From: Fimbriimonadaceae bacterium
GTDB lineage: Bacteria; Armatimonadota; Fimbriimonadia; Fimbriimonadales; Fimbriimonadaceae
Direction of reading: 5' to 3'
NCBI GenBank assembly: GCA_020847855.1
Contig: JADLBH010000004.1
Span: 1 to 61,273, forward strand
Length of the DNA stretch: 61,273 nucleotides
Below are positions 1 through 61,273 of this stretch, piece by piece. Under the pieces are notes generated by a model. It did no database searches. It was not told the origin of the DNA and worked only from the letters and a program-made list of their open reading frames with translations. Within the stretch, counting starts at the first letter, position 1; every line of letters starts with the position of its first letter. Both the position numbers and the translations under genes were made by a program.

Positions 1-84
1 GGCTTCGTCCGCGGAAAAAATGGCTTCGTCCGCGGAAAAAATGGCTTCGTCCGCGGAAAAAATGGCTTCGTCCGCGGAAAAAAT
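1..84. repeat. 21-bp tandem repeat, four copies
   Basis: Four perfect head-to-tail copies of a 21-bp unit (GGCTTCGTCCGCGGAAAAAA plus T) start at 1, 22, 43 and 64. A fifth copy diverges after five bases at 85. The array touches the window edge, so its real length is unknown. The unit contains the palindrome CCGCGG and a run of six A. Its length is a multiple of three, so one frame reads as a seven-residue repeat, but nothing downstream in that frame looks like a protein. It may be a minisatellite upstream of the gene at 262. Confidence 0.9.
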
Positions 85-261
85 GGCATCGAGTGGAGGA
101 ATCGAGGCGTTTCGCACGGCAAATGTCATGAAACCCGGTAGGAATACCGGCACTCGCACCCGGCTCGTGTGGAATGCCCCCCCTACGGCCCTGCAAGGCC
201 GGGGAAAAAGCAACATGCTTGGAAGCATCAAGACACTACCGAACCAGGAGGGCCGATAAAC
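85..261 (+). promoter_or_regulatory. Hairpin-rich leader upstream of the 262 gene
   Basis: Between the tandem repeat and the GTG at 262 there are three hairpins in a row. CCGGTA-GGAA-TACCGG at 135-150 has a six-pair perfect stem. GGCC-CTGCAA-GGCC at 187-200 can be extended by CCCC/GGGG around a bulge and is followed by five A. ATGCTT-GG-AAGCAT lies at 215-228. The last bases carry a good ribosome site (GGAGGG, about 7 nt before GTG). This looks like a structured 5' leader. I could not match it to a riboswitch class I know. Confidence 0.4.
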
Positions 262-897
262 GTGCCCAACAACTACTTCAGCCTCCCCGACGACCAGCTC
301 GCCGCCTGGCTGACAAACTTCAACACCGTGGCCGCTGCAAACGCGACCCCGCTCGGACTCGACCCTGCCGAGCTCACCCAGATCAGTAACGCGAAGACGA
401 ACTTCCAGAACGCACTGAACGCTAAGGTCGCCGCCTCCGCTACCGCGCTCGCCGCCACGAGCACGAAGAACCAGAACCGCGTGACCTCCCTTGCCACGAT
501 CCGCGTCTTTGTGAACGGATGGTACGCCGCCGGGAACGTCTCGGACAACCTGCTGCTCCAACTCGGCCTCGTGCCCCACGACCAGGGCGGCTCGTCCGTG
601 CCGGTCTTCGTCCCTGCCAACCTCGTCTGCAACCCTTGCAACGTAACGAACAAGCTGCAGTGGGGAAGAGCGGGCAACGCCGAGGGGACAAACTTCGTGA
701 TCGAGCAGATGCTGCCCGGCGGACAGTGGACGTACCTCGACTCCACCACGAAGACTCGCTACAGCGTACAGGACGCGGTTCCTGGCCAGCAGGTCAGCTA
801 CCGTGTATACTCGCAGCGCGGCAACGACAGGAGCGGATACAGCAACGTGGTAACGGCGTATGGAGGCGGCGGGGGGCAACAGCTCCAAGCGGCCTGA
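262..897 (+). CDS. Hypothetical protein with fibronectin III-like C-terminus
   Basis: This is a 211-residue protein of unknown function. GTG at 262 is chosen because AGGAGGG lies just upstream; the frame is open further 5' but has no better start. Residues 1-105 are rich in Ala, Asn and Thr and probably helical. Residues about 125-200 look like a beta-sandwich of the fibronectin III type, with KLQWGRA early, FVIEQ in the middle and VSYRVYSQRG late. A CNPCN pair could form a disulfide or bind metal. The tail is a Gly run followed by QLQAA. There is no clear signal peptide. A strong terminator follows at 920, so the gene is probably transcribed alone. Confidence 0.75.
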   Translation: MPNNYFSLPDDQLAAWLTNFNTVAAANATPLGLDPAELTQISNAKTNFQNALNAKVAASATALAATSTKNQNRVTSLATIRVFVNGWYAAGNVSDNLLLQLGLVPHDQGGSSVPVFVPANLVCNPCNVTNKLQWGRAGNAEGTNFVIEQMLPGGQWTYLDSTTKTRYSVQDAVPGQQVSYRVYSQRGNDRSGYSNVVTAYGGGGGQQLQAA

Positions 898-919
898 ACC
901 ATCCCTCGCCAGAACAAAG

Positions 920-944
920 CGGCGCCTCCTAGCAGGGGGCGCCG
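920..944 (+). terminator. Rho-independent terminator-like hairpin
   Basis: CGGCGCCTCCT pairs with AGGGGGCGCCG across an AGC loop, giving eleven pairs with one G-T wobble. It is followed by TTCGCGTTTCG rather than a clean T run. It starts 23 nt after the stop of the gene at 262 and separates it from the convergent gene that ends at 979. Confidence 0.7.
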
Positions 945-978
945 TTCGCGTTTCGGGGGGGTGTGCCGTGGCTCGGGC

Positions 979-2517
979 CTACCCGCCCTTGGCCATTTCG
1001 GCGATGAGCCGCAAAACGCTAGCGGCTTCACCGGCGACGGAGGCGTCCGGGTCTTGGGTGGTCCTTCGTAGGGCCGCGATCGCGGCGGGGCTGGGCTTAT
1101 AGCTGAGCCCGAACGCGGCCGCGGAACGAACGGCAGCCTCCTGGGTCGTGTCCTCCAGGAGTCCAATGAGGAACGCCTCCGCCTCGCCCTGTTGGGCGTA
1201 CGCCAGGGCGCGAAGGAGGTCGAGCCGAGCAGCCCTCGGGACCGAGGAGTCTCGAATCGCTGATCTTAACCGGGAGTTGATCTCGTTATCGGCGAACTGG
1301 AGCGCGGCAGCAAGGATCGCGCCGTCTCTTTCATAGGGCTCAATGCCAAGCTGTGACTTCTTTCGATCGGCAAGAACACGAGCGATCTGGTCACTAAGCC
1401 ATTCCCGACACTTGTGCGTCTGGAGAGAGGCAAGAATGGGAAGAAACTCAAGAGGATTGGCAAGGTCTTCGCGCGAGAGGATTGCTAGAATCCTATCGTC
1501 ACCGACAAGGGCCATGGCAAGGAGAGCCCCGTGCTCGGTCTGCCCAAGAAACGTCCAGACGTCTCTGTGGCTAATGGGTAAGGACGCCCGCTCGAAGAGG
1601 GCGTCCCTTGCGGACTTCGTGCGTAAGGTCTGGAGCGCGGCCTGGACGGCGTGGGCTCCCCAGAGTTTCTTCGTCGCGTCCCATTCTTGGAACCAAGGGC
1701 TGACCGCGAGGACGGCAGCGTTCCGTACTTCGGGGTGGGGGTCGGCGAGGCCCTGCCCAACGATCCCGATCGCCTCCGGGAGGCTCGCGACCTTGGTCTG
1801 CGAGTAGGCGAGCCGGCCCAGTTCGGGCAGCGCGAGGGCACGGACCCAAGGGTCGCGGTCCCTAGCTGCCTGCACATACTCGTCTATCGTCGTCCCCGTG
1901 CCTCGCTGCACCCTTTTCAGGGCTTCGCGCCGGACCTCGACCCTGGGATGGGTGAAGGCGAAGACACGGGTCTCTCCCGGATAGGCGGCGAGCCTCCCTG
2001 CTGCGCGACCATAGACGATAGGATCGGGGTCAAAGCTCGCCTTTCGCCACTCTCCGATGTCGTCTAACTGCGTAAGGGCCGCGACCCGTGCGGGGGCGGA
2101 CGGGTGGTGGATGTGCTTCCTGATCTCCGCCATGCCCGGCGCCCCGAGCTCGCGCAGCATGGGGAAGACGGTGGGGGTTCCTGCCTCGGCGTATTCGGTA
2201 AGGATGGGCCAGGCCGCATCCGGGAAGCGGCGAGCGGACCAAAGCGCGATGTACGTGATTCGTGGGTCGGGGTCGGCAAAGAGTCGGACGAGTCGAGCGG
2301 CGAACCGGGGCTCGCCGGTGTTGAAAAGGACTAGGTTCGCGGCATGGCGCTCTTTGGGGTCCGCGCTCGTGAGCATCTGGGCGAAGGCTGGGCCGGCCTC
2401 TCCGCCATCGAGGTAGGCGTCCACGGCGTGGGCGACGGTTGCGCCGTCCTGGATCGGGCCGCGGGGCCTCGCTTGCGGGGCCGCCGCGATGAGGAGCGCC
2501 ATGGATGCGATGCTCAT
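979..2517 (-). CDS. Secreted HEAT-repeat protein
   Basis: This 512-residue protein begins with a short hydrophobic segment (MSIASMALLIAAAP) that could be a signal peptide. The rest is a solenoid of HEAT or PBS-lyase-type repeats. Repeating units include LFADPDPRITYIALWSARRF, FTHPRVEVRREALKRV, ARDRDPWVRALALPELG and LADPHPEVRNAAVLAV, and the C-terminal unit reads TQDPDASVAGEAASVLRLI. Such scaffolds usually mediate protein contacts; no catalytic domain is visible. It diverges from the ankyrin-repeat gene at 2590, so two repeat-scaffold genes sit back to back. Confidence 0.8.
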   Translation of the reverse strand: MSIASMALLIAAAPQARPRGPIQDGATVAHAVDAYLDGGEAGPAFAQMLTSADPKERHAANLVLFNTGEPRFAARLVRLFADPDPRITYIALWSARRFPDAAWPILTEYAEAGTPTVFPMLRELGAPGMAEIRKHIHHPSAPARVAALTQLDDIGEWRKASFDPDPIVYGRAAGRLAAYPGETRVFAFTHPRVEVRREALKRVQRGTGTTIDEYVQAARDRDPWVRALALPELGRLAYSQTKVASLPEAIGIVGQGLADPHPEVRNAAVLAVSPWFQEWDATKKLWGAHAVQAALQTLRTKSARDALFERASLPISHRDVWTFLGQTEHGALLAMALVGDDRILAILSREDLANPLEFLPILASLQTHKCREWLSDQIARVLADRKKSQLGIEPYERDGAILAAALQFADNEINSRLRSAIRDSSVPRAARLDLLRALAYAQQGEAEAFLIGLLEDTTQEAAVRSAAAFGLSYKPSPAAIAALRRTTQDPDASVAGEAASVLRLIAEMAKGG

Positions 2518-2589
2518 AAGGATAGGGACGGTTGTAAACGCGGGGCGTTCCTCTTCGGCGCGCCGCTCGTCTGAGGGTTAGGTGATGCG

Positions 2590-3507
2590 GTGAGGCGGGT
2601 CATGGCTTGGATCGGGGCGTCCCTTTTGTTCCCGGTCGCGTTAGGGCAGGATGTCCAGACGGCGGAGCAGGCCGTGAGCCGGCTTGCCTACGTGGGCGAC
2701 GCGGCAGGTGTTCGCTCCTTGATCGGGCACCTTGACCCGGAGCGGCGCAGCAGCCTCGCCTCCCTGGCCCTGGAGCGCTTCCTTTACGGTGGTCCGGTAA
2801 CGGGGCAGACCGATACCTTCGTCCCCGCGATGCTGGAGCTCGGTGCCCAGCCGCAGCGCGAGGTCCCTGAGAACTACGCCTCGAACGCTGTGTTGCAAGC
2901 GGTCTCCAAGGCGAACGCTCGCGCTTTGGAGATCTTTGCCCTCGCCGGTGTGCCATTGCGGGAGTGCCGGACGTATCGCGGGAGCATCGGCTCCTTGGCG
3001 GCTCTCTTGTGCGGGAGCGACGACCACGGCGAGAAGTGGTTCTACTACGAGCCGTGGACGATCAGCCTGACGGAGACGACGTCCAAGGATCGTTCCCGCG
3101 CGGCGGCCCGTGTGGAGGGCAAGCGCAGCACCGTGGAGGTTCTGCTCCGCGCCGGGGCCGACCCGATGGCCGCCGACCTCGAGACGGGGGCGATCGCCTT
3201 CCACCGTGCCTGCTACTGGGGCGAGGCGGGAATGGTCCGCGCGATGCTGGCGCACGGGGCCGACCCTGCCTTCCGCCGTGCCCCGTATGGGAGCGGGCCG
3301 GACAAGGGCTATGTCTTCTACGATTGGGACGCGCTGCACGTCACGGCCTTGCGGAACTCACCAGGGAACGCCGAGGTCGCGACCGTGCTCCTGGAGGCGG
3401 GGGCCGACCCCGACGCGCGGGACTCTTCGGGCGAGACCGCGCTCGACCTCGCCCGGCGGAAGGGCCACGTGCTCGTGGCGAAAGCCTTGCGGGGCGCTAG
3501 TCCATAG
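2590..3507 (+). CDS. Secreted ankyrin-repeat protein
   Basis: This 305-residue protein starts at GTG 2590, with MRRVMAWIGASLLFPVALGQ as a likely signal peptide cleaved after LGQ. Ankyrin units are clearest in the C-terminal half: STVEVLLRAGADPMAADLET, GMVRAMLAHGADPAFR and EVATVLLEAGADPDARDSSG followed by ETALDLARRKGH. The N-terminal third looks like divergent ankyrin repeats. Its function is probably binding rather than catalysis. Its last 11 nt overlap, tail to tail, the end of the E1 dehydrogenase gene. Confidence 0.8.
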   Translation: MRRVMAWIGASLLFPVALGQDVQTAEQAVSRLAYVGDAAGVRSLIGHLDPERRSSLASLALERFLYGGPVTGQTDTFVPAMLELGAQPQREVPENYASNAVLQAVSKANARALEIFALAGVPLRECRTYRGSIGSLAALLCGSDDHGEKWFYYEPWTISLTETTSKDRSRAAARVEGKRSTVEVLLRAGADPMAADLETGAIAFHRACYWGEAGMVRAMLAHGADPAFRRAPYGSGPDKGYVFYDWDALHVTALRNSPGNAEVATVLLEAGADPDARDSSGETALDLARRKGHVLVAKALRGASP

Positions 3508-5464
3508 CGGCGCGGCAGGCCTCGACAAGCTCGTCTACCGAGACGAGGGCCTCGAACTCATAGGCGGGGTGAAATCCGATATGGACGTCGGGCCGGCTCA
3601 GGAGGCGCGGGGCGGACCAAAGCAGCGAGAACCACTCCTGGCGGTCGGTGATCTCGCTCACCACGGCCTGGCCAAAGCCGCAGGTCCGGGTGTCCTCTTG
3701 CACGACGACCAACCGCCCGGTCTTTCGGAGCGACTCGACGACGGTCTCGTAGTCGCAAGGGACGAGCGAGCGGAGATCAACGACCTCGAGGGAGACCTCG
3801 CCCTGGAGCTTTTCGGCGGCCTGCTCGGCAAGGTGGACGGTGTTGCCCCAACCCACGACGGTGACGTCGGACCCTTCGCGGACGACCTTGGCCTTGCCGA
3901 AGGGGAGCGGCTCGACCTTCTCGACGTCCCTGCGGACGCGGAAGACGTGCTTGGGCACGAGGACGAAGCAGGGGTCATCGGACTGGATCGCGGTCCAGAA
4001 GAGCCCGGCGGCGTCCTCCGGGGTCGAGGGGACGGCGACCTTGATGCCGGGAAGGCTGCACAGCCAAGACTCGTTGGACTGTGAGTGCCAGAGGCTGCCC
4101 CCCCCGAAGTATGCGCCGTAAGGTGCATAGACGACCATGCTGGTTGACCAGCCTCCAAAGCTCCTCCAGCGCGTGGTGCTGAGGTTGGTGACGATCTGGT
4201 TCCAGGCGGGGCAGATGAAGTCCACAAACTGGAGCTCGAAGACCGGCTTCATGCCATAGGCACACATGCCGACGCCGACGCCGACGATCGTGGCCTCGGC
4301 GAGGGGGGAGTTGAAGACCTGTTTGGGGAAGGTCTCGCTCAGTCCCTTGGTCATGCCGAAGACGCCGCCCTTGGGATCTTCGATGTCCTCGCCGAAGAAG
4401 ATGACGTTCGGATCCTCTTCCAGGGCTTTGTTGAAGGTCTTGTTGATGGCGTCCACCATGGTGACGCTTCCTGGTTCGAGGGGGGGCTTCTCGGCCTTTC
4501 GCTCCTCGCCCCAGCAGTGGAGGAAGAGCTCGCTGCTGCGCGGGTCCTCGGCCTGTTCGGCCCGGTCGTACTCGTCGCGGACTTCGAGGGCGATCTCTTC
4601 TCCGAGCTTCTCGTAGGCGGCTTGGGTGAGCTCGCCTTTGGCGATGAGCTCGTCGGCGAGGAGCTTGATGGGGTCGCGCTCGAACATGGCGTCAATGTCG
4701 GCTTGGTCCCGATATACGCGGTGGTCGTCGCTGGAGGTGTGGCTGGAGAGGCGGTCGAGGTCGGCCCAGACAAGGGTGGGCCCTTCGCCCGCTCGCGCCT
4801 TGGCGTAGGCGTCTTCTGCGACCTTGCGGACGTTTTCGACGTATCGTGCGTCGGTCTTGACGACAAGATCCTCGCTGAGCACTCCGCGAAGGTTCAGTGC
4901 CATGAACTTTTCAGTGGGGGTGCTGATGCCGTACTTGTTGTCCTCGATGACGAGGACGAGGGGGAGCTTCTCCTGGACGGCGAACGCCCAGGCCTCATAG
5001 AACTCTCCTTGGCGCATGGCGGCGTCGCCCACGGTGGCGAGCGTGACCTCGCCCTTGTCTGCGAGCTTCATGGCCCAGGCGGTGCCAGCGGCGGGGATGA
5101 GGCCACCCCCTGTGGGGGTGCAGACGCTCACGATGTTGTGCTCTCGGCTGCTATAGTGGCCGGGCCTCTGGCGTCCGCCGCTGCTGCTCTCGCGCTTTGC
5201 GAAGTAGGCGAGGGCGAGCTCGTAGTTGGTGAGCCCTCGGGCTAGCATGATGGCGCGGTCGCGGTAGTATGGGTAGAGGAAGTCGTTCTTGCCGAGGCCG
5301 AAGGCGAGCATCCCGAGCGCCTCGTGGCCCGTCCCGCCGACATGGAACCAGCCTTTGCTCTGCCGGAGCAGGATGGCTTCACGCTTGTCCCCTTCGCGAC
5401 AGCTCATCATGAGGCGAAGGTAGTCGAGCTTGTTCATGGTTCGGGGGGTGTTGGCGAGAGACAT
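3497..5464 (-). CDS. Fused alpha/beta E1 subunit of a 2-oxoacid dehydrogenase
   Basis: This 655-residue thiamine-diphosphate enzyme carries the alpha and beta chains of E1 in one polypeptide. Residues 1-340 are the alpha part: the ThDP/Mg motif runs from GDAAMRQGEF (146-155) to EDNKYGIST (about 174-182). Residues about 345-655 are the beta part: VIFFGEDIEDPKGGVFG, NSPLAEATIVGVGVGMCAYG and the transketolase C-terminal domain from about 520. It should decarboxylate pyruvate or branched-chain 2-oxoacids and pass the acyl group to an E2 lipoyl protein. No E2 or E3 gene is in the window, so the substrate is open. ATG 5464 has GGAG seven nt upstream and a TAGAAT box at 5487. Confidence 0.9.
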   Translation of the reverse strand: MSLANTPRTMNKLDYLRLMMSCREGDKREAILLRQSKGWFHVGGTGHEALGMLAFGLGKNDFLYPYYRDRAIMLARGLTNYELALAYFAKRESSSGGRQRPGHYSSREHNIVSVCTPTGGGLIPAAGTAWAMKLADKGEVTLATVGDAAMRQGEFYEAWAFAVQEKLPLVLVIEDNKYGISTPTEKFMALNLRGVLSEDLVVKTDARYVENVRKVAEDAYAKARAGEGPTLVWADLDRLSSHTSSDDHRVYRDQADIDAMFERDPIKLLADELIAKGELTQAAYEKLGEEIALEVRDEYDRAEQAEDPRSSELFLHCWGEERKAEKPPLEPGSVTMVDAINKTFNKALEEDPNVIFFGEDIEDPKGGVFGMTKGLSETFPKQVFNSPLAEATIVGVGVGMCAYGMKPVFELQFVDFICPAWNQIVTNLSTTRWRSFGGWSTSMVVYAPYGAYFGGGSLWHSQSNESWLCSLPGIKVAVPSTPEDAAGLFWTAIQSDDPCFVLVPKHVFRVRRDVEKVEPLPFGKAKVVREGSDVTVVGWGNTVHLAEQAAEKLQGEVSLEVVDLRSLVPCDYETVVESLRKTGRLVVVQEDTRTCGFGQAVVSEITDRQEWFSLLWSAPRLLSRPDVHIGFHPAYEFEALVSVDELVEACRAAMD

Positions 5465-5486
5465 CTTTGGCTCCGGTCTGAGAACG

Positions 5487-5492
5487 ATTCTA
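5487..5492 (-). promoter_or_regulatory. Putative -10 element for the E1 gene
   Basis: TAGAAT on the minus strand ends 22 nt before the ATG at 5464, leaving room for a short leader with the ribosome site GGAG. I see no convincing -35 element. Confidence 0.4.
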
Positions 5493-5605
5493 TCCCGGAT
5501 CGGTCCGCTCGGGTGGGCGAAGGTCGGTCGGAAGGGCGCGACCGCGTAGGTCGGGGTCTCGGAGTCGGGTTTTCGCGGGTTCGGCTAGCCGCTTGAGATA
5601 TGTTT

Positions 5606-5611
5606 TAGAAT
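5606..5611 (+). promoter_or_regulatory. Putative leaderless -10 element
   Basis: TAGAAT is followed by only six bases (TGTGAC) before the ATG at 5618. Transcription from it would start at or within a base or two of the start codon. There is no Shine-Dalgarno sequence in that gap. It belongs to a group of similarly placed TANNNT boxes in this window. Confidence 0.45.
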
Positions 5612-5617
5612 TGTGAC

Positions 5618-7276
5618 ATGATACGCCTCATGCCCCCACGGCTTTTACACCTCTTTGCGTTGCTTCCCGTTCTGTCCCTTTCCGGCTCGGCTCTCGCGCT
5701 GGACGAGTTTCGCTTCCGCGAGGACATGTTCGACTTTGACCAGAAGCGAAACGGGCTCCCCTCGCACGAAGGAGTGCCGGGGGCGATGTACTGCGTACCC
5801 ACCAGCTTCACCAACATTTGCGCGTACTTCGCGGCCAACGGGATGCCGAACATGCTCAACGGCGCCAACCCGAACAGCCACACCGAGATCACCGACCTCA
5901 TCTTCGTGCTCGGGGTGCTGATGCACACGGACGCGGAAACGGGGACGCACGGGTCGTTCAATACCGAGTCGGGGTGGGTGGACAGCAAGACTTCGAAGCT
6001 CGTTTGCTTCGGGAACTTTGGCCCGTCCAGCACGTGGGGCTACAAGACGATTATGAACCAGTTCCGGTCCGGGGCTATGGTGCGCATGGGCTACGGGCGC
6101 TATGCCAACGTGAACGGGACTTGGTTCCGAGTCGGAGGGCACAGTGTCACCATGGCGGGCCACGGGAGGTTCGATTCTGGTAGCCAGCAGGACTACTTCT
6201 TGGTCATGGACCCAGCCTCCGACGATGACAACTACGGAACCCAGGGGCAATTCTGGTACGCCCAGAAGGAAACTAGCAACATCACGTTGAACACGAACGA
6301 CCATGGCCCGATCACCCATGCCCGGTACACGAACTGGGACGGCCCGAACGGGAACAACCGAGCCTTGGTGGACGGGATGACGTGCTTCTATCCCGCCTAC
6401 GCAGGCTGGACCGCACCGAACCTGGACGGGACGAACTTCCACATTCACTTCCAATACATGCCAGGGGACACGGTGGAGTTCCCCATGGACTACTCGTTCA
6501 ACGCGGTGGGGGACGTTCGGGACTGGTGCTTCGACCCGATGGAGTTCGGCGTCTGCTGGGTGGACTCCAGCGGTGGCGTCCATAAGCACGATGTTGCGAC
6601 AGGGGACGAGACCCTTCTCTTCACGAGTTCGTCAGTTCGGCAGGTTGCCATCGGGGGCCCGAACCAAGACGTCTACCTTCTCCGCACCTCCTTGGGCTTT
6701 GACACCGTCACACGGATCCGCCGCGATGGCGGGGCGACGGTGACGAAGACGCTTCCTGGCCGCGCCCTCGCAATAGACGTGGATGAGGTCACCGGCGGGG
6801 TGGTTGCTTTGAACAGTAACGGCTCGAGCACGACCGCATTCGACGCCGATTTCAAGACATCGAGGCAGGAGACGTTCCGGAGCCTCGGCTTGGCCGATCC
6901 GATTCTCCTGGGCGGTGGCGCGACGCTGTTCTCCGTGGACTCGGACACCGGCGACTATCTCGTGGCTGTGGAAGGTGGGCAAAGCTGGACGCGCTATCGC
7001 AAGCACGGGTCGCAAAGGTTTGGTGTTCGCGTCAACGTCTCCCTGCCGGGCGGGCTCATGGCCATGACCCCTGGGCCGCAAAGGACGATGTTCCTGCAAG
7101 ACGACAATCGGGCGCTGCACGTCTACGACTCTTCGGGGAATGTACTCCGGACCGAGTTTAGCGGCTATCAGCCGGGAGGGGCGTTCCAACTCGTGAAGTC
7201 CTTCCGAGCCTACCGCCCAGGCGAGATGCTCGGTAGCGGCTGGGACAACGTCCTGCCCATCGGGAACGAGCCCTAA
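5618..7276 (+). CDS. Secreted papain-fold (C39-like) protein with beta-propeller-like C-terminus
   Basis: This 552-residue protein has a signal peptide (LLHLFALLPVLSLSGSALA). Residues about 25-240 carry a Cys-His-Asp arrangement typical of C39-like papain folds: Cys in AMYCVPTSFTNI (about 53), His in VGGHSVTMAGH (about 172) and Asp in LVMDPASDDDN. Residues about 280-552 are beta-rich, with repeating units such as GGPNQDVYLLRTS and ALHVYDSSGN, suggesting a propeller. It could be an exported peptidase or an inactive binding relative; the pairing with a propeller is inferred from pattern only. A second ATG four codons in is an alternative start. Confidence 0.7.
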   Translation: MIRLMPPRLLHLFALLPVLSLSGSALALDEFRFREDMFDFDQKRNGLPSHEGVPGAMYCVPTSFTNICAYFAANGMPNMLNGANPNSHTEITDLIFVLGVLMHTDAETGTHGSFNTESGWVDSKTSKLVCFGNFGPSSTWGYKTIMNQFRSGAMVRMGYGRYANVNGTWFRVGGHSVTMAGHGRFDSGSQQDYFLVMDPASDDDNYGTQGQFWYAQKETSNITLNTNDHGPITHARYTNWDGPNGNNRALVDGMTCFYPAYAGWTAPNLDGTNFHIHFQYMPGDTVEFPMDYSFNAVGDVRDWCFDPMEFGVCWVDSSGGVHKHDVATGDETLLFTSSSVRQVAIGGPNQDVYLLRTSLGFDTVTRIRRDGGATVTKTLPGRALAIDVDEVTGGVVALNSNGSSTTAFDADFKTSRQETFRSLGLADPILLGGGATLFSVDSDTGDYLVAVEGGQSWTRYRKHGSQRFGVRVNVSLPGGLMAMTPGPQRTMFLQDDNRALHVYDSSGNVLRTEFSGYQPGGAFQLVKSFRAYRPGEMLGSGWDNVLPIGNEP

Positions 7277-7536
7277 GCGACGTGCGCAGCCTTGGGGTCT
7301 TCGACCGCAGGGCTCGCGCGTCGGTCGCACCTGCGGTGCTCCGGCTCCACGGGGGTGCGAGTAGGCCCCCCGGTGGGCTAGGGCCGAGAAATGATATTGC
7401 GCTCGCGCGGCCAATCGTTTGAAACACGGGTTGTGCCGGCGAACCCGGTGGTGCGCTACGTCTCGCTCGGGCCCGAGGGCAAGCAGGGCAGATAGGGCGT
7501 CGAGGGGGTGGGCCGTTGTATCGGGTGAGGGTGGCG
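7277..7536. other. Intergenic region without a recognised feature
   Basis: These 260 bases lie between the convergent ends of the C39-like gene and the gene at 7537-8037. They are GC-rich with short inverted repeats, for example CTCGGGCCCGAG near 7466. I see no terminator with a T run and no convincing coding frame. Confidence 0.4.
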
Positions 7537-8037
7537 CTACTCGGCGGGGACTTCTACGATCTTGCCTGCGACGGTGATCGCCATCGCGCCCGGCTCCGGT
7601 ATTCCGGTGTCCGCCTTCTCGCTCGCGGACTCGAAGACCAGGACGGTCGCGGGATCGAGGTCCTTCGGGTACTTGCCGAGGACGGCCTCGTTCAGCCGGT
7701 AGCGCTTCGCGTCGCTCCCGACGGGGACGAGCTTCTTCTTCGCCTCCTCCTCGCTGAGGTCCCTGGTCTTCAGACGGAGCATCGCGGCCGACTCCCAGTC
7801 CGCGGTGGGCAGCGCACCGTCGCTCTCGGCGACGAGCATTAGCGCCTTGTGGATCGCCTTCAGGTTCCCCTCGCGGTCCGGGTGGTACTCGCGCTGTTCG
7901 ACCTCCGAGAAGGCACCCGCCTTGGCCAAGTCGAGGGCCGCGCTCCCGACCTGGTAGAGCCACCACGCAGCGCCTGCTCCCAGCCCGAGGCCGATGACGA
8001 GCACAGCGAACTTGGCCCATCTCGGCAACTTTCGCAT
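7537..8037 (-). CDS. Single-pass membrane protein of unknown function
   Basis: This protein has 166 residues. ATG at 8037 is chosen because GGGGGAG lies five nt upstream; the frame is open 11 codons further but without a ribosome site. Residues about 6-30 (WAKFAVLVIGLGLGAGAAWW) form one transmembrane anchor. The remainder is soluble with charged helices (ALMLVAESDGALPTADWES) and a small beta-rich end. The phrase SDGALPTADWES recalls the pseudopilin-like substrate tails seen in many uncharacterised proteins, but this is only a resemblance. It is divergent from the PLP enzyme gene at 8073. Confidence 0.65.
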   Translation of the reverse strand: MRKLPRWAKFAVLVIGLGLGAGAAWWLYQVGSAALDLAKAGAFSEVEQREYHPDREGNLKAIHKALMLVAESDGALPTADWESAAMLRLKTRDLSEEEAKKKLVPVGSDAKRYRLNEAVLGKYPKDLDPATVLVFESASEKADTGIPEPGAMAITVAGKIVEVPAE

Positions 8038-8072
8038 GTCTCCCCCATTATGGAAGAGGTAGAAGCGCAAGG

Positions 8073-9050
8073 ATGGCTGCGCCCAACCGCCACCCGCTCT
8101 GTTGCCTGCCCACGCCGCTGCACCCGCTACGTCGGCTTTCTCGCTCGCTGGGGGCCGAGATATGGATCAAGCGCGACGATCTCACAGGATTCGCGGGGGG
8201 CGGGAACAAAGGCCGGAAGCTCGAGTATCTGGCAGGGAGCCTCCTCGAGTCCGGTGCACACACCATGGTGGTTTGCGGCGCCTTGCAGAGCAATTTCGTC
8301 CGGTGCGCCGGAGCCCTGGCCGCCACGCTGGGGATCCGGTGCGTTGCAGTGGTCATGGTGTTGCCCTTTGAGGGCGAAGTTGGCCGGCCTGCTGGTCACC
8401 CACCTCAGACCGGGGGCAACGTCGAACTGGACAGAATCCTAAGCGTCGAACTAGAGGTGATCCCCGATGGCCCGTGGGAGGCCTTGTTCGAGGCGGCTTC
8501 CGACGCGGCCCAGCGAGAGCGCGAGCTCGGCCGGAGCGTCTTCGAGATCCCCATCGGGGGGAGCAGCCCGCTCGGAGCGCACGGGTTCGTCCTTGCAGGG
8601 GAGGAAGTCAGCGAGGAGTTCGACCATATCGTCGTGCCCACGAGCAGCGGGAGCACCCATGCGGGCCTTGCCTGGCACTTTCACGGGAGTCAGACCCAGG
8701 TGCATGGGATCGCCTGCGACCCGGAGCCCGACCTGCTGGACGACGTTCTTCGCCTGTGCTCTGGCCTTGACGAGTTGCACGGCATCGGCAAGCAGATCCG
8801 AGCGAACGACCTTCGGCTTCATCCGGACTGGGTGGGTCCGGGATACGGGATCCCGAGCGAGCTGGGACAAACCGCATTGCGGAGGCTGGCACGAGAGGAG
8901 GGCGTCTTCCTCGATCCGATCTATAGCGCGAAGGCGATGTCGGGCCTGGTTGGGCTCGCCGAGCGGGGGGAGCTAGCGGGGCGGGTCCTCTTTTGGCACA
9001 CCGGGGGGTTCGCTACGGTCTGTGCCCCTGGGGCCGGCGACACGGGCTAG
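8073..9050 (+). CDS. PLP-dependent D-cysteine desulfhydrase / ACC deaminase family enzyme
   Basis: This 325-residue fold-type II PLP enzyme matches the D-cysteine desulfhydrase and 1-aminocyclopropane-1-carboxylate deaminase family. The Schiff-base lysine is in GGGNKGRKLEYL (Lys46). The substrate pocket follows in GALQSNFVRCAGA. The PLP-phosphate loop is PTSSGSTHAG, and the C-terminal FLDPIYSAKAMSGL and FWHTGGF motifs are present. It would release ammonia from D-cysteine, ACC or a related amino acid; the sequence does not settle which. AAGG lies immediately before ATG 8073. Its last 78 nt overlap the convergent DUF2752 gene. Confidence 0.85.
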   Translation: MAAPNRHPLCCLPTPLHPLRRLSRSLGAEIWIKRDDLTGFAGGGNKGRKLEYLAGSLLESGAHTMVVCGALQSNFVRCAGALAATLGIRCVAVVMVLPFEGEVGRPAGHPPQTGGNVELDRILSVELEVIPDGPWEALFEAASDAAQRERELGRSVFEIPIGGSSPLGAHGFVLAGEEVSEEFDHIVVPTSSGSTHAGLAWHFHGSQTQVHGIACDPEPDLLDDVLRLCSGLDELHGIGKQIRANDLRLHPDWVGPGYGIPSELGQTALRRLAREEGVFLDPIYSAKAMSGLVGLAERGELAGRVLFWHTGGFATVCAPGAGDTG

Positions 9051-9503
9051 GGAGCTTGACGGGGGCTCGTATACGAACCGCCAGACCCCAAAGGCGATGA
9101 AAACTACGGCAAACACGCTCGTCGCCACCGTGATCCAACGCTTATTGGTGTCGAATTTGCATGAGGTCACATACCCGAACATGGACAAAACCGCACTGAA
9201 CGTAAAGACAAGATAGAGGAGCGGGCCGAAGGGATGGGCATGGAGCGACGCTGCCCAGTCGCCATGGAGCAGCGAGGTCCAGCTCGTGGTCAACCCACAA
9301 CCGGGGCAGAGGCGCCCGAAGAGCAGGACCGTCGGGCAACTGGGAAGTCCGAGCTGGGTGTGAGTGCCGTGGCCCGCGGTGCTGGATTTGAGGAAGAACG
9401 CCCCGAGGACGGTCACGGCGAGCCATAGGATTGACCAAGTTAGCTGACCCGCAAGCCGTTTGCGCGGATAGCCTGGCTCAAGCAATCGGGCGCGCCTCCA
9501 CAT
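8973..9503 (-). CDS. DUF2752 membrane protein
   Basis: This 176-residue protein has three hydrophobic segments: about 18-38, 78-100 and 117-140. The family signature CPGCGLTTSW sits at about 65-74, between the first two segments. DUF2752 proteins are small membrane proteins of unknown role. The start at 9503 overlaps the truB 3' end by 26 nt on the same strand, so it is probably the last gene of the nrnA-truB unit. The last 25-30 residues are charged and Pro-rich and overlap the PLP enzyme gene on the other strand; this tail is probably not conserved. Confidence 0.8.
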   Translation of the reverse strand: MWRRARLLEPGYPRKRLAGQLTWSILWLAVTVLGAFFLKSSTAGHGTHTQLGLPSCPTVLLFGRLCPGCGLTTSWTSLLHGDWAASLHAHPFGPLLYLVFTFSAVLSMFGYVTSCKFDTNKRWITVATSVFAVVFIAFGVWRFVYEPPSSSLARVAGPRGTDRSEPPGVPKEDPPR

Positions 9504-10350
9504 CAGGTAGGACGCACTCGGGCTGGAGTTGGTTGCCTTCGCGGCGGGCGACCCCGACCAGCGTTCCCTCCTGGTCCAACAGGACCATATGCGGCCCGTC
9601 GCTCCCCCCTGGATCGAGGACGAACCGGCCGTGACGCACCCGCTCTACCTGCCCATCGTTGAGCCGGATCATGGGCATGGGGCCGAGGGCCGCCGCCAAG
9701 GGCAGAAGGCGTTCGGAGCTCGCCTCATCGAGAGGCACCGCGTCGCCCAACGCGAACTTTCCGACCCCCGTCCGGACGATCTCCTCGACGTAGGCGCCGC
9801 ATCCGAGGGCTTGGCCGAGGTCGTGAACAAGGGAGCGAACGTAGGTGCCCCCGCTACAAACGATCTCGAAGTCTGAGGTCCGGCCTTGGACTCCCAAGAG
9901 CGCGAGGGACTCGATGAAGACCCGCCTCGTGGGCCGATCTACGGACTCCCCGTTGCGCGCGTATTCATAGAGGGGCTTGCCTGCGCGCTTCACAGCGCTG
10001 TACATGGGCGGCACCTGCTCGATGGCGCCATAAAAGGCGGGCAGCGCACGTTCGATGGCTCCGAGGAGGTCTGGGGGCACCTCTCCTCCCGTTTCTGGCT
10101 CTGATTCTCGATCATAAGTCGGGGTGGTGGCCCCGAAGTTCGCCTTCACAAGGTAGCGCTTGGGTTCTAGAGGAAGGTACTGCAGAAACCGTGTGGCGGG
10201 GCCCACCGCGACAACGAGAACGCCGGTCGCGAGGGGGTCGAGCGTGCCCGCATGCCCGACCCTGCGGATTCCGAACCGTCTTCGGACCGTTTGGACGACA
10301 TCGTGGGACGTGACCCCCGACGGCTTGTCCAGAATCAGGATTCCAAGCAC
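9478..10350 (-). CDS. truB: tRNA pseudouridine(55) synthase
   Basis: This 290-residue enzyme converts U55 in the T-loop of tRNAs to pseudouridine. The N-terminus GILILDKPSGVTSHDVVQ and the catalytic motif VGHAGTLDPLATGVLVV (Asp38) are diagnostic. KRYLVKANFGATTPTYD and GTYVRSLVHDLG are also conserved, and the tail (about 235-290) resembles a PUA-like domain. GTG at 10350 is the start and overlaps nrnA by 16 nt. The order nrnA-truB is common in bacteria, often after rbfA, which is not here. Confidence 0.95.
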   Translation of the reverse strand: MLGILILDKPSGVTSHDVVQTVRRRFGIRRVGHAGTLDPLATGVLVVAVGPATRFLQYLPLEPKRYLVKANFGATTPTYDRESEPETGGEVPPDLLGAIERALPAFYGAIEQVPPMYSAVKRAGKPLYEYARNGESVDRPTRRVFIESLALLGVQGRTSDFEIVCSGGTYVRSLVHDLGQALGCGAYVEEIVRTGVGKFALGDAVPLDEASSERLLPLAAALGPMPMIRLNDGQVERVRHGRFVLDPGGSDGPHMVLLDQEGTLVGVARREGNQLQPECVLPDVEARPIA

Positions 10351-11327
10351 TCGAGGAACGCCTCCGACAGGGCGGCCTCGGCCGCTTCCAGTGAACCTTC
10401 GAAGCTGGCCCCTGCCGCGAGCTTGTGCCCGCCACCTCCGAACCGTTGCGCGATCTGGGCCACGTCCACGGCCCCCTTGCTCCGGAGGCTCGCACGAATC
10501 TTGCCGGGCCTGGCTTCTCGAAGCAGGAACGCGGCGCGAGCACTGCGCATGCTCAAGATTTCGTTCACGATTCCTTCTGTGTGAAACTCCTCGGCTTGAG
10601 CAGTCTCAAAGGTCTCGTGTGGGATCGTCGCCCAAGCGAGGCGGCCCTCGGCCGCCGTTCGAATGCGGGCCAAGACCAACCCCAGCAGCCTCACCGCGGC
10701 ATCGTCCTTATTAAGATAGACTTCCTGCGAGATCTTAGACAAATCGGCTCCGAGTTCCACAAGCCGCGCGGTCTGGTGGAGCGCGTGCGGGGTCGTGTTG
10801 GGGAAGCGGAAGCTCCCCGTGTCCGTGACCAGTCCGGTCGCAAGGCACGTAGCAATGTCCGCGTCCAGGCCCGGCTCGGCCGCCTCCATCAAGTCCATCA
10901 GCACGGACGCGGTCGCAGGGGCGTTTGTGGCGACGATGCGCAGGTCCCCAGGCCGCTCGTGCGGCAAGTGGTGGTCCACCAATACGAGCCGGGGCATCGC
11001 CTCGAAGAGCGGGCCCAGCGATCCCAGCCTGCTCATGGACTCAAGGTCCACCAGGATGCCTGTGTCCGCTTCGAGCGAGGGGGCTTGCCGCAACCTTTCG
11101 ATCGCGGGCAGAAACTCGAGATAGGGTGGCGCGGGGTGGTGGCAGAGCACTTGGCTCTCGATCCCCAGTTTGCTCAGCCAAAGCGAGACGGCAAGGCTCG
11201 AGCCGATGGCGTCGCCATCCGGCTGCACGTGAGTGCCGATGAGCACACCGTTCGCCTTGCGAAGGTAGTCCTCGAACTCAGCCCGCCTCGCGGCGACCTG
11301 CTCAGGGGTCAGCGTGTGCTCGCTCAA
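10335..11327 (-). CDS. nrnA: Bifunctional oligoribonuclease / PAP phosphatase (DHH-DHHA1)
   Basis: This 330-residue phosphoesterase degrades nanoRNA and dephosphorylates 3'-phosphoadenosine 5'-phosphate. Metal-binding motifs are HVQPDGDAIGSS (33-44), LVDLES (about 92-97), the name-giving VDHHLPHE (117-124) and TDTGSFRFPNTT. The DHHA1 end carries GGGGHKLAAGASFEG. Translation appears to begin at TTG 11327, ten nt after the ugd stop. A distant alternative start is possible because no ribosome site is visible. Confidence 0.93.
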   Translation of the reverse strand: MSEHTLTPEQVAARRAEFEDYLRKANGVLIGTHVQPDGDAIGSSLAVSLWLSKLGIESQVLCHHPAPPYLEFLPAIERLRQAPSLEADTGILVDLESMSRLGSLGPLFEAMPRLVLVDHHLPHERPGDLRIVATNAPATASVLMDLMEAAEPGLDADIATCLATGLVTDTGSFRFPNTTPHALHQTARLVELGADLSKISQEVYLNKDDAAVRLLGLVLARIRTAAEGRLAWATIPHETFETAQAEEFHTEGIVNEILSMRSARAAFLLREARPGKIRASLRSKGAVDVAQIAQRFGGGGHKLAAGASFEGSLEAAEAALSEAFLECLES

Positions 11328-11337
11328 GCGGGGGTGA

Positions 11338-12663
11338 TTATGGCTGGTCGGCGACCGGGGTCCCTAGCAGCGGCCTGGAACCGATCGTCTCATAGTGGAA
11401 GCCGACGGCCTCGACCTCGGCTCGGCAGAGGGCCCGGCGACCGTCAAAGAGCACACGGTGCCTCATGGCAGAGCCGTACCGCGCCCAATCCAACTCCCTA
11501 TAGGCTTTCCACTCCGTGACCAGGAGGACGGCGTCGGCCCCTTCGCCCGTGGCATAGGGCTCGTCGCAATAGACGGCCTGGGGCAAGACGGCTTTCACGG
11601 CAGGCATCGCAACCGGGTCATGAACCCTCACCTCGGCCCCGCCCGCGAGCAGGATCCGAACGGCCTCGATGGACTTTGCGTCCCGGATGTCGTCGGTGTT
11701 GGGCTTGAACGCGAGGCCAAGAACCGCGATCGTTTTGCCTTCGAACCCACCCATGCGATCCTCGAGCCTGCGGAGGAAGTGAGGGGTCTGGTTTTGGTTC
11801 ACCGCTTCCGAGGCCTTGAGCAGCCCGAAGTCATAGCCAAAGGAGTCCGAGATCTTGATGAGCCCCGCCACGTCCTTCGGGAAGCAAGACCCCCCCCAAC
11901 CGAGCCCGGCTTGGAGGAACTGCGCGCCGATCCGTGGATCCATGCCCATTCCTTTGGCGACGGCGCCCACATCGGCATCGCAAAGCTCGCAGATGCGGGA
12001 GATCGCGTTGATGAAGCTGATTTTCGTCGCGAGATAGCAGTTGCTCGCATACTTGATCATCTCCGCACTGTTGAGGTCGGTCACCAAGGTCGGCGTGCCC
12101 ATCGGCTCATAGAGCTCGAGCAGCTTCTTCGCCGCCTCGGGCGTCTTGGCCCCGATCACGACTCGGTCCGGGTTCTGGGTGTCCCACACCGCAGATCCCT
12201 CGCGAAGGAACTCAGGGTTGCTCACGACGTCGAACAGCGAAGGGTCGCCGCCCGCCTCGAGGATGATCTCCTCGACCATGTCGCCGGCACCGACCGGTAC
12301 CGTGGACTTGTTCACGACCACGGTGTAGGAATCGAGGGCGGAGCCGATCTGCGAGGCGACTGCGCGAACCGCGCTGGTGTCTGGCGTCCCGTCCGGTCCC
12401 GGCGGGGTTCCGACGGCGATGAAGACGACCTCGCCATGCTTCGTGCCTTCCGCGACCGAGTCGGTTACCCGGAACATGCCATTGGCCAGGGTCCGCGAAA
12501 GGATCTCCTCGACCCCCGGCTCATAGATCGGCGAAACCCCGTTGCGGAGCTTTTCGAGCTTGGCCGGGTCGTTGTCCACACAGACAACCTCGTTACCCAT
12601 GTCGGCCAGCACAACGCCATGCACAAGGCCGACATAGCCGGTCCCTACGACTGTGACTCTCAT
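11338..12663 (-). CDS. ugd: UDP-glucose 6-dehydrogenase
   Basis: This 441-residue enzyme oxidises UDP-glucose to UDP-glucuronate with NAD. The Rossmann motif is VVGTGYVGLVHGVVLADMG at the N-terminus, the catalytic cysteine is in GWGGSCFPKDVAGL, and VLGLAFKPNTDDIRDAKS marks the C-terminal domain. ATG 12663 places the Rossmann strand at the usual position; an in-frame GTG at 12693 would add ten residues. Neither start has a good ribosome site. UDP-glucuronate is a likely precursor for the exopolysaccharide loci further along. A different dehydrogenase of the same superfamily lies at 53064. Confidence 0.94.
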   Translation of the reverse strand: MRVTVVGTGYVGLVHGVVLADMGNEVVCVDNDPAKLEKLRNGVSPIYEPGVEEILSRTLANGMFRVTDSVAEGTKHGEVVFIAVGTPPGPDGTPDTSAVRAVASQIGSALDSYTVVVNKSTVPVGAGDMVEEIILEAGGDPSLFDVVSNPEFLREGSAVWDTQNPDRVVIGAKTPEAAKKLLELYEPMGTPTLVTDLNSAEMIKYASNCYLATKISFINAISRICELCDADVGAVAKGMGMDPRIGAQFLQAGLGWGGSCFPKDVAGLIKISDSFGYDFGLLKASEAVNQNQTPHFLRRLEDRMGGFEGKTIAVLGLAFKPNTDDIRDAKSIEAVRILLAGGAEVRVHDPVAMPAVKAVLPQAVYCDEPYATGEGADAVLLVTEWKAYRELDWARYGSAMRHRVLFDGRRALCRAEVEAVGFHYETIGSRPLLGTPVADQP

Positions 12664-12773
12664 TTGTGCCAAGTAGGATTGTGGCAAGTTCACCGGGGCA
12701 GCCTTAGGTAGGGCTGCGCCAAGCCTGGGTCGGGCCAGCCTGGCGGGCTGGAGCGGCGAGCTGGCCTAGGCAG

Positions 12774-12876
12774 CTAGCCGGGGTGGGCAGGCTTGAGCCA
12801 GCCCAGGTTCAGCACCTCGCCGGTCTGGGCGTCAATGTCCACGAAGAGGCCAAGCTGACGAGCCCCGTCTTGCCGC
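12774..12876 (-). pseudogene. Remnant C-terminus of a paralogue of the adjacent PepSY-like gene
   Basis: Directly after the stop codon at 12877, a different frame reads LGLFVDIDAQTGEVLNLGW and ends at 12774. This matches the last segment of the neighbouring intact protein (WVDLCIDVDSATGQVLWTNP): hydrophobic strand, D-x-D, then TG-x-VL. Only about 30 residues remain and there is no start. It is best read as the tail of a tandem duplicate whose body was deleted. Confidence 0.55.
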
Positions 12877-13779
12877 TCAATTCTCCTTCCTCGGGTCGCG
12901 AGGTCGAGGGTTGGTCCAGAGCACTTGCCCCGTAGCGGAGTCCACATCGATGCACAGGTCGACCCAACGGCCCTGATACGAGAACTTCTCAATCATGAAC
13001 CTCCAGGCTAATCGGATCTCTTTGGTACTTCCGCCTCGGCCCCGAAACGTAGCTCCTGGCGTGTCTGGCCGCGGCTCGGAGTAGCCCAGCTCCATGGTCG
13101 AGTATTGAGACCCCGAGCCGAAGTGCTCGAGGGCAACGGCCTCCGCGATCCTTCGGGCTGCGGCCTCGCCGATCAGGTCAGTATCACTTGTAACTTCACC
13201 AGGCACGTATGCCGAATACTCAAGCCACTCGCCATCCAACGGATCGAGCAAAAGCTTGAACGATCCGGCCAACGTAAAGTACGGCGTACCGCGAGCGTCA
13301 GTGCGCCGGAAGTAGCCATAGCTCGAACTGGTGCCTCGGTATCCGTCTCTCGGAATCTGAATCTCAGCTGGCGGATCGTCCGCATATAACTCTAACCTGG
13401 TAGCGACGTACTTCATACCTTGGTACAGCAGTTCGGCGGCTGCTTCCAGCCTGCGCAGAGCCACGTCCCGTTCCGGGAGTTGGCCTCGGCTCTCCCCAGG
13501 CTTCCGGGCCTCCCGGAGTGCGAGTCGACTGCTGTTGATAAACGACGACACGAACTTGGGTTCGTCGCCAACGTGAAATGTGCATCGCTCGAAAGCCACG
13601 ACGTACTCTTGGGCCCCATCCGACCCTTCCACAGCCATTGCAGCTCGAAGTGGGCCGGACAGCACGTTGGCTAGCGCCGCAAACCTCCTTGCCTCCGCGA
13701 TTGCGAGTTCGAGACGGTCGGTTTGCCCCGGACTCCAATCCGAGGAGAGTAGCACGGCCAGAGCGAGCACGCCCGGCAT
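12877..13779 (-). CDS. Secreted PepSY/YcdB-like protein
   Basis: This 300-residue protein starts at ATG 13779, inside TAATG where the upstream frame stops, with GAGGG just before it. MPGVLALAVLLSSDWSPG is a signal peptide. The C-terminal region (about 215-300) has a PepSY/YcdB character: AARRIAEAVALEHFG, then LAWRFMIEKFSYQGRWVDLC and IDVDSATGQVLWTNP. PepSY-type domains often act as inhibitors or chaperones of secreted peptidases. That would suit a gene coupled to the caspase-like reading frame directly upstream, but the functional link is inference. Confidence 0.65.
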   Translation of the reverse strand: MPGVLALAVLLSSDWSPGQTDRLELAIAEARRFAALANVLSGPLRAAMAVEGSDGAQEYVVAFERCTFHVGDEPKFVSSFINSSRLALREARKPGESRGQLPERDVALRRLEAAAELLYQGMKYVATRLELYADDPPAEIQIPRDGYRGTSSSYGYFRRTDARGTPYFTLAGSFKLLLDPLDGEWLEYSAYVPGEVTSDTDLIGEAAARRIAEAVALEHFGSGSQYSTMELGYSEPRPDTPGATFRGRGGSTKEIRLAWRFMIEKFSYQGRWVDLCIDVDSATGQVLWTNPRPRDPRKEN

Positions 13780-16745
13780 TAGCTGCCCTCCGACACGACG
13801 CGAAACCAGTGCCGCCAAAACACGAACACCGGCCATACGGTGTGGTCACCGATCCATACATCCTTGAGCCGCGTCGTGTCATCCCCGTAGACCACGAGGT
13901 ACGGAAACTCCTCAGCCTCCTCGTTTCCGATAAGGTCGGCATACTCCTTTGCCGCCTTGTTTCGGCAATGAAACAGGGTATTACCCAGTCTTGCCCATCT
14001 CCAGAATTCAGACGCTACTTCGTCCAGAAGTGCGTTCGCAGCTTGCCACTTCCAGCCCATCTCAGCTCGGTCCTCAATCTGCTCCGGCTCGTACTTGTTG
14101 CGCTCCGGGTAGCAGAAAGCCGGCAAGAACTCCGGGCCCATGCCCGTGTTGCACGAGTCGACCCTGGCGAACGCGATGGGCGGGATGCCGGTCGGGTTGA
14201 AGGGGGGGGAGTCGCTCGGGTGGCAAGTTCGTGCCGACCGCTCCCTCGCGCACTGGCTCGACCTCGTTGCCCGACCCAGGCGCGACAAGCGAGTAGACGG
14301 GCGTGCCAGGAGGGTTCTCGTTCGCGCCTGCAGTGCCGTCGGCGAAGTACGACTTGCCCGGCTGGATGAAGTGCCCGTGGCTGGCCACGTAGAAGATTGT
14401 ACAGCCTGCGATGTCTCCCAGGCACTGGGCGGCGAACCAGTTCGGGGCCGAGACTTCGGCCTGGTTCACGTACCCCATCGCGTCGAGGGCGTCCATAGTT
14501 GGGGTAAGCGAGTCGCCGGTCGCAACGAAGTGGCTGAGGATGTAGCCGGCGGCCATGTTCTTGATCGGCACCGTGATCTCCGTGTGCTTCTCCGGCTGGC
14601 CGACCTCCTTGGCTTCCAGGCGCACGACGCAGTTCGAGGTGCCGGCACCCCAGCGGGTCGAATCGAACATCACGTGCGCCCGCCAGCTGGAGAACAGTTC
14701 GCGCTCCTCGGGCGTGAAGGTCTTCCCGTAGACCGTCTCGCCGTTGAGCTTGATGCGGAAGCTCTCGAAGCCCAGGGAGTGTCCTGGAAGACCGTCCGTA
14801 CGCTCTGGGTGCGGGCTTTCGGTGCGCCGCTCTCCGAGCTGAACTGGCGCAGCGGGCCCTCTGCGCTGGTGGCGCCGGGGGTGGTGTAGTCGTTGCGGCA
14901 GCAGCCTTGGAAGCCCCCCCTCCAGCCGTTCGAGGCGAAGTCGCGCCAGCCGATGAACCGGCACCGCTCGAAGACAGCGCGGAGGCCGCCCTTGGGGACG
15001 CTCTCGAAGCGCAGGCTCGCGTGCTCCGCGGCCACGCCGTCTTTGCACTTGAGCTTGCAGTCCTGCACGTAGAGGCCGTAGTCGGTGCCGGGCGTGCCGC
15101 CCTGGTCCGAGCCCTTGACGAGCGCCCCGAGCGTCCCTCCCCTCATGCCGTCGAACTCCGTGCCGCGCAGCGTGAGGTCCAGGTTGTTCCTCGCGCCCTG
15201 GCCGTCCACCGCGTCGTAGTCGAGCACAGTGGTGCAGTGCTCCACGCGCCCGCCGACGAGCTGCACCGTCCCCGTCCCCCGCCGCACCTTCACCAAAGTG
15301 CCGTGGCCGAACACGCCCTCCGCGTCGTCGTTCTCGAAGGTCCCCTCGAGCCCGAACGCAGTAAACCCGTAACCGGGTGAAGGCGCCTGCGCGAACTCGA
15401 GCATCACCCCGCCCGAGTCCAGGCTGAGGGTTGAGCTCACCAGGTCGTGGCCGAAGGACTGCGGGGCGTCGGAGTAGTACCCCCGGCGGCAGTTCTCGCT
15501 CTTGAGCCGGGCGAGGTAGAGGTCCTCGCCGTTGACCCCCGTGCCCTCGAGAACGCCGAGGACGGTGTCCGGGAACGCGACGTTCACCCGTTCCACCACG
15601 TGTCCCACGAACTGGCTCGTGGCGAACAGCACGCCGAAGCTGGCGTTGCGCACCCCGGGCTGGCCCGCCGGCGGGTTCGTGGCCTCGTCGTTGCCCTTCA
15701 GGCTTAAGCCTTCGAGCCGGTAGTACAGCCCCGCCGAGCGGCGGAACGAGACGATGCCCGAGTCCGGCAGGCACCGCACGACATAGGTCGGGTCCGTCGA
15801 GGGAGCGCCTTGGATCGGGGTGATCGGCCCGAGGAACGCGGGGCTAGCACTGGTGTCGTGGACGATGCGGAAGTAGCAGTTCACCTCGTCGATCGTGTCG
15901 GTGGTGTCGTCCCCTAAGTAAACGACCGAGTACGGGTTCGAGCCGAGGGCGGTCTCGATCGCCGCGACGACGGTCGCGTGTTGCTCCGTCACGTCGATGT
16001 CGGCCGTCGTGCCGCCTCCCACGGCCCCCGGCAGTACCAGGCGGAATGTATCCGTGTCTACGGTGCCGACGTTGGACGGGAGGCAGTACCGGTTCGAGCA
16101 GTCGGAGGTGAGGCGCAAGTTGCAGGCTTGGCCGTCGGTCTCGCGCCGTGAGTTGCCGGTCTGGCCGACGAAGGTGAGGCCCTGCTGGTTGTGGTCCTTG
16201 AACTTGTCCTCGCCTTCGGGCTGGTCATAGTCCACGTCGTCGTCGCCGAGCCAGAGAGGGCGGCGGAGGAAGAACTCCCCAGAGCTGCCTTCGAGGCGGA
16301 CCCCGTTCTCGCCGCACCAGTTTAGAACGGCCTGGATGGCGGCCCAATCGGCGGTGTCCGCGTCCTTGAGCCCGTTGAACGCCTCCCCGTGCCCGCCGGA
16401 ATAGGTCGCCTTGACATGCGCCAGGCTTGCGAAGCGGAGGCCGGGCCCGGTTTGCGCCGCCAGGGTCGTGGTCGCGCCTGGTGCCCCGAACTGGCGGGTG
16501 GTGAGGAAGCCGTTGTGTAGCAGGAGCAGCCGCCCCGCGATGAACGCAGGCGGATCGGTCGCCCAGACGCCCAAGACCGAGCCGTCGTTGGGAGGTGCGG
16601 TCGAGGCGCTCACCTTCCTCCAGATCCCGCCCCCGCCGTCGTCCGGGGCGTAGTAGCCCTGGACGATGCAGTGGTCGCCGTTGCCGATGTTCGCGTAGTC
16701 CGATTTCATGTCGGCTACTGTCCCATACTTCCTTACGGTCGCCAT
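13779..16745 (-). pseudogene. Beta-helix (tailspike-like) plus caspase-like protein, interrupted by two frameshifts
   Basis: Read from ATG 16745 (AGGA eight nt upstream), the first frame runs to about 14776. It encodes some 655 residues starting MATVRKYGTVADMKSDYAN, with GYYAPDDGGGGIW as in phage tailspike N-termini, followed by a parallel beta-helix. Coding then continues in a second frame from about 14776 to the G8 run at 14202-14209 (C8 on the coding strand), and then returns to the first frame. Adding one base near 14775 and removing one C from the C8 run would give a single frame of about 988 residues. The second and third parts form a clan CD peptidase-like domain: His in YVASHGHF (codon 14377-14379), Cys in VDSCNTG (codon 14151-14153) and a later MGWKWQAANALL segment. 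The C8 run lies between the His and the Cys. The part after 14776 has no ATG, GTG or TTG start of its own nearby. It could be sequencing error, decay or a switchable gene. Confidence 0.65.
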
Positions 16746-16875
16746 TCTTGCGTTCCTGGGGAGGCAGAGGCCGCGTGCGCAGAGGCGGGCAGAGCTATCC
16801 CTGCAGTTGCGACGTCCAGCAACGGGGGGTGGTTCGCGTAGGGTGCTTCGTTCCAACCCTTTCCATCGCCGCCGG

Positions 16876-16881
16876 TACAAT
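16876..16881 (+). promoter_or_regulatory. Putative leaderless -10 element for glmS
   Basis: TACAAT is followed by seven bases (CCCGGGC) and then the glmS ATG at 16889. There is no Shine-Dalgarno sequence and no clear -35 element. The spacing predicts transcription starting at or next to the start codon. Confidence 0.45.
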
Positions 16882-16888
16882 CCCGGGC

Positions 16889-18721
16889 ATGTGCGGGATT
16901 GCGGGCTATGTCGGCCCACGCAACGCGGTCGAGGTCGTCTTCGACCAGCTCAAGCGGCTCGAATACCGGGGCTACGACAGCGCCGGGATCGCCTACCTCA
17001 ACGGCACCGACGCCATCCACGTCCTCAAGCGCGCTGGCAAGCTCAGCGAGCTCGGCAGGCTGCTCGACGAGAAGACCCCCGAGTCCGGCATCGCCATCGG
17101 CCACAGCCGGTGGGCGACCCACGGCGCCCCGACCGACGAGAACGCCCACCCGCACCACGACCGCTACGAAGACATTGTCCTCATCCACAACGGCATTGTC
17201 GAGAACTACCTCGAGCTCAAGCAAGAGCTCCTGCGCGAGGGCCATACCTTCCGCTCCGAGACCGACACCGAGGTCGCCGCCCACGTCATCGGCCGCGAGT
17301 TCGCCCAGGGCGTCCCGCTCGAAGAAGCCGTCCGCCGGGCCGCCAAAAGGATGCGCGGAGCCTTCGCATTTGTAGTATTTAGCCGCCGAGAACCTGCAAA
17401 ATTCGTGGCTGCCCGGAACTTCAGCCCCCTCATCATCGGCCTGGGCGAAGGCGAGAACATGGTCGCCAGCGACGTGCCCGCCCTTCTCCCCTACACCCGC
17501 CGCGTGACCTACCTCGAAGACGACCGGATCGCCGTCGTCACCTGCGAAGGCGTCACCGTCACCGACCTCGACGGCAAGGTGCTCGAGGCCCTGGTGGACG
17601 AGATCCAATGGGACATCGAGGCTGCGGAGAAAGGGGGCTACGAGCACTTCATGCTCAAGGAGATCCACGAGCAACCCGACGTCGTGCGCCAATGCCTGGC
17701 CGGGCGGATTGACGAGCACGCCCGCGTCCGGCTCGACAATGCCTTCAGCGAGACGGTCTGGCAAGAGGTGGACCGGGTCAACATCATCGCCTGCGGCAGC
17801 GCCTACCACGCCGGGCTCATGGGCAAGTACCTCTTCGAGCGCGAGCTGCGGCTGCCCACCGACGTCTTCTACTCGAGCGAGTTCCGTTATGGCGACCCGC
17901 TCTTATCGCCTAAGTCGCTCGCCGTCTTCATCAGCCAGTCGGGCGAGACGATTGACTCGCTCGCCGCGCTGCGGTTGTGCAAGCAGCGGCGCATCCGCAC
18001 GCTGGGCATCGTCAACGTGGTGGGCTCGTCCATCGCTCGCGAGTGCGACCGCACGGTTTTCACCCAGGCCGGCCCCGAGATCAGCGTGGCGAGCACCAAG
18101 GCGTACCTGGCCCAGTGCCTCGTGCTCGAGCTGCTCGCGCTGCACATCGCCCAGGTGCGCGAAATGCCTGGCATCCGGATCGAGCAAGAGGCGGGCCGGC
18201 TGTCTGGCCTGGCGGACAAGCTCGCGCTCGCGCTGGAGGTCGAGGGGCGAATGCAGGAGGTCGCGCAGGCGCAGAAGGACGCCCGGCTCGCGTTCTTCCT
18301 GGGGCGCAACGCCGATGCGCACGTGACCCGCGAAGCGGCGCTGAAGCTGAAGGAGGTCGCCTACGTGCCCACCCAGGAGTGCCCGGCCGGCGAGATGAAG
18401 CACGGGCCACTCGCCCTGATCGAGCAAGGGACGCTCGCCGTCTTCGGGGCCACCGACCCGGAGGTGCGGGACAAGCTGGCCAGCAACGTAAAGGAGGTCC
18501 AGGCAAGGGGGGGGTACGCGCTGGTGGTGACGACCGACGACGACGGCTCGCTCGATGGCGTTGGTGACGAACTGGTGCGCGTCCCCGCGACCGGGTCGCC
18601 GTACCTCGACGCCCTGCTCGCGGTCGTGCCCCTGCAGCTCCTCGCCTACCACCTAGCCCGCGCCCGCGGCTGCGAGATAGACCAGCCCCGCACCCTGGCC
18701 AAGTCGGTCACGGTCGAGTAG
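16889..18721 (+). CDS. glmS: Glutamine--fructose-6-phosphate aminotransferase (isomerizing)
   Basis: This 610-residue enzyme makes glucosamine-6-phosphate from fructose-6-phosphate and glutamine, the first step toward UDP-GlcNAc. ATG 16889 gives MCGIAGYVG, so the nucleophile is Cys2 after Met removal. The glutaminase domain (1-240) has LEYRGYDSAGIA, GHSRWATHGAPT and HNGIVENY. Two SIS domains follow, with ACGSAYHAG, FISQSGETIDS, STKAYLAQ and ECPAGEMKHGPLALIE, ending in the canonical LAKSVTVE. The length matches the family. A run of eight G (18507-18514) lies in frame near the 3' end. A glmS leader ribozyme is not possible in the short upstream gap. Confidence 0.97.
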   Translation: MCGIAGYVGPRNAVEVVFDQLKRLEYRGYDSAGIAYLNGTDAIHVLKRAGKLSELGRLLDEKTPESGIAIGHSRWATHGAPTDENAHPHHDRYEDIVLIHNGIVENYLELKQELLREGHTFRSETDTEVAAHVIGREFAQGVPLEEAVRRAAKRMRGAFAFVVFSRREPAKFVAARNFSPLIIGLGEGENMVASDVPALLPYTRRVTYLEDDRIAVVTCEGVTVTDLDGKVLEALVDEIQWDIEAAEKGGYEHFMLKEIHEQPDVVRQCLAGRIDEHARVRLDNAFSETVWQEVDRVNIIACGSAYHAGLMGKYLFERELRLPTDVFYSSEFRYGDPLLSPKSLAVFISQSGETIDSLAALRLCKQRRIRTLGIVNVVGSSIARECDRTVFTQAGPEISVASTKAYLAQCLVLELLALHIAQVREMPGIRIEQEAGRLSGLADKLALALEVEGRMQEVAQAQKDARLAFFLGRNADAHVTREAALKLKEVAYVPTQECPAGEMKHGPLALIEQGTLAVFGATDPEVRDKLASNVKEVQARGGYALVVTTDDDGSLDGVGDELVRVPATGSPYLDALLAVVPLQLLAYHLARARGCEIDQPRTLAKSVTVE

Positions 18722-18755
18722 CAGGGATGGCGGGCAGAAGTCCGCCTCGGGAGCC

Positions 18756-18872
18756 CGGACTTCAGTCCGTCGCGTCGCAGGTCGGGAAGATTTTCGCCTA
18801 AGCCAAGGACGACCGGGGTGCCCGAATGAGCGGCTCAAGCCGCGCACTCCCTATGGGGAGCGGACTTCAATC
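18756..18872. repeat. Two copies of a short palindrome downstream of glmS
   Basis: CGGACTTCAGTCCG at 18756-18769 is a perfect inverted repeat with a two-base loop. CGGACTTCAATCCG at 18859-18872 is a one-base variant of it. A related half-site AGAAGTCCGC lies at 18736-18745, and CTCCC-TAT-GGGGAG sits between the copies at about 18845-18857. They could act as terminators or belong to a dispersed palindrome family; nothing else identifies them. Confidence 0.5.
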
Positions 18873-18978
18873 CGGCCCTAGACGGCCTCGATCCTGCAAC
18901 GGCAACGCGGAAGCGCTTGCGAACGGTTCGCGCCAAGAGCATGAACCCTTCTGTCTCGCCAAGCGTCTGATCTTTTAT

Positions 18979-19003
18979 GGCGTGGCGTGGCGTGGCGTGG
19001 CGT
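18979..19003. repeat. Pentanucleotide repeat (GGCGT)5 at a gene start
   Basis: Five perfect GGCGT copies are followed by a partial GGC. They begin at the last base of an ATG at 18977-18979 and lie inside the signal-peptide-coding region of the gene that ends at 20427. With five copies, the ATG runs into a stop at 19016. Losing one copy would put the ATG in frame with the long reading frame. Confidence 0.8.
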
Positions 19004-20427
19004 GGCTTTGCGCCCTAGGGGCTTGCGTCGCAGGGGTGCAGCCTTACGGCGGGCCGCAGTTCGGCGGAGCGGGCCAGATCGAGTTCCTGACCGCCGGTGG
19101 TCAACCCGGCACAGCGGTTGACCGGGTCAAGGCCCTGTCGGCTTCGACGCTCTTGCAGATTCCCGGTCAGCCCGGCCCACCGAGCACCCGGCAAGAAGCC
19201 AAGTTCAAGCTCAAGGCGGTTTGGGAGCCTGCCGAAGGCTGGGGGCTCGCCGGGTTCGAGTGGCAATACTTCTGGCAGCCGCCCGGCGGTCCGGCCATCC
19301 CTGCCGACGCACTCACGATCATCGAGGGCCAGTTCAACCAGTACGCGACCGGCCGGGCCGCGCTTCCCGGGATCTTCTGGGCCAAGGTCGGCATCCGCCG
19401 CCAGCACCCCGGAGGCTATATCGAACCGGTCGGGCAGCCCGGGGTGTGGCTCAGCGCCCAGTGCTGCGCCTTCGGCGGGCCGCTTCAGCTGGGGGTCACG
19501 GGTCGCGAGCCTGGCGACAAGACGCAAACCTGGCTCCAGATTGGCCGCGTTTCCAGTGCAAACAATACCGCCAACAGTGAGCCCTGGTACCTCCAGTACT
19601 TCGGCTACGCGCCGGATGCGGCAGTCCCGGCCGGGTACCAACAGACCCAGGACGCGGCCGCTGCGCTCAAGTACTCGCAGCCCGAGGGCGTCGAATGGGT
19701 GTGGATGAACGTCCCCGGCACCTGGAGCGAGACGCTGGCGGGATGGCCGACCGAGTGGCCCGACCCGCCCGCGGTTGACCGTCAAGCCACCGAGGCGTTC
19801 GAAGGGCGAGAAGTGAAGTGCGAGTTCTATGCAGACGTGGAGTTGCTGGACGGCTTCCAGTCTGGAGGTTCGGTAGAGACGTATCCGGCCGGGTTGTTCT
19901 CGAACACGGGCGAGGACGACACAGAGCAAAGTCTCTACGAAGTCGTCCCCAACACTCCTTATCCGCCGAACCTCAAGATGGTCAGCAAGATCACCGCCGC
20001 TGAGCCGGGCGAACTGACGCGAATCGAGAACTTTCCGTACGACCCGAGCGCAAACCCGTTCCGCAGGTGCGGCCGCAAAGTCCGGTGCAACCTCAAGGAC
20101 ACGGCGAGCCGCAACATGCCTGGCGTTCTCTGCCAAGAACGCTTCCCCGAACCGAACGAGATGCCGCCGGGTGTCGCGGTGAACACCGAGGCACAGGCGT
20201 GGTACACGCTGCACTTCGCAGGCATCGAGATCCCCAATGGGAACTGGAACCGGTACGACGAACTAAGGTACGTCTGGCCCCCCGGGCCCCCATACCCCTA
20301 CTACGACTTCCCACAAGAATACTGGGTAGCGACGAAGAGTCTGACCCAAGGAGGCATTTTGAAGCGCTCCTGGACGATCAAACTGACCCAAGGACAGCCC
20401 GGGACGTGCGAGCAAGATGAAAGCTAG
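18982..20427 (+). CDS. Secreted protein of unknown function, possibly phase-variable start
   Basis: This is about 481 residues if translation starts at GTG 18982, the first in-frame start inside the signal-like segment VAWRGVAWLCALGACVAGVQ. The start is uncertain. The more natural ATG at 18977 is out of frame by one repeat unit, and the frame is open upstream to about 18826. The body is rich in Gly, Pro, Trp and Tyr, with Cys residues in QCCAFGG and FRRCGRKVRCNLKD. It resembles a secreted beta-rich protein, but I recognise no domain. The next gene overlaps its stop by 11 nt and is probably co-translated. It lies between intact glmS and a glmS fragment. Confidence 0.6.
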   Translation: MAWRGVAWLCALGACVAGVQPYGGPQFGGAGQIEFLTAGGQPGTAVDRVKALSASTLLQIPGQPGPPSTRQEAKFKLKAVWEPAEGWGLAGFEWQYFWQPPGGPAIPADALTIIEGQFNQYATGRAALPGIFWAKVGIRRQHPGGYIEPVGQPGVWLSAQCCAFGGPLQLGVTGREPGDKTQTWLQIGRVSSANNTANSEPWYLQYFGYAPDAAVPAGYQQTQDAAAALKYSQPEGVEWVWMNVPGTWSETLAGWPTEWPDPPAVDRQATEAFEGREVKCEFYADVELLDGFQSGGSVETYPAGLFSNTGEDDTEQSLYEVVPNTPYPPNLKMVSKITAAEPGELTRIENFPYDPSANPFRRCGRKVRCNLKDTASRNMPGVLCQERFPEPNEMPPGVAVNTEAQAWYTLHFAGIEIPNGNWNRYDELRYVWPPGPPYPYYDFPQEYWVATKSLTQGGILKRSWTIKLTQGQPGTCEQDES

Positions 20428-21640
20428 ATCAAATCCCCTCGTTTTCGTTGCAGTGGCAGTAGCGAGCATGGGCCCGTTGCGCACCCCAGCGCAATCGCAG
20501 CCGGAGCGTCCCCCGTGGTTCTTCGGGAGCGGTATTGACGCTGGCGGCTGGGCGCGGATGGACGTGGCGGCGGTGGTGCAGGTCCTGGCGCCGCCCCGGG
20601 TGCCCGAAGACCCGAACGACCCGCGGCGGGACTGGCCGGTCGCCGTCCTCTCGACGTACTCCGGCGGGCTGGGCCCAAACCGGCTCAAGGTGCGCGGCTC
20701 ATGGGGCGTCCCGGACGGCTGGCTGGACTACCCCTGCACTTACCTCGTGCTCGGGGCTATGCCGAAGGCCGGCAAGGACGCGCCGCTGTTCTCAGACCAA
20801 GACATGATGCTTCTCGACCCCGCTGCCGCCGGGCACGCCCGAGTGTATTGGGCCCTCCCCTTCCGCGGAACCCTGCCCCGAACCGGCGGGACGAAGGAGG
20901 AGTGGTTCGGCCGGGCCATCCTCGCCGCCCTCGAGGGCGACCCGAAGCTGTGCGATCAGGGGCTGGCAGAGTTCGTCCGTGGCTCCGTCCCTGACGACCG
21001 GTACCGAAGGACGGGCAGCGCGATCTTCGGGCTCACGGGGTACGACGCTTCCGAGCTCCCCGGCTATTGGGCGCCGGGCGAGTTCTCCCGGGGCCTAGCC
21101 GCATGGGCCGCGAAGCACGGGCCCAAGGAGCGGCTCTTCGCGGGGTGGGCGATGGAGGCCCTCGGTGTGTCGGGTAGCAGCAGCTACTACCACCGGAGCC
21201 TCCTGGAGTACGCGGCGACGGACGCCGACCCGCCGCCTTGGGACAGCGCCCCGTTCCCGATGGGCTGGGCAGCACGCCTGACGGAAGAGGAGGTCCGGCT
21301 CCAGGCCCCCCCGCTGCCCACAGCCGAAGAGTGGGTCTCGACGATCGTGCGACTGAAAAACCCGAAGGCGCAGGAGATGCTACTCTCGTGCCGCACGGGC
21401 GGCGAGGAGATCGGCCTCGAGCACCTGAGGCGCCTATCTGCGCTCCTGGACAGCCCGATCCCCCGTGTCCGCTGGCTTCTGTGCGACTACTATTGGGGCA
21501 GGTTCGACCTGACTTCGATGACCGAAGCGGAGGCCGAGCCCAACCGACCGCTTGAACGGTCGCCCGAGAACCGGATCGGCCCGCCGGACTACCCGCGCCT
21601 GGACGAGCACGTGCTGCGGTGGAAGCAGTACTTCCGGTAG
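20417..21640 (+). CDS. Secreted protein of unknown function
   Basis: This 407-residue protein has a signal peptide (LVFVAVAVASMGPLRTPAQS). It starts at ATG 20417, 11 nt before the upstream stop, so the two are translationally coupled. Visible landmarks are a Trp/Tyr-rich first half (GWLDYPCTYLVLGAMPKAGK) and helices in the second half (LEHLRRLSALLDSPIPRVRW). Some of these helices resemble HEAT-type units, for example FAGWAMEALGVSGSSSYYHR. No catalytic motif is recognised. Cell location should be periplasm or surface. Confidence 0.7.
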   Translation: MKARSNPLVFVAVAVASMGPLRTPAQSQPERPPWFFGSGIDAGGWARMDVAAVVQVLAPPRVPEDPNDPRRDWPVAVLSTYSGGLGPNRLKVRGSWGVPDGWLDYPCTYLVLGAMPKAGKDAPLFSDQDMMLLDPAAAGHARVYWALPFRGTLPRTGGTKEEWFGRAILAALEGDPKLCDQGLAEFVRGSVPDDRYRRTGSAIFGLTGYDASELPGYWAPGEFSRGLAAWAAKHGPKERLFAGWAMEALGVSGSSSYYHRSLLEYAATDADPPPWDSAPFPMGWAARLTEEEVRLQAPPLPTAEEWVSTIVRLKNPKAQEMLLSCRTGGEEIGLEHLRRLSALLDSPIPRVRWLLCDYYWGRFDLTSMTEAEAEPNRPLERSPENRIGPPDYPRLDEHVLRWKQYFR

Positions 21641-21675
21641 CTGGCTGCGAGCGGGGAAAGCTGGCTTGAAGAGGC

Positions 21676-21964
21676 CTTCGCCGTGTTAGGAGCCACCGAT
21701 CCTGACGTGCGCGACAAGCTCGTGAGCAACGTCAGGAAGGTGCAGGCAAGGGGGGGGGTATCCGCTTGCCGTGACGACGGAGGACGGCGCGACCTTGGAA
21801 GGGTGGGCGATGAGACTGTGCGCGTGCCCGCCACCGACTCGCCCTACCTCGACGCCCTCCTCACGGTGGTGCCGCTCCAACCGCTGGCCTTCCACATGGT
21901 ACGGGAGCAAGGCTGCGAGATAGACCAGCCTCGGAACCTGGCGGAGTCAATCACCGTAGAATAG
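21676..21964 (+). pseudogene. Fragment of a second glmS (3' end)
   Basis: About 290 bases correspond to the last 95 codons or so of glmS. After correcting the frame, the fragment and the intact GlmS end share roughly 68 of 91 residues, from GATDPDVRDKL to CEIDQPRNLAESITVE. The frame breaks at a run of nine G (21750-21758), where intact glmS has eight. It is restored about 50 nt later, near GTGGGCGATGAG. There is no start and no upstream glmS sequence. At about 75% identity it is a diverged remnant rather than a fresh duplication. Confidence 0.85.
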
Positions 21965-22014
21965 GTTCGACTCCCGGATCAGCCTGAACCTGCACGGTCG
22001 GAGTGCCGACATGC

Positions 22015-22097
22015 TATGATGGGGGTGGGCACGAAGCTCTGTTCTGTGCCGGTTTGGGCCCTACTGGCCCGGTACTTGATGGAGGATTGGAGACTGC
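22015..22097 (+). promoter_or_regulatory. Promoter and hairpin leader of the exopolysaccharide operon
   Basis: TATGAT at 22015-22020 is a good -10 match, though no clear -35 is visible. The leader that follows can form GGCAC...GTGCC (22028-22051) and then GGGCC-CTACT-GGCCC (about 22057-22071). A ribosome site, GGAGGATTGGAG, follows before ATG 22098. The two hairpins could be an attenuator or simply structure. I found no match to c-di-GMP riboswitch motifs. Confidence 0.4.
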
Positions 22098-22772
22098 ATG
22101 GCATTGGACGGTGTCCCGGATAGTGCGCCGTTGATCAACGCAGGGCTCAAGAATCTTGAGCCGAGGGTGATCAACTATCGCAAACGGAAGAGGATCCTCG
22201 ACATCCTCGGCTCGACAATGCTTCTGATCCTGCTCTTCCCCGTCTTCCTGGTCATCGCGACCTTGGTCCGGCTCACGAGCAAGGGCCCGGTCTTTTATGT
22301 CTCAGAACGGGTGGGACTCTGCGGCAAGGTCTTCCCGTTCTACAAGTTCCGGTCCATGTATGTGGATGCGGACAAGAGATTGGGTGAGCTCTCGGACCAA
22401 AACGACCGGGAGGGCCCGATCTTCAAGATGAAGGACGATCCGCGCGTCACTCCGATCGGCAAGTTCATGCGCAAGTACAGCTTGGACGAGCTTCCCCAAC
22501 TGCTGAACGTCTTCTTGGGGCACATGAGCTTGGTGGGCCCGAGGCCCCCCATCCCCAAGGAGGTCGCGCAATACGACGAGTACATGCTCAAGCGGCTCTC
22601 GGTCCGCCCAGGCATCACGTGCTATTGGCAGGTCATGGGTAGGAGCGACCTCACCTTCGAGCAGTGGATGGAGCTCGACCATCGTTACCTTCAAGAGATG
22701 AGCGTTTGGGTGGATCTGAAGCTCCTGGTCCTCACCCCTCTGGCAGTTCTGCGAGGCGACGGTGCCTATTAG
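22098..22772 (+). CDS. Undecaprenyl-phosphate sugar phosphotransferase (priming transferase)
   Basis: This 224-residue protein is the catalytic half of the WbaP/WcaJ family, transferring a sugar-1-phosphate to undecaprenyl phosphate to start polymer synthesis. A membrane helix (ILGSTMLLILLFPVFLVIAT) precedes the conserved KGPVFYVSERVG, FPFYKFRSMYVDAD, the catalytic Asp-Glu pair in YSLDELPQLLNVF, MSLVGPRPP and VRPGITCYWQVMGRSD. It lacks the long N-terminal membrane region of WbaP, so it is the small PglC-like form. It is the first gene of the exopolysaccharide locus and follows a promoter-like leader. Confidence 0.93.
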   Translation: MALDGVPDSAPLINAGLKNLEPRVINYRKRKRILDILGSTMLLILLFPVFLVIATLVRLTSKGPVFYVSERVGLCGKVFPFYKFRSMYVDADKRLGELSDQNDREGPIFKMKDDPRVTPIGKFMRKYSLDELPQLLNVFLGHMSLVGPRPPIPKEVAQYDEYMLKRLSVRPGITCYWQVMGRSDLTFEQWMELDHRYLQEMSVWVDLKLLVLTPLAVLRGDGAY

Positions 22773-22840
22773 GCTCGGGCCTGCGGTCCCGGTTGCGGGA
22801 CAAAGCGCGACTGGCATGCGTTGTGTACCATTGACGAACT

Positions 22841-23752
22841 ATGTCGGTAACTGACCCGGCGATCACCCCTGCCGCCGCGAGCCCTAGCGAGGCCCCGACC
22901 AAGGCAGGCTTCGACTGGCGGGCCATGGTGGCGAGCCCGGTTTTCCGGGTGACCATCGTGGTACTTGCCGCGCTCTGCTTCGCGTTCTGGCCCCTCATGA
23001 TCCAGCTCAGCAAGGTCTGGATGGACATGGACTCCTACTATGCGCACGGCATGCTCGTGCCCCTGTGCTCGGCGTATCTGATCTGGGACAAGTGGGACAA
23101 GATCAAGGCGACTCCGGTGAAGCCCTTCGTTTGGGCCGTGATCCCGCTGCTGGGTGTGCTCTATATCGCCCACTATGCTTCCTTGTCCTGGATGTTCCTC
23201 TTGCTCTCGCTGCTCTTCGTGCTCGCGGTGAGCCTCTCCGTGCTCTTCATCGCGGGTTGGGGTTGGCTGAAAGCGACGCTTCCGGCGACGGGCTTCCTGT
23301 TGTTGGGGCTCCCGGTCTTCGACCGGCTCATTGACAGCTCGACGATGCCGCTCCAGATCAAGTCCACGGGGATCGCGTATCGGCTCCTGCAGCTGATCGG
23401 ATACGATACGATGCGCACTCAGCCCACGATCCTTTACGTGGACGACTATGCGCTCCAGGTCGCGGCCGCGTGCAGCGGCCTCAAGACTACGATCGCGGTG
23501 ACGGCGGCTGTGGTCTTCTTCATGCTCGTGAGCAAGCTTCGATGGTGGGCGAACCTCATCCTTGCTGTGATCGCGATCCCGCTCAGCGTGGCGATCAACG
23601 GAACGCGAATCGCCTTGATCGGCGTCGTGGGCGCGGAGGAAGGCATGGATGCGGCGGCAAAGTTCCACGACTATAGCGGGTACATCGCCCTCATCCTATG
23701 TTTCGTCATCCTTGGCCTCATTACGAAGCGCCTGGAGAAGTGGTCCTCATGA
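22841..23752 (+). CDS. Exosortase
   Basis: This 303-residue multi-pass membrane transpeptidase belongs to the exosortase/archaeosortase family. The three catalytic residues are all present: Cys211 in QVAAACSGLKTT, Arg256 in AINGTRIALIG and His276 in AKFHDYSGYIA. About eight hydrophobic segments surround them. Exosortases process C-terminal PEP-CTERM-type sorting signals of exported proteins and are typically encoded in exopolysaccharide loci, as here. No PEP-CTERM substrate is visible in the window. The stop overlaps the EpsI start by 4 nt. Confidence 0.93.
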   Translation: MSVTDPAITPAAASPSEAPTKAGFDWRAMVASPVFRVTIVVLAALCFAFWPLMIQLSKVWMDMDSYYAHGMLVPLCSAYLIWDKWDKIKATPVKPFVWAVIPLLGVLYIAHYASLSWMFLLLSLLFVLAVSLSVLFIAGWGWLKATLPATGFLLLGLPVFDRLIDSSTMPLQIKSTGIAYRLLQLIGYDTMRTQPTILYVDDYALQVAAACSGLKTTIAVTAAVVFFMLVSKLRWWANLILAVIAIPLSVAINGTRIALIGVVGAEEGMDAAAKFHDYSGYIALILCFVILGLITKRLEKWSS

Positions 23753-24429
23753 TCAAGCATGCAGCTATCCTCGTCGCCCTTTTCGTCGGAGCAGGTGCGT
23801 GGGTGAACGTGAACGCGCTCCAGAACGGGAGCCGCCCACCGGAGTCTTGGCTCCTCGCGATGGTGCCTACCCATGTCGGCGAATGGGAGCTTGATCGAGC
23901 CCTCGGCCCCGATCAGCCCGTTTCGTACAAGATGGACGAGATCACCTATAACGAACTCGACCCGATCGGGATCGCGGCACAGCGGTTCCGGTTCGGTGGG
24001 CTCGAGATGGACACGGTGGTGATCGCAGGGAACCAGAACGAGTCGTTCCACGATCAGCGGTGGTGCTTTGAAGCCCAGGGCTACGAGTTGCGAGAGTCCT
24101 CGACGGACTCGATCCAAACGAAAGTGGCGGGGGAGATTCCAGTCCAGCTGGTGCAGATCTCCAAGGGCGGGATGCCGCCGACCTATGCGCTCTTCACGTT
24201 CCAGGGCCCCACGAAGTTCCACGCCACGACCTTCGAGATGGGTCGCGACTACTTCGTTGCCGGCATGAGCGCCAACAGCCTCCAAAAGGGCTTTTTCTAC
24301 CGGTTCATCCCGCTCTACACCGGCGCGTCCAAGGACGAGGTGAAGTCGTTCGCCGCTGCGTACATTGATACCGCGGCGGTGACGAGCAAGGGCGTCCTCG
24401 GAGAGCCGAAGAGCGCGAACAAAGACTAA
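23749..24429 (+). CDS. epsI: EpsI family exosortase-associated protein
   Basis: This 226-residue protein starts at ATG 23749 in an ATGA overlap with the exosortase gene. A signal or anchor segment (AAILVALFVGAGAWVNVNAL) is followed by the EpsI (DUF3485) body: VPTHVGEWEL, NESFHDQRWCFEAQGYEL and YFVAGMSANSLQKGFFYRF. EpsI proteins accompany or are fused to exosortases and are needed for exopolysaccharide or exported-protein function; the biochemical role is unknown. Its stop shares 4 nt with the convergent UbiA-like gene. Confidence 0.88.
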   Translation: MIKHAAILVALFVGAGAWVNVNALQNGSRPPESWLLAMVPTHVGEWELDRALGPDQPVSYKMDEITYNELDPIGIAAQRFRFGGLEMDTVVIAGNQNESFHDQRWCFEAQGYELRESSTDSIQTKVAGEIPVQLVQISKGGMPPTYALFTFQGPTKFHATTFEMGRDYFVAGMSANSLQKGFFYRFIPLYTGASKDEVKSFAAAYIDTAAVTSKGVLGEPKSANKD

Positions 24430-25319
24430 CGCTCCAAGAATGGGAGCACGAGCCCGTTCATGGCGGCGGTGGCCGCGATGCCAAAGAGCACGATGCTCGC
24501 GAGGATGTGTGGGTCTCGCGTAAGGATATCGGCAGGTTCTCCTCCCTCTTCTCGTACAAAGACGAGCAACAGATAGCGCGCCAGGCCATAGATCCCGAGC
24601 GGCGTCGTGATGATGAGGGCAGGATGCTGCGTCGCAGTCGTGCTCTCAATGGAATAGACGCCGTAAGAGATCATCGCCTGGGCCGCAAAGATGATCACCA
24701 GGGCATCCAAAGCGGGACGGTTGTAGGCACCCAGGCTCGCCCGGCTCGCGGAAGCCCCGTCGCCCTGCAGCAAGAGCTCGTGCCTGCGCTTGGCATATCC
24801 GAGCATCATCGCGAGGGTCCCGGTGCAGACGAGCAGCCAAGCCCCGATCGTGACCTGGATCGCCGACGCCCCGATCACGGCGCGAGCCACGAACCCGGCC
24901 GCAATGATGAAGACATCGAGGATGGGGACGTGCTTGGCCCAAACGTTGTAGAGCACTTGGAGGACCAAGTAGAAGACCAAGATCGCGGTGCTGGTCTTGT
25001 TGATCGGAACGACGAGCAAGAAGGCGCCCACAAGCAGGGCCGAACCCAGGAACCAAGCGAAGGAGGGAAGGATCGCGCCCGAGGCGATGGGGCGGCCACG
25101 CTTCTCGGGGTGGCTCCGGTCGCGCTCTGCGTCGAGAAGGTCATTGAAGACGTACACGGCCGAGCTGGCGAGGCACATCCCCAAAAAGACCTGGATGACG
25201 AGCTGGGCCGCATCGGCGTCGCCGACCCTCCCCGCGAAAATCCATGCGGCCAGCACGAGGAGGTTCTTGCTCCACTGCTTAGGGCGGACGAGCCGGACCA
25301 CCGCCAAGATCGAGCCCAT
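24426..25319 (-). CDS. UbiA-type prenyltransferase, decaprenyl-phosphate phosphoribosyltransferase-like
   Basis: This 297-residue membrane enzyme has the Asp-rich prenyl-diphosphate motif VFNDLLDAERDRSHPEKRGR (about 62-81) followed by PIASG. The pattern with HPxKRxRPIASG is that of decaprenylphosphoryl-5-phosphoribose synthases and relatives. Other landmarks are RPKQWSKNLLV near the N-terminus and LGYAKRRHELLL in the second Asp-poor site. It would attach phosphoribose to a polyprenyl phosphate, giving a lipid-linked pentose donor. The start ATG 25319 lies eight nt after a TATACT box. It is the only minus-strand gene inside the first part of the exopolysaccharide locus. Confidence 0.85.
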   Translation of the reverse strand: MGSILAVVRLVRPKQWSKNLLVLAAWIFAGRVGDADAAQLVIQVFLGMCLASSAVYVFNDLLDAERDRSHPEKRGRPIASGAILPSFAWFLGSALLVGAFLLVVPINKTSTAILVFYLVLQVLYNVWAKHVPILDVFIIAAGFVARAVIGASAIQVTIGAWLLVCTGTLAMMLGYAKRRHELLLQGDGASASRASLGAYNRPALDALVIIFAAQAMISYGVYSIESTTATQHPALIITTPLGIYGLARYLLLVFVREEGGEPADILTRDPHILASIVLFGIAATAAMNGLVLPFLER

Positions 25320-25327
25320 CGGCGAGG

Positions 25328-25333
25328 AGTATA
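25328..25333 (-). promoter_or_regulatory. Putative leaderless -10 element
   Basis: TATACT on the minus strand is followed by eight bases (CCTCGCCG) and then ATG 25319. No Shine-Dalgarno sequence lies between them. Confidence 0.45.
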
Positions 25334-25379
25334 CAGTGGTCGGTAGGGCGGCGACTGGTAACCTCGGGCAGAGCCTTTC

Positions 25380-27944
25380 ATGAAGTCCGCGCCCGTGCCC
25401 AAAGGGCTTCTCGACACCATGGCCAAGGGCGTGGCCGCCAACGGGTTCGGCCAACTCGTCGCCCTGCTCACGCTCGTTGTCTCGGTCCCGATCTTTCTCA
25501 ACGCGTGGGGCTCGCACCTTTATGGCGAGTGGCTCCTGCTCAGCTTGATCCCGGTCTACCTGGCGATTAGCGACCTGGGCTTCTCCACTGCGGCCGGGGT
25601 GCAGATGACCGTACTGGTCGCCCAAGGCGACCGCGCTGGGGCGTTGAGGCTTCTCCAGTGTACGTGGACCTTCATCACGTTGGTCTCGGCAGGGGTGTGC
25701 ATCGTGCTCGTCGGGCTCCTGCACCTCTTCCCCATCACGGCCCTCCTCGACCTCACGATGCTCGCGAGGGACGAAGCGAACGCGATCGCGGTGCTCTTGA
25801 TCCTGCTGGTGTGCGCCTCGCAGCAAGGGGGGATCATCGAGGCGATCTACCGTTGCGACGGTCACTACGCCACCGGCACGCTGTTCTTGAACCTAGCGCG
25901 GTTTGTGGAGTTCGTGGGCGGACTGGGCGTCGTACTCGCAGGCGGAGACCCGTGGCACTATGCAGCGACCCTCGTCGTCCTGCGACTGACCGGATACGTC
26001 GTCATGTGGGCAGACCTGCGTCGCAGGGTTCCCTGGGCCCGCCCCGCCTGGGTGATGGACCGGTTGTCCGAGGTCAAGCCTCTCCTTATGCCTGCGCTCG
26101 GCTTTGTCGCGACGCCCTTGGCCTACGCCTTGAGCATCCAGGGGATCCTGCTCGCGGTGGGCCATGTCTATTCGCCTGCGATGGTCACGGTCGTCTCCCT
26201 TCACCGGACGCTCGCCCGCATGGTGTGGCAACTCGCCTTTATGGTTTCGCAGACCGCTTCCGTGGAGCTCTCTCGCGCCCTTGGGCCGGGGGACACCGAA
26301 CGGGCCCGGCGCATCTATCGGCTCTCGTGGCAGGCGGTTCTCTGGTCTACGTCCATCGCTTCGGGCCTGCTGCTCGCCTTTGCCAGGCAGATCTTCGACA
26401 CCTGGGTACGGAGCAAGGTCGAGTTTCACCCGAACCTGCTTGCAATCTTCCTCTTGGCCTCGGTGATCGGGGGCCTTTGGGGAGTGAGTCTCGTAGTCCC
26501 GGTCTCGCTGAACCGGCACCACAAGCTGACTGCGCTTTTCGTGCTTGTGACGTTCCTTGCCTTCTGGGCGAGCTTCCCGCTCCTCCGGCTCGCCGGGATC
26601 GAGGGAGGTGCGTGGACGGTGGTGGCGTCGGAGGTGTTCATGTTCGTGCTCGTCACACGGGCGGCCTGGAGGATGCTCGACGAGAAGGCGAGCCAGTTCT
26701 GGCCCTTCGTCGTCACGCCGCCCTTCGGAATCTTGCGCTCCGTCATGGATCGGCTCGGGGGCAAAGACGACGAGCCTGTGCCTCATCCGACGCAGATCGT
26801 CCTCGCCGGGCCCTCGAAGTACCACCTGTACGACCTTGCCTACGAGCTACAGAAGAAGGGCGCGTTGCGCGCCCTCATGTCCGGCTATCTTATGCTGAGG
26901 TCCCGGCACCGCAGGGTTCCCTCCCGAAACTTCATCCCTCTGCCTTACTATCACTTCGCCTTTCGCGTCATGGGTCGGTTCGGCCTTGTCTTCGAGTACG
27001 TGGACAAGGTCGTCTTCGACTGGCTTGCCAGCCGGACGATCCCGACCGCGGACGTTTACCATTTGATCGCGGGCTCGGCCCTGCGAACGATCCGAGCCGC
27101 CCACGCGCGACGAAAGCGAGTGATCCTCGACCGCCCATGCTCTCACATCGTGGTCCAGAACCGGCTCCTTGCGGGCGAGTTCGAGTACAGCGGTGTGCAG
27201 TTCCCTGGGATTGACCCGCGGGTGATCCGTCAAGAAGAAAGGGAGTACGCCGAGGCCGACGTGATCACGGTCCCAAGCGACTTCGCGAAACAGTCCTTCC
27301 TCGAAATGGGCTTTCCTGAGGATCGGGTGGTGGTGATTCCCTATGGCGTCAACCTTCAGCGGTTCCATCCCGTCGCGAAGCGAGAGGCAGGGAAGTTCAT
27401 CGCGCTCTTTGTGGGCTACGCCTCGGTGCGCAAGAGCGTGCCCCGGCTGCTGGAGGCCTTTGAGGCGGTTCGGCATCCGGACAAGTCGTTGCTCCTGGTC
27501 GGCCAAGTCTCGCCGGAGGTGCGGCGGCACGTCACGGCAGCGGTGAAGACGGGCCATGTCCTGTCGCTGGGGCACATGCCACAAGAGCGCCTGAAAGAGG
27601 TCATGAGCCGTGCGAGCGTGCTCGTCCTGCCCAGTATCGAGGACGGGTACGGCCTTGTGATGAGCCAGGCCATGGCCTGTGGCACCACAGTCGTCGCGAG
27701 CACCCACACCGGTGCCACGATGCTGATCACGCATGGTGAGAACGGCCTGATCGTGCCCGCAGGGGACACCGGGGCGATCACCGCCGCCCTTCAGCGGCTT
27801 GCCGACGACCCCGAGCTGGTCGAGAAGCTGGGCGCCGCGGCCCTAGAGCGGGCCCGCTCGCTGGGGGGTTGGGAGACATATGCCGACAAGATACTAGGAC
27901 TCGCGGAAACGGTTCGAAGCGCACCGGGTCACGGATTCAAGTAA
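25380..27944 (+). CDS. Polysaccharide flippase fused to a family 4 glycosyltransferase
   Basis: This 854-residue protein joins two functions normally on separate genes. Residues about 1-450 form a Wzx/MATE-like flippase with around twelve membrane segments, beginning GVAANGFGQLVALLTLVVSV and including GSHLYGEWLLLSLIPVYLAI. After a short linker (LGGKDDEPVPHPTQIV), residues about 470-854 are a GT-B glycosyltransferase. That part has FVGYASVRKSVPRLLEAF, LGHMPQERLKEVMSRASVLV, PSIEDGYGLVMSQAMACGT and NGLIVPAGDTGAI. The E-x7-E nucleotide-sugar motif is represented by EDGYGLVMSQAMA. There is no stop or start signal at the joint. It probably adds a sugar on the cytoplasmic side and flips the lipid-linked product. 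Confidence 0.88.
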   Translation: MKSAPVPKGLLDTMAKGVAANGFGQLVALLTLVVSVPIFLNAWGSHLYGEWLLLSLIPVYLAISDLGFSTAAGVQMTVLVAQGDRAGALRLLQCTWTFITLVSAGVCIVLVGLLHLFPITALLDLTMLARDEANAIAVLLILLVCASQQGGIIEAIYRCDGHYATGTLFLNLARFVEFVGGLGVVLAGGDPWHYAATLVVLRLTGYVVMWADLRRRVPWARPAWVMDRLSEVKPLLMPALGFVATPLAYALSIQGILLAVGHVYSPAMVTVVSLHRTLARMVWQLAFMVSQTASVELSRALGPGDTERARRIYRLSWQAVLWSTSIASGLLLAFARQIFDTWVRSKVEFHPNLLAIFLLASVIGGLWGVSLVVPVSLNRHHKLTALFVLVTFLAFWASFPLLRLAGIEGGAWTVVASEVFMFVLVTRAAWRMLDEKASQFWPFVVTPPFGILRSVMDRLGGKDDEPVPHPTQIVLAGPSKYHLYDLAYELQKKGALRALMSGYLMLRSRHRRVPSRNFIPLPYYHFAFRVMGRFGLVFEYVDKVVFDWLASRTIPTADVYHLIAGSALRTIRAAHARRKRVILDRPCSHIVVQNRLLAGEFEYSGVQFPGIDPRVIRQEEREYAEADVITVPSDFAKQSFLEMGFPEDRVVVIPYGVNLQRFHPVAKREAGKFIALFVGYASVRKSVPRLLEAFEAVRHPDKSLLLVGQVSPEVRRHVTAAVKTGHVLSLGHMPQERLKEVMSRASVLVLPSIEDGYGLVMSQAMACGTTVVASTHTGATMLITHGENGLIVPAGDTGAITAALQRLADDPELVEKLGAAALERARSLGGWETYADKILGLAETVRSAPGHGFK

Positions 27945-27963
27945 ACTCACGCTCGAGCACCGC

Positions 27964-29529
27964 ATGGCGATCAACCCGGCCTTGGAGCCGATCTCAAGAG
28001 GAAAGGAGCGTTGGGCTCACTTTTGGGTTCTCGCCTATCTGTTGGCGGCCGTGCTCCTCTTCTTCGGGCAAGTGCTTACCGGCACCGGCGTGGCCTTTGC
28101 CGCCATGGTGCTCCTGTTCCATCTTCTGACTGGCCTCACCCTCAAGGTGCTCGGGGGCGTCTGGAACCTGTTCGGCCTGAGCGTCGGTGTCCTCGCGCTA
28201 CAACACGTCACGGTCTCCCAGGTCGCCAAGGTGATCTTCCTCCAGTCGGCGGACGCGCCTCTGCAGCACCCGCTCCCGACGATGCTGATGTACTGCCTCG
28301 GCATGTGCGGGATCTTGACCGCCGCCCTGATCTATCGCTTTTTGAACGTGGACAAGGCACCGGCCCTTTTGCGGCAAGAGGAGGATCCTCGGCGACTGGC
28401 CGTGCTCTCGCTCATCTTCACCGCACTCTCGGTGGTCCGTTTCTTCTTGCTCCAAAGGTATGGCGTCTACGAGGGCGCAGGGGGAGGCGTCTATATTGGC
28501 GGCTGGGTCGGCCCCTTGCGCCAGCTCACGTTCATCACGGTGCTCGCGGTCGCCTATGGCACTGCCTCCGTGATCCTCGCCTCTCAAGGGAGGCGGTGCG
28601 TCGGGCCCGTGAACTTCGTGGCGATCATCGTCCCTGTGCTCGCCGGAATCCTCGGCGCGGTCCGGGCCGATACCGCAGGCGTGTTCGTGACGTTCGTCCT
28701 GACCTGCATCGCGTTTCAGTTCAAGTTTCGCTTCCTCCATTTCGCCGTTGCCGCGATGGCCGCGTACTTCTTCCAGTTCATCATGTTCCCTTATGCGCTC
28801 TATGCCCGTAACGAGGGCGAGGTCCGCATCGGCGGCTTTGAGGACCGGATCGAAAAGGCGGCCTCGACCCTGGGCGACGTAGTCACGAACCCCGGAAAGT
28901 ACAAGGATATCGAGAAGGCGAAGGAGGAGCAGGAGCGCTACGAGTTCCAGCGCATGCGATACTTCGGGCGCCGGCTTCCCACGCTGGACCGGTACTCCAT
29001 GATCATCGTGAACGACGAGATCATCCAAGCGACCGAGCTTCGCGGCACCACGGGCTGGCAGACCACGGAAGCCGGGCTCGAAATGCTGATCCCCCGCTTT
29101 TTGAACCCGAAAAAGGAGGCGTTCGGCACCTCGAACTGGATCGCGCGTCGAGGCATGGGCCTCGTGGGCGCTGACGATACGTACACGCAGATCACACTGG
29201 GCTACTTTTGCGACGGCTACATGTCGTTCAAGTGGGCCGGAGTCTACTTTTTCTCGGTCGTAATCGCTTTGGCCTACTTTAGTGTGTACCACCTCGTGCT
29301 GGGTGGACATTTACACCGTAACGTCTACTCCGTCTCGCTCGCTTTCATCATCACTTGGATCTTTTCGGAAGGCACGATCCAGGCGCAAATCTTGAACATT
29401 GTCCAGTACCCGATCTTCCTTCTCATGGTCACCCTGCCGGTGGTGTTCCTCGCCGCCTCGCTCACCAAACGATGGAGGTCGGCCGCCAACGTCTACGAGG
29501 CGTCGGCTCGGCCCGCCCAGACCACGTGA
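27964..29529 (+). CDS. Wzy-like oligosaccharide repeat unit polymerase
   Basis: This 521-residue protein has about eleven to twelve hydrophobic segments and a large hydrophilic loop at about 295-400 (VRIGGFEDRIEKAASTLGDV, RFLNPKKEAFGTSNWIARRG). That layout is typical of O-antigen or exopolysaccharide polymerases, which are recognised by topology more than by sequence. Position between a flippase and glycosyltransferases supports the call. The next gene begins at the GTG overlapping its TGA. Confidence 0.75.
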   Translation: MAINPALEPISRGKERWAHFWVLAYLLAAVLLFFGQVLTGTGVAFAAMVLLFHLLTGLTLKVLGGVWNLFGLSVGVLALQHVTVSQVAKVIFLQSADAPLQHPLPTMLMYCLGMCGILTAALIYRFLNVDKAPALLRQEEDPRRLAVLSLIFTALSVVRFFLLQRYGVYEGAGGGVYIGGWVGPLRQLTFITVLAVAYGTASVILASQGRRCVGPVNFVAIIVPVLAGILGAVRADTAGVFVTFVLTCIAFQFKFRFLHFAVAAMAAYFFQFIMFPYALYARNEGEVRIGGFEDRIEKAASTLGDVVTNPGKYKDIEKAKEEQERYEFQRMRYFGRRLPTLDRYSMIIVNDEIIQATELRGTTGWQTTEAGLEMLIPRFLNPKKEAFGTSNWIARRGMGLVGADDTYTQITLGYFCDGYMSFKWAGVYFFSVVIALAYFSVYHLVLGGHLHRNVYSVSLAFIITWIFSEGTIQAQILNIVQYPIFLLMVTLPVVFLAASLTKRWRSAANVYEASARPAQTT

Positions 29530-30629
29530 GGCCAAGGGTGCTCCTCGTCGGGAACTATGCGCCCGACAACCAGTATTCGATGAACGGACTGTTCCGGTGC
29601 TTGGGTCGGTCTCTCTCGGACCTGGGCGATCCGGTGGGAACAGTCCGACCCGGCCGGTTCTTTGGGAACCGTGGGCCGTTGGGCAAGTACCGCGCCTACG
29701 TGGACAAGTACGTGCTGTTCCCAAGCCAGCTGAAGGCGGCTGCGAGGAAGTACGACGTGGTCCACGTGGTGGACCAGGGCAACGCCATGTACTTGGAGTC
29801 GTGCCGCGGCACCCCCTCGCTCTTGACGTGCCACGACCTCCTGCCGCTCAGCGCCTCTCTGGGTGAGATCCCGGAGTGGGAGGTCGGGAAGTCGGGCAAG
29901 GTGCTCCAACAGTGGATCAAGCGCTCCATCGGGCTCGCAAGCTCGGTCGCGTGCGTCTCACGGTTCACCTTGTCGGAGTTGCGCAGGCTCGTGCCTGGCG
30001 CGCCTCATGCGGCAGAGCTTGTCTATAACGGGTTCTACTCACCCAAGGTCGAGCTTGGCGAAGCCGATTCCCTCGCGGCAATCTCCCGGCTTGGGATCGA
30101 GCCGGGCTACGTCTTCCACATCGGCGGCAACTCGCCGTACAAGAACAAGCCGGGGCTCATCGAGATCTTCGCCGCTTTGAGGAAGCGGGCAGGATTCGAA
30201 GGGTCGCGGCTCGTGATGGCGGGGCATCGGCCTCTAGAGCCCTTGCTCGCTCAGGTCAAAAGCCTTGGGATCGGCGCTTCCGTCCACGTAGTGGGCGAGG
30301 TGGACGATCGGGAGATCGCCGCCCTCTACACCCACGCCGCCGCCCTCTTGTTCCCCAGTTTGATGGAGGGTTTCGGCCTCCCCGTTATCGAGGCGATGCG
30401 CTACGGTTGCCCGGTCTTTGCATCTGACCGCCCCCCGCTCCCCGAGATCGGAGCCGATGCCGCGCGGTGCTTCGACCCAAAACAACCAGAAGCCGCAGCG
30501 GACGTAATCGCGAACGCCTGGCCGGAGCGAAACGAGATGCGCGAGGCAGGGAACCTGCGAGCGGCCCAGTTCGAGACCGAGGTCATGATCGAAAAGTATC
30601 GAGCGATCTATTCGAGGCTGGCATCGTGA
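29526..30629 (+). CDS. Family 4 glycosyltransferase
   Basis: This 367-residue GT-B glycosyltransferase starts at GTG 29526 in GTGA, coupled to the polymerase gene. Landmarks are RVLLVGNYAPDNQYSMNGLF at the N-terminus, VFHIGGNSPYKNKPGLIEIF in the second domain and HVVGEVDDREIAALYTHAAA. The donor-site segment is FPSLMEGFGLPVIEAMRYGC followed by PVFASDRPPLPEIGADAA. The donor and acceptor sugars cannot be told from sequence. Confidence 0.9.
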   Translation: MRPRVLLVGNYAPDNQYSMNGLFRCLGRSLSDLGDPVGTVRPGRFFGNRGPLGKYRAYVDKYVLFPSQLKAAARKYDVVHVVDQGNAMYLESCRGTPSLLTCHDLLPLSASLGEIPEWEVGKSGKVLQQWIKRSIGLASSVACVSRFTLSELRRLVPGAPHAAELVYNGFYSPKVELGEADSLAAISRLGIEPGYVFHIGGNSPYKNKPGLIEIFAALRKRAGFEGSRLVMAGHRPLEPLLAQVKSLGIGASVHVVGEVDDREIAALYTHAAALLFPSLMEGFGLPVIEAMRYGCPVFASDRPPLPEIGADAARCFDPKQPEAAADVIANAWPERNEMREAGNLRAAQFETEVMIEKYRAIYSRLAS

Positions 30630-31783
30630 GGTTCTTGCACTGCATCGCGTCGGTGGACCCGAAGATGGGGGGCCCGATCGAAGGGTTGCGCCAGCGTGCG
30701 GCGATCCTTCACGAATGGGGCCACTCTGTGGAGGCTTGCTCGCTGGACGACCCCGCCGCCGCCTATGTCTCGGCCCATCCGTTCCCAGTGACCGCACTCG
30801 GGCCAGGAAGGGGGGCGTTCGGGCTCGCACCCCGCATGACACCGTGGCTGATCGAGAACGCGGGCCGCTTTGACGCGGTGATCGTGAACGGGATCTGGCA
30901 GTATCACAGCCTCGCGGTCCGGGCCGCGATGACCCAACTCGGGAAGCCCTATTGGGTGTTCACGCACGGGATGCTCGACCCGTGGTTCAACGAGGCGTAC
31001 CCGCTCAAGCGGCTCAAAAAGAACCTCTACTGGCGGTGGGGCGAGTATCGCGTGCTTCGTGACGCGGCAGGTGTCATCTTTACGACCGAGGAGGAAAGGG
31101 TCTTGGCCCGCCGCTCGTTCAGGCCCTACCGGGTCAAGGAGATTGTAGTGAGCTACGGAACGGCGGGCCCGGACATCCCGAGGGAAGCCGCGGTCTCGGC
31201 TTTCGCGGAAAAGTGCCCGGAGGCGAGTGCAGGTCGTTTCCTTCTGTTCTTGAGCAGGATTCACGTGAAGAAAGGGTGCGACCTCCTCATCGAGGCGTTT
31301 GGCAAGGTCGCGGCCCAGGATCCAGGTCTCAGGCTCGTGATTGCGGGCCCAGACCAACAGTCCCTCGTCGCCGGGCTTGCAAACCGGGCCCAGGAACTTG
31401 GCTTCGGTGACCGACTGTTGTTTCCTGGCATGCTCTCGGGTGCAGCGAAGTGGGGCGCGTTCTACGGGGCGGAGGCCTTTGTGCTCCCCTCGCACCAAGA
31501 GAACTTTGGGATCGTGGTCGCCGAGGCTCTGGCCTGCGGGACACCCGCCCTCGTTTCCAAGAAGGTGAACCTCTGGCGCGAGGTCACGGAAGCCGGGGCG
31601 GGAATCGCCGATACTGACGATGAGGCCGGAACCTTGAGGCTCTTGGAAGCATGGATGGCGATGTCGGCGGAGGAGCGCGATACGATGCGGACTAACGCCC
31701 GTGCGCTCTTCGAGGAACGGTTCACGGTCGAAGGCTCGGCAAAGAGCCTGTTGGCCGTCGTTGGAGGGACTCCCGATGCCTGA
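30626..31783 (+). CDS. Family 4 glycosyltransferase
   Basis: This 385-residue GT-B enzyme starts at GTG 30626, again overlapping the previous TGA. VFTHGMLDPWF is characteristic of a capsule and exopolysaccharide transferase subgroup. LLFLSRIHVKKGCDLLIEAF, PSHQENFGIVVAEALACGTP and GAGIADTDDEAGTLRLLEAW mark the donor domain. It is the second of three consecutive coupled genes that assemble the repeat unit. Confidence 0.9.
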   Translation: MRFLHCIASVDPKMGGPIEGLRQRAAILHEWGHSVEACSLDDPAAAYVSAHPFPVTALGPGRGAFGLAPRMTPWLIENAGRFDAVIVNGIWQYHSLAVRAAMTQLGKPYWVFTHGMLDPWFNEAYPLKRLKKNLYWRWGEYRVLRDAAGVIFTTEEERVLARRSFRPYRVKEIVVSYGTAGPDIPREAAVSAFAEKCPEASAGRFLLFLSRIHVKKGCDLLIEAFGKVAAQDPGLRLVIAGPDQQSLVAGLANRAQELGFGDRLLFPGMLSGAAKWGAFYGAEAFVLPSHQENFGIVVAEALACGTPALVSKKVNLWREVTEAGAGIADTDDEAGTLRLLEAWMAMSAEERDTMRTNARALFEERFTVEGSAKSLLAVVGGTPDA

Positions 31784-32336
31784 GATCCTCGAAGGTTCGG
31801 ACGCCTACACCCAACCCAGTTTCAGCCTAGGGAACCGTGTGCGCCGCGGCGTCTGGGGACTCGTCTACTGGATCCTCTTCCGCCCCACCCCTGGCGCGAT
31901 GCGCGCGTGGAGGGCAGCCCTGCTACGAGCGTTCGGGGCGAAGATGGGAAAGGGGGCGAACGTCCGGCCTTCCGCCAGGGTCTGGGCCCCGTGGAACCTG
32001 GAAATGGCCGACTATTCCGCCGTGGCCGAAGGGGTGATCGTCTACAACATGGCCCTGATCCGAATCGGTAGGAAGGCGACCGTCTCGCAATACAGTCACC
32101 TCTGTGCTGGGACTCACGACTATGAAAGCCCGAACTTTCAACTCTATGCCGAGCCGATCACGATCGGGGACGAGGCATGGGTTTGCGCCGATAGCTTCGT
32201 AGGCCCTGGCGTGACGATAGGAGAAGGCGCCGTGCTGGGCGCGCGCTCGGTGGCGACCAAGGATATCCCGGCGTGGACCGTGTGCGCAGGGAACCCTTGC
32301 AAGCCCCTCAAGGAGCGGGCACGCCACAGCGGATGA
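31776..32336 (+). CDS. WcaF-like hexapeptide-repeat acetyltransferase
   Basis: This 186-residue left-handed beta-helix acyltransferase resembles colanic acid WcaF. Landmarks are RVWAPWNLEMADYSAVAEGV, IRIGRKATVSQYSHLCAGTH (catalytic His in AGTHDYES), then PITIGDEAWVCADSFVGPGV and AVLGARSVATKDIP. ATG 31776 overlaps the upstream TGA by 8 nt and is preceded by GGAGGGAC. It most likely O-acetylates the repeat unit. Confidence 0.9.
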   Translation: MPEILEGSDAYTQPSFSLGNRVRRGVWGLVYWILFRPTPGAMRAWRAALLRAFGAKMGKGANVRPSARVWAPWNLEMADYSAVAEGVIVYNMALIRIGRKATVSQYSHLCAGTHDYESPNFQLYAEPITIGDEAWVCADSFVGPGVTIGEGAVLGARSVATKDIPAWTVCAGNPCKPLKERARHSG

Positions 32337-33172
32337 AACTTCCCGTCTCCGTCATCGTCTACACCCTCAACGAGGAGCAAGACCTGCCAGGATGCCTCGA
32401 ATCCCTTGCGTGGTCGGACGACATCCATGTCTTCGACTCCTGTTCCAGCGACCGGACGCAAGAGATCGCTCGAACCTTCGGTGCCATTGTGACCGAACGG
32501 CGGTTCGACACGGAGTCCGTACACCGGAACTGGGCGATGGAGAACCTGCCCTTTCGGCACCCTTGGGTCTACCACTCGGACGCCGACGAACGGGTCACTC
32601 CAGGGCTCGCAAGAGCTATCGGCGAGCGCGTGGAGCATCCAGGCACAAACGTAGCCTTCCGGATGCGGCGGCGAGACTACTTCAGGGGCCAATGGCTCCG
32701 CCATTGCGTGCCATCGCCGACGAACATCCGATTGTTCCTCCACGAAAAGATGCGCTACGAGCGCCTGATCAACCCGGTGCCGGTGATGGACGGCCCGGTA
32801 GGGATGATCGAGGAGCACTTCGACCACTTTCCCTTCAGCAAGGGGCTCACGCACTGGTTCGAGAAGCACAACCGATACTCCACCTTGGAGGCGCGCCAGA
32901 TCGTGGAGAACCGGAAAGCGGGGGTGCGGCCCTCGCTTCTCAAGGCGCTCGTCGGGAAGGATTACACCGAGCGCCGATACCACCTCAAGGAGATCTTTTA
33001 CCGAATGCCCGCGCGGCCCCAGATGAAGTTTTGCCTCCTCTACCTGGCCAAGCTGGGATTCTTGGACGGGCGGGCAGGCCTCGAGTTCTGCCGCCTGAAC
33101 GCGATCTATGAACGGATGATCGTCATGAAGACGGCAGAGATGGAGCTGGCCGCGAAGGGCGGCCAGCTCTAG
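32333..33172 (+). CDS. Family 2 glycosyltransferase
   Basis: This 279-residue GT-A glycosyltransferase starts in ATGA overlap with the acetyltransferase gene. The donor-binding N-terminus is VSVIVYTLNEEQDLPGCLES. DSCSSDRTQEIA follows, and the metal-binding DxD-type motif is HSDADERV (about 81-88). The second half has amphipathic helices near LTHWFEKHNRYSTLEARQI, close to the KDEL-motif waaE/KdtX subgroup that uses a membrane acceptor. It is the last gene of the coupled chain; the next gene converges six nt away. Confidence 0.88.
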   Translation: MKLPVSVIVYTLNEEQDLPGCLESLAWSDDIHVFDSCSSDRTQEIARTFGAIVTERRFDTESVHRNWAMENLPFRHPWVYHSDADERVTPGLARAIGERVEHPGTNVAFRMRRRDYFRGQWLRHCVPSPTNIRLFLHEKMRYERLINPVPVMDGPVGMIEEHFDHFPFSKGLTHWFEKHNRYSTLEARQIVENRKAGVRPSLLKALVGKDYTERRYHLKEIFYRMPARPQMKFCLLYLAKLGFLDGRAGLEFCRLNAIYERMIVMKTAEMELAAKGGQL

Positions 33173-33178
33173 GGTCTC

Positions 33179-35374
33179 TCAGGGCTGGAGCTCGGTCTTC
33201 CACCCGATCGCGCTGCCGTCCAGGTAGCGGTCGGTCTGGACGCCCATCTCGGTCATGTCAATCGGGGTGAACCCGCGATCCCACAGGACGGAGCCCGGTC
33301 GCGGCGTGAGGTCGCCCCGCGTCTCGTCCACGAAGAGGCTCGCATTGGAGACCGTGTTCGAGGCGGAGTAGGTCGCAGTCGGATCGGTCCGGTTCACTCC
33401 CCAGAGCTCGAGGACCGCACCGATGCGGCTGGTGACGCGAGACCGGATGAACACGTTGCCCACGCACTCGTTGCCTTGCGGCTTGCGCTGATCGTTGCTG
33501 GAGAGCACCGCGTACAGCTCGGGGTAGCGATCCTTCCACAGAGTGGACGCCCACGGCATCAGGTTCGCACGATCCCGGAGCTCTTGGATCCAATCGGCCG
33601 GGGCGGAAAGGCCGCGATCGTCAATCCTGAACCCGCCGACGCAGTCGAACGTGACGTTGTAGCGCGCTCTGCTATGGAAGCCGGCCCCGAACTGGATCGG
33701 TTGCTCCACGTTCCTGAATACGTTGCGCTCCACTAGAGCAGAGCTATACATATCGTCAAGGTAGAGGCCGTGGACGATGTGATAGGCATGGATCTTCTGC
33801 GAGACGTTCTGGACGAGGTTCTCGCGGATCACGTTGCCTCGGCAGCTCCAGTCGCCCCAAAGCGTGCTGATGGCCCCAATGTCCACATAATCGTAGACGG
33901 CGTTGTCCACTTCGTTCCTCTCGATGAGATGGTCGTTGCCTACGAAAAGGATCGCGGTGTGGGCGACGTTGGCGATGGTGTTGTTCCGCGCCGTCATGCC
34001 GCACCCGCTCAGGTACACGCCGGGCCGCCTGGCGCTCTGGAACTGGCCGACGTCGCGGATCCAGTTGTTCGCGGCCACATGGCCTGCGGGCAAGAGCGAG
34101 GTCCGATCGCCGCCGACCAGGCTCACGCCGGTCTCCCCGGTTCCGCGGATGTCACAGCTCTGCACGGTGACGTAGCGGCCGTCCTGAACACGGACCCCGT
34201 CGGCGCCCACGCCATAGACCTTGAGGCCGCGAAAGAGCACGAAATAGCAGTTGTTTGCCTCGACACCGTCGGACCGGCCACCCGTGATCGCAAAGCCGTC
34301 CAAGGTGACGTTCCGCACGTTCCTCAGCCTTGCTACAGGAGCCTGCGTCATGCTCAGCCGCACGTTCGACGCAGTGACCGTGGACGGCGGATAAAAGAAG
34401 AGGACGAGGTTGGTTCGGTCAATGTAATACTCGCCGGGGACGTCGAGCTCGTAGAGCGAGTTCACGAGTTGGAACCTGCCATCCTGGAACGGGTTCTCGG
34501 TGACCCGCCGGGCACCGTCAACCAGGTTTCCGGAATCAATCTGCACGGTGAGCGAGCCTGCGACCTTGTCCATCTTCGAAAGTTTCTCGAAGAAGTTGTT
34601 GTAGAGCCGCTCGTTGAGGACGCCCCGGTAGAAATAGTCGTGCTCGAAGTCCGGTTGAGACCCAGGTGCCCTTTGGAACGAGGGGGTGCGCATGGGCCCG
34701 ACGTCCCCGAGGAACGACGGTGCGTTGAACGTGTTGGTCGAGGAGGGTCCCATCACCCTCAAGTAGCCCTCGTTGGGATACTTCGCCAAGGTCATGCGCT
34801 CGTCGTTGAAGTAAAGCTCTGCCGCCGTTTGCTCCATCTCGAAGTTCCCGGCGCTGTGGCTCAGGTTGCCTGCCTCGCTCACTCCGTTGGAGCGCAGGTC
34901 CGCGGTCTTGATCAGGTTGCGAATCGAAGGGGCAACTTTGTCTAGGCTCGGCTTCTGGGTTGGGGACTGCCAGCGGTTGATCGTTCGGCTACCGTCGAGC
35001 ACGGCGCCGCCGGGGACGACCGAGATGTAGGCGATCGTGCCGGTCGAGGTGCCGCTGTCCGTGGCGGTGAGGTCGAACGGGCTGATGTGCTGATACCGGC
35101 CCGGATAGACATAGACCCGCGCCCCGTTGGGAGGCAAGGATCCGCTCGACTTCATCTCCCGGATCAGGTTCCGGGCACCAAAGAGGGTTCGCTTTGGACC
35201 ATTGCCCGATCCGTCCCGGCTCGGGGAAAGACCGTTCCACGCATCGTTGCCCTGGGGATGGACGTAGATTCGGGCTTGGCTATGAACGAGTCTGGGGACT
35301 CCGACCGTAGCGAGGACTGCGAGAACTTGAAGGACACAGGTGACCTTGCCACCAACACCGCGATGACGCGCCAT
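33179..35374 (-). CDS. Secreted right-handed beta-helix protein
   Basis: This 731-residue protein has a signal peptide (VTCVLQVLAVLATVGVPRLV, ending HSQA). Residues about 33-120 hold the segment common to secreted pectate-lyase-like proteins: ARIYVHPQGNDAWNGLSPSR and ARVYVYPGRYQHISPFDLTA. Repeating coils follow from about 330 to 560, for example NVTLDGFAITGGRSDGVEAN and CGMTARNNTIANVAHTAILF. Enzymes of this shape cut or epimerise uronate-containing polymers. Its place in an exopolysaccharide locus suggests action on the locus product, which remains an inference. Confidence 0.85.
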   Translation of the reverse strand: MARHRGVGGKVTCVLQVLAVLATVGVPRLVHSQARIYVHPQGNDAWNGLSPSRDGSGNGPKRTLFGARNLIREMKSSGSLPPNGARVYVYPGRYQHISPFDLTATDSGTSTGTIAYISVVPGGAVLDGSRTINRWQSPTQKPSLDKVAPSIRNLIKTADLRSNGVSEAGNLSHSAGNFEMEQTAAELYFNDERMTLAKYPNEGYLRVMGPSSTNTFNAPSFLGDVGPMRTPSFQRAPGSQPDFEHDYFYRGVLNERLYNNFFEKLSKMDKVAGSLTVQIDSGNLVDGARRVTENPFQDGRFQLVNSLYELDVPGEYYIDRTNLVLFFYPPSTVTASNVRLSMTQAPVARLRNVRNVTLDGFAITGGRSDGVEANNCYFVLFRGLKVYGVGADGVRVQDGRYVTVQSCDIRGTGETGVSLVGGDRTSLLPAGHVAANNWIRDVGQFQSARRPGVYLSGCGMTARNNTIANVAHTAILFVGNDHLIERNEVDNAVYDYVDIGAISTLWGDWSCRGNVIRENLVQNVSQKIHAYHIVHGLYLDDMYSSALVERNVFRNVEQPIQFGAGFHSRARYNVTFDCVGGFRIDDRGLSAPADWIQELRDRANLMPWASTLWKDRYPELYAVLSSNDQRKPQGNECVGNVFIRSRVTSRIGAVLELWGVNRTDPTATYSASNTVSNASLFVDETRGDLTPRPGSVLWDRGFTPIDMTEMGVQTDRYLDGSAIGWKTELQP

Positions 35375-35471
35375 ACTGGGTTCGTTCCGTCCCTAGAGAG
35401 GGATACTGGCTAGTCAACCTACGGGAACTTGCATTTTCGGGAAAGAACCCCGTGAAACGCACAGTCCGGTG

Positions 35472-35477
35472 TATAAT
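35472..35477 (+). promoter_or_regulatory. Consensus -10 element upstream of the Wzc-like gene
   Basis: A perfect TATAAT lies in the divergent gap between the beta-helix gene and the chain-length gene. The in-frame GTG at 35483 is only five nt downstream, too close to be inside the transcript. This favours ATG 35585 as the translation start, with a leader of about 100 nt. The -35 region is poor. Confidence 0.5.
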
Positions 35478-35584
35478 CGCGGGTGAACCGAACGCGGGCC
35501 TGGATGGCCCGAAATGTGAGGCATACCGAGGTTCCGACCAAGAATGGTATCGGGACAGAACGCAAGAACGGAATCGAGCCCGGG

Positions 35585-37651
35585 ATGAATAAGGACCAAC
35601 TGCTGAACCTGACGCTCACGGACATGTCGTTCCGTGACATCTACGCTCTGCTCAAGCGGCGCAAGGCCGTCTTTTGGGGGACCCTCCTCACGTGTCTGGC
35701 GATCGCGACCGCGCTGGGGCTCTTCATGCCCGAGCGGTACCAGTCTTTGAGCCAGGTGATCCTGGAGGGCAAGACCCAGGCGAACCAAGGAAGCAGCAGC
35801 GACATCGAGTCGGCGCTCACCCAAGTCGGCGTCGAGTACGACGTCCCGACCCAGATCCGCATCCTGTCCTCGTTCGCGATGGTCTATGCGGCACTGAAGC
35901 GATCGAACTATCCCTTGCCCCAGCAGATCTCGGAGCAGGTCTATGAGACCCTTCCTCAGGTGGAAGTTGTCCAGATCGGGACGACCAACGCCGTCCAGGT
36001 GTCGGTCGAGCACGGAGAGTCGAAGTTCACCAACGCGGTGGCGAGCACCCTACCGGTGGTCTATAAGGAGTTCATCGAGGACAAGCAGCGCGACCAGGTG
36101 AAGCGATCGATCGAGTTCGTCACCGCGCGTCTGGCCGAAGAGCGCGAGGGTCTGCGCCAGGTCGAGCAAGAAGCCGCACAGTTCAAGGCACAAAACGGTG
36201 TGGCCGACTCCAACTTCGAGCAGGAAGCACGTCTGGCGGCAGTCGCTCGGGCCGAAACCCTGCTCAACGAGAGCCAACTCGCACTGGACGGCTCCCGCGC
36301 GAGCCTTCGCTCCGTACAGTCTGCCAGGGCCGCCACCCCGATGGTTCTGAACAACCCTCAGACCCGCAAGAACGTCGAGGCCATTGATCGCGAGAACGCC
36401 CAGCTTGCCGCACTCAAGAACCAGCGCGCCACCCTGCTGGTGAACAACTTCCCGGACAGTGACCGCGTCAAGCGCATTGACGAGGCGATCAAGGAGCAAG
36501 AGACCTATATCAACGGCCTGAAGGAGACGATTGACGTCTCGGTGACGACCCGGAACCCGCAGGTGGACTACTACGACCAACAGGTCGAGGCAGCGCGGGC
36601 AGGGGTGGTTGCCTCCGAGGCCAGGGTCTCAGCCGCCCAAGGAGTTCTGAGCCAGAAGCGCCAAGAGCTTTCGGCCCTCGCCCCCATCGTTGCCAAGCAG
36701 CGAGAACTGGAACTACGCATCCAGGAGGCGCAACAGACGATCACCAGGCTCAAGACTCTCTTGAGCGACACCAAGATCCGTGACAACGCGCTCTCGAGCC
36801 CCGTCACAGACCTGACCGGAGCGACCCCGGCCCGCAAGGTGAGTCCGAACCTCGTCTTGAACCTCGCCCTCGCCCTCGTGGCCGGGGTTCTGCTGGGAGC
36901 CCTCTTCAGCCTGCTCCGCGATGCGTCGCTGGACCGGGTGAACACCGTCGAGGAGGCGAGCGTACTTGCCGAATCCGAGGTTCTGAGCCGCATCCCGATG
37001 CGCTCCAGTGCCCGAGACCCGCTGATCGCGGACCCCCAAAGGGCGCGCGCCTTCGAGTCCTACCGAATCCTTCGGTCCAGCGCCCTGCTCGCGGCAGGTG
37101 GAGAGAAGTCCGCCTTCGTGGTCACGAGCACGGTTCCCAAGGAAGGGAAGACGACGGTGGCGGGCAACCTCGCAGTCGCGACCGCACTTGCAGGCAAACG
37201 GACCGTCCTGGTGGATGCGAACCTTCGCAACCCCGCGGTTCACAAGCTCTTCAAGGTGGATTCCGAGCGAGGCCTCAGCGAGGTCGCGAACGGCACCCTG
37301 ACCCTGGACGAAGTGGTCAAGGAGACCGCAACGCCGGGCCTGAGCGTGATCACGGCGGGCGCAGAAGTGCCCACCCCCACCGAACTGATCGGCTCCGAAG
37401 GAATGGCCAAGGTCATTGAGGACCTCAAGGCTCGCTTCGACACCGTGATCTTCGACTCGCCAGCCGCCTTCGGCTTCGCGGACACCCAGAGCTTGGTCGG
37501 TCAGGTCAAGGACGTGGCCTACGTCTACGTGGCTCAAAGGCCGACGAAACCCAAGATGCGGGAAGCGGTCGGCATGATTGACTTTGCCGGCGGTCGGCTC
37601 CTCGGGCTTGTGGTGAACAAGGACGCCTCTGCGGCCAGCAGATTGAGGTAG
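35585..37651 (+). CDS. Wzz/Wzc-like chain-length protein with BY-kinase-type ATPase domain
   Basis: This 688-residue protein starts at ATG 35585; an upstream GTG at 35483 abuts the promoter. The Wzz domain lies between two membrane helices (AVFWGTLLTCLAIATALGLF and LNLALALVAGVLLGALFSLL) with a long coiled coil between them. The cytoplasmic ATPase has Walker A STVPKEGKTTVAGN (about 514-527), Walker A' RTVLVDANLRNP and Walker B DTVIFDSPAAFG. The C-terminus ends ASAASRLR and has no tyrosine cluster. The tyrosine-rich autophosphorylation tail of classic BY-kinases is therefore missing. It should control polymer length and export. Confidence 0.9.
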   Translation: MNKDQLLNLTLTDMSFRDIYALLKRRKAVFWGTLLTCLAIATALGLFMPERYQSLSQVILEGKTQANQGSSSDIESALTQVGVEYDVPTQIRILSSFAMVYAALKRSNYPLPQQISEQVYETLPQVEVVQIGTTNAVQVSVEHGESKFTNAVASTLPVVYKEFIEDKQRDQVKRSIEFVTARLAEEREGLRQVEQEAAQFKAQNGVADSNFEQEARLAAVARAETLLNESQLALDGSRASLRSVQSARAATPMVLNNPQTRKNVEAIDRENAQLAALKNQRATLLVNNFPDSDRVKRIDEAIKEQETYINGLKETIDVSVTTRNPQVDYYDQQVEAARAGVVASEARVSAAQGVLSQKRQELSALAPIVAKQRELELRIQEAQQTITRLKTLLSDTKIRDNALSSPVTDLTGATPARKVSPNLVLNLALALVAGVLLGALFSLLRDASLDRVNTVEEASVLAESEVLSRIPMRSSARDPLIADPQRARAFESYRILRSSALLAAGGEKSAFVVTSTVPKEGKTTVAGNLAVATALAGKRTVLVDANLRNPAVHKLFKVDSERGLSEVANGTLTLDEVVKETATPGLSVITAGAEVPTPTELIGSEGMAKVIEDLKARFDTVIFDSPAAFGFADTQSLVGQVKDVAYVYVAQRPTKPKMREAVGMIDFAGGRLLGLVVNKDASAASRLR

Positions 37652-37657
37652 ACACCT

Positions 37658-38197
37658 TTGGCCGGGCTTGTTTTCCGGGGTTGCCCCGGAACCACCTTGC
37701 CAGGCTATGGCAGGGCGGTCGCGCCCGCGATCGTGTGGGATCGGGACGAGACGCTGAACTACGATCCTGGCTACATCAGTTCCTGGAGCGACTTCCAATG
37801 GCGCCGGGGCGCTTTGGACGCCTTGGCCAAAGCCGAACGGATGGGCTTCCGCAACCTCGTCGCCACGAACCAGTCCGGCATCGAAAAGGGCATGCTAACC
37901 GAGGCCGAACTGGTCGAGATCAGCGAGCGCATGATGGCGGCCGCGCCGATCGTCGCCATTAGCTATTGTGTCCACGAAGAGGGCCAGGGCTGCCCTGCGC
38001 GCAAGCCTATGCCGGGCATGGTGGAAGCGCTCGACGCAGTCGTGGGGATAGACCGGCCTCAAAGCGCGATGATTGGCGACCGGCTCACAGACGTGGAGTG
38101 CGGCGAGGCCGCGGGGCTCGTCTCCTGTCGCTGCGAGCCTGGGGAGAGCCTGGTCGAGGCGTTGAATCGCGCCCTCAGCCAGATTGGAACCTTTTGA
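37658..38197 (+). CDS. HAD phosphatase, GmhB-like
   Basis: This 179-residue HAD-superfamily protein resembles D-glycero-manno-heptose-1,7-bisphosphate 7-phosphatase. Motif I is VWDRDETLNYDPGYI, motif II ATNQSGIEKG, motif III CPARKPMPGM and motif IV MIGDRLTDVECGEAAG. The zinc loop reads CVHEEGQGCPARKP; it keeps two cysteines and a histidine but not the full Cys set of GmhB. The proposed start is TTG 37658, with GAGG eleven nt upstream; a GTG at 37733 would cut close to motif I. It lies seven nt after the Wzc-like gene and overlaps manC tail to tail by 23 nt. Confidence 0.8.
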   Translation: MAGLVFRGCPGTTLPGYGRAVAPAIVWDRDETLNYDPGYISSWSDFQWRRGALDALAKAERMGFRNLVATNQSGIEKGMLTEAELVEISERMMAAAPIVAISYCVHEEGQGCPARKPMPGMVEALDAVVGIDRPQSAMIGDRLTDVECGEAAGLVSCRCEPGESLVEALNRALSQIGTF

Positions 38198-39242
38198 CGC
38201 TCTGGGCCTGTGCCTTCGGCATCACGAGCACCCGCCCTTCGGTAACCGCCACGACCAGATCGTCGCAGCCCAGGGCGCAGATCTCCATGGTGCCGGTTGC
38301 GTCATAGGTGACCATGCCATGGCAGTCCAAGAGCCGGGCCGATCCGACCTGGACGTTGCCATCGGCGTCGGGGGTGAGCGAGCGCTCCAAGGAGTCCCAC
38401 GCGCCGAGGTCGTCCCACTCGAACTCTGCGCGGACCACGAAGACGCGCTCGGCCTTCTCCATCAAGGCATAGTCAATCGAAATGGACTCGAGCCCACCGA
38501 AGACCCCCTCCGCTGCCGGTGCGTCGCCCTTCGCGAGAGCCGCCGCCATGTCCCGGATCGCGGTCGCGTAAGCCGGGTCCGCGCGCTCGGTCTCGGCGAG
38601 ATAGGCGGGCAGGGTCCAAACGAACATCCCCGAGTTCCAAAGGAACCCGCCTTTCGCGAGGAACTCGGCGGCGGTCGCCTCGTCGGGCTTTTCACGGAAA
38701 CGTAGAACCTTGGAGGCGTTCCCTTCCTTCTCGCCCACTTCGATGTACCCGAACCCGGTCTCGGGACGTGTGGGAGGTACGCCCATGGTGACCAGGCCGC
38801 CCGTCCGCTCCGCAGTCTCGAAAGCCTTTCGCAAGGAGGCGGCGAAGCGCTCCGGGGGGCCGATTCGGTGGTCGGCGGTGAGGACCGCGAGGGTCAGCAA
38901 GGGCCAGTCGTCAGGGTTGGTGGCGATGAGGTTCGCCGCGACCCAGGCCAAGCAGCCAGCGGTGTTCTTTCGGCAAGGCTCTGCCAGGAAGTTGGAGGAA
39001 GGGACCTGCGGGCACTCTTCCGTGCTCTGGGCGACGAGGGCCCGGCCCGTGGCGATGAACGTCCCTTGGGCGCCGACGATGTCGGAGGCCCTCCGAACCG
39101 CCATCTGAAGCAACGATGCCTCAGGATCGGCAAGGCGCAAGAACTGCTTCGGCCTTTCCGGCACCGAGACGGGCCAGAACCTTTCCCCCGATCCGCCTGC
39201 CATGATCACCGCCAACCGGCGATGCGAGCCACCTTGGTTCAT
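38175..39242 (-). CDS. manC: Mannose-1-phosphate guanylyltransferase
   Basis: This 355-residue nucleotidyltransferase makes GDP-mannose. It has the signature LAVIMAGGSGERFWPVSVPE followed by RPKQFLRL at the N-terminus, then FLAEPCRKNTAGCLAW, LTADHRIG, TGFGYIEVGEK and WNSGMFVWTL. The C-terminal cupin (phosphomannose isomerase) domain of longer ManC proteins is absent. ATG 39242 is six nt from a TACACT box. GDP-mannose would feed the exopolysaccharide glycosyltransferases and the GDP-fucose synthase-like enzyme at 52129. Confidence 0.93.
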   Translation of the reverse strand: MNQGGSHRRLAVIMAGGSGERFWPVSVPERPKQFLRLADPEASLLQMAVRRASDIVGAQGTFIATGRALVAQSTEECPQVPSSNFLAEPCRKNTAGCLAWVAANLIATNPDDWPLLTLAVLTADHRIGPPERFAASLRKAFETAERTGGLVTMGVPPTRPETGFGYIEVGEKEGNASKVLRFREKPDEATAAEFLAKGGFLWNSGMFVWTLPAYLAETERADPAYATAIRDMAAALAKGDAPAAEGVFGGLESISIDYALMEKAERVFVVRAEFEWDDLGAWDSLERSLTPDADGNVQVGSARLLDCHGMVTYDATGTMEICALGCDDLVVAVTEGRVLVMPKAQAQSVKRFQSG

Positions 39243-39248
39243 GGCTAG

Positions 39249-39254
39249 AGTGTA
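39249..39254 (-). promoter_or_regulatory. Putative leaderless -10 element for manC
   Basis: TACACT on the minus strand is followed by six bases (CTAGCC) and then ATG 39242. The identical hexamer stands before the MATE gene at 57964. Confidence 0.45.
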
Positions 39255-39311
39255 TTCTGCCTTCCACGACGACCGCCGACCAACGGCACCGTCCACATTC
39301 CCCAGCCAAGG

Positions 39312-41873
39312 ATGGATCCCCAAGCCGACGCTACGATAGAGCGACTGACGAAGCGCGTAGGCCCGGAGGCGACCGAGATGCTCGTCTCCATCTGTCGTTC
39401 TGCCCCAGCGAGCGAAAGGGCCCTTTCGAGGTTTGAGGAGTGGCTCTCCCGGTCGGCGAACACGGAGGCACTCGTGCAGGAGGTTGCAGAGAAGCAGGGT
39501 GTCGCGCGGCTCGTGGCAGCGCTCCTCTCCTCGAGTGCTGGGATCGCGGACGCAGTGATCCAAAGCCCAGAGATCGGTGCCTCGCTCTTCAGCCCGGGCC
39601 TGTGGGCGAGCCCGCCGACCTCGGAAACGATCCAGGCGGAGTTGGACTCGTTGCTCGCCAACAGTACGTCGCACACCCACTCTTTGGATCGGCTCCGGTA
39701 CTGCATGCAGTCCGTGAGGGCCAGGATCTTGATCGCGGAGTTAGCGGGTGCATGGGGCGGAGAGGCGGTTTGGAAGGGGTTCTCCGATTTGGCCGACGTC
39801 TTGCTCGCCGCGGCGCTTCGGCTCACGTCCGAGGCGGGCGTGGAACCCTTGGGGATCGTCGCTTGGGGCAAGTTAGGTGGTCAAGAGCTCAACGTATCGA
39901 GCGACGTAGACCTGGTCCTCGTTGGGCCCGACGGTGCCAGCGAGGGGCAGAGCGACACCTTCGCGCGAACCGCTCAAAAGTTCAGCAGGGCGGTCTCCGA
40001 CCCCATGGGGAGGGGGTTCCTGTACCGAGTGGACTTTAGGCTCCGTCCGTTTGGAGGGACAGGTCCCTTGGTGCCGTTGCGCTCCGCGGTGGAGGCCTAT
40101 TACCAGAAGTACGCCGAGCCCTGGGAGGTGCTCGCCATGGTGCGTTCGCGCCCGATCGGGGACGCCTCGTTTTGTGCCTGGTGGGACGGGCTCCGCGAGG
40201 CCACGGTGTTCCGCCCCAGTCGATCGCAGATCTTCCTGGACTCGTTGGTCGAGGTGCGCGAGCGGATTGAGGCGAAGGCCGGGCCCGAGGACTTCAAGGG
40301 CGGGCCCGGCGGCATCCGGGACGTCGAGTTCCTTACGCAGATCCTCCAAGTACTGAACGGGCATCGCGTCCCTGCCCTCCGCGTGCGGGGGACACTACCG
40401 GTCGTCCGAGCGCTGGCGGAGAGCGGCGAGATTACGAAGGAGGAGTCCGTGACCTTGGGTCATGGTTATCTTACGCTTCGGGAGATCGAGCACCGCTGCC
40501 AGATGTGGAACGACACGCCGGCCTACTGCCTTCCTTCTGATGCCCAGACCCTGGACTGGCTCGCGCGGGGCCTGGGCTTCGTCGGCGGCTCGGGCCTTCG
40601 TGCGCACCTGGCGGCGGAACGTGCCGACATTCGACATGTCTATGCCTCGCGCCTAGGCACTGGATCGAACGAACCGACCAACGACCTTCGTAGGGCTGTA
40701 GGAGCGGCGTGGAGCACAATGGAGCGGCTCTTGGGGCCCGTGGAGTCGGGCAATCCGGTCTGGGCCGTGCTCGAAGAGAACGAGTCGAGCCTGGAGAGGT
40801 TGATCGCGATAGCGACCGAGCTGCCTGCGTTCGCCCCGGAGGTCAGTGCGGCAAGCGCGCTCGTGGAAGAGGTTGTGAGCGGCGAGATTCTCGAATCCCT
40901 GCCGCTCCACGTACCCTCTGGAACGAGCGTGGCCAAGTGGGCGAACGGGCGTTGGCTTCGCTGCCTCGCCCGCCAAGCCCTGACTTCGCGCTGCACGTTC
41001 TCCGAGGACGCGGCGGAAGTGGCAAGGGTCGCATGTGCGGAGATCGCAAGGGAGATGGGGACCGATCTGACCTTGGCCGCGCTCGGCTCGTTCGCCACCG
41101 CCGAGCTCGTGCCCCGCTCCGACCTCGATGTCCTGATTCTAGCGTCCGACGAGAGGGAAGATTCCGACACTCTCGCCGAGGCCTTGGTCGGAAAGTTCCA
41201 ATCGCTCCGGGCGGAGGGCTTCCCTTGGTTGCTGGACCTAAGGCTACGGCCCAACGGACGCAAAGGACGGCTCGTGATCACACCCCGGTCCCTGGAGATC
41301 TATGCCGACCGGGCGATGGAGGACTGGGAGCGCCTCGCCTGGGGGCGTGCTCGCTTGATCTTCGGGGACGAGTGTTGGGTCGCGAACCTCCTGAGCACCG
41401 CTCGCGGAGAGCCGCTCGACCGGGTTCGGCTCGAAGGCCTCCTCGCGATGCGCCGCCGCATCCAGAGCGAGCGGGTACAAGTCTCGCACCGGCTGCGACA
41501 CGTCAAGCTCTCGCCCGGCACCTTGCTCGACATTGATTGGCTGGGCCAACTCCTGGTCTGGAGTCTTGGCCGCGTACCGGCACCCACCGAGCCCGCGGGC
41601 GCTTTGAGCCGCCTCGCCCTCGCCGCCGAGGCTGGACTCCTTTCGGACCTCGAAGTCGCAAAGCTCAGCGACGCGCATGAGTATTTGCTCCGCCTCCGGG
41701 TTCGTCTTGGCACATTGGGGTTCCCGGACGACGTAGTTCCGGAGAACCCGGACAAACTGGCGGTCCTTGCGCGTCTACAATGTTCACATGACGGTAACGA
41801 GGTCCTGGCGCAGTTCGAGTCCCATCGTCGGAACGTCGAGTCTGTATTCGAGGAAGTCGTCGCAAGGATCTAG
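39312..41873 (+). CDS. glnE: Glutamine synthetase adenylyltransferase / adenylyl-removing enzyme
   Basis: This 853-residue bifunctional enzyme adjusts glutamine synthetase activity by adding or removing AMP. Two nucleotidyltransferase domains are visible. The N-terminal one has GKLGGQELNVSSDVDLVLV (about 185-203), and the C-terminal one has GSFATAELVPRSDLDVLILA (about 594-613). FKGGPGGIRDVEFLTQILQ is the conserved linker motif after the first domain. It is about 90 residues shorter than the Escherichia coli enzyme. ATG 39312 has AAGG before it; the gene is divergent from manC. No glnA or PII gene is nearby. Confidence 0.92.
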   Translation: MDPQADATIERLTKRVGPEATEMLVSICRSAPASERALSRFEEWLSRSANTEALVQEVAEKQGVARLVAALLSSSAGIADAVIQSPEIGASLFSPGLWASPPTSETIQAELDSLLANSTSHTHSLDRLRYCMQSVRARILIAELAGAWGGEAVWKGFSDLADVLLAAALRLTSEAGVEPLGIVAWGKLGGQELNVSSDVDLVLVGPDGASEGQSDTFARTAQKFSRAVSDPMGRGFLYRVDFRLRPFGGTGPLVPLRSAVEAYYQKYAEPWEVLAMVRSRPIGDASFCAWWDGLREATVFRPSRSQIFLDSLVEVRERIEAKAGPEDFKGGPGGIRDVEFLTQILQVLNGHRVPALRVRGTLPVVRALAESGEITKEESVTLGHGYLTLREIEHRCQMWNDTPAYCLPSDAQTLDWLARGLGFVGGSGLRAHLAAERADIRHVYASRLGTGSNEPTNDLRRAVGAAWSTMERLLGPVESGNPVWAVLEENESSLERLIAIATELPAFAPEVSAASALVEEVVSGEILESLPLHVPSGTSVAKWANGRWLRCLARQALTSRCTFSEDAAEVARVACAEIAREMGTDLTLAALGSFATAELVPRSDLDVLILASDEREDSDTLAEALVGKFQSLRAEGFPWLLDLRLRPNGRKGRLVITPRSLEIYADRAMEDWERLAWGRARLIFGDECWVANLLSTARGEPLDRVRLEGLLAMRRRIQSERVQVSHRLRHVKLSPGTLLDIDWLGQLLVWSLGRVPAPTEPAGALSRLALAAEAGLLSDLEVAKLSDAHEYLLRLRVRLGTLGFPDDVVPENPDKLAVLARLQCSHDGNEVLAQFESHRRNVESVFEEVVARI

Positions 41874-41879
41874 CCCAGA

Positions 41880-42518
41880 GTGAGCATCGCCCTTTGCTAC
41901 TTCGCCGCGTACCTTCTCGGGAGCCTGCCCTTCGGAGTGTGGATCGCCAAGGCGTTCGGAGTGGACATCACGTCGAAGGGAAGTGGCAACACGGGTGCGA
42001 CCAACGTTGCCCGGACCCTCGGCAAGGGGCCGGGATCGCTCGTGTTGCTGCTCGACATCGCCAAAGGGGCCGGTGCCGCCCTTGCGGGCCCATGGCTCGT
42101 TCACCAAGGTTGGCTCAACCCCGGCCCTCCCCACGGCCTCCTGCTCGGGATCGCCGCCGTGGTGGGACACACCGCCTCTCCCTGGCTGAGGTTCAAAGGG
42201 GGCAAAGGGGTCGCGACCGCGCTGGGAGCCGTCCTGGCGGCGACGCCTTTCGCCGGGCTGTGCGGCCTCGTCGTCTTCGCGGTGCTCATGGTGGTCACTC
42301 GGATCGTGAGCCTCTCCAGCCTGGCGGGGGCGGCGGTGATTTGGGCGGTTGCGGTGTATCTCGATCGGGACTGGCGGTTCGTGATCCCGATGACCTTGAT
42401 GATCGGGTACGTCTTCTACCGCCATCGGGCGAACCTTGCGCGGTTGCGGCGCGGTGAGGAGCCCCGGTTCAAGTTTGGGGCCCGGCAAGGGAAGGAGGCA
42501 GAGAGTGTTCCTCACTGA
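41880..42518 (+). CDS. plsY: Acyl-phosphate glycerol-3-phosphate acyltransferase
   Basis: This 212-residue integral membrane enzyme starts phospholipid synthesis by acylating glycerol-3-phosphate from acyl phosphate. Three conserved loops are present: YLLGSLPFGVWIAKAFG, then GSGNTGATNVARTLGKG, and LRFKGGKGVATALG. GTG 41880 starts six nt after glnE. The C-terminal 20 residues are basic and cytoplasmic. It overlaps the next gene by 14 nt. Confidence 0.95.
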   Translation: MSIALCYFAAYLLGSLPFGVWIAKAFGVDITSKGSGNTGATNVARTLGKGPGSLVLLLDIAKGAGAALAGPWLVHQGWLNPGPPHGLLLGIAAVVGHTASPWLRFKGGKGVATALGAVLAATPFAGLCGLVVFAVLMVVTRIVSLSSLAGAAVIWAVAVYLDRDWRFVIPMTLMIGYVFYRHRANLARLRRGEEPRFKFGARQGKEAESVPH

Positions 42519-43299
42519 AGCGATCAATCGGTGGGGGGTCTTTGTCTCGGGCTGTCTGATCTGGATCCCCATCGCGGTCTGGATCTTGGCGATCATCCAT
42601 ATGTGGGTGGGCGGGGACATCGAGTCCCCGTTCGCGGTCTCGGCCATTCTCGTGGGGATCGCGATCATCGTGTTCACCGTCCGACCCCCCGTAGACTGGC
42701 TGAGTCCGGTGCTCTTCGGTGCGACCATCGTGACGATGGTAATGTTCTGGCCGATTCGTCGCCTGGCGCTGGAGCACGAGCTCAAAGAGATTGACGTGGA
42801 TCGGTTGGAGCGGGCGCTGGACGCTTGCGAAGCTCGGCCCGACAACGCGGCGTCCAAGCTGGCAGCTGCCGAGATGCTCTTCAAGTATGGGCAGTTGGGC
42901 CACGCGATCGCCATGGCCGATACTGCGCTCGCGGGCGCAAACCCAGCCCACTTTCGCAAGGAGCTCGCCGCATTGGCCCAGTGGCGTGCGGTGGCTCAAA
43001 GGGCAGCCTCGCCGGTCAGCGCCTGTATCCAATGCGGACTCACGAATCCGGCCGGAACGATCCGCTGCAGCCGGTGCGAGGCCCCCGTCCTGTTGGACTC
43101 GGTGCGTGGTCGCGTGGTCAAGGGAAACTTGATGCGGAAGCTGATCACGGCATGGGCGGTGGGAACCTTGGTCGTCGTCGGGGTACCAACCGTCTTCGCG
43201 TACCTGGGTAAGCAACCCATCCTTGCCGCCCTAGGGATCTTGGGGATCGCCGGCGCCGCCATCGTGATCGGTATCAGAGGGCGCGTCCTCGAGACATGA
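42505..43299 (+). CDS. Membrane protein with a zinc ribbon, unknown function
   Basis: This 264-residue protein starts at GTG 42505, which has the strong ribosome site AAGGAGG; earlier in-frame starts would run deep into plsY. Four or five hydrophobic segments are visible: about 12-32, 42-58 and 65-80, and two at the C-terminus (LITAWAVGTLVVVGVPTVFA and ILAALGILGIAGAAIVIGI). A cytoplasmic-type middle part holds a TPR-like helical stretch (LDACEARPDNAASKLAAAEM) followed by a zinc ribbon (CIQCGLTNPAGTIRCSRC, two CxxC). It is coupled to plsY upstream and the LptF/G gene downstream, so an envelope-lipid role is plausible. Confidence 0.75.
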   Translation: MFLTEAINRWGVFVSGCLIWIPIAVWILAIIHMWVGGDIESPFAVSAILVGIAIIVFTVRPPVDWLSPVLFGATIVTMVMFWPIRRLALEHELKEIDVDRLERALDACEARPDNAASKLAAAEMLFKYGQLGHAIAMADTALAGANPAHFRKELAALAQWRAVAQRAASPVSACIQCGLTNPAGTIRCSRCEAPVLLDSVRGRVVKGNLMRKLITAWAVGTLVVVGVPTVFAYLGKQPILAALGILGIAGAAIVIGIRGRVLET

Positions 43300-44375
43300 C
43301 CGGGGTTCGCAAGATTGACTCGCTCGTGTTTCGGGAGTTGGCGCTCCCTCTCTTGACCGGCACCCTGGTGATCGCGATGATCTTCGTCGCGAACGATGCG
43401 ATCGCGATCTTCAAGAACTTCAACCTGGAGAGCGTGCCCCACCTCGCCGTGTTCCAAATGCTCGCCTTGCGACTCCCGTTCTGGTTGGGGATGACGATTC
43501 CGGCAGGGATGGCGATGGCGTCCGCCTTGGCGGTTTCTCGGCTCGTCCGAGATAGCGAGGTGACGGCCCTCAGGGCGGCGGGCTATCCGATCCGCAGGCT
43601 CCTCGTGCCGATCCTCCTGGCAGGCCTTGCCACTTCGGTCGTGGATCACTTGGTCGTGGACAGGCTCGCCCCGCTCTCCGCCTTGCGCTATCGGCGCTTG
43701 GTGAACGAAGTGAGCCTCATCGCGGCTGCTCCTCGGTTCCAGAGCAACGTCACCCTCCAACTCGACAAGTACACGTGCCACTTCGGGACCATTACCCGGA
43801 GCGACGACCGGACGGTGGTGCTCACCGACGCTCTCCTCATCGAGAAGCCACGACCGACGGAATACATGATCTATACGGCGGCGAGCGGGACGTACTCTGG
43901 CGGAGTCTGGAAGTTTCAAGACTCGCGCGGCTTCTGGCTCAAGGGGGAGCGTCTCCAATACGTGCGCCCCCAAGAGCTCGTGATCAACGAGAAGGTCCGG
44001 TTGGCCGACCTCTTCGCAGCGCCAGCCCCGGACGAGGAGACGAGCGCCGCCTTGCGGGCCGCCCTCGAGAACGCTAGGAAGACCGGAGGTTCGGTCCGTG
44101 ACCTCGAGACCGCCCTCCACCAGAAGCTTGCGATCCCGGCGGCGTGCATCGTGTTCGCAGTCGCCTCGTTCTGGCTGTCCGTCCGATTTGCCCGGCGAGG
44201 AGCGTTCGTTGGCTTGTTCGCGGGCTTTGCGGTGCTCGTCCTTTATTTCAACTCGCACGTTGTCTCCGCCGAGGTGCTGGGCCGGGCCGGTTGGGTCCCG
44301 CCTTGGCTTGCGGCATGGCTGCCGGTCATCGTTTTCGGAGGGCTGGGCCTGGTGCTCGGTCGCCGGTTGGAGTGA
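43296..44375 (+). CDS. LptF/LptG family lipopolysaccharide export permease
   Basis: This 359-residue YjgP/YjgQ-family permease has membrane segments near residues 12-35, 55-80 and 100-125, a periplasmic jellyroll-like domain at about 135-260, and three more membrane segments at 270-359. N-terminal LVFRELALPLLTGTLVIAMI and SEVTALRAAGYPIRRLLVP are typical; the latter is the coupling region for the LptB ATPase. It starts in ATGA overlap. Only one LptF/G gene is present here, so the partner must be elsewhere. The next gene (LptD-like) begins in GTGA overlap. Confidence 0.9.
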   Translation: MTGVRKIDSLVFRELALPLLTGTLVIAMIFVANDAIAIFKNFNLESVPHLAVFQMLALRLPFWLGMTIPAGMAMASALAVSRLVRDSEVTALRAAGYPIRRLLVPILLAGLATSVVDHLVVDRLAPLSALRYRRLVNEVSLIAAAPRFQSNVTLQLDKYTCHFGTITRSDDRTVVLTDALLIEKPRPTEYMIYTAASGTYSGGVWKFQDSRGFWLKGERLQYVRPQELVINEKVRLADLFAAPAPDEETSAALRAALENARKTGGSVRDLETALHQKLAIPAACIVFAVASFWLSVRFARRGAFVGLFAGFAVLVLYFNSHVVSAEVLGRAGWVPPWLAAWLPVIVFGGLGLVLGRRLE

Positions 44376-46624
44376 GGACGTGGTTCCTTCTGGCCACGGC
44401 GCTAGCCGCGGCCCTTGGCCATGCTCAGGCCTGGCATCCTGGGTTCGAGCGTGCCTTCGAGCAGATCGTGCGAAGGGCCCCGACGGAGCCCTCGCTCCCG
44501 GAGCCGTCGGAGCAGAAGAGCCAACGGTTCAAGCTGATCCACGCCGACGTGTCGAAGGTGGCAGGCGACTCCGTGACCGCGAGCGGTGCGGTCCACTATC
44601 AGTATCAAGGCTACGACGTCTGGGCGGATGCGGTCGAGGGGAATCGCCGAACCCAAGTGTTCGAGATGTTCGGAAATGTTCGAATCGAGGGCAAGACCGA
44701 GACGATCACCGCCGAGAGCGTCACACTCGACTTCCGGACGAAGACGCTGGGCTTTCGCCATGGGCGCGCAAGGCTCGCGCCAGAGCGCTTGCAAGGGGCC
44801 GCGACGGACGACCTCTACGTTCGCGGGGCGAGCGGAGTAGGGGACGAGCGCGAGTTTGACGCGCTGGAAGGCTCGTTCACGTCCTGCGAGCTCGACCATC
44901 CTCACTGGGAAATCGAGGCACGAACCACTAAGGTTGTGCCCAACAGACGGGTGGTCCTTCGCGATGTGAGGCTCAGAGCCCTGGACCGGACTCTCGTCGG
45001 TCTGCCGTACCTAGTCGTGCCCCTCGTCGAAAACGGTAGCAAGAACCTTCCGGAAGTCGGCAACAGTGCTCAGGAGGGCTACTTCGTCAAGACGAGGTTC
45101 AGTACACCTTTGCCCGGTGAAAGCTACTTTGATACGAGGCTGGACTTGATGACCCGCCTGGGTGTCGGACTTGGCCTCGATCTCAATTATGAGACGCCCA
45201 GGACGAGCGGGACGGCGACCGCGTATACGATCCTGGGGCCGAACCGAACGTTCACCGCCACTGCGCTGCACAACCAGCGCATCTTGGGAGGAGACCTTTC
45301 CCTTACCTCCAACCTTCAGCGCGACGACTATCTGACCGCACCGAGCTCCACGCTCTGGAACCTCGTCGGGAGCCTCGCCCTCCAACCGCTCGGCGGCACG
45401 ACAAGACTGAGCTACTCGCGGAGCGATGGTTCCACGCTCGGGTTCAGATCCGTGAACCAAAGCGGCGGCCTCAGCGACAATCGAAAGCTCGGAAAGCTCA
45501 CGTTGGACTCGGAAGTCGTCGTCTCCAAGTACGAGACCGTGTCCACGGGCCAGCCGGGCGTTCGCAGCGAACGGTTGGACTCCCGGTTCCTTGCACGTCG
45601 CGACTGGCGTCAGGCCACGGGAGAGCTCCTCTATCAAAGGAGTCTGCCCATCGGGCGCGGCGCAAACTTCAGCTCCCAGAGCGACCGAACCCCTCTCCTC
45701 ACGCTGCGGAGCGACTCCTCGCGCCTTTGGGGACAGGAGTTCGGCCGAAAGTGGCCCATCCAGATGGAGACGTCGGTTGGGGAGATGAGCGACGCCCTCC
45801 TCTCCCGTCCCGTGACGCGCCTCTCGCTCTCGGGGGCCGTGCGGAGGCGCGAGGAAATGGGTCCGTCGCTTTCTGTGGACTGGGGGGGAAGGTTCCTGCA
45901 GGGCCTCTACAGCGACGACACGGCACAGTACGTCTTGGGTTATGACGGCCAGGCGGACTGGCGGTTCCATCGTGAGTCCTCGCTGCGGGTGCGATACTCC
46001 TCGCTCCGCTCTTTCGGGTTCACGCCGTTGCAAATTGACCGGACGGGGAGGACCGACTCCTTCGACATCGAGTTGGGGTATCAGCCCGCCCCCTCGCTCC
46101 AACTCAGTGCCTTGACAGGCTACGATGTGTTGCTCGCTTCGAGAGGCGAGGTCCCTTGGCAGCAGGTTTGGTTGAGAGGGGACTGGCGACCCTCGGAGCG
46201 GTTCTCGTTGCAGAGTTCTGCGGTCTATGACACTTTCAACCACGTGTGGAGCGTCTTGCGGATGGACAGCCAGTTCGATCTCGCCGGGGCGAAGTGGGCG
46301 GCGGGCGCAAGCTACGACGGCCCTTCCAAGAAGTTCAGTGCGGTCAACCTTTTGGTGGAAGGCTTCCGTGCGGGAAAGGTCACGGCCAACGCGATCTGGG
46401 ATTTCAACGGGTTTACCAACCAAGTGGTGGCCCAGCACTACCAGCTCGTGTACGACCTTCATTGTGCCGACATGGTTTTCGAACTCATCGAGAACAACGT
46501 CGGGTTCAACGCGGGCCGCACGTTCTCGCTCTACATTCGGCTCAAGGCCCTCCCGACCTCGTCGTTCTTTGGACAAGGCACCCGCGGGCAGGGAGTCGGA
46601 AGAGGGAGGGGAGGCGGCTTCTAG
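44372..46624 (+). CDS. LptD/OstA-like outer-membrane lipopolysaccharide assembly protein
   Basis: This 750-residue protein has a signal peptide (VRTWFLLATALAAALGHAQA). An OstA/LptA-like beta-jellyroll comes first, with DVSKVAGDSVTASGAVHYQY and GNVRIEGKTETITAESVTLD at about 50-130. A long beta-barrel follows from about 230 to 740, with alternating strands such as YFDTRLDLMTRLGVGLGLDL and SLRVRYSSLRSFGF. The C-terminus is a Gly/Arg run ending in Phe. It should receive lipopolysaccharide from the Lpt bridge and insert it in the outer membrane. Co-translation with the LptF/G gene supports this. Its stop is the palindrome CTAG shared with the convergent permease gene. Confidence 0.88.
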   Translation: MRTWFLLATALAAALGHAQAWHPGFERAFEQIVRRAPTEPSLPEPSEQKSQRFKLIHADVSKVAGDSVTASGAVHYQYQGYDVWADAVEGNRRTQVFEMFGNVRIEGKTETITAESVTLDFRTKTLGFRHGRARLAPERLQGAATDDLYVRGASGVGDEREFDALEGSFTSCELDHPHWEIEARTTKVVPNRRVVLRDVRLRALDRTLVGLPYLVVPLVENGSKNLPEVGNSAQEGYFVKTRFSTPLPGESYFDTRLDLMTRLGVGLGLDLNYETPRTSGTATAYTILGPNRTFTATALHNQRILGGDLSLTSNLQRDDYLTAPSSTLWNLVGSLALQPLGGTTRLSYSRSDGSTLGFRSVNQSGGLSDNRKLGKLTLDSEVVVSKYETVSTGQPGVRSERLDSRFLARRDWRQATGELLYQRSLPIGRGANFSSQSDRTPLLTLRSDSSRLWGQEFGRKWPIQMETSVGEMSDALLSRPVTRLSLSGAVRRREEMGPSLSVDWGGRFLQGLYSDDTAQYVLGYDGQADWRFHRESSLRVRYSSLRSFGFTPLQIDRTGRTDSFDIELGYQPAPSLQLSALTGYDVLLASRGEVPWQQVWLRGDWRPSERFSLQSSAVYDTFNHVWSVLRMDSQFDLAGAKWAAGASYDGPSKKFSAVNLLVEGFRAGKVTANAIWDFNGFTNQVVAQHYQLVYDLHCADMVFELIENNVGFNAGRTFSLYIRLKALPTSSFFGQGTRGQGVGRGRGGGF

Positions 46625-47406
46625 CTGCTTGCGCTCGAATATCTCACGATCGCAAACTTCCAGAACCTTCGGGTCAAAAACAGCCCCAGGGCCGCCCAGG
46701 CCACCGAGAGCCCGACCTCCCACGGCAGGACGGGTCCCACCAATTGGCGGGCCGGTATCGTGCCAAGCAAGGCAACGGGCAGGATGTGTGTTAGGATCTG
46801 CCGGGCCGGGGGGCCGAAGATCTCGACCGGGTTCCTTGCGATCTGCTCCGTGGACTCCTCCAGGACCCAAAGATTGTCCACACGGACGAACCAAATGGCG
46901 AGGGTCATCAATCCGAGCCGGAGCGCATAGAGCAACGCAACGGCCGCCGCCAGGCAGATCGAATAGGCGATCCAGTTCTCGATGGTAGGGACGTACGACG
47001 CCGTGGACACCCCATAGCCAACCATTCCGGCCGAGCCGATGACGACGCCCAAGTTACTCAGCTCGATCATTCGGAACGAGACCCAAAACTGTGAGTCCAC
47101 GGGTTTGGTGAGGACGAAGTCGAGAGTGCCCCGCCGGACTTGCTCGGGGATCTCGATCAGGCTAGGGAAGAACAGGTAGCCGAACGCGCTCGCCAGGAAC
47201 GCCGTACCCGAGAGCACGAACGCAGGGCCCCGCGCCCAGCCTGCCACCGTCTCGGCGTTGTCGTAGATGACGACCACGGCAAAGCCGACGAAGACCACCC
47301 ACGTCACGACCGAGGCCACCTTGGCGAAGAAGTCGGCCTTGAACTGCATCGCACGGACTAGGGAGCTTCGCAAGAACGCTCGATAGATCCTCCATGTCCG
47401 GCCCAC
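46621..47406 (-). CDS. ABC-2 family transporter permease
   Basis: This 261-residue permease of the DUF990-type ABC-2 family has six hydrophobic segments, beginning ASVVTWVVFVGFAVVVIYDN. The conserved cytoplasmic-face motif is EQVRRGTLDFVLTKPVDSQF (about 88-107). The family typically works as a pair of permeases with one ATPase, but neither partner is next to it here. GTG 47406 lies seven nt after a TACGCT box. Confidence 0.85.
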   Translation of the reverse strand: MGRTWRIYRAFLRSSLVRAMQFKADFFAKVASVVTWVVFVGFAVVVIYDNAETVAGWARGPAFVLSGTAFLASAFGYLFFPSLIEIPEQVRRGTLDFVLTKPVDSQFWVSFRMIELSNLGVVIGSAGMVGYGVSTASYVPTIENWIAYSICLAAAVALLYALRLGLMTLAIWFVRVDNLWVLEESTEQIARNPVEIFGPPARQILTHILPVALLGTIPARQLVGPVLPWEVGLSVAWAALGLFLTRRFWKFAIVRYSSASS

Positions 47407-47413
47407 ATCCAGG

Positions 47414-47419
47414 AGCGTA
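47414..47419 (-). promoter_or_regulatory. Putative leaderless -10 element
   Basis: TACGCT on the minus strand is followed by seven bases (CCTGGAT) and then the GTG at 47406. On the other strand, TAGACT at 47434-47439 lies eleven nt before ATG 47451, so both divergent genes may have almost no leader. Confidence 0.4.
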
Positions 47420-47450
47420 CCTTTCAGGCTGAGTAGACTTCGCAGCGCCG

Positions 47451-49349
47451 ATGGCCGGAGTCCTGCTCACGTTGGTGTTCGTGGTCGCGGTGTCCATGGC
47501 GACCGCCAGGCGCATGTCGAGGATCGCCCCACACCTCGACCCTGCGGAGGAATGGGGGGTTTCTGGATTGGTGGGGTTGGGTCTGGTTGGCACCTTGGCC
47601 CTTTTGCCCGGCCTCCTGCCCTCCGGTCTCCCTTGGGGCTTGCCCGCGCTGAGCGTCCTTGTCCTCGCCGCCGCGGTCGTGGGTGGCCGACTGCCTTCCT
47701 TGCGCTTCCGGCTTCCTTCCGGGTGGGCGTTGGCGGCGCTCCTCGTCGTGAGCATGACCCTTGCGTTCGCGGCGGTCGGCGCGATCGGGCCGAGCGACCC
47801 TCGGGACTGGGACAGTCTGGCCTATCACCTCGCGGTGCCCGCACAATGGCTGCGAGCGGGGCAGATTGGGCACATTCCCGCGCTCCACCAGAGCAATTTC
47901 CCGTTCGCCGTGGACAATCTGTATCTCTTTGGCCGTGCATGGGGGGGGGAGGCGGCGGCCAAGATGTTCTCTTGGGCCCTGGTGCTCAGCGGGGTGGTCG
48001 CATCGTTCGGGCTGGGTCGCCGCTGGGCAGGGCCCGGCGCAGGATCGGTGGCCGCGGTGCTCTTCGCTGGGATGCCGGTCGTCGCCTGGGAAGCCGGCAC
48101 TGCCTATGTGGACGTCGCTCACGGGCTCTACTCAGCCCTGGGGACGGTCTACGCGGCCGAACTTCTCCTGGGAGGGAGCCGGGAGCGAGCGGTCGTTGCC
48201 GGCCTTTGCCTTGGGCTCGCGCTGGGCACGAAGCACACCGGCCTGGCGGCTTGGGGAGCTTGCGCGATCGTCGCTGCCTACGCCATCGTTCGTTGGAAGG
48301 TCGGTCACAAGGCACCGGCCACCATGCTAGGGATCGCGTTGCTCCTCGGGATGCCGTGGTATGCCAAGTCGGCGATGATGACCGGCAACCCCGTGTTCCC
48401 GTTCTTCTCCTCGGTTTTGGGCGGCAGGGAGTGGGACTCGTGGCGGGCGGCTACCTATGCTTTCGAACAGTCCACTTTCGGGCCACCCAAGAGCATCGCG
48501 ACGCTGGGACACAGCGTTCTCGGCCTTGCCTATCAACCGGGCCGGTACGTGAATCCGGCCCAGACCGAGGGCGGTGGGTTTCCGACCGGGGCTTTGGGAT
48601 TCGCGGTGATCGCCGCGGGCGGGGTGGCCGCCGCACTGGGAGGCTTGAACCGTGTGCAGCGTGGCACGCTCGCCCTGGTCGGGGTTCAACTCCTCGGCTG
48701 GTTCGCCCTGAGCCAACAGAGCCGGTACCTCGTCGCCATCGGTCTTCCTCTCACGATCGTGGCCGTTTCTTCGTGTCGCAGCGCGCGCCGGGCGGCAGCC
48801 GTGTTCGCCGGGATGCAGGCGACCTATACGCTCTGGCTTACCTGGACCTGGAACGAGGGCAAGCTCCCCGTCGTCCTTGGCACCGAGCCGGTGCAAGAGT
48901 ACCGGCTTCGAGCCATCGGGTTTGCGGCCCCTGCGGAGGCCATCAACGCACTCCCGCCGGGGAAGGTCGCACTCTATGACGAGGTCTTCGGATTTCTCTT
49001 ACACCGCCCCTACGTCTGGGCGAACCCAGGCCACTCCACGCGGTTCGGGCCGGAAGGGATCGAGGGCCCGGAAGGGTTGGTTGCCCGGTATCGGGCGGAG
49101 GGAGTGCGCTATGTGTACGTAAACCTTTCCAGCGGGCTCGAACCGGCATTCGTCCAGCGGTGGGAGGCCGCCATGCGCGGATCCGCGTTCTCGCCTGCCG
49201 AGCTTGACGCAATGCGGAAGGATCCAAATCAATGGTGGCGGGTCCTCCTTGCCGAGGCGGTCGCCCAAGGCAGGTTGGAACCGATACAGACCTGGGCCAC
49301 TACTCAAGGCTCGCCACGGGCCCTTCTCTTCGAGGTCCCTCGCGAGTAA
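47451..49349 (+). CDS. Multi-pass membrane protein, GT-C glycosyltransferase-like
   Basis: This 632-residue protein has about eleven hydrophobic segments in the first 460 residues and a soluble C-terminal domain of about 170 residues. The first periplasmic loop holds SDPRDWDSLAYHLAVPAQWL (about 113-132). Its Asp-rich context resembles the catalytic first loop of GT39/ArnT/PMT-type enzymes, which use polyprenyl-phosphate sugars. GTKHTGLAAWG and MPWYAKSAMMTGNPVFPFF are also typical of that fold. It may glycosylate a lipid or protein in the periplasm. It contains an in-frame run of nine G at 47941. Confidence 0.75.
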   Translation: MAGVLLTLVFVVAVSMATARRMSRIAPHLDPAEEWGVSGLVGLGLVGTLALLPGLLPSGLPWGLPALSVLVLAAAVVGGRLPSLRFRLPSGWALAALLVVSMTLAFAAVGAIGPSDPRDWDSLAYHLAVPAQWLRAGQIGHIPALHQSNFPFAVDNLYLFGRAWGGEAAAKMFSWALVLSGVVASFGLGRRWAGPGAGSVAAVLFAGMPVVAWEAGTAYVDVAHGLYSALGTVYAAELLLGGSRERAVVAGLCLGLALGTKHTGLAAWGACAIVAAYAIVRWKVGHKAPATMLGIALLLGMPWYAKSAMMTGNPVFPFFSSVLGGREWDSWRAATYAFEQSTFGPPKSIATLGHSVLGLAYQPGRYVNPAQTEGGGFPTGALGFAVIAAGGVAAALGGLNRVQRGTLALVGVQLLGWFALSQQSRYLVAIGLPLTIVAVSSCRSARRAAAVFAGMQATYTLWLTWTWNEGKLPVVLGTEPVQEYRLRAIGFAAPAEAINALPPGKVALYDEVFGFLLHRPYVWANPGHSTRFGPEGIEGPEGLVARYRAEGVRYVYVNLSSGLEPAFVQRWEAAMRGSAFSPAELDAMRKDPNQWWRVLLAEAVAQGRLEPIQTWATTQGSPRALLFEVPRE

Positions 49350-49352
49350 CCT
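49347..49352 (+). promoter_or_regulatory. Putative leaderless -10 element
   Basis: TAACCT is followed by six bases (CCATCC) and GTG 49359. Its first three bases are also the stop codon of the upstream membrane protein gene, so this box could be coincidental. Confidence 0.35.
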
Positions 49353-49358
49353 CCATCC

Positions 49359-49880
49359 GTGACTCATCCCGGTTCGCCATCGTCGCAACCGTTCCGGCGG
49401 GAGCACGCCCGTCCCGAGGAAGGTGCCCGTGCCGCCGAGACAAAGTTCGAGCGCGAGCGCGGGATTGATCGCGTCGAAGTGCGAAAAGGGTACGCAACGG
49501 TTTCGGTGGGCCCTTTCGCGGAGCCTCTGGAACAGGCTCGACTCGACGTGCTCCGAAGGGTGGCGATGCAGCAGGTCTCCGTGGACTATCTCAAGCTGGA
49601 CGGCCCGCGGATGTCGTTCGTGGTTGCGGAGAGCGACTTACAGTCCCTCGCCACGGCTTTGGAAGGTCTCGAACACCAGTCGCGCTCGGGTCGGAGCGTG
49701 GTCGCGATCCATGCCGCGAACATGCGGGACGAGGAGGGCCTCATCGCTAAGACGATCTCGCAGGTCATGTTGACCGGGGACGAGGTGGACCATATCGGCG
49801 ACATGCACGACCGAGTGATCTTCGTGCTGGACGCGGCGACCGCCGATCGCGTCCGGCTCGAGGTCGGGGGGAGGGAATGA
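49359..49880 (+). CDS. Stand-alone tandem ACT-domain protein
   Basis: This 173-residue protein lies immediately before aspartate kinase and is coupled to it by an ATGA overlap. After a charged N-terminus, two ACT-like beta-alpha-beta units follow. Residues about 36-108 have VEVRKGYATVSVGPFAE, VLRRVAMQQVSVDYLKLDG and SFVVAESDLQSLATALEGL. Residues about 113-170 have RSVVAIHAANMRDEEGLIAK, then DHIGDMHDRVIFVLD. Aspartate kinase itself carries ACT domains at its C-terminus, and some bacteria make the regulatory portion as a separate beta subunit. Here a diverged separate gene may play a similar role, sensing an amino acid. No enzyme domain is present. Confidence 0.75.
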   Translation: MTHPGSPSSQPFRREHARPEEGARAAETKFERERGIDRVEVRKGYATVSVGPFAEPLEQARLDVLRRVAMQQVSVDYLKLDGPRMSFVVAESDLQSLATALEGLEHQSRSGRSVVAIHAANMRDEEGLIAKTISQVMLTGDEVDHIGDMHDRVIFVLDAATADRVRLEVGGRE

Positions 49881-51220
49881 GCATCGTCGTCATGAAGTTC
49901 GGCGGCACGAGCGTGAAGACCAAAGAGGCTCGGACGGCATCGGCGCTCCGCGTCGTGAGCGCCACCGAGCAGGGACTCAAGCCTGTGGTTGTCGTGAGTG
50001 CGATCGGTAGGAAAGGCGAGCCCTACGCCACCGACACCCTCATCTCGTTCCTGCGCGACATGGAGCCGGACGTGGAGCCGGAACCGCGCGAGCTCGACCT
50101 GCTCATGGGATGTGGGGAGATCCTTTCGTCGGTGGTGTTCGCGCACACTCTCAAGGCGCTCGGGCACGCCGCGATCTCGCTGCGCGGCGGGCAAGCCGGT
50201 ATCCGGACGGATGGCAACTATGGCAACGCTCGTATCCTGGGGATCAACCCCTTGGGGGTCCAAGAAGCCCTGCACCGCGGTTTGATCCCGGTGGTCTGTG
50301 GGTTTCAGGGGGTGTGGATCCAGGGCGGCCTGCCCGGCGCCGAGATGACGACCCTAGGCAGAGGGGGCTCCGACACGACCGCGGCTGGGCTCGGTGCAGC
50401 TCTCCAAGCCGACCGCGTCGAGATCTACACCGATGTGGACGGGGTCAAGACCGCCGACCCGGACTATGTCCCCGGTGCCCCCACCCTGCGCCAGGTCACG
50501 TACTCCGAGGTGGCCGAGATCGCGCACTTGGGAGCGCACGTCCTCCACCCCCGCGCCGCCGAGATCGGGATGAACTTCGGGATCCCGCTCTGGGTGAAGA
50601 ACACCTTCTCGGACGACCCAGGGACCGAAGTGGTCGCTGAGAGCCAGGCGACCGGTCGCAAGGTCACCGGCGTCACGCACACGGGCAAGCTCGTAGCCTT
50701 CTCCGTGGATGTCACGATCCTGGACGAGTCGGATCGTGCGAGCTTCGCCGCTACCGTCTTTCAGATACTGAGCGATCATAGGGTGAGCCTCTACATGGTG
50801 AGCCGGGGGCCTTCGGGGTTTGGCTTTGCGACCCGCCGCGAGCAGAGTCCCGTGGTTCGGGCGGTACTCGATGCGCTGGTGATTCCTGTGGCGAGCGGGT
50901 CTGTGGCTGTCTGCCAAATCGGCGGCAGCAAGAGCGACGCCGTTCGGACCCAGGCCCGGCTCGTGGAGCGAACCGGGGAGCCGACCATCGTCCCCTTCCA
51001 AGTCGTCGAGGGCTGCACGATGGTCTCTGTGGTGGGTCGCGACTATATGAGGCAGCCCGGTGTCTTCCTCAACATCATGGGCATCCTCGTCCGGGAACAG
51101 ATTCAGGTGTTCCAGACCTCGGACAGCGAGTCGTCCCTTTCGTGCCTCGTGCCAGAGTCGGAGCTACGACGGGCCGTGGCCGCCTTGCACGAGGGCTTGG
51201 GCTTGGCCGAAGCGGGCTGA
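49877..51220 (+). CDS. lysC: Aspartate kinase
   Basis: This 447-residue enzyme phosphorylates aspartate at the entry to lysine, threonine and methionine synthesis. The kinase domain (1-265) has VVMKFGGTSVKTKEA, LMGCGEILSSVVFAHTLKAL, TTLGRGGSDTTAAGLGAALQ and VEIYTDVDGVKTADPDYVPG. The C-terminal 150 residues hold the ACT pair, with VAFSVDVTILDES, then GCTMVSVVGRDYMRQPGVFL and IQVFQTSDSESSLSCLV. It is translationally coupled to a tandem ACT protein upstream, and its TGA overlaps the folP ATG. Confidence 0.95.
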   Translation: MSIVVMKFGGTSVKTKEARTASALRVVSATEQGLKPVVVVSAIGRKGEPYATDTLISFLRDMEPDVEPEPRELDLLMGCGEILSSVVFAHTLKALGHAAISLRGGQAGIRTDGNYGNARILGINPLGVQEALHRGLIPVVCGFQGVWIQGGLPGAEMTTLGRGGSDTTAAGLGAALQADRVEIYTDVDGVKTADPDYVPGAPTLRQVTYSEVAEIAHLGAHVLHPRAAEIGMNFGIPLWVKNTFSDDPGTEVVAESQATGRKVTGVTHTGKLVAFSVDVTILDESDRASFAATVFQILSDHRVSLYMVSRGPSGFGFATRREQSPVVRAVLDALVIPVASGSVAVCQIGGSKSDAVRTQARLVERTGEPTIVPFQVVEGCTMVSVVGRDYMRQPGVFLNIMGILVREQIQVFQTSDSESSLSCLVPESELRRAVAALHEGLGLAEAG

Positions 51221-52068
51221 TGCCGGGCTTTGCACTGCCCTCCGGCCGCCCTGCGGTCATGGGGATCCTCAATGTAACTCCGGACAGCTTCAGCGACGGC
51301 GGAAGGTTCGCCGCAGCGGAGGCCGCCGTGGATCACGGATTGCAGATGTTCGAGGAGGGTGCCGACCTCGTGGACGTCGGCGGCGAGAGCACGAGGCCCG
51401 GTGCCGATCCGGTGCCGACCGAGGTGGAGCTCGCTAGGGTCGTCCCGGTGGTCGAGCGTCTGAGCAGGCAAGGCGTGCCGGTCTCGGTGGACACGATGAA
51501 GGCGGAGGTTGCCGAAGCGTGCCTGGATCATGGGGCCGTAGTCGTGAACGATGTGTCCGGTATCGGTTCGCCTGCAATGCGCGCTCTCCTCTCGGACTCC
51601 TCTTGCTCGGTTTGCGTGATGCACATGCAGGGTGAGCCGCGCACGATGCAAGCGGCCCCCACCTATGCGAACGTGGTCGAGGACGTGGCGTCGTGGCTTG
51701 GCAAACGTTGCGACGAACTCGAGGGTGAGGGCATCGCTAGAGACCGGATCTGGGTGGATCCAGGGGTTGGATTTGGTAAGACGTTCGCACATAACCTTGC
51801 ACTGATCGGAACCTTGGATCGGATCGCGGACCTGGGGTACCCCGTGCTAGTCGGGGTGAGCAGGAAGTCCTTCCTGGGGGCGGCTCTGGGTGGGGCCCCG
51901 GTCGAGGACCGCCTGGAAGGCGGACTCGCTGCCCAAGTCCTCGCCCAAGCGCTAGGCGCACGCATCATCCGTACGCACGACCCGAGGCAAGCGAGGAGGG
52001 CCATCGAGGTCGCCTCGCATGTCCTGGCGAACTCGGCTGTCCTGGGTCGGACAGGTTCCCTGCGGTAG
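51220..52068 (+). CDS. folP: Dihydropteroate synthase
   Basis: This 282-residue TIM-barrel enzyme condenses para-aminobenzoate with dihydropterin pyrophosphate in folate synthesis. MGILNVTPDSFSDGG, VDVGGESTRPGADPVP, VVVNDVSGIGS, MHMQGEPRTMQ, IWVDPGVGFGKT, GVSRKSFLG and RTHDPRQARRAIEVA are all conserved in order. ATG 51220 lies in TGATG at the end of lysC. The length matches the family. Confidence 0.97.
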   Translation: MPGFALPSGRPAVMGILNVTPDSFSDGGRFAAAEAAVDHGLQMFEEGADLVDVGGESTRPGADPVPTEVELARVVPVVERLSRQGVPVSVDTMKAEVAEACLDHGAVVVNDVSGIGSPAMRALLSDSSCSVCVMHMQGEPRTMQAAPTYANVVEDVASWLGKRCDELEGEGIARDRIWVDPGVGFGKTFAHNLALIGTLDRIADLGYPVLVGVSRKSFLGAALGGAPVEDRLEGGLAAQVLAQALGARIIRTHDPRQARRAIEVASHVLANSAVLGRTGSLR

Positions 52069-52128
52069 TGTCCTAGGCGGCTCGGCCAGTGGCATACGGC
52101 TTGCCCGAAGGGGAGTCGTCCCGATCTC

Positions 52129-53067
52129 ATGAGTACCGGCCCACTATTGATCCTCGGCGGCTCCGGCTTCCTTGGCAAACACCTTCAGCACTATTCGCCG
52201 GGGGAACACCTCGCTCCGCGCAGCGGGGAGCTCAACCTCCTGGATTTGAGCGCTTGCGAGGCGTACTTCTCCCAGCACCGACCGGCCTCCGTGATCCATG
52301 CCGCGGGGTTTGTCGGCGGGATCGGGCTGAACAAGGAGAATCCAGGGAGGATGGCGGTCGAGAACCTCCGCATGGGCCTGAACGTACTGGAGGCGGCGGC
52401 GAGGGTCGGGCTTCCGCACGTCCTCGTGGTCTCTACGGTCTGCGTTTACCCGAAGGACGCCTCGATTCCAACGAGCGAGGCCTCGATGTGGGAAGGTGCG
52501 CCCGCGGAGGACACCATGCCCTACGGTGCCGCCAAGAGGATGCTCCATACCGTGGCCGATGCCCTGCACCGCCAATATGGTCTGGGATACACCTATGTGA
52601 TCCCGACGAACCTCTATGGCCCAGGAGACCACTTCGAGGAGGCAAAGTCCCACGTCGTGCCCGCGCTGCTGAAGCGGGCTGACGAGTCCCGCCGGGCCGG
52701 GCTCAAGGAACTCGTCGTCTGGGGCGATGGTACGCAGACCCGCGACCTTCTGTACGTCGAAGACGCGGCCAAGGGCCTATTGAAAATGGCGCTGGGCCCG
52801 GCGACGAACGAGGCCTACAACCTCAGCTCGAACCGGGAGACCTCGGTTCGAGAGCTCGCCGAGGCGATTTGCAAGGTTACGGACTTTGCAGGGGAGCTCG
52901 TCTGGGACACGACGAAGCCGGGAGGGGCGCCGCGGCGAGGGCTCGACGGGACGAAGGCAAAGGAGCGATTCGGTTTTGTGGCGGAGACGGGCCTGGAGGA
53001 GGGTCTGCGCCAGACCTACAATTGGTACTTGGACAACGTTGCGCCGGGCGCCGCGGTGAGTGGATGA
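52129..53067 (+). CDS. NAD-dependent epimerase, GDP-L-fucose synthase-like
   Basis: This 312-residue extended short-chain dehydrogenase starts with ILGGSGFLGKHLQ (cofactor loop). IHAAGFVGGIGLNKENPGRM matches the GGI-x-N segment of GDP-L-fucose synthases. The catalytic Tyr-Lys pair is in MPYGAAKRML (about 139-143), with STVCVYPKD supplying the Ser/Thr. NLYGPGDHF and VWGDGTQTRDLLYVEDAA follow. It would convert GDP-4-keto-6-deoxymannose to GDP-fucose, but no GDP-mannose dehydratase is in the window, so another substrate remains possible. It starts a five-gene plus-strand sugar unit. Confidence 0.8.
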   Translation: MSTGPLLILGGSGFLGKHLQHYSPGEHLAPRSGELNLLDLSACEAYFSQHRPASVIHAAGFVGGIGLNKENPGRMAVENLRMGLNVLEAAARVGLPHVLVVSTVCVYPKDASIPTSEASMWEGAPAEDTMPYGAAKRMLHTVADALHRQYGLGYTYVIPTNLYGPGDHFEEAKSHVVPALLKRADESRRAGLKELVVWGDGTQTRDLLYVEDAAKGLLKMALGPATNEAYNLSSNRETSVRELAEAICKVTDFAGELVWDTTKPGGAPRRGLDGTKAKERFGFVAETGLEEGLRQTYNWYLDNVAPGAAVSG

Positions 53068-54404
53068 TAGACGCTGAGAACAAGAAGATTTGTATCGTAG
53101 GGATGGGTTACGTGGGCCTGACGCTCGCCGTCGTCATGGCCGAGTGCGACTTCGACGTCATCGGTGTCGAGATCAATCCCGAGACCGTCGCGAGGCTCCG
53201 GGGCGGCAAAGCCCACTTCTACGAGCTCGGGCTCCAATCGCGAATGGCCCGCCAGCTCAAGCGTGGGAAGCTCAAATTTGAGACCCCGGAGGAGGCGGTC
53301 GGCGCTCGAGAGTGCAAGGTCTTCGTCTTGACGGTAGGCACGCCGCTCAACGATGAGGGCAACCCGAGGATGGACATGGTCGAGCGAGCCTCCAACTATG
53401 TCGCGGACGTAATGCCGGACGGAAGCCTGACCGTGTTGCGGTCCACGGTTCGACTGGGCACGACCCGCAAGGTCGTCAAGCCGATCCTCGAGTCCTCGGG
53501 TAAGAAGTTCCAACTCGCCTACTGCCCAGAAAGGACCGTGGAAGGCCGTGCTCTCGAAGAGCTTCGCTCCTTGCCACAGATCGTGGGAGGCTTGACCGAC
53601 GACGACGCCTGGCGGGCAAGCAGGATCTTCCAGCGACTGACCCCGACCACGATCCGCGTCTCGACCCTGGAGACGGCAGAGATCATCAAACTTCTCGACA
53701 ACTCCTTCCGCGACCTCTTCTTCGCCTTTGGCAACGAGGTTGCTCTCCTAGCGGAGGCGGCGGGCCTCGATGGCATCGAAGTGATACACGCTGCGAACAC
53801 TGGATATGAGCGAACGAACATCGCTAGACCCGGCATGGTGGGCGGCCCGTGCCTCGAAAAGGACCCTCACATCCTCGCCCACTCTTTTCGAGACTTTGGG
53901 TTCACTCCACGGTTGATCTCCAACGGTAGGGCCTTGAACGAGGAGCTTCCCGGCATCGTCTCCCAAATGATCCTGGACTGGGCGGGGGAGAACTCGCTCC
54001 CGCCCGACGTAAAGGTCAGCATCTGCGGCCTCGCCTTCAAGGGACGTCCGGAGACCGACGACCTGCGGGGCACGCCGACCCAGCTCGTGATTGACGCCGT
54101 GCGGCGCGACTTCCCGAGCGCGAGGCTCTTTGGGCAGGACTTCGCGGTCAAGGACACGGATGCACGCACCTTGGGGGTCGAACCGGCAAGCATCGAGGCC
54201 GCGTTCGATGGCGCGTCAGTCGTCGTGATCGCGAACAACCATCTCGGATACTCGAGGATCAACTATGAGGATCTCAGTTCCACGATGAACAAACCCGCCC
54301 TGATCTTCGATTGCTGGGACTGCATCTCTGCCGACAGCCACGACTTTAGCGAAGGCGTCACCTACCTCCGGTTCGGCTCGGTGAAGGCCTGGAGCGGTCG
54401 CTGA
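53064..54404 (+). CDS. UDP-sugar (UDP-ManNAc/UDP-Glc type) dehydrogenase
   Basis: This 446-residue nucleotide-sugar dehydrogenase starts at ATG 53064, overlapping the previous stop. The Rossmann motif is ICIVGMGYVGLTLAVVMAEC, followed by FVLTVGTPLNDEGNP, the catalytic cysteine in GGPCLEKDPHILA and GLAFKGRPETDDLRGTPTQ. The pattern is nearer WecC (UDP-N-acetylmannosaminuronate) than the Ugd at 11338, though the exact sugar cannot be fixed. It produces a uronate for surface polymers. Confidence 0.88.
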   Translation: MIDAENKKICIVGMGYVGLTLAVVMAECDFDVIGVEINPETVARLRGGKAHFYELGLQSRMARQLKRGKLKFETPEEAVGARECKVFVLTVGTPLNDEGNPRMDMVERASNYVADVMPDGSLTVLRSTVRLGTTRKVVKPILESSGKKFQLAYCPERTVEGRALEELRSLPQIVGGLTDDDAWRASRIFQRLTPTTIRVSTLETAEIIKLLDNSFRDLFFAFGNEVALLAEAAGLDGIEVIHAANTGYERTNIARPGMVGGPCLEKDPHILAHSFRDFGFTPRLISNGRALNEELPGIVSQMILDWAGENSLPPDVKVSICGLAFKGRPETDDLRGTPTQLVIDAVRRDFPSARLFGQDFAVKDTDARTLGVEPASIEAAFDGASVVVIANNHLGYSRINYEDLSSTMNKPALIFDCWDCISADSHDFSEGVTYLRFGSVKAWSGR

Positions 54405-55387
54405 TGCCCAAGGTACTGGTCACGGGCGGGTCTGGGTTCATTGGGGCCGCGCTCGTTCGTGGGCTTCTTGCGAAGGGATGGGACGTCCGTTGCCTCGACG
54501 ACAACTCCCGTGGGAACCCCCGCAGGCTCGCAGGGGTGATGGACGACCTAGAGTTCGTCCAAGGCGACGTCAGGGACGCAGAAGTGGTGGACCGCGCGAC
54601 GAAAGGCATGGACGCGGTCGCGCACTTGGCGTTCATCAATGGTACCGAGTTCTTCTACAACAAGCCCGCGCTCGTGCTCGAAGTCGGCGTCAAGGGCGCC
54701 CTGAACACGCTCGACTCGGCCTTGAAGCACGGCGTAGGCCAGTACTGGCTCATGTCCTCCTCAGAGGTCTATCAGACGCCGCCCGTCGTGCCGACCGATG
54801 AGAGCGTGCCCTTCTATAGTCCCGACCCACTCAACCCTCGCTACTCCTATGGGGGCGGCAAGCTCATCTCCGAGCTCCTCGCGGTGAACTACGGGCGGGG
54901 CAAGTTCGAGAAGACGGTGATCGTCCGGCCGCACAACGTCTATGGTCCCGATATGGGCTGGGAGCACGTGCTTCCGCAGTTCGCGCTTCGCGCCAAAGCA
55001 GCGGTTGCGTCGCAGCCGGAGGGAAGCGTGCGGTTTCCGATCCAAGGAGACGGGAGCCAGACTCGTGCCTTTTGCCACATTGACGACTTCACCGAAGGCT
55101 GCCTCCTCGCGTATCTCGCGGGCGACGATCAGAACATCTATCACGTCGGCACCCCCATCGAGACAACGATCCGCGAGCTGGCCGAGCTCGTGGTCCGCTG
55201 CTTCGGTAGGGATGCTCTGATCCAGCCTGGGGCTGAGCCGCCAGGCGCCACCCCGCGCCGGGTTCCGGACGTGTCCAAGGTCGGCCGGCTCGGCTACGTG
55301 CCCAAGGTGAGCCTCGAAAACGGGGTTCGTGCCACGGTCGAGTGGTATGCCGCGAACGAGGGCTTGATGCGCGCCACGAGCCAGTGA
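54404..55387 (+). CDS. NAD-dependent nucleotide-sugar epimerase/dehydratase
   Basis: This 327-residue extended short-chain dehydrogenase has the cofactor loop VLVTGGSGFIGAALVRGLL, the VDRATKGMDAVAHLAFING strand, MSSSEVYQTP and the catalytic YSYGGGKLISE (Tyr-x3-Lys). NVYGPDMGWEH, then DGSQTRAFCHIDDFTEGCLL and TPRRVPDVSKVGRLGYVPK follow. It belongs with UDP-glucose 4-epimerase or UDP-xylose-synthase-like enzymes. A stop/start overlap (TGATG) couples it to the dehydrogenase, suggesting consecutive steps on one sugar. Confidence 0.85.
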   Translation: MPKVLVTGGSGFIGAALVRGLLAKGWDVRCLDDNSRGNPRRLAGVMDDLEFVQGDVRDAEVVDRATKGMDAVAHLAFINGTEFFYNKPALVLEVGVKGALNTLDSALKHGVGQYWLMSSSEVYQTPPVVPTDESVPFYSPDPLNPRYSYGGGKLISELLAVNYGRGKFEKTVIVRPHNVYGPDMGWEHVLPQFALRAKAAVASQPEGSVRFPIQGDGSQTRAFCHIDDFTEGCLLAYLAGDDQNIYHVGTPIETTIRELAELVVRCFGRDALIQPGAEPPGATPRRVPDVSKVGRLGYVPKVSLENGVRATVEWYAANEGLMRATSQ

Positions 55388-55391
55388 CGCC

Positions 55392-56579
55392 ATGCGCCTC
55401 GTAATCCATGACTACTCGGGGCACCTTTGTGCTCTGAGCTTGGCCCGATCCCTCGCGGGCCGAGGGCACGAGGTGCTCCACCTCTATTCCGCGTCGTTCC
55501 TAACCCCGCACGGCGACCTTCAAAGGAAGGAGGGCGACCCCGCTACCTTCTCCATCGAGCCCGTCTCCATTGGGAGGGAGGTGGACAAGTCGAACCTTCT
55601 CCGGCGACGTCAGGCCGATACGGAGCACGGTCGGCTTGCGGCCCGAAGGATCGCGGAGTTCCAACCGGAGGTCGTGGTGACTGCGAACACCCCGCTCGAA
55701 GCGGTGGACCAGATTCAGGTCTGCTGCCACGAGCTCGGCGCAGGCCACGTCTTCTGGGTTCAAGACTTGATCGGGATCGCCGCAGATCGGATCCTGCGGG
55801 AGAAGTTTCCGCTCATCGGGGCGGTCGTGGGATCGTGGTACAAGGGGTATGAGCAACGGCTCCTTCGCAGGGCCGACCAGGCCGTGGTGATCTCGGACGA
55901 CTTTCGCCCGTTCGTTCCGGTCGAGCCGGCCCGAGTCCACACGATTGAGAACTGGTCACCGATCGGGGAGGTGCCTCTCCGACCAAAGTCGAACGCATGG
56001 TCGGTGGAGAACGGTTTCTCGGAAACGACGAACGTCGTGTACACCGGCACGTTGGGGATGAAGCACAACCCGAACCTGCTCGTCGCGATCGCCGAACGCT
56101 ACCGAGATCGCGGGGAAGTCCGGGTCGTGGTGGTGAGCGAGGGGGCGAGCGCGGTTTGGCTGCGAGAACAGTCCACCGCTCGAAACCTGAAGAACCTCGT
56201 CGTGCTGCCCTTCCAGCCTGCGGGCGTGCTCCCCGACGTGCTCGGCAGCGCAGATCTCCTGGTCGGCATTCTGGAACCTGCGGCCGGAGTCTTCTCCGTG
56301 CCGAGCAAGGTGCTGAGCTACCTGTGCTCGGGCCGGGCGATCCTCCTCGCGGTTCCTCCCGAGAACCTCATCGCAAGAATCGTCGGAGGCCATGGCGCTG
56401 GCCTGGTTGTGCCACCAGGGGACGAGGCGGGCTTTGTGGCAGCGGCAGAGAGGATCCTGGGTGATTCGGCGGAGAGGCAGAGGATGGGGACGAAAGCGCG
56501 TGAATATGCCGAAGCTACGTTCGACGTGGAGAGGATTACAGATCGCTTCGAGTCCGTCCTGGAAGCGGCGAGAGCCTAG
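55392..56579 (+). CDS. Family 4 glycosyltransferase, WbuB-like
   Basis: This 395-residue GT-B glycosyltransferase begins MRLVIHDYSGHLCALSLARS, ending the acceptor domain near VHTIENWSPIGEVPLRPK. The donor domain has VVYTGTLGMKHNPNLLVAIA, VLPFQPAGVLPDVLGSADLL and PSKVLSYLCSGRAILLAVPP, as in WbuB-type transferases; GAGLVVPPGDEAGFVAAAER follows. It is the last gene of the second sugar unit. Its TAG is shared with the convergent MATE gene through CTAG. Confidence 0.88.
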   Translation: MRLVIHDYSGHLCALSLARSLAGRGHEVLHLYSASFLTPHGDLQRKEGDPATFSIEPVSIGREVDKSNLLRRRQADTEHGRLAARRIAEFQPEVVVTANTPLEAVDQIQVCCHELGAGHVFWVQDLIGIAADRILREKFPLIGAVVGSWYKGYEQRLLRRADQAVVISDDFRPFVPVEPARVHTIENWSPIGEVPLRPKSNAWSVENGFSETTNVVYTGTLGMKHNPNLLVAIAERYRDRGEVRVVVVSEGASAVWLREQSTARNLKNLVVLPFQPAGVLPDVLGSADLLVGILEPAAGVFSVPSKVLSYLCSGRAILLAVPPENLIARIVGGHGAGLVVPPGDEAGFVAAAERILGDSAERQRMGTKAREYAEATFDVERITDRFESVLEAARA

Positions 56580-57955
56580 ACTTCCTTCGCCTTCCAGCGT
56601 CCTCGCCGGTAGACCCAGATCGCATAGACCCCCTGGATCGCCTGGGTCGTCATCATCGAGATCCAGCACCCGCGCGCGCCCAGGCCGAGGCCGAACGGCA
56701 TGGCAAGCACCGCCGCGATGGGAACCCGCAAGCCCCACATGCACACCAAGTTCACCCAAAGTGGGCTCGTGGTGTCGCCCGCACCCTGCACCGCCCCCAG
56801 CAGCACCATCGCATAGGCGAAAAGGACTTCGGTCGCGCACAGATATCGCAAGAAGGTAGCCACCTCGGCGGCGATCTCGGGCTGGTCGGGCAGAAGCAAG
56901 TGGGCGAGCGGGAGCGCGAAGGAGAAGATGAGCACCGAAGCGACAAGGCTGACCGCTCCAGCGTAGTGCGCCGCGAGCCAGCCGACGCGCTCGGCCCTCT
57001 CCGGCTTTTTGGCCCCCAAGCACTGACCGACCAACGCCGCAGCCGCGATGGAGAGCCCAAAGGTTGGCATGAAGGCCAAGGACTCCACGCTGAAGGACGG
57101 TCGGAGCGCGGCCACCGCATAGCTGGCTCGCGGTACGCCTTTCAAGATGAACGTGAATGCCATGAGCGAAGTCACGCGCACGAACGCGCCGATGGCGGCA
57201 GGGAAGGCGATCCGGACGATTCGCCTCACCCACTCCATCTCCGGCAACCTCAACCGGACCTGCCCCACCGGGGTTCGGCGGGCAAAGACCAAGTACACGA
57301 TCGCGGCCAGCCACGCACTGATCGCAAAGGCTGCGCCCGCCCCGGCGATGCCCCAGCCGAGGTGCCCATGACCGTGAGGGATCATCCATGCGTTCAGACC
57401 GATGTGAACCAGGATCTGGAAGCCGCTGAGCAACATCGGGCTCTTGGTGTCCCCCACGCCGCGGAGCGATCCCGCCAGCGACTGGATTAAGAACACGGCG
57501 GGGAGCCCCGCCGCTAGCCCGACCAAGTAGGTCTTCATCAGCGTGACCGCCTCGGTGTCGGTGGCTGGGATTTGGAGCCAAGCAAGCACCGGGGAGAGGG
57601 CGAGCGCGAGGAATCCCACGGAAAACCCGCCGATGAGGGCCGTACTCGCGCCTTGGTCGCAGGCAGCCTTCAGATCAGGGAAGTTGCCCGCGCCAAAGAA
57701 CCTCGCGACGAGCGCGGTGGAGGCCATGCCGAGGGCAAAGGCCAAGGAAATGAAGAGAAAGATCGAGGTCGTCGCTCCGCTGGCCGCGGTAGCGTTCGAT
57801 GTGGGTAGGGTTTGAATGAAGAAGGTGTCGAGCAGCGCGTTGACGGTTTGGAGGAGGTTGAGCGAGACCGCGGGCCAGGCCAACCGCCAGAGAACCACTC
57901 CCGGCCTGATGTCCAGTTCGGCGGTTGGGTCTCCCTCGAACCGATCCTCGGACAT
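56576..57955 (-). CDS. MATE family transporter
   Basis: This 459-residue exporter has twelve membrane segments and a duplicated six-helix layout. Family landmarks are VLWRLAWPAVSLNLLQTVNA, then ATAASGATTSIFLFISLAFA near helix 2, and FGLSIAAAALVGQCLGAKKP in the second half with its Gln-Gly pattern. It probably uses a cation gradient to expel a small compound. A flippase role is less likely because it resembles drug/metabolite MATE members more than Wzx. ATG 57955 is eight nt after TACACT. Confidence 0.92.
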   Translation of the reverse strand: MSEDRFEGDPTAELDIRPGVVLWRLAWPAVSLNLLQTVNALLDTFFIQTLPTSNATAASGATTSIFLFISLAFALGMASTALVARFFGAGNFPDLKAACDQGASTALIGGFSVGFLALALSPVLAWLQIPATDTEAVTLMKTYLVGLAAGLPAVFLIQSLAGSLRGVGDTKSPMLLSGFQILVHIGLNAWMIPHGHGHLGWGIAGAGAAFAISAWLAAIVYLVFARRTPVGQVRLRLPEMEWVRRIVRIAFPAAIGAFVRVTSLMAFTFILKGVPRASYAVAALRPSFSVESLAFMPTFGLSIAAAALVGQCLGAKKPERAERVGWLAAHYAGAVSLVASVLIFSFALPLAHLLLPDQPEIAAEVATFLRYLCATEVLFAYAMVLLGAVQGAGDTTSPLWVNLVCMWGLRVPIAAVLAMPFGLGLGARGCWISMMTTQAIQGVYAIWVYRRGRWKAKEV

Positions 57956-57963
57956 AAGAACCG

Positions 57964-57969
57964 AGTGTA
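57964..57969 (-). promoter_or_regulatory. Putative leaderless -10 element for the MATE gene
   Basis: TACACT on the minus strand is followed by eight bases (CGGTTCTT) and ATG 57955. It is the same hexamer as before manC. Confidence 0.45.
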
Positions 57970-57997
57970 GCCGTCGGCTACAAGGGGGCGGCGGGCC

Positions 57998-58369
57998 GTG
58001 CCATACGTGACACCGGAAGGTGCTGGGCGGCTTCCCGATTTCTCCGGTGCCAACCGCTCGGGCGCGATCTTCTGCGCTGAGGACTGGGGGGTCGTCTTAG
58101 GAGGTCAAGGGGCGGCATGCCTTGGGATCATCGAGCTTTGGCTGAGGCTCCTTGCGACGGGAGGCTGGGAGGAATCTACCGCGACGATCCTCGCGGGCTG
58201 GGATTGGGCAAAATTGGAGACGGCGATCCCGCGGAGCAGGCAAGAACGCACCTTCGCAGGCGAGGGCGAACTCCCTGCTGCGTTCGCGTGGGTTCGGGGC
58301 CACTTTGCGCTCGGCGCGCCGACCGAGGAAGCGTGGGATCGGTTCGTCGCTGCCCTTCAGCGATCCTGA
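57998..58369 (+). CDS. Small hypothetical protein
   Basis: This 123-residue protein starts at GTG 57998, with a GGGGGCGGCGGG stretch upstream that could serve as ribosome site. It is a compact mixed protein with AIFCAEDWGVVLGGQGAACL, a hydrophobic helix (IIELWLRLLATGGWEESTAT) and a Trp-containing end (GAPTEEAWDRFVAALQRS). No family is recognised. Other frames over the same bases are also open, so coding status is moderately supported. Its last 13 nt overlap the convergent gene. Confidence 0.55.
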   Translation: MPYVTPEGAGRLPDFSGANRSGAIFCAEDWGVVLGGQGAACLGIIELWLRLLATGGWEESTATILAGWDWAKLETAIPRSRQERTFAGEGELPAAFAWVRGHFALGAPTEEAWDRFVAALQRS

Positions 58370-59079
58370 CGCTGGGATGCGGCGACGACTCGCGCGCCCT
58401 TCGGTGGGACGAAGGCGAAGTTTGCGTCTGGCGGTAGTTGTCCAGTGAAGACGGTCGTCACAAATTGTTCGTACGTTCCCGGTGCGGGCCAACCCCGGTG
58501 TACGACCTTCGCCAACACGGGTTCGATGCTGTATCGAGTGCTCGCCGGATAGGGGGATTGGGCTCTCGCAAGAACCCCGTCTGGTTCAAGGGAGAGCACG
58601 GAGGTCGGGAACCAAGGTGTCCATCCGGAGCCCGGTTGCGCAAGGAACGTGTCTGCAACGATCCTTGTGGTGAAGAGCGAGGGTCCTTCCAGCAAGAGTT
58701 GGAGCCTGGAGAAGAGCTTTTGCCTCCACTTCGGATCGAGCCCGCCTTCCGCGGATCCGTAAGCGACGCTGGAGTAAGAGTTCGACTTCGTGCTGTAGTC
58801 CCAAAGCCAAGTGCCATCCCCCACGATCCGTCGGACGTGCTTGCCGTCCTCGTGGACGTTCACCTCGACCCGAAACGCGCCTTCCGAGAGGCGGTTGTCC
58901 ACGGCGATGCTGACAAAACTTTCGGCGGGTCGGCCCTTGGTGTTCTCCTCGGCCACGGTCTGGAGGGTCAAGCGTGAGTTCAATGCAAGGCCGGCCAGCG
59001 CGTTCGACATCGCCGTGTTCGCGCTCTGGGCGAACGCAGGCGACGCAAACAAGAACAGAGGTGCCAGGTAGGCCCGCAC
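58357..59079 (-). CDS. Secreted protein of unknown function
   Basis: This 240-residue protein starts at GTG 59079 with AAGG upstream. The signal peptide is AYLAPLFLFASPAFAQ. The mature part is beta-rich: NSRLTLQTVAEENTKGRPAE, then EGAFRVEVNVHEDGKHVRRI, DGTWLWDYSTKSNSYSSVAY and SLEPDGVLARAQSPYPASTR. The DGTWLWDY-like segment resembles the outer-membrane lipoprotein carrier LolA family and its DUF2092-type relatives, where a lipid-binding half-barrel is formed. That would suit an envelope role, but the match is only by pattern. Confidence 0.65.
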   Translation of the reverse strand: MRAYLAPLFLFASPAFAQSANTAMSNALAGLALNSRLTLQTVAEENTKGRPAESFVSIAVDNRLSEGAFRVEVNVHEDGKHVRRIVGDGTWLWDYSTKSNSYSSVAYGSAEGGLDPKWRQKLFSRLQLLLEGPSLFTTRIVADTFLAQPGSGWTPWFPTSVLSLEPDGVLARAQSPYPASTRYSIEPVLAKVVHRGWPAPGTYEQFVTTVFTGQLPPDANFAFVPPKGARVVAASQRQDR

Positions 59080-59175
59080 GTAACCTTGGACGATCCGGGA
59101 GCGACCAAGGTTCCGAGCCGGGTACTCTCGCCCCCGGACTCACAACTCGACCGCTTGGTCTGCGGGGAAACGAAA

Positions 59176-60939
59176 ATGGGATACGAAGAATCACGTCTTT
59201 ATCGGTTGCGGCATAGCGCGGCGCACCTCATGGCCCAGGCAGTGACCGAACTCTATCCTGGGAGCAAACTGGCCATCGGGCCCCCTATCGAGAACGGCTT
59301 CTACTACGACATCGCCCTGCCCGAGCCGATCAAGGAAGAAGATCTAGAACGGATCGAAGGCAGGATGCGAGAGCTTGCAGCCTTGGCTCAGCCCATCGTT
59401 CGCCGGGTCGCGGGCGATCGCGAAGAGGCAAGGCGAATCATCCTGGAGGAGTGTACGTTGGGCCAGGGCAAAGAGACCGCCCTCTACAAGCTGCTGCTGC
59501 TGGAAGCGGTGCCTGAAGGCGAGGAGGTCAGCTTCTATGACCAGCAAGCCCAGGGTCACCGGTTCATTGACCTTTGTCGCGGCCCTCACGTCGAGAACAC
59601 CTCGGAGATCGAGCACTTCAAGCTGATGAGCATCGCGGGTGCCTATTGGCGTGGCGATTCGAGCAACGAGCAACTCACCCGCATCTATGGCACTGCCTTT
59701 GAGTCGGCGGAGGAGCTTGCACAGCACCTTGAGTTCCTCGAAGAGGCGAAGCGGCGCGACCACCGCGTCCTTGGTCGCGAACTGGGGCTCTTCATGTTCT
59801 CGCAGACCGTGGGACAAGGGCTCGCGCTTTGGTTGCCCAAAGGGGCGACGATGCGGGCCGTCTTAGAGGACTTCCTCAAGGACGAGCAGTTGAGGCGTGG
59901 GTACGACCCCGTTGTTACTCCGCACATTGGCTCGATCAAGCTCTACGAGAAGTCGGGGCACATCCTAACGTACCGACAAAAGATGTTTCCGTTCATGGAG
60001 GATGAGGAAAAGGAAACCTTCATCCTCAAGCCGATGAACTGTCCGTTCCACATCGAAATATATAGGTCTTCGCTTCGAAGCTACCGAGAACTTCCCATTC
60101 GCTACGCCGAGTTTGGGACGGTGTACCGTTACGAGCAGAGCGGAGAACTAGCCGGGATGCTGCGCGTGCGCGGCTTCACGCAGGACGACGCCCACATCTT
60201 TTGCGCTCCGGAGCAGTTGCTCGCGGAGTTCAAGTCGGTCGTGGACATCATGATGACCGTTCTCAAGAAGCTCGGCTTGGAGGAGTACCGCGTCCGGCTC
60301 GGTACCCGCGATCCATCGGACACGAAGTACGTGGGTCACGATGAGAATTGGAGGCAGGCCGAGAGCGCGATCGTAGAGGCATGTGAGGAGCTAGGCCTAG
60401 CTTATGAGCTCTCTCCTGGCGACGCCGCCTTCTATGGTCCGAAGCTCGACCTGATCATCCGCGACGCCCTGCGCCGGGAGTGGCAGATGGGTACGGTTCA
60501 GGTGGACTACAATCTGCCGGAGCGCTTCGAGCTCGAATACATCGGCGAGGACGGGAAGCCCCATCGTCCCGTGATGATCCACCGGGCACCGTTCGGCTCC
60601 CTCGAACGGATGATCGGTCTGCTCACGGAGCAATATGCCGGGGCCTTTCCGTTTTGGCTTGCTCCGGTTCAAGTGACGGTGCTCCCGATCGCAGATCGGC
60701 ACAATGACTACGCCCAGCAGGTCAAGGACGACTTGGTTTCGACGGGCGTACGTTGCTCGGTGGACGATCGGCGTGAGACGCTCGGCAAGAAGATCCGCGA
60801 GAACCAAGGGCAAAAGGTGCCATATATGCTCGTCCTCGGGGATCGGGACATCGAGGCCGGTACCGTGAGCGTGAGGTCTCGCGAAGAAGGGGATCTGGGC
60901 GCGATGGCGGTCGAGGCGTTCAGGGCAAGGCTCGGTTAG
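59176..60939 (+). CDS. thrS: Threonyl-tRNA synthetase lacking the TGS domain
   Basis: This 587-residue class II synthetase starts at ATG 59176 with GGGGA upstream. It opens directly with the editing domain (LRHSAAHLMAQAV, PPIENGFYYDIALPE, DLCRGPHVENTSEI) and lacks the N-terminal TGS domain of about 60 residues. The catalytic core has PMNCPFHIEIY, then RYAEFGTVYRYEQSGELAGM, RGFTQDDAHIFC and RAPFGSLERMIGLL. The anticodon domain is VQVTVLPIADRHNDYAQQV onward. An earlier start would not supply a TGS domain. A terminator follows at 60968. Confidence 0.96.
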   Translation: MGYEESRLYRLRHSAAHLMAQAVTELYPGSKLAIGPPIENGFYYDIALPEPIKEEDLERIEGRMRELAALAQPIVRRVAGDREEARRIILEECTLGQGKETALYKLLLLEAVPEGEEVSFYDQQAQGHRFIDLCRGPHVENTSEIEHFKLMSIAGAYWRGDSSNEQLTRIYGTAFESAEELAQHLEFLEEAKRRDHRVLGRELGLFMFSQTVGQGLALWLPKGATMRAVLEDFLKDEQLRRGYDPVVTPHIGSIKLYEKSGHILTYRQKMFPFMEDEEKETFILKPMNCPFHIEIYRSSLRSYRELPIRYAEFGTVYRYEQSGELAGMLRVRGFTQDDAHIFCAPEQLLAEFKSVVDIMMTVLKKLGLEEYRVRLGTRDPSDTKYVGHDENWRQAESAIVEACEELGLAYELSPGDAAFYGPKLDLIIRDALRREWQMGTVQVDYNLPERFELEYIGEDGKPHRPVMIHRAPFGSLERMIGLLTEQYAGAFPFWLAPVQVTVLPIADRHNDYAQQVKDDLVSTGVRCSVDDRRETLGKKIRENQGQKVPYMLVLGDRDIEAGTVSVRSREEGDLGAMAVEAFRARLG

Positions 60940-60967
60940 GGTTCTCTCTGCTTGTAGAACAAAAGAA

Positions 60968-60991
60968 GGCCCCCCGGCTTGCCGGGGGGCC
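60968..60991 (+). terminator. Rho-independent terminator after thrS
   Basis: GGCCCCCCGG-CTTG-CCGGGGGGCC is a perfect ten-pair stem with a four-base loop. It is preceded by A-rich sequence and followed by CTCTTGG. It starts 29 nt after the thrS stop and may also serve the convergent gene at 61023. A weaker hairpin, CGCCG-CTAGG-CGGCG, lies next to it at 61004-61018. Confidence 0.8.
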
Positions 60992-61022
60992 CTCTTGGTC
61001 GTTCGCCGCTAGGCGGCGGGGC

Positions 61023-61273
61023 TTAGTTGACCGTCCAGGTGAAGTGGTCGGCGTTGAAGCACCAGAGCGAGACGACGCTCGGGCCGGTCTGCCGGACCAG
61101 GTACTCGGCCTGGAGGGCGCCCGCCGTGCCGATCATCTCGTTGTGCGTGCCGGTCGTGTTCGAGGTCACGGTGACCTCGCTCGTGCCGACCGCGCCGGTG
61201 GCCAGGTCCTGGTTCACGCCCGAGACGAAGTTCCGCTGCTCGACGCCCAAGGAGAACGAGCCGCCCGACTGCA
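61023..61273 (-). CDS. C-terminal part of a protein cut by the window end
   Basis: The frame is open to the window edge, so only the last 83 residues are visible. They begin QSGGSFSLGVEQRNFVSGVN and include VTVTSNTTGTHNEMIGTAGA and a YLVRQTGPSVVSLWCFN segment, ending FTWTVN. The composition (Thr, Ser, Gly, Val) suggests a beta-rich extracellular or structural protein. A TTG at 61250 exists, but the reading continues upstream without a stop, so it is more likely internal. No family is recognised. Confidence 0.6.
   Translation of the reverse strand, partial: QSGGSFSLGVEQRNFVSGVNQDLATGAVGTSEVTVTSNTTGTHNEMIGTAGALQAEYLVRQTGPSVVSLWCFNADHFTWTVN

Follow-up and report, generated by a model that had tools for sequence, protein, structure and literature searches.

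Several described systems resemble parts of the locus analyzed here. Among clan CD peptidases, the closest are the CHAT/separase-like protein of SAVED-CHAT (PDB 8tl0) and gingipain K (family C25, PDB 4rbm). For the beta-helix, the counterparts are the phage tailspike depolymerases LKA1 gp49 and AS12 gp42. A further resemblance is to simple-sequence-repeat contingency loci, such as lic and hmw of Haemophilus, in which a non-triplet repeat at the 5' end sets the reading frame. The locus lies in a stretch of 61,273 nucleotides (the window) from a Fimbriimonadaceae bacterium. The initial annotation saw in it one protein of about 988 residues, a tailspike-type beta-helix joined to a clan CD-like domain across two compensating frameshifts, and proposed that the length of a C8 run decides whether a complete catalytic pair is made. 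Comparison with relatives reveals two separate, intact genes in place of the single one, and it is highly probable that the locus is a relic of two broken, unrelated genes, the intact members being exported pairs that in many cases are probably switched by repeats.

The description of the locus itself holds. The three minus-strand ORFs are 16745..14670, 15774..14074 and 14288..13779, the first and third sharing a frame from which the second differs. The C8 run is at 14202-14209 (G8 on the plus strand), between the SHG motif, with its His codon at about 14377-14379, and DSCNTG, whose Cys codon is at about 14151-14153. The features are as follows.

14772..16745, minus strand: truncated tailspike-like beta-helix gene, 658 codons, colinear with intact relatives up to ...QDTPW
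14770..14772, minus strand: breakpoint between the unrelated genes, from DNA alignment, with GGC common to both sides
14670..14769, minus strand: out-of-frame tail of the beta-helix ORF, the caspase-like gene read in the wrong frame to a stop
14210..14778, minus strand: 5'-truncated clan CD-like gene with part of the Ig-like domain and the His half, 82% identical to an intact paralogue (G000:C37:230k)
14202..14209, minus strand: C8 run between His and Cys, where the frame is broken by 1 nt with respect to the intact paralogue
13779..14207, minus strand: C-terminal clan CD-like part with the catalytic Cys, an otherwise invariant Tyr being changed to Trp
12877..13779, minus strand: intact gene of a PepSY-type secreted partner, with a TAATG overlap with the preceding stop

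Neither half of the locus has a convincing family match in Pfam or PHROG, and the origin of the two halves has been traced through their relatives. A search with the beta-helix part finds the intact proteins L012 (1087 aa, 48% identity) and L013 (1017 aa, 41% identity). After ...QDTPW they go on as QTGPR..., for about 370-430 residues unlike the caspase-like part. The relatives of the beta-helix part, of about 1,020-1,090 aa, never come with a caspase domain. The tailspike-type fold that had been claimed is supported by a structural model of the window segment, whose confidence is only moderate (pLDDT 71.8, pTM 0.78). The model matches phage tailspikes and capsule depolymerases, with Foldseek E-values of 3.6e-7 for LKA1 gp49 and 5.8e-7 for AS12 gp42. 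At the sequence level the phage matches are weak (E 9e-4), and no relative of the beta-helix part was found on viral contigs (IMG/VR). Nor was a phage context found: the window neighbours, glmS and UDP-glucose dehydrogenase among them, are non-phage, and the paralogues adjoin dnaK and sdhA. The second beta-helix copy of the genome (L011, G000:C2:42356-45335) is likewise disrupted: it has an in-frame TGA and, close to a G-run, a frame break.

A search of the same genome with the middle segment finds uninterrupted copies on contigs C37 (82% identity) and C27 (43% identity). Each encodes a standalone protein of some 360-420 residues that starts with a signal peptide and ends near the equivalent of window position 13779. 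Six further standalone caspase-like proteins come from relatives. In profile searches the family is present in 20 of 85 genomes from the taxonomic family and in 33 of 291 from the phylum, with 11 copies elsewhere in the genome of the window. An intact member is an exported, single-gene product made of a signal peptide, an Ig-like domain and a caspase-like domain with the His and Cys.

The two homologies meet at 14770/14772. The beta-helix homology, aligned at the DNA level to the C2 paralogue, stops at 14770, and the caspase-like homology, aligned likewise to an intact paralogue (L002), begins at 14772. The supposed compensating frameshift near 14775 is therefore a breakpoint, where two different genes have been joined; only the other change, at C8, is a true 1-nt frame break. 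The join sits inside the Ig-like domain of the caspase-like gene, 3' of its start codon and signal peptide. Since both of these are lost, no frame repair and no length of the C8 run would give a complete secreted protease. A real tailspike-caspase fusion, its frames linked by frameshifting or run-length switching, is scarcely credible. The outer frames do agree and both folds are real, but such a fusion would require two separate frame changes and a join that removes the start of the Ig-like domain along with the signal peptide, its C-run is not conserved, and no relative carrying both domains was found among the family and phylum genomes searched by profile. In the apparent fusion, the broken end of a tailspike-like gene is joined to a separate gene, for a secreted caspase-like protein, that has lost its beginning.

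The C8 run has lost its proposed role as well. The site differs by one base from the intact paralogue in the DNA alignment, which breaks the frame, and at the equivalent position the 31 family members have C-runs of 2-6 nt. Because the run is not conserved, C8 is a lesion and not a switch, and its role as a contingency tract can be ruled out. The remnant has, in addition, a Trp where all 31 relatives have Tyr. Upstream of C8, dN/dS to the intact paralogue is about 0.16, which indicates that most of the divergence occurred under constraint and that the break is comparatively young.

Could the assembly be chimeric at about 14771, and C8 miscalled, so that two intact genes are concealed? The assembly is a draft of 41 contigs and C8 runs are generally error-prone. 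However, the join lacks a long repeat, with only 3 bp shared between its sides, and the missing halves were not found elsewhere in the genome (the beta-helix C-terminus missing here is present only in the C2 paralogue); the short overlap and the absence of the missing halves therefore argue against an assembly error. The window has six G/C runs of at least 8 nt, against about 9.6 expected from base composition, and a run of this length is thus nothing unusual. Four other C8 or G9 runs are in intact genes with the frame kept, making a systematic miscall of C8 less likely. The lost Tyr and the second broken beta-helix copy also speak against an artefact, which we consider unlikely.

Under the favoured reading of two broken genes, a deletion or similar rearrangement would have joined the 5' two thirds of the tailspike-like gene, out of frame, to the interior of the clan CD-like gene. 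The latter would then, or before, also have lost its frame at C8, the PepSY-type partner downstream of the remnant staying intact. A variant, that the shortened beta-helix protein (16745-14670) is still expressed alone and only the caspase-like remnant is dead, draws on an ORF that is open for 691 codons from the ATG at 16745. That product would be without the C-terminal residues kept in intact relatives, and dN/dS between the two broken beta-helix copies of the genome is about 0.58, a relaxed divergence. The variant is quite improbable.

The clan CD-like assignment, in contrast to the fusion, is upheld by the intact family members. For the C37 paralogue, the AlphaFold model (pLDDT 84.7, pTM 0.82) matches SAVED-CHAT (Z 14.8), DdvA (14.5), gingipain K (12.6), MALT1 (12.6) and caspases (about 12). 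Separase, metacaspase and asparaginyl endopeptidase are also among the clan CD matches, whose Z-scores run from 14.8 to 11 over 160-200 residues. In the model, His210 follows strand 204-208 and Cys285 follows strand 279-283, successive strands as in clan CD. Both residues are present in all 31 family members, and the Gly after His in 29 of them. At the sequence level, none of the 31 members scores above the cut-off against Pfam (caspase C14, gingipain C25, CHAT), a sequence profile search of PDB gave nothing significant, and a PADLOC search gave no match. The model and the conserved dyad indicate that the caspase-like clan CD fold of the family is real, and the intact members are most likely extracellular proteases. 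As a multi-copy exported caspase-like family, absent from Pfam and uncharacterised, it is new.

The caspase-like genes do not usually stand alone. Nearly all copies have, about -130 to +55 bp downstream, a gene for an exported, often C-terminally anchored protein. Among 31 such partners, Pfam matches are to PepSY in seven (best E 7.9e-4) and to DUF4901 (YcdB/YcdC) in four (best 2.3e-5); the partner in the window has no Pfam match. PepSY domains are known from the propeptides of proteases, and the pair is therefore most naturally read, and most likely works, as an extracellular protease whose PepSY-type partner inhibits or chaperones it in the manner of a propeptide. In openly licensed literature, no relevant paper on PepSY and caspase-like proteins was found.

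Another feature of the intact copies is a tandem repeat at their starts. Five paralogues in the genome have at the 5' end a tract of the octamer GGCGCATC, perfect or degenerate; the tract is a variant octamer in a sixth copy and a heptamer in a seventh. In all, 7 of the 11 other copies of the genome have a non-triplet tandem repeat just 3' of an ATG whose frame differs from that of the signal peptide. Every perfect octamer tract found in the 2.5-Mb genome is at these caspase-like genes, and none was found in 150 relatives. In other genomes the same place is taken by a pentamer, (TCGGT)6 in G053 (L041), or by a different heptamer, (TCAGGGC)6 in G106 (L045). The unit lengths at all these copies are 5, 7 and 8 nt, none a multiple of three. 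In a control of 421 kb that included the window, the same criterion found four tracts, three of which are arranged in the same way at other genes, probably for secreted proteins. Paralogues sharing a tract are not independent, so that the basis of the enrichment is no fewer than four different repeat units, as opposed to nine separate events.

At 12 of 12 repeat-bearing starts the ATG is 1-18 nt upstream of the tract and does not share its frame with the long body; eight of the 12 have no other in-frame ATG, GTG or TTG. All the tracts are in the OFF frame and no ON copy was seen, which would have a chance of 0.8% if one third were ON. OFF could be the common state of the tracts. In the C27 and C37 clusters, the ATG is 7-10 nt 3' of a promoter-like sequence, TTGACA-N17/18-TANNNT as read by eye, with TTGACG in one of five. 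A tract-free paralogue (C37:232k) has the same arrangement of promoter and ATG, the ATG being in frame. The tract-bearing ATG is probably a leaderless start. Two genes with only 22% identity between their proteins agree at 70/73 positions (96%) of the module of promoter and start, consistent with exchange of the 5' module between paralogues.

Two other accounts of the tracts were considered. Programmed frameshifting would need a shift of +1 in six loci and +2 in six, which does not agree with a single fixed direction. Nor is the octamer supported as an element specific to the family everywhere, as it is present in 38 scattered, unrelated GTDB contigs.

Some further observations concern repeats. 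In the genome of the window, caspase-like and PepSY-type genes alternate in arrays at two loci (L077 and L078, on G000:C27 and C37), where the octamer tracts are at the gene starts. In the window, (TGGCG)5.8 at 18978-19006 (gene 18826..20427, plus strand) comes right after an ATG whose frame is not that of the probably secreted ORF of 473 aa, a layout like that of the caspase-like paralogues. Two uncharacterised ORFs (L130:2538 and L130:5425, at G000:C37:182.5k and 185.4k) have (AGCCTCA)5 and (AGCCTCA)8, respectively, right after the ATG and before a signal-peptide-like sequence; these are the only two sites of the AGCCTCA heptamer in the genome. In G011 (L057), a caspase-like gene has (CTTT)7 at its 5' end, the repeat being 5' of an in-frame ATG. 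At the very start of the contig, positions 1-91 are a 21-bp tandem repeat of 4.3 copies.

From the position and frames of the repeats, many intact copies are probably phase-variable: the body would come into frame if the tract between ATG and signal peptide gained or lost one repeat unit. On balance, we lean towards a broader picture in which this bacterium and its relatives would have a phase-variable arsenal of exported caspase-like peptidases, each with a PepSY-type regulator. The repeat would act 5' of the signal peptide, behind an ATG that is probably leaderless; the module would be exchanged between paralogues, and the same switch would operate at unrelated secreted proteins of the genome. 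A search of openly licensed papers for phase variation in Armatimonadetes found none, which would make this a candidate for repeat-driven switching of secreted proteins in a lineage without a report found of such switching. The analysis also removes a false multidomain fusion from the record, and brings to light a multigene family, uncharacterised so far, whose exported caspase-like products nearly always have a PepSY-type partner.

With respect to the systems described at the outset, CHAT/separase-like clan CD proteins are the best structural match, with the same placement of His and Cys. Unlike CHAT, the family is exported and has an Ig-like N-domain and a PepSY-type neighbour, and only one of its members approaches PF12770 (E 0.091). 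Gingipain K, too, is a bacterial clan CD peptidase that is secreted and has an Ig-like domain; here, however, that domain is N-terminal, Pfam C25 is not matched, and no known secretion tag was found. LKA1 gp49 and AS12 gp42 have the right-handed beta-helix in common with the window beta-helix, but sequence identity is very low and the gene here has neither adjacent phage genes nor an IMG/VR relative. As in lic/hmw-type loci of Haemophilus, the paralogues have a non-triplet 5' tandem repeat that decides the frame. Unlike in those loci, the units of 5, 7 and 8 nt lie between the ATG and the signal peptide and are common to a clan CD-like multigene family, and the host appears to be an environmental bacterium.
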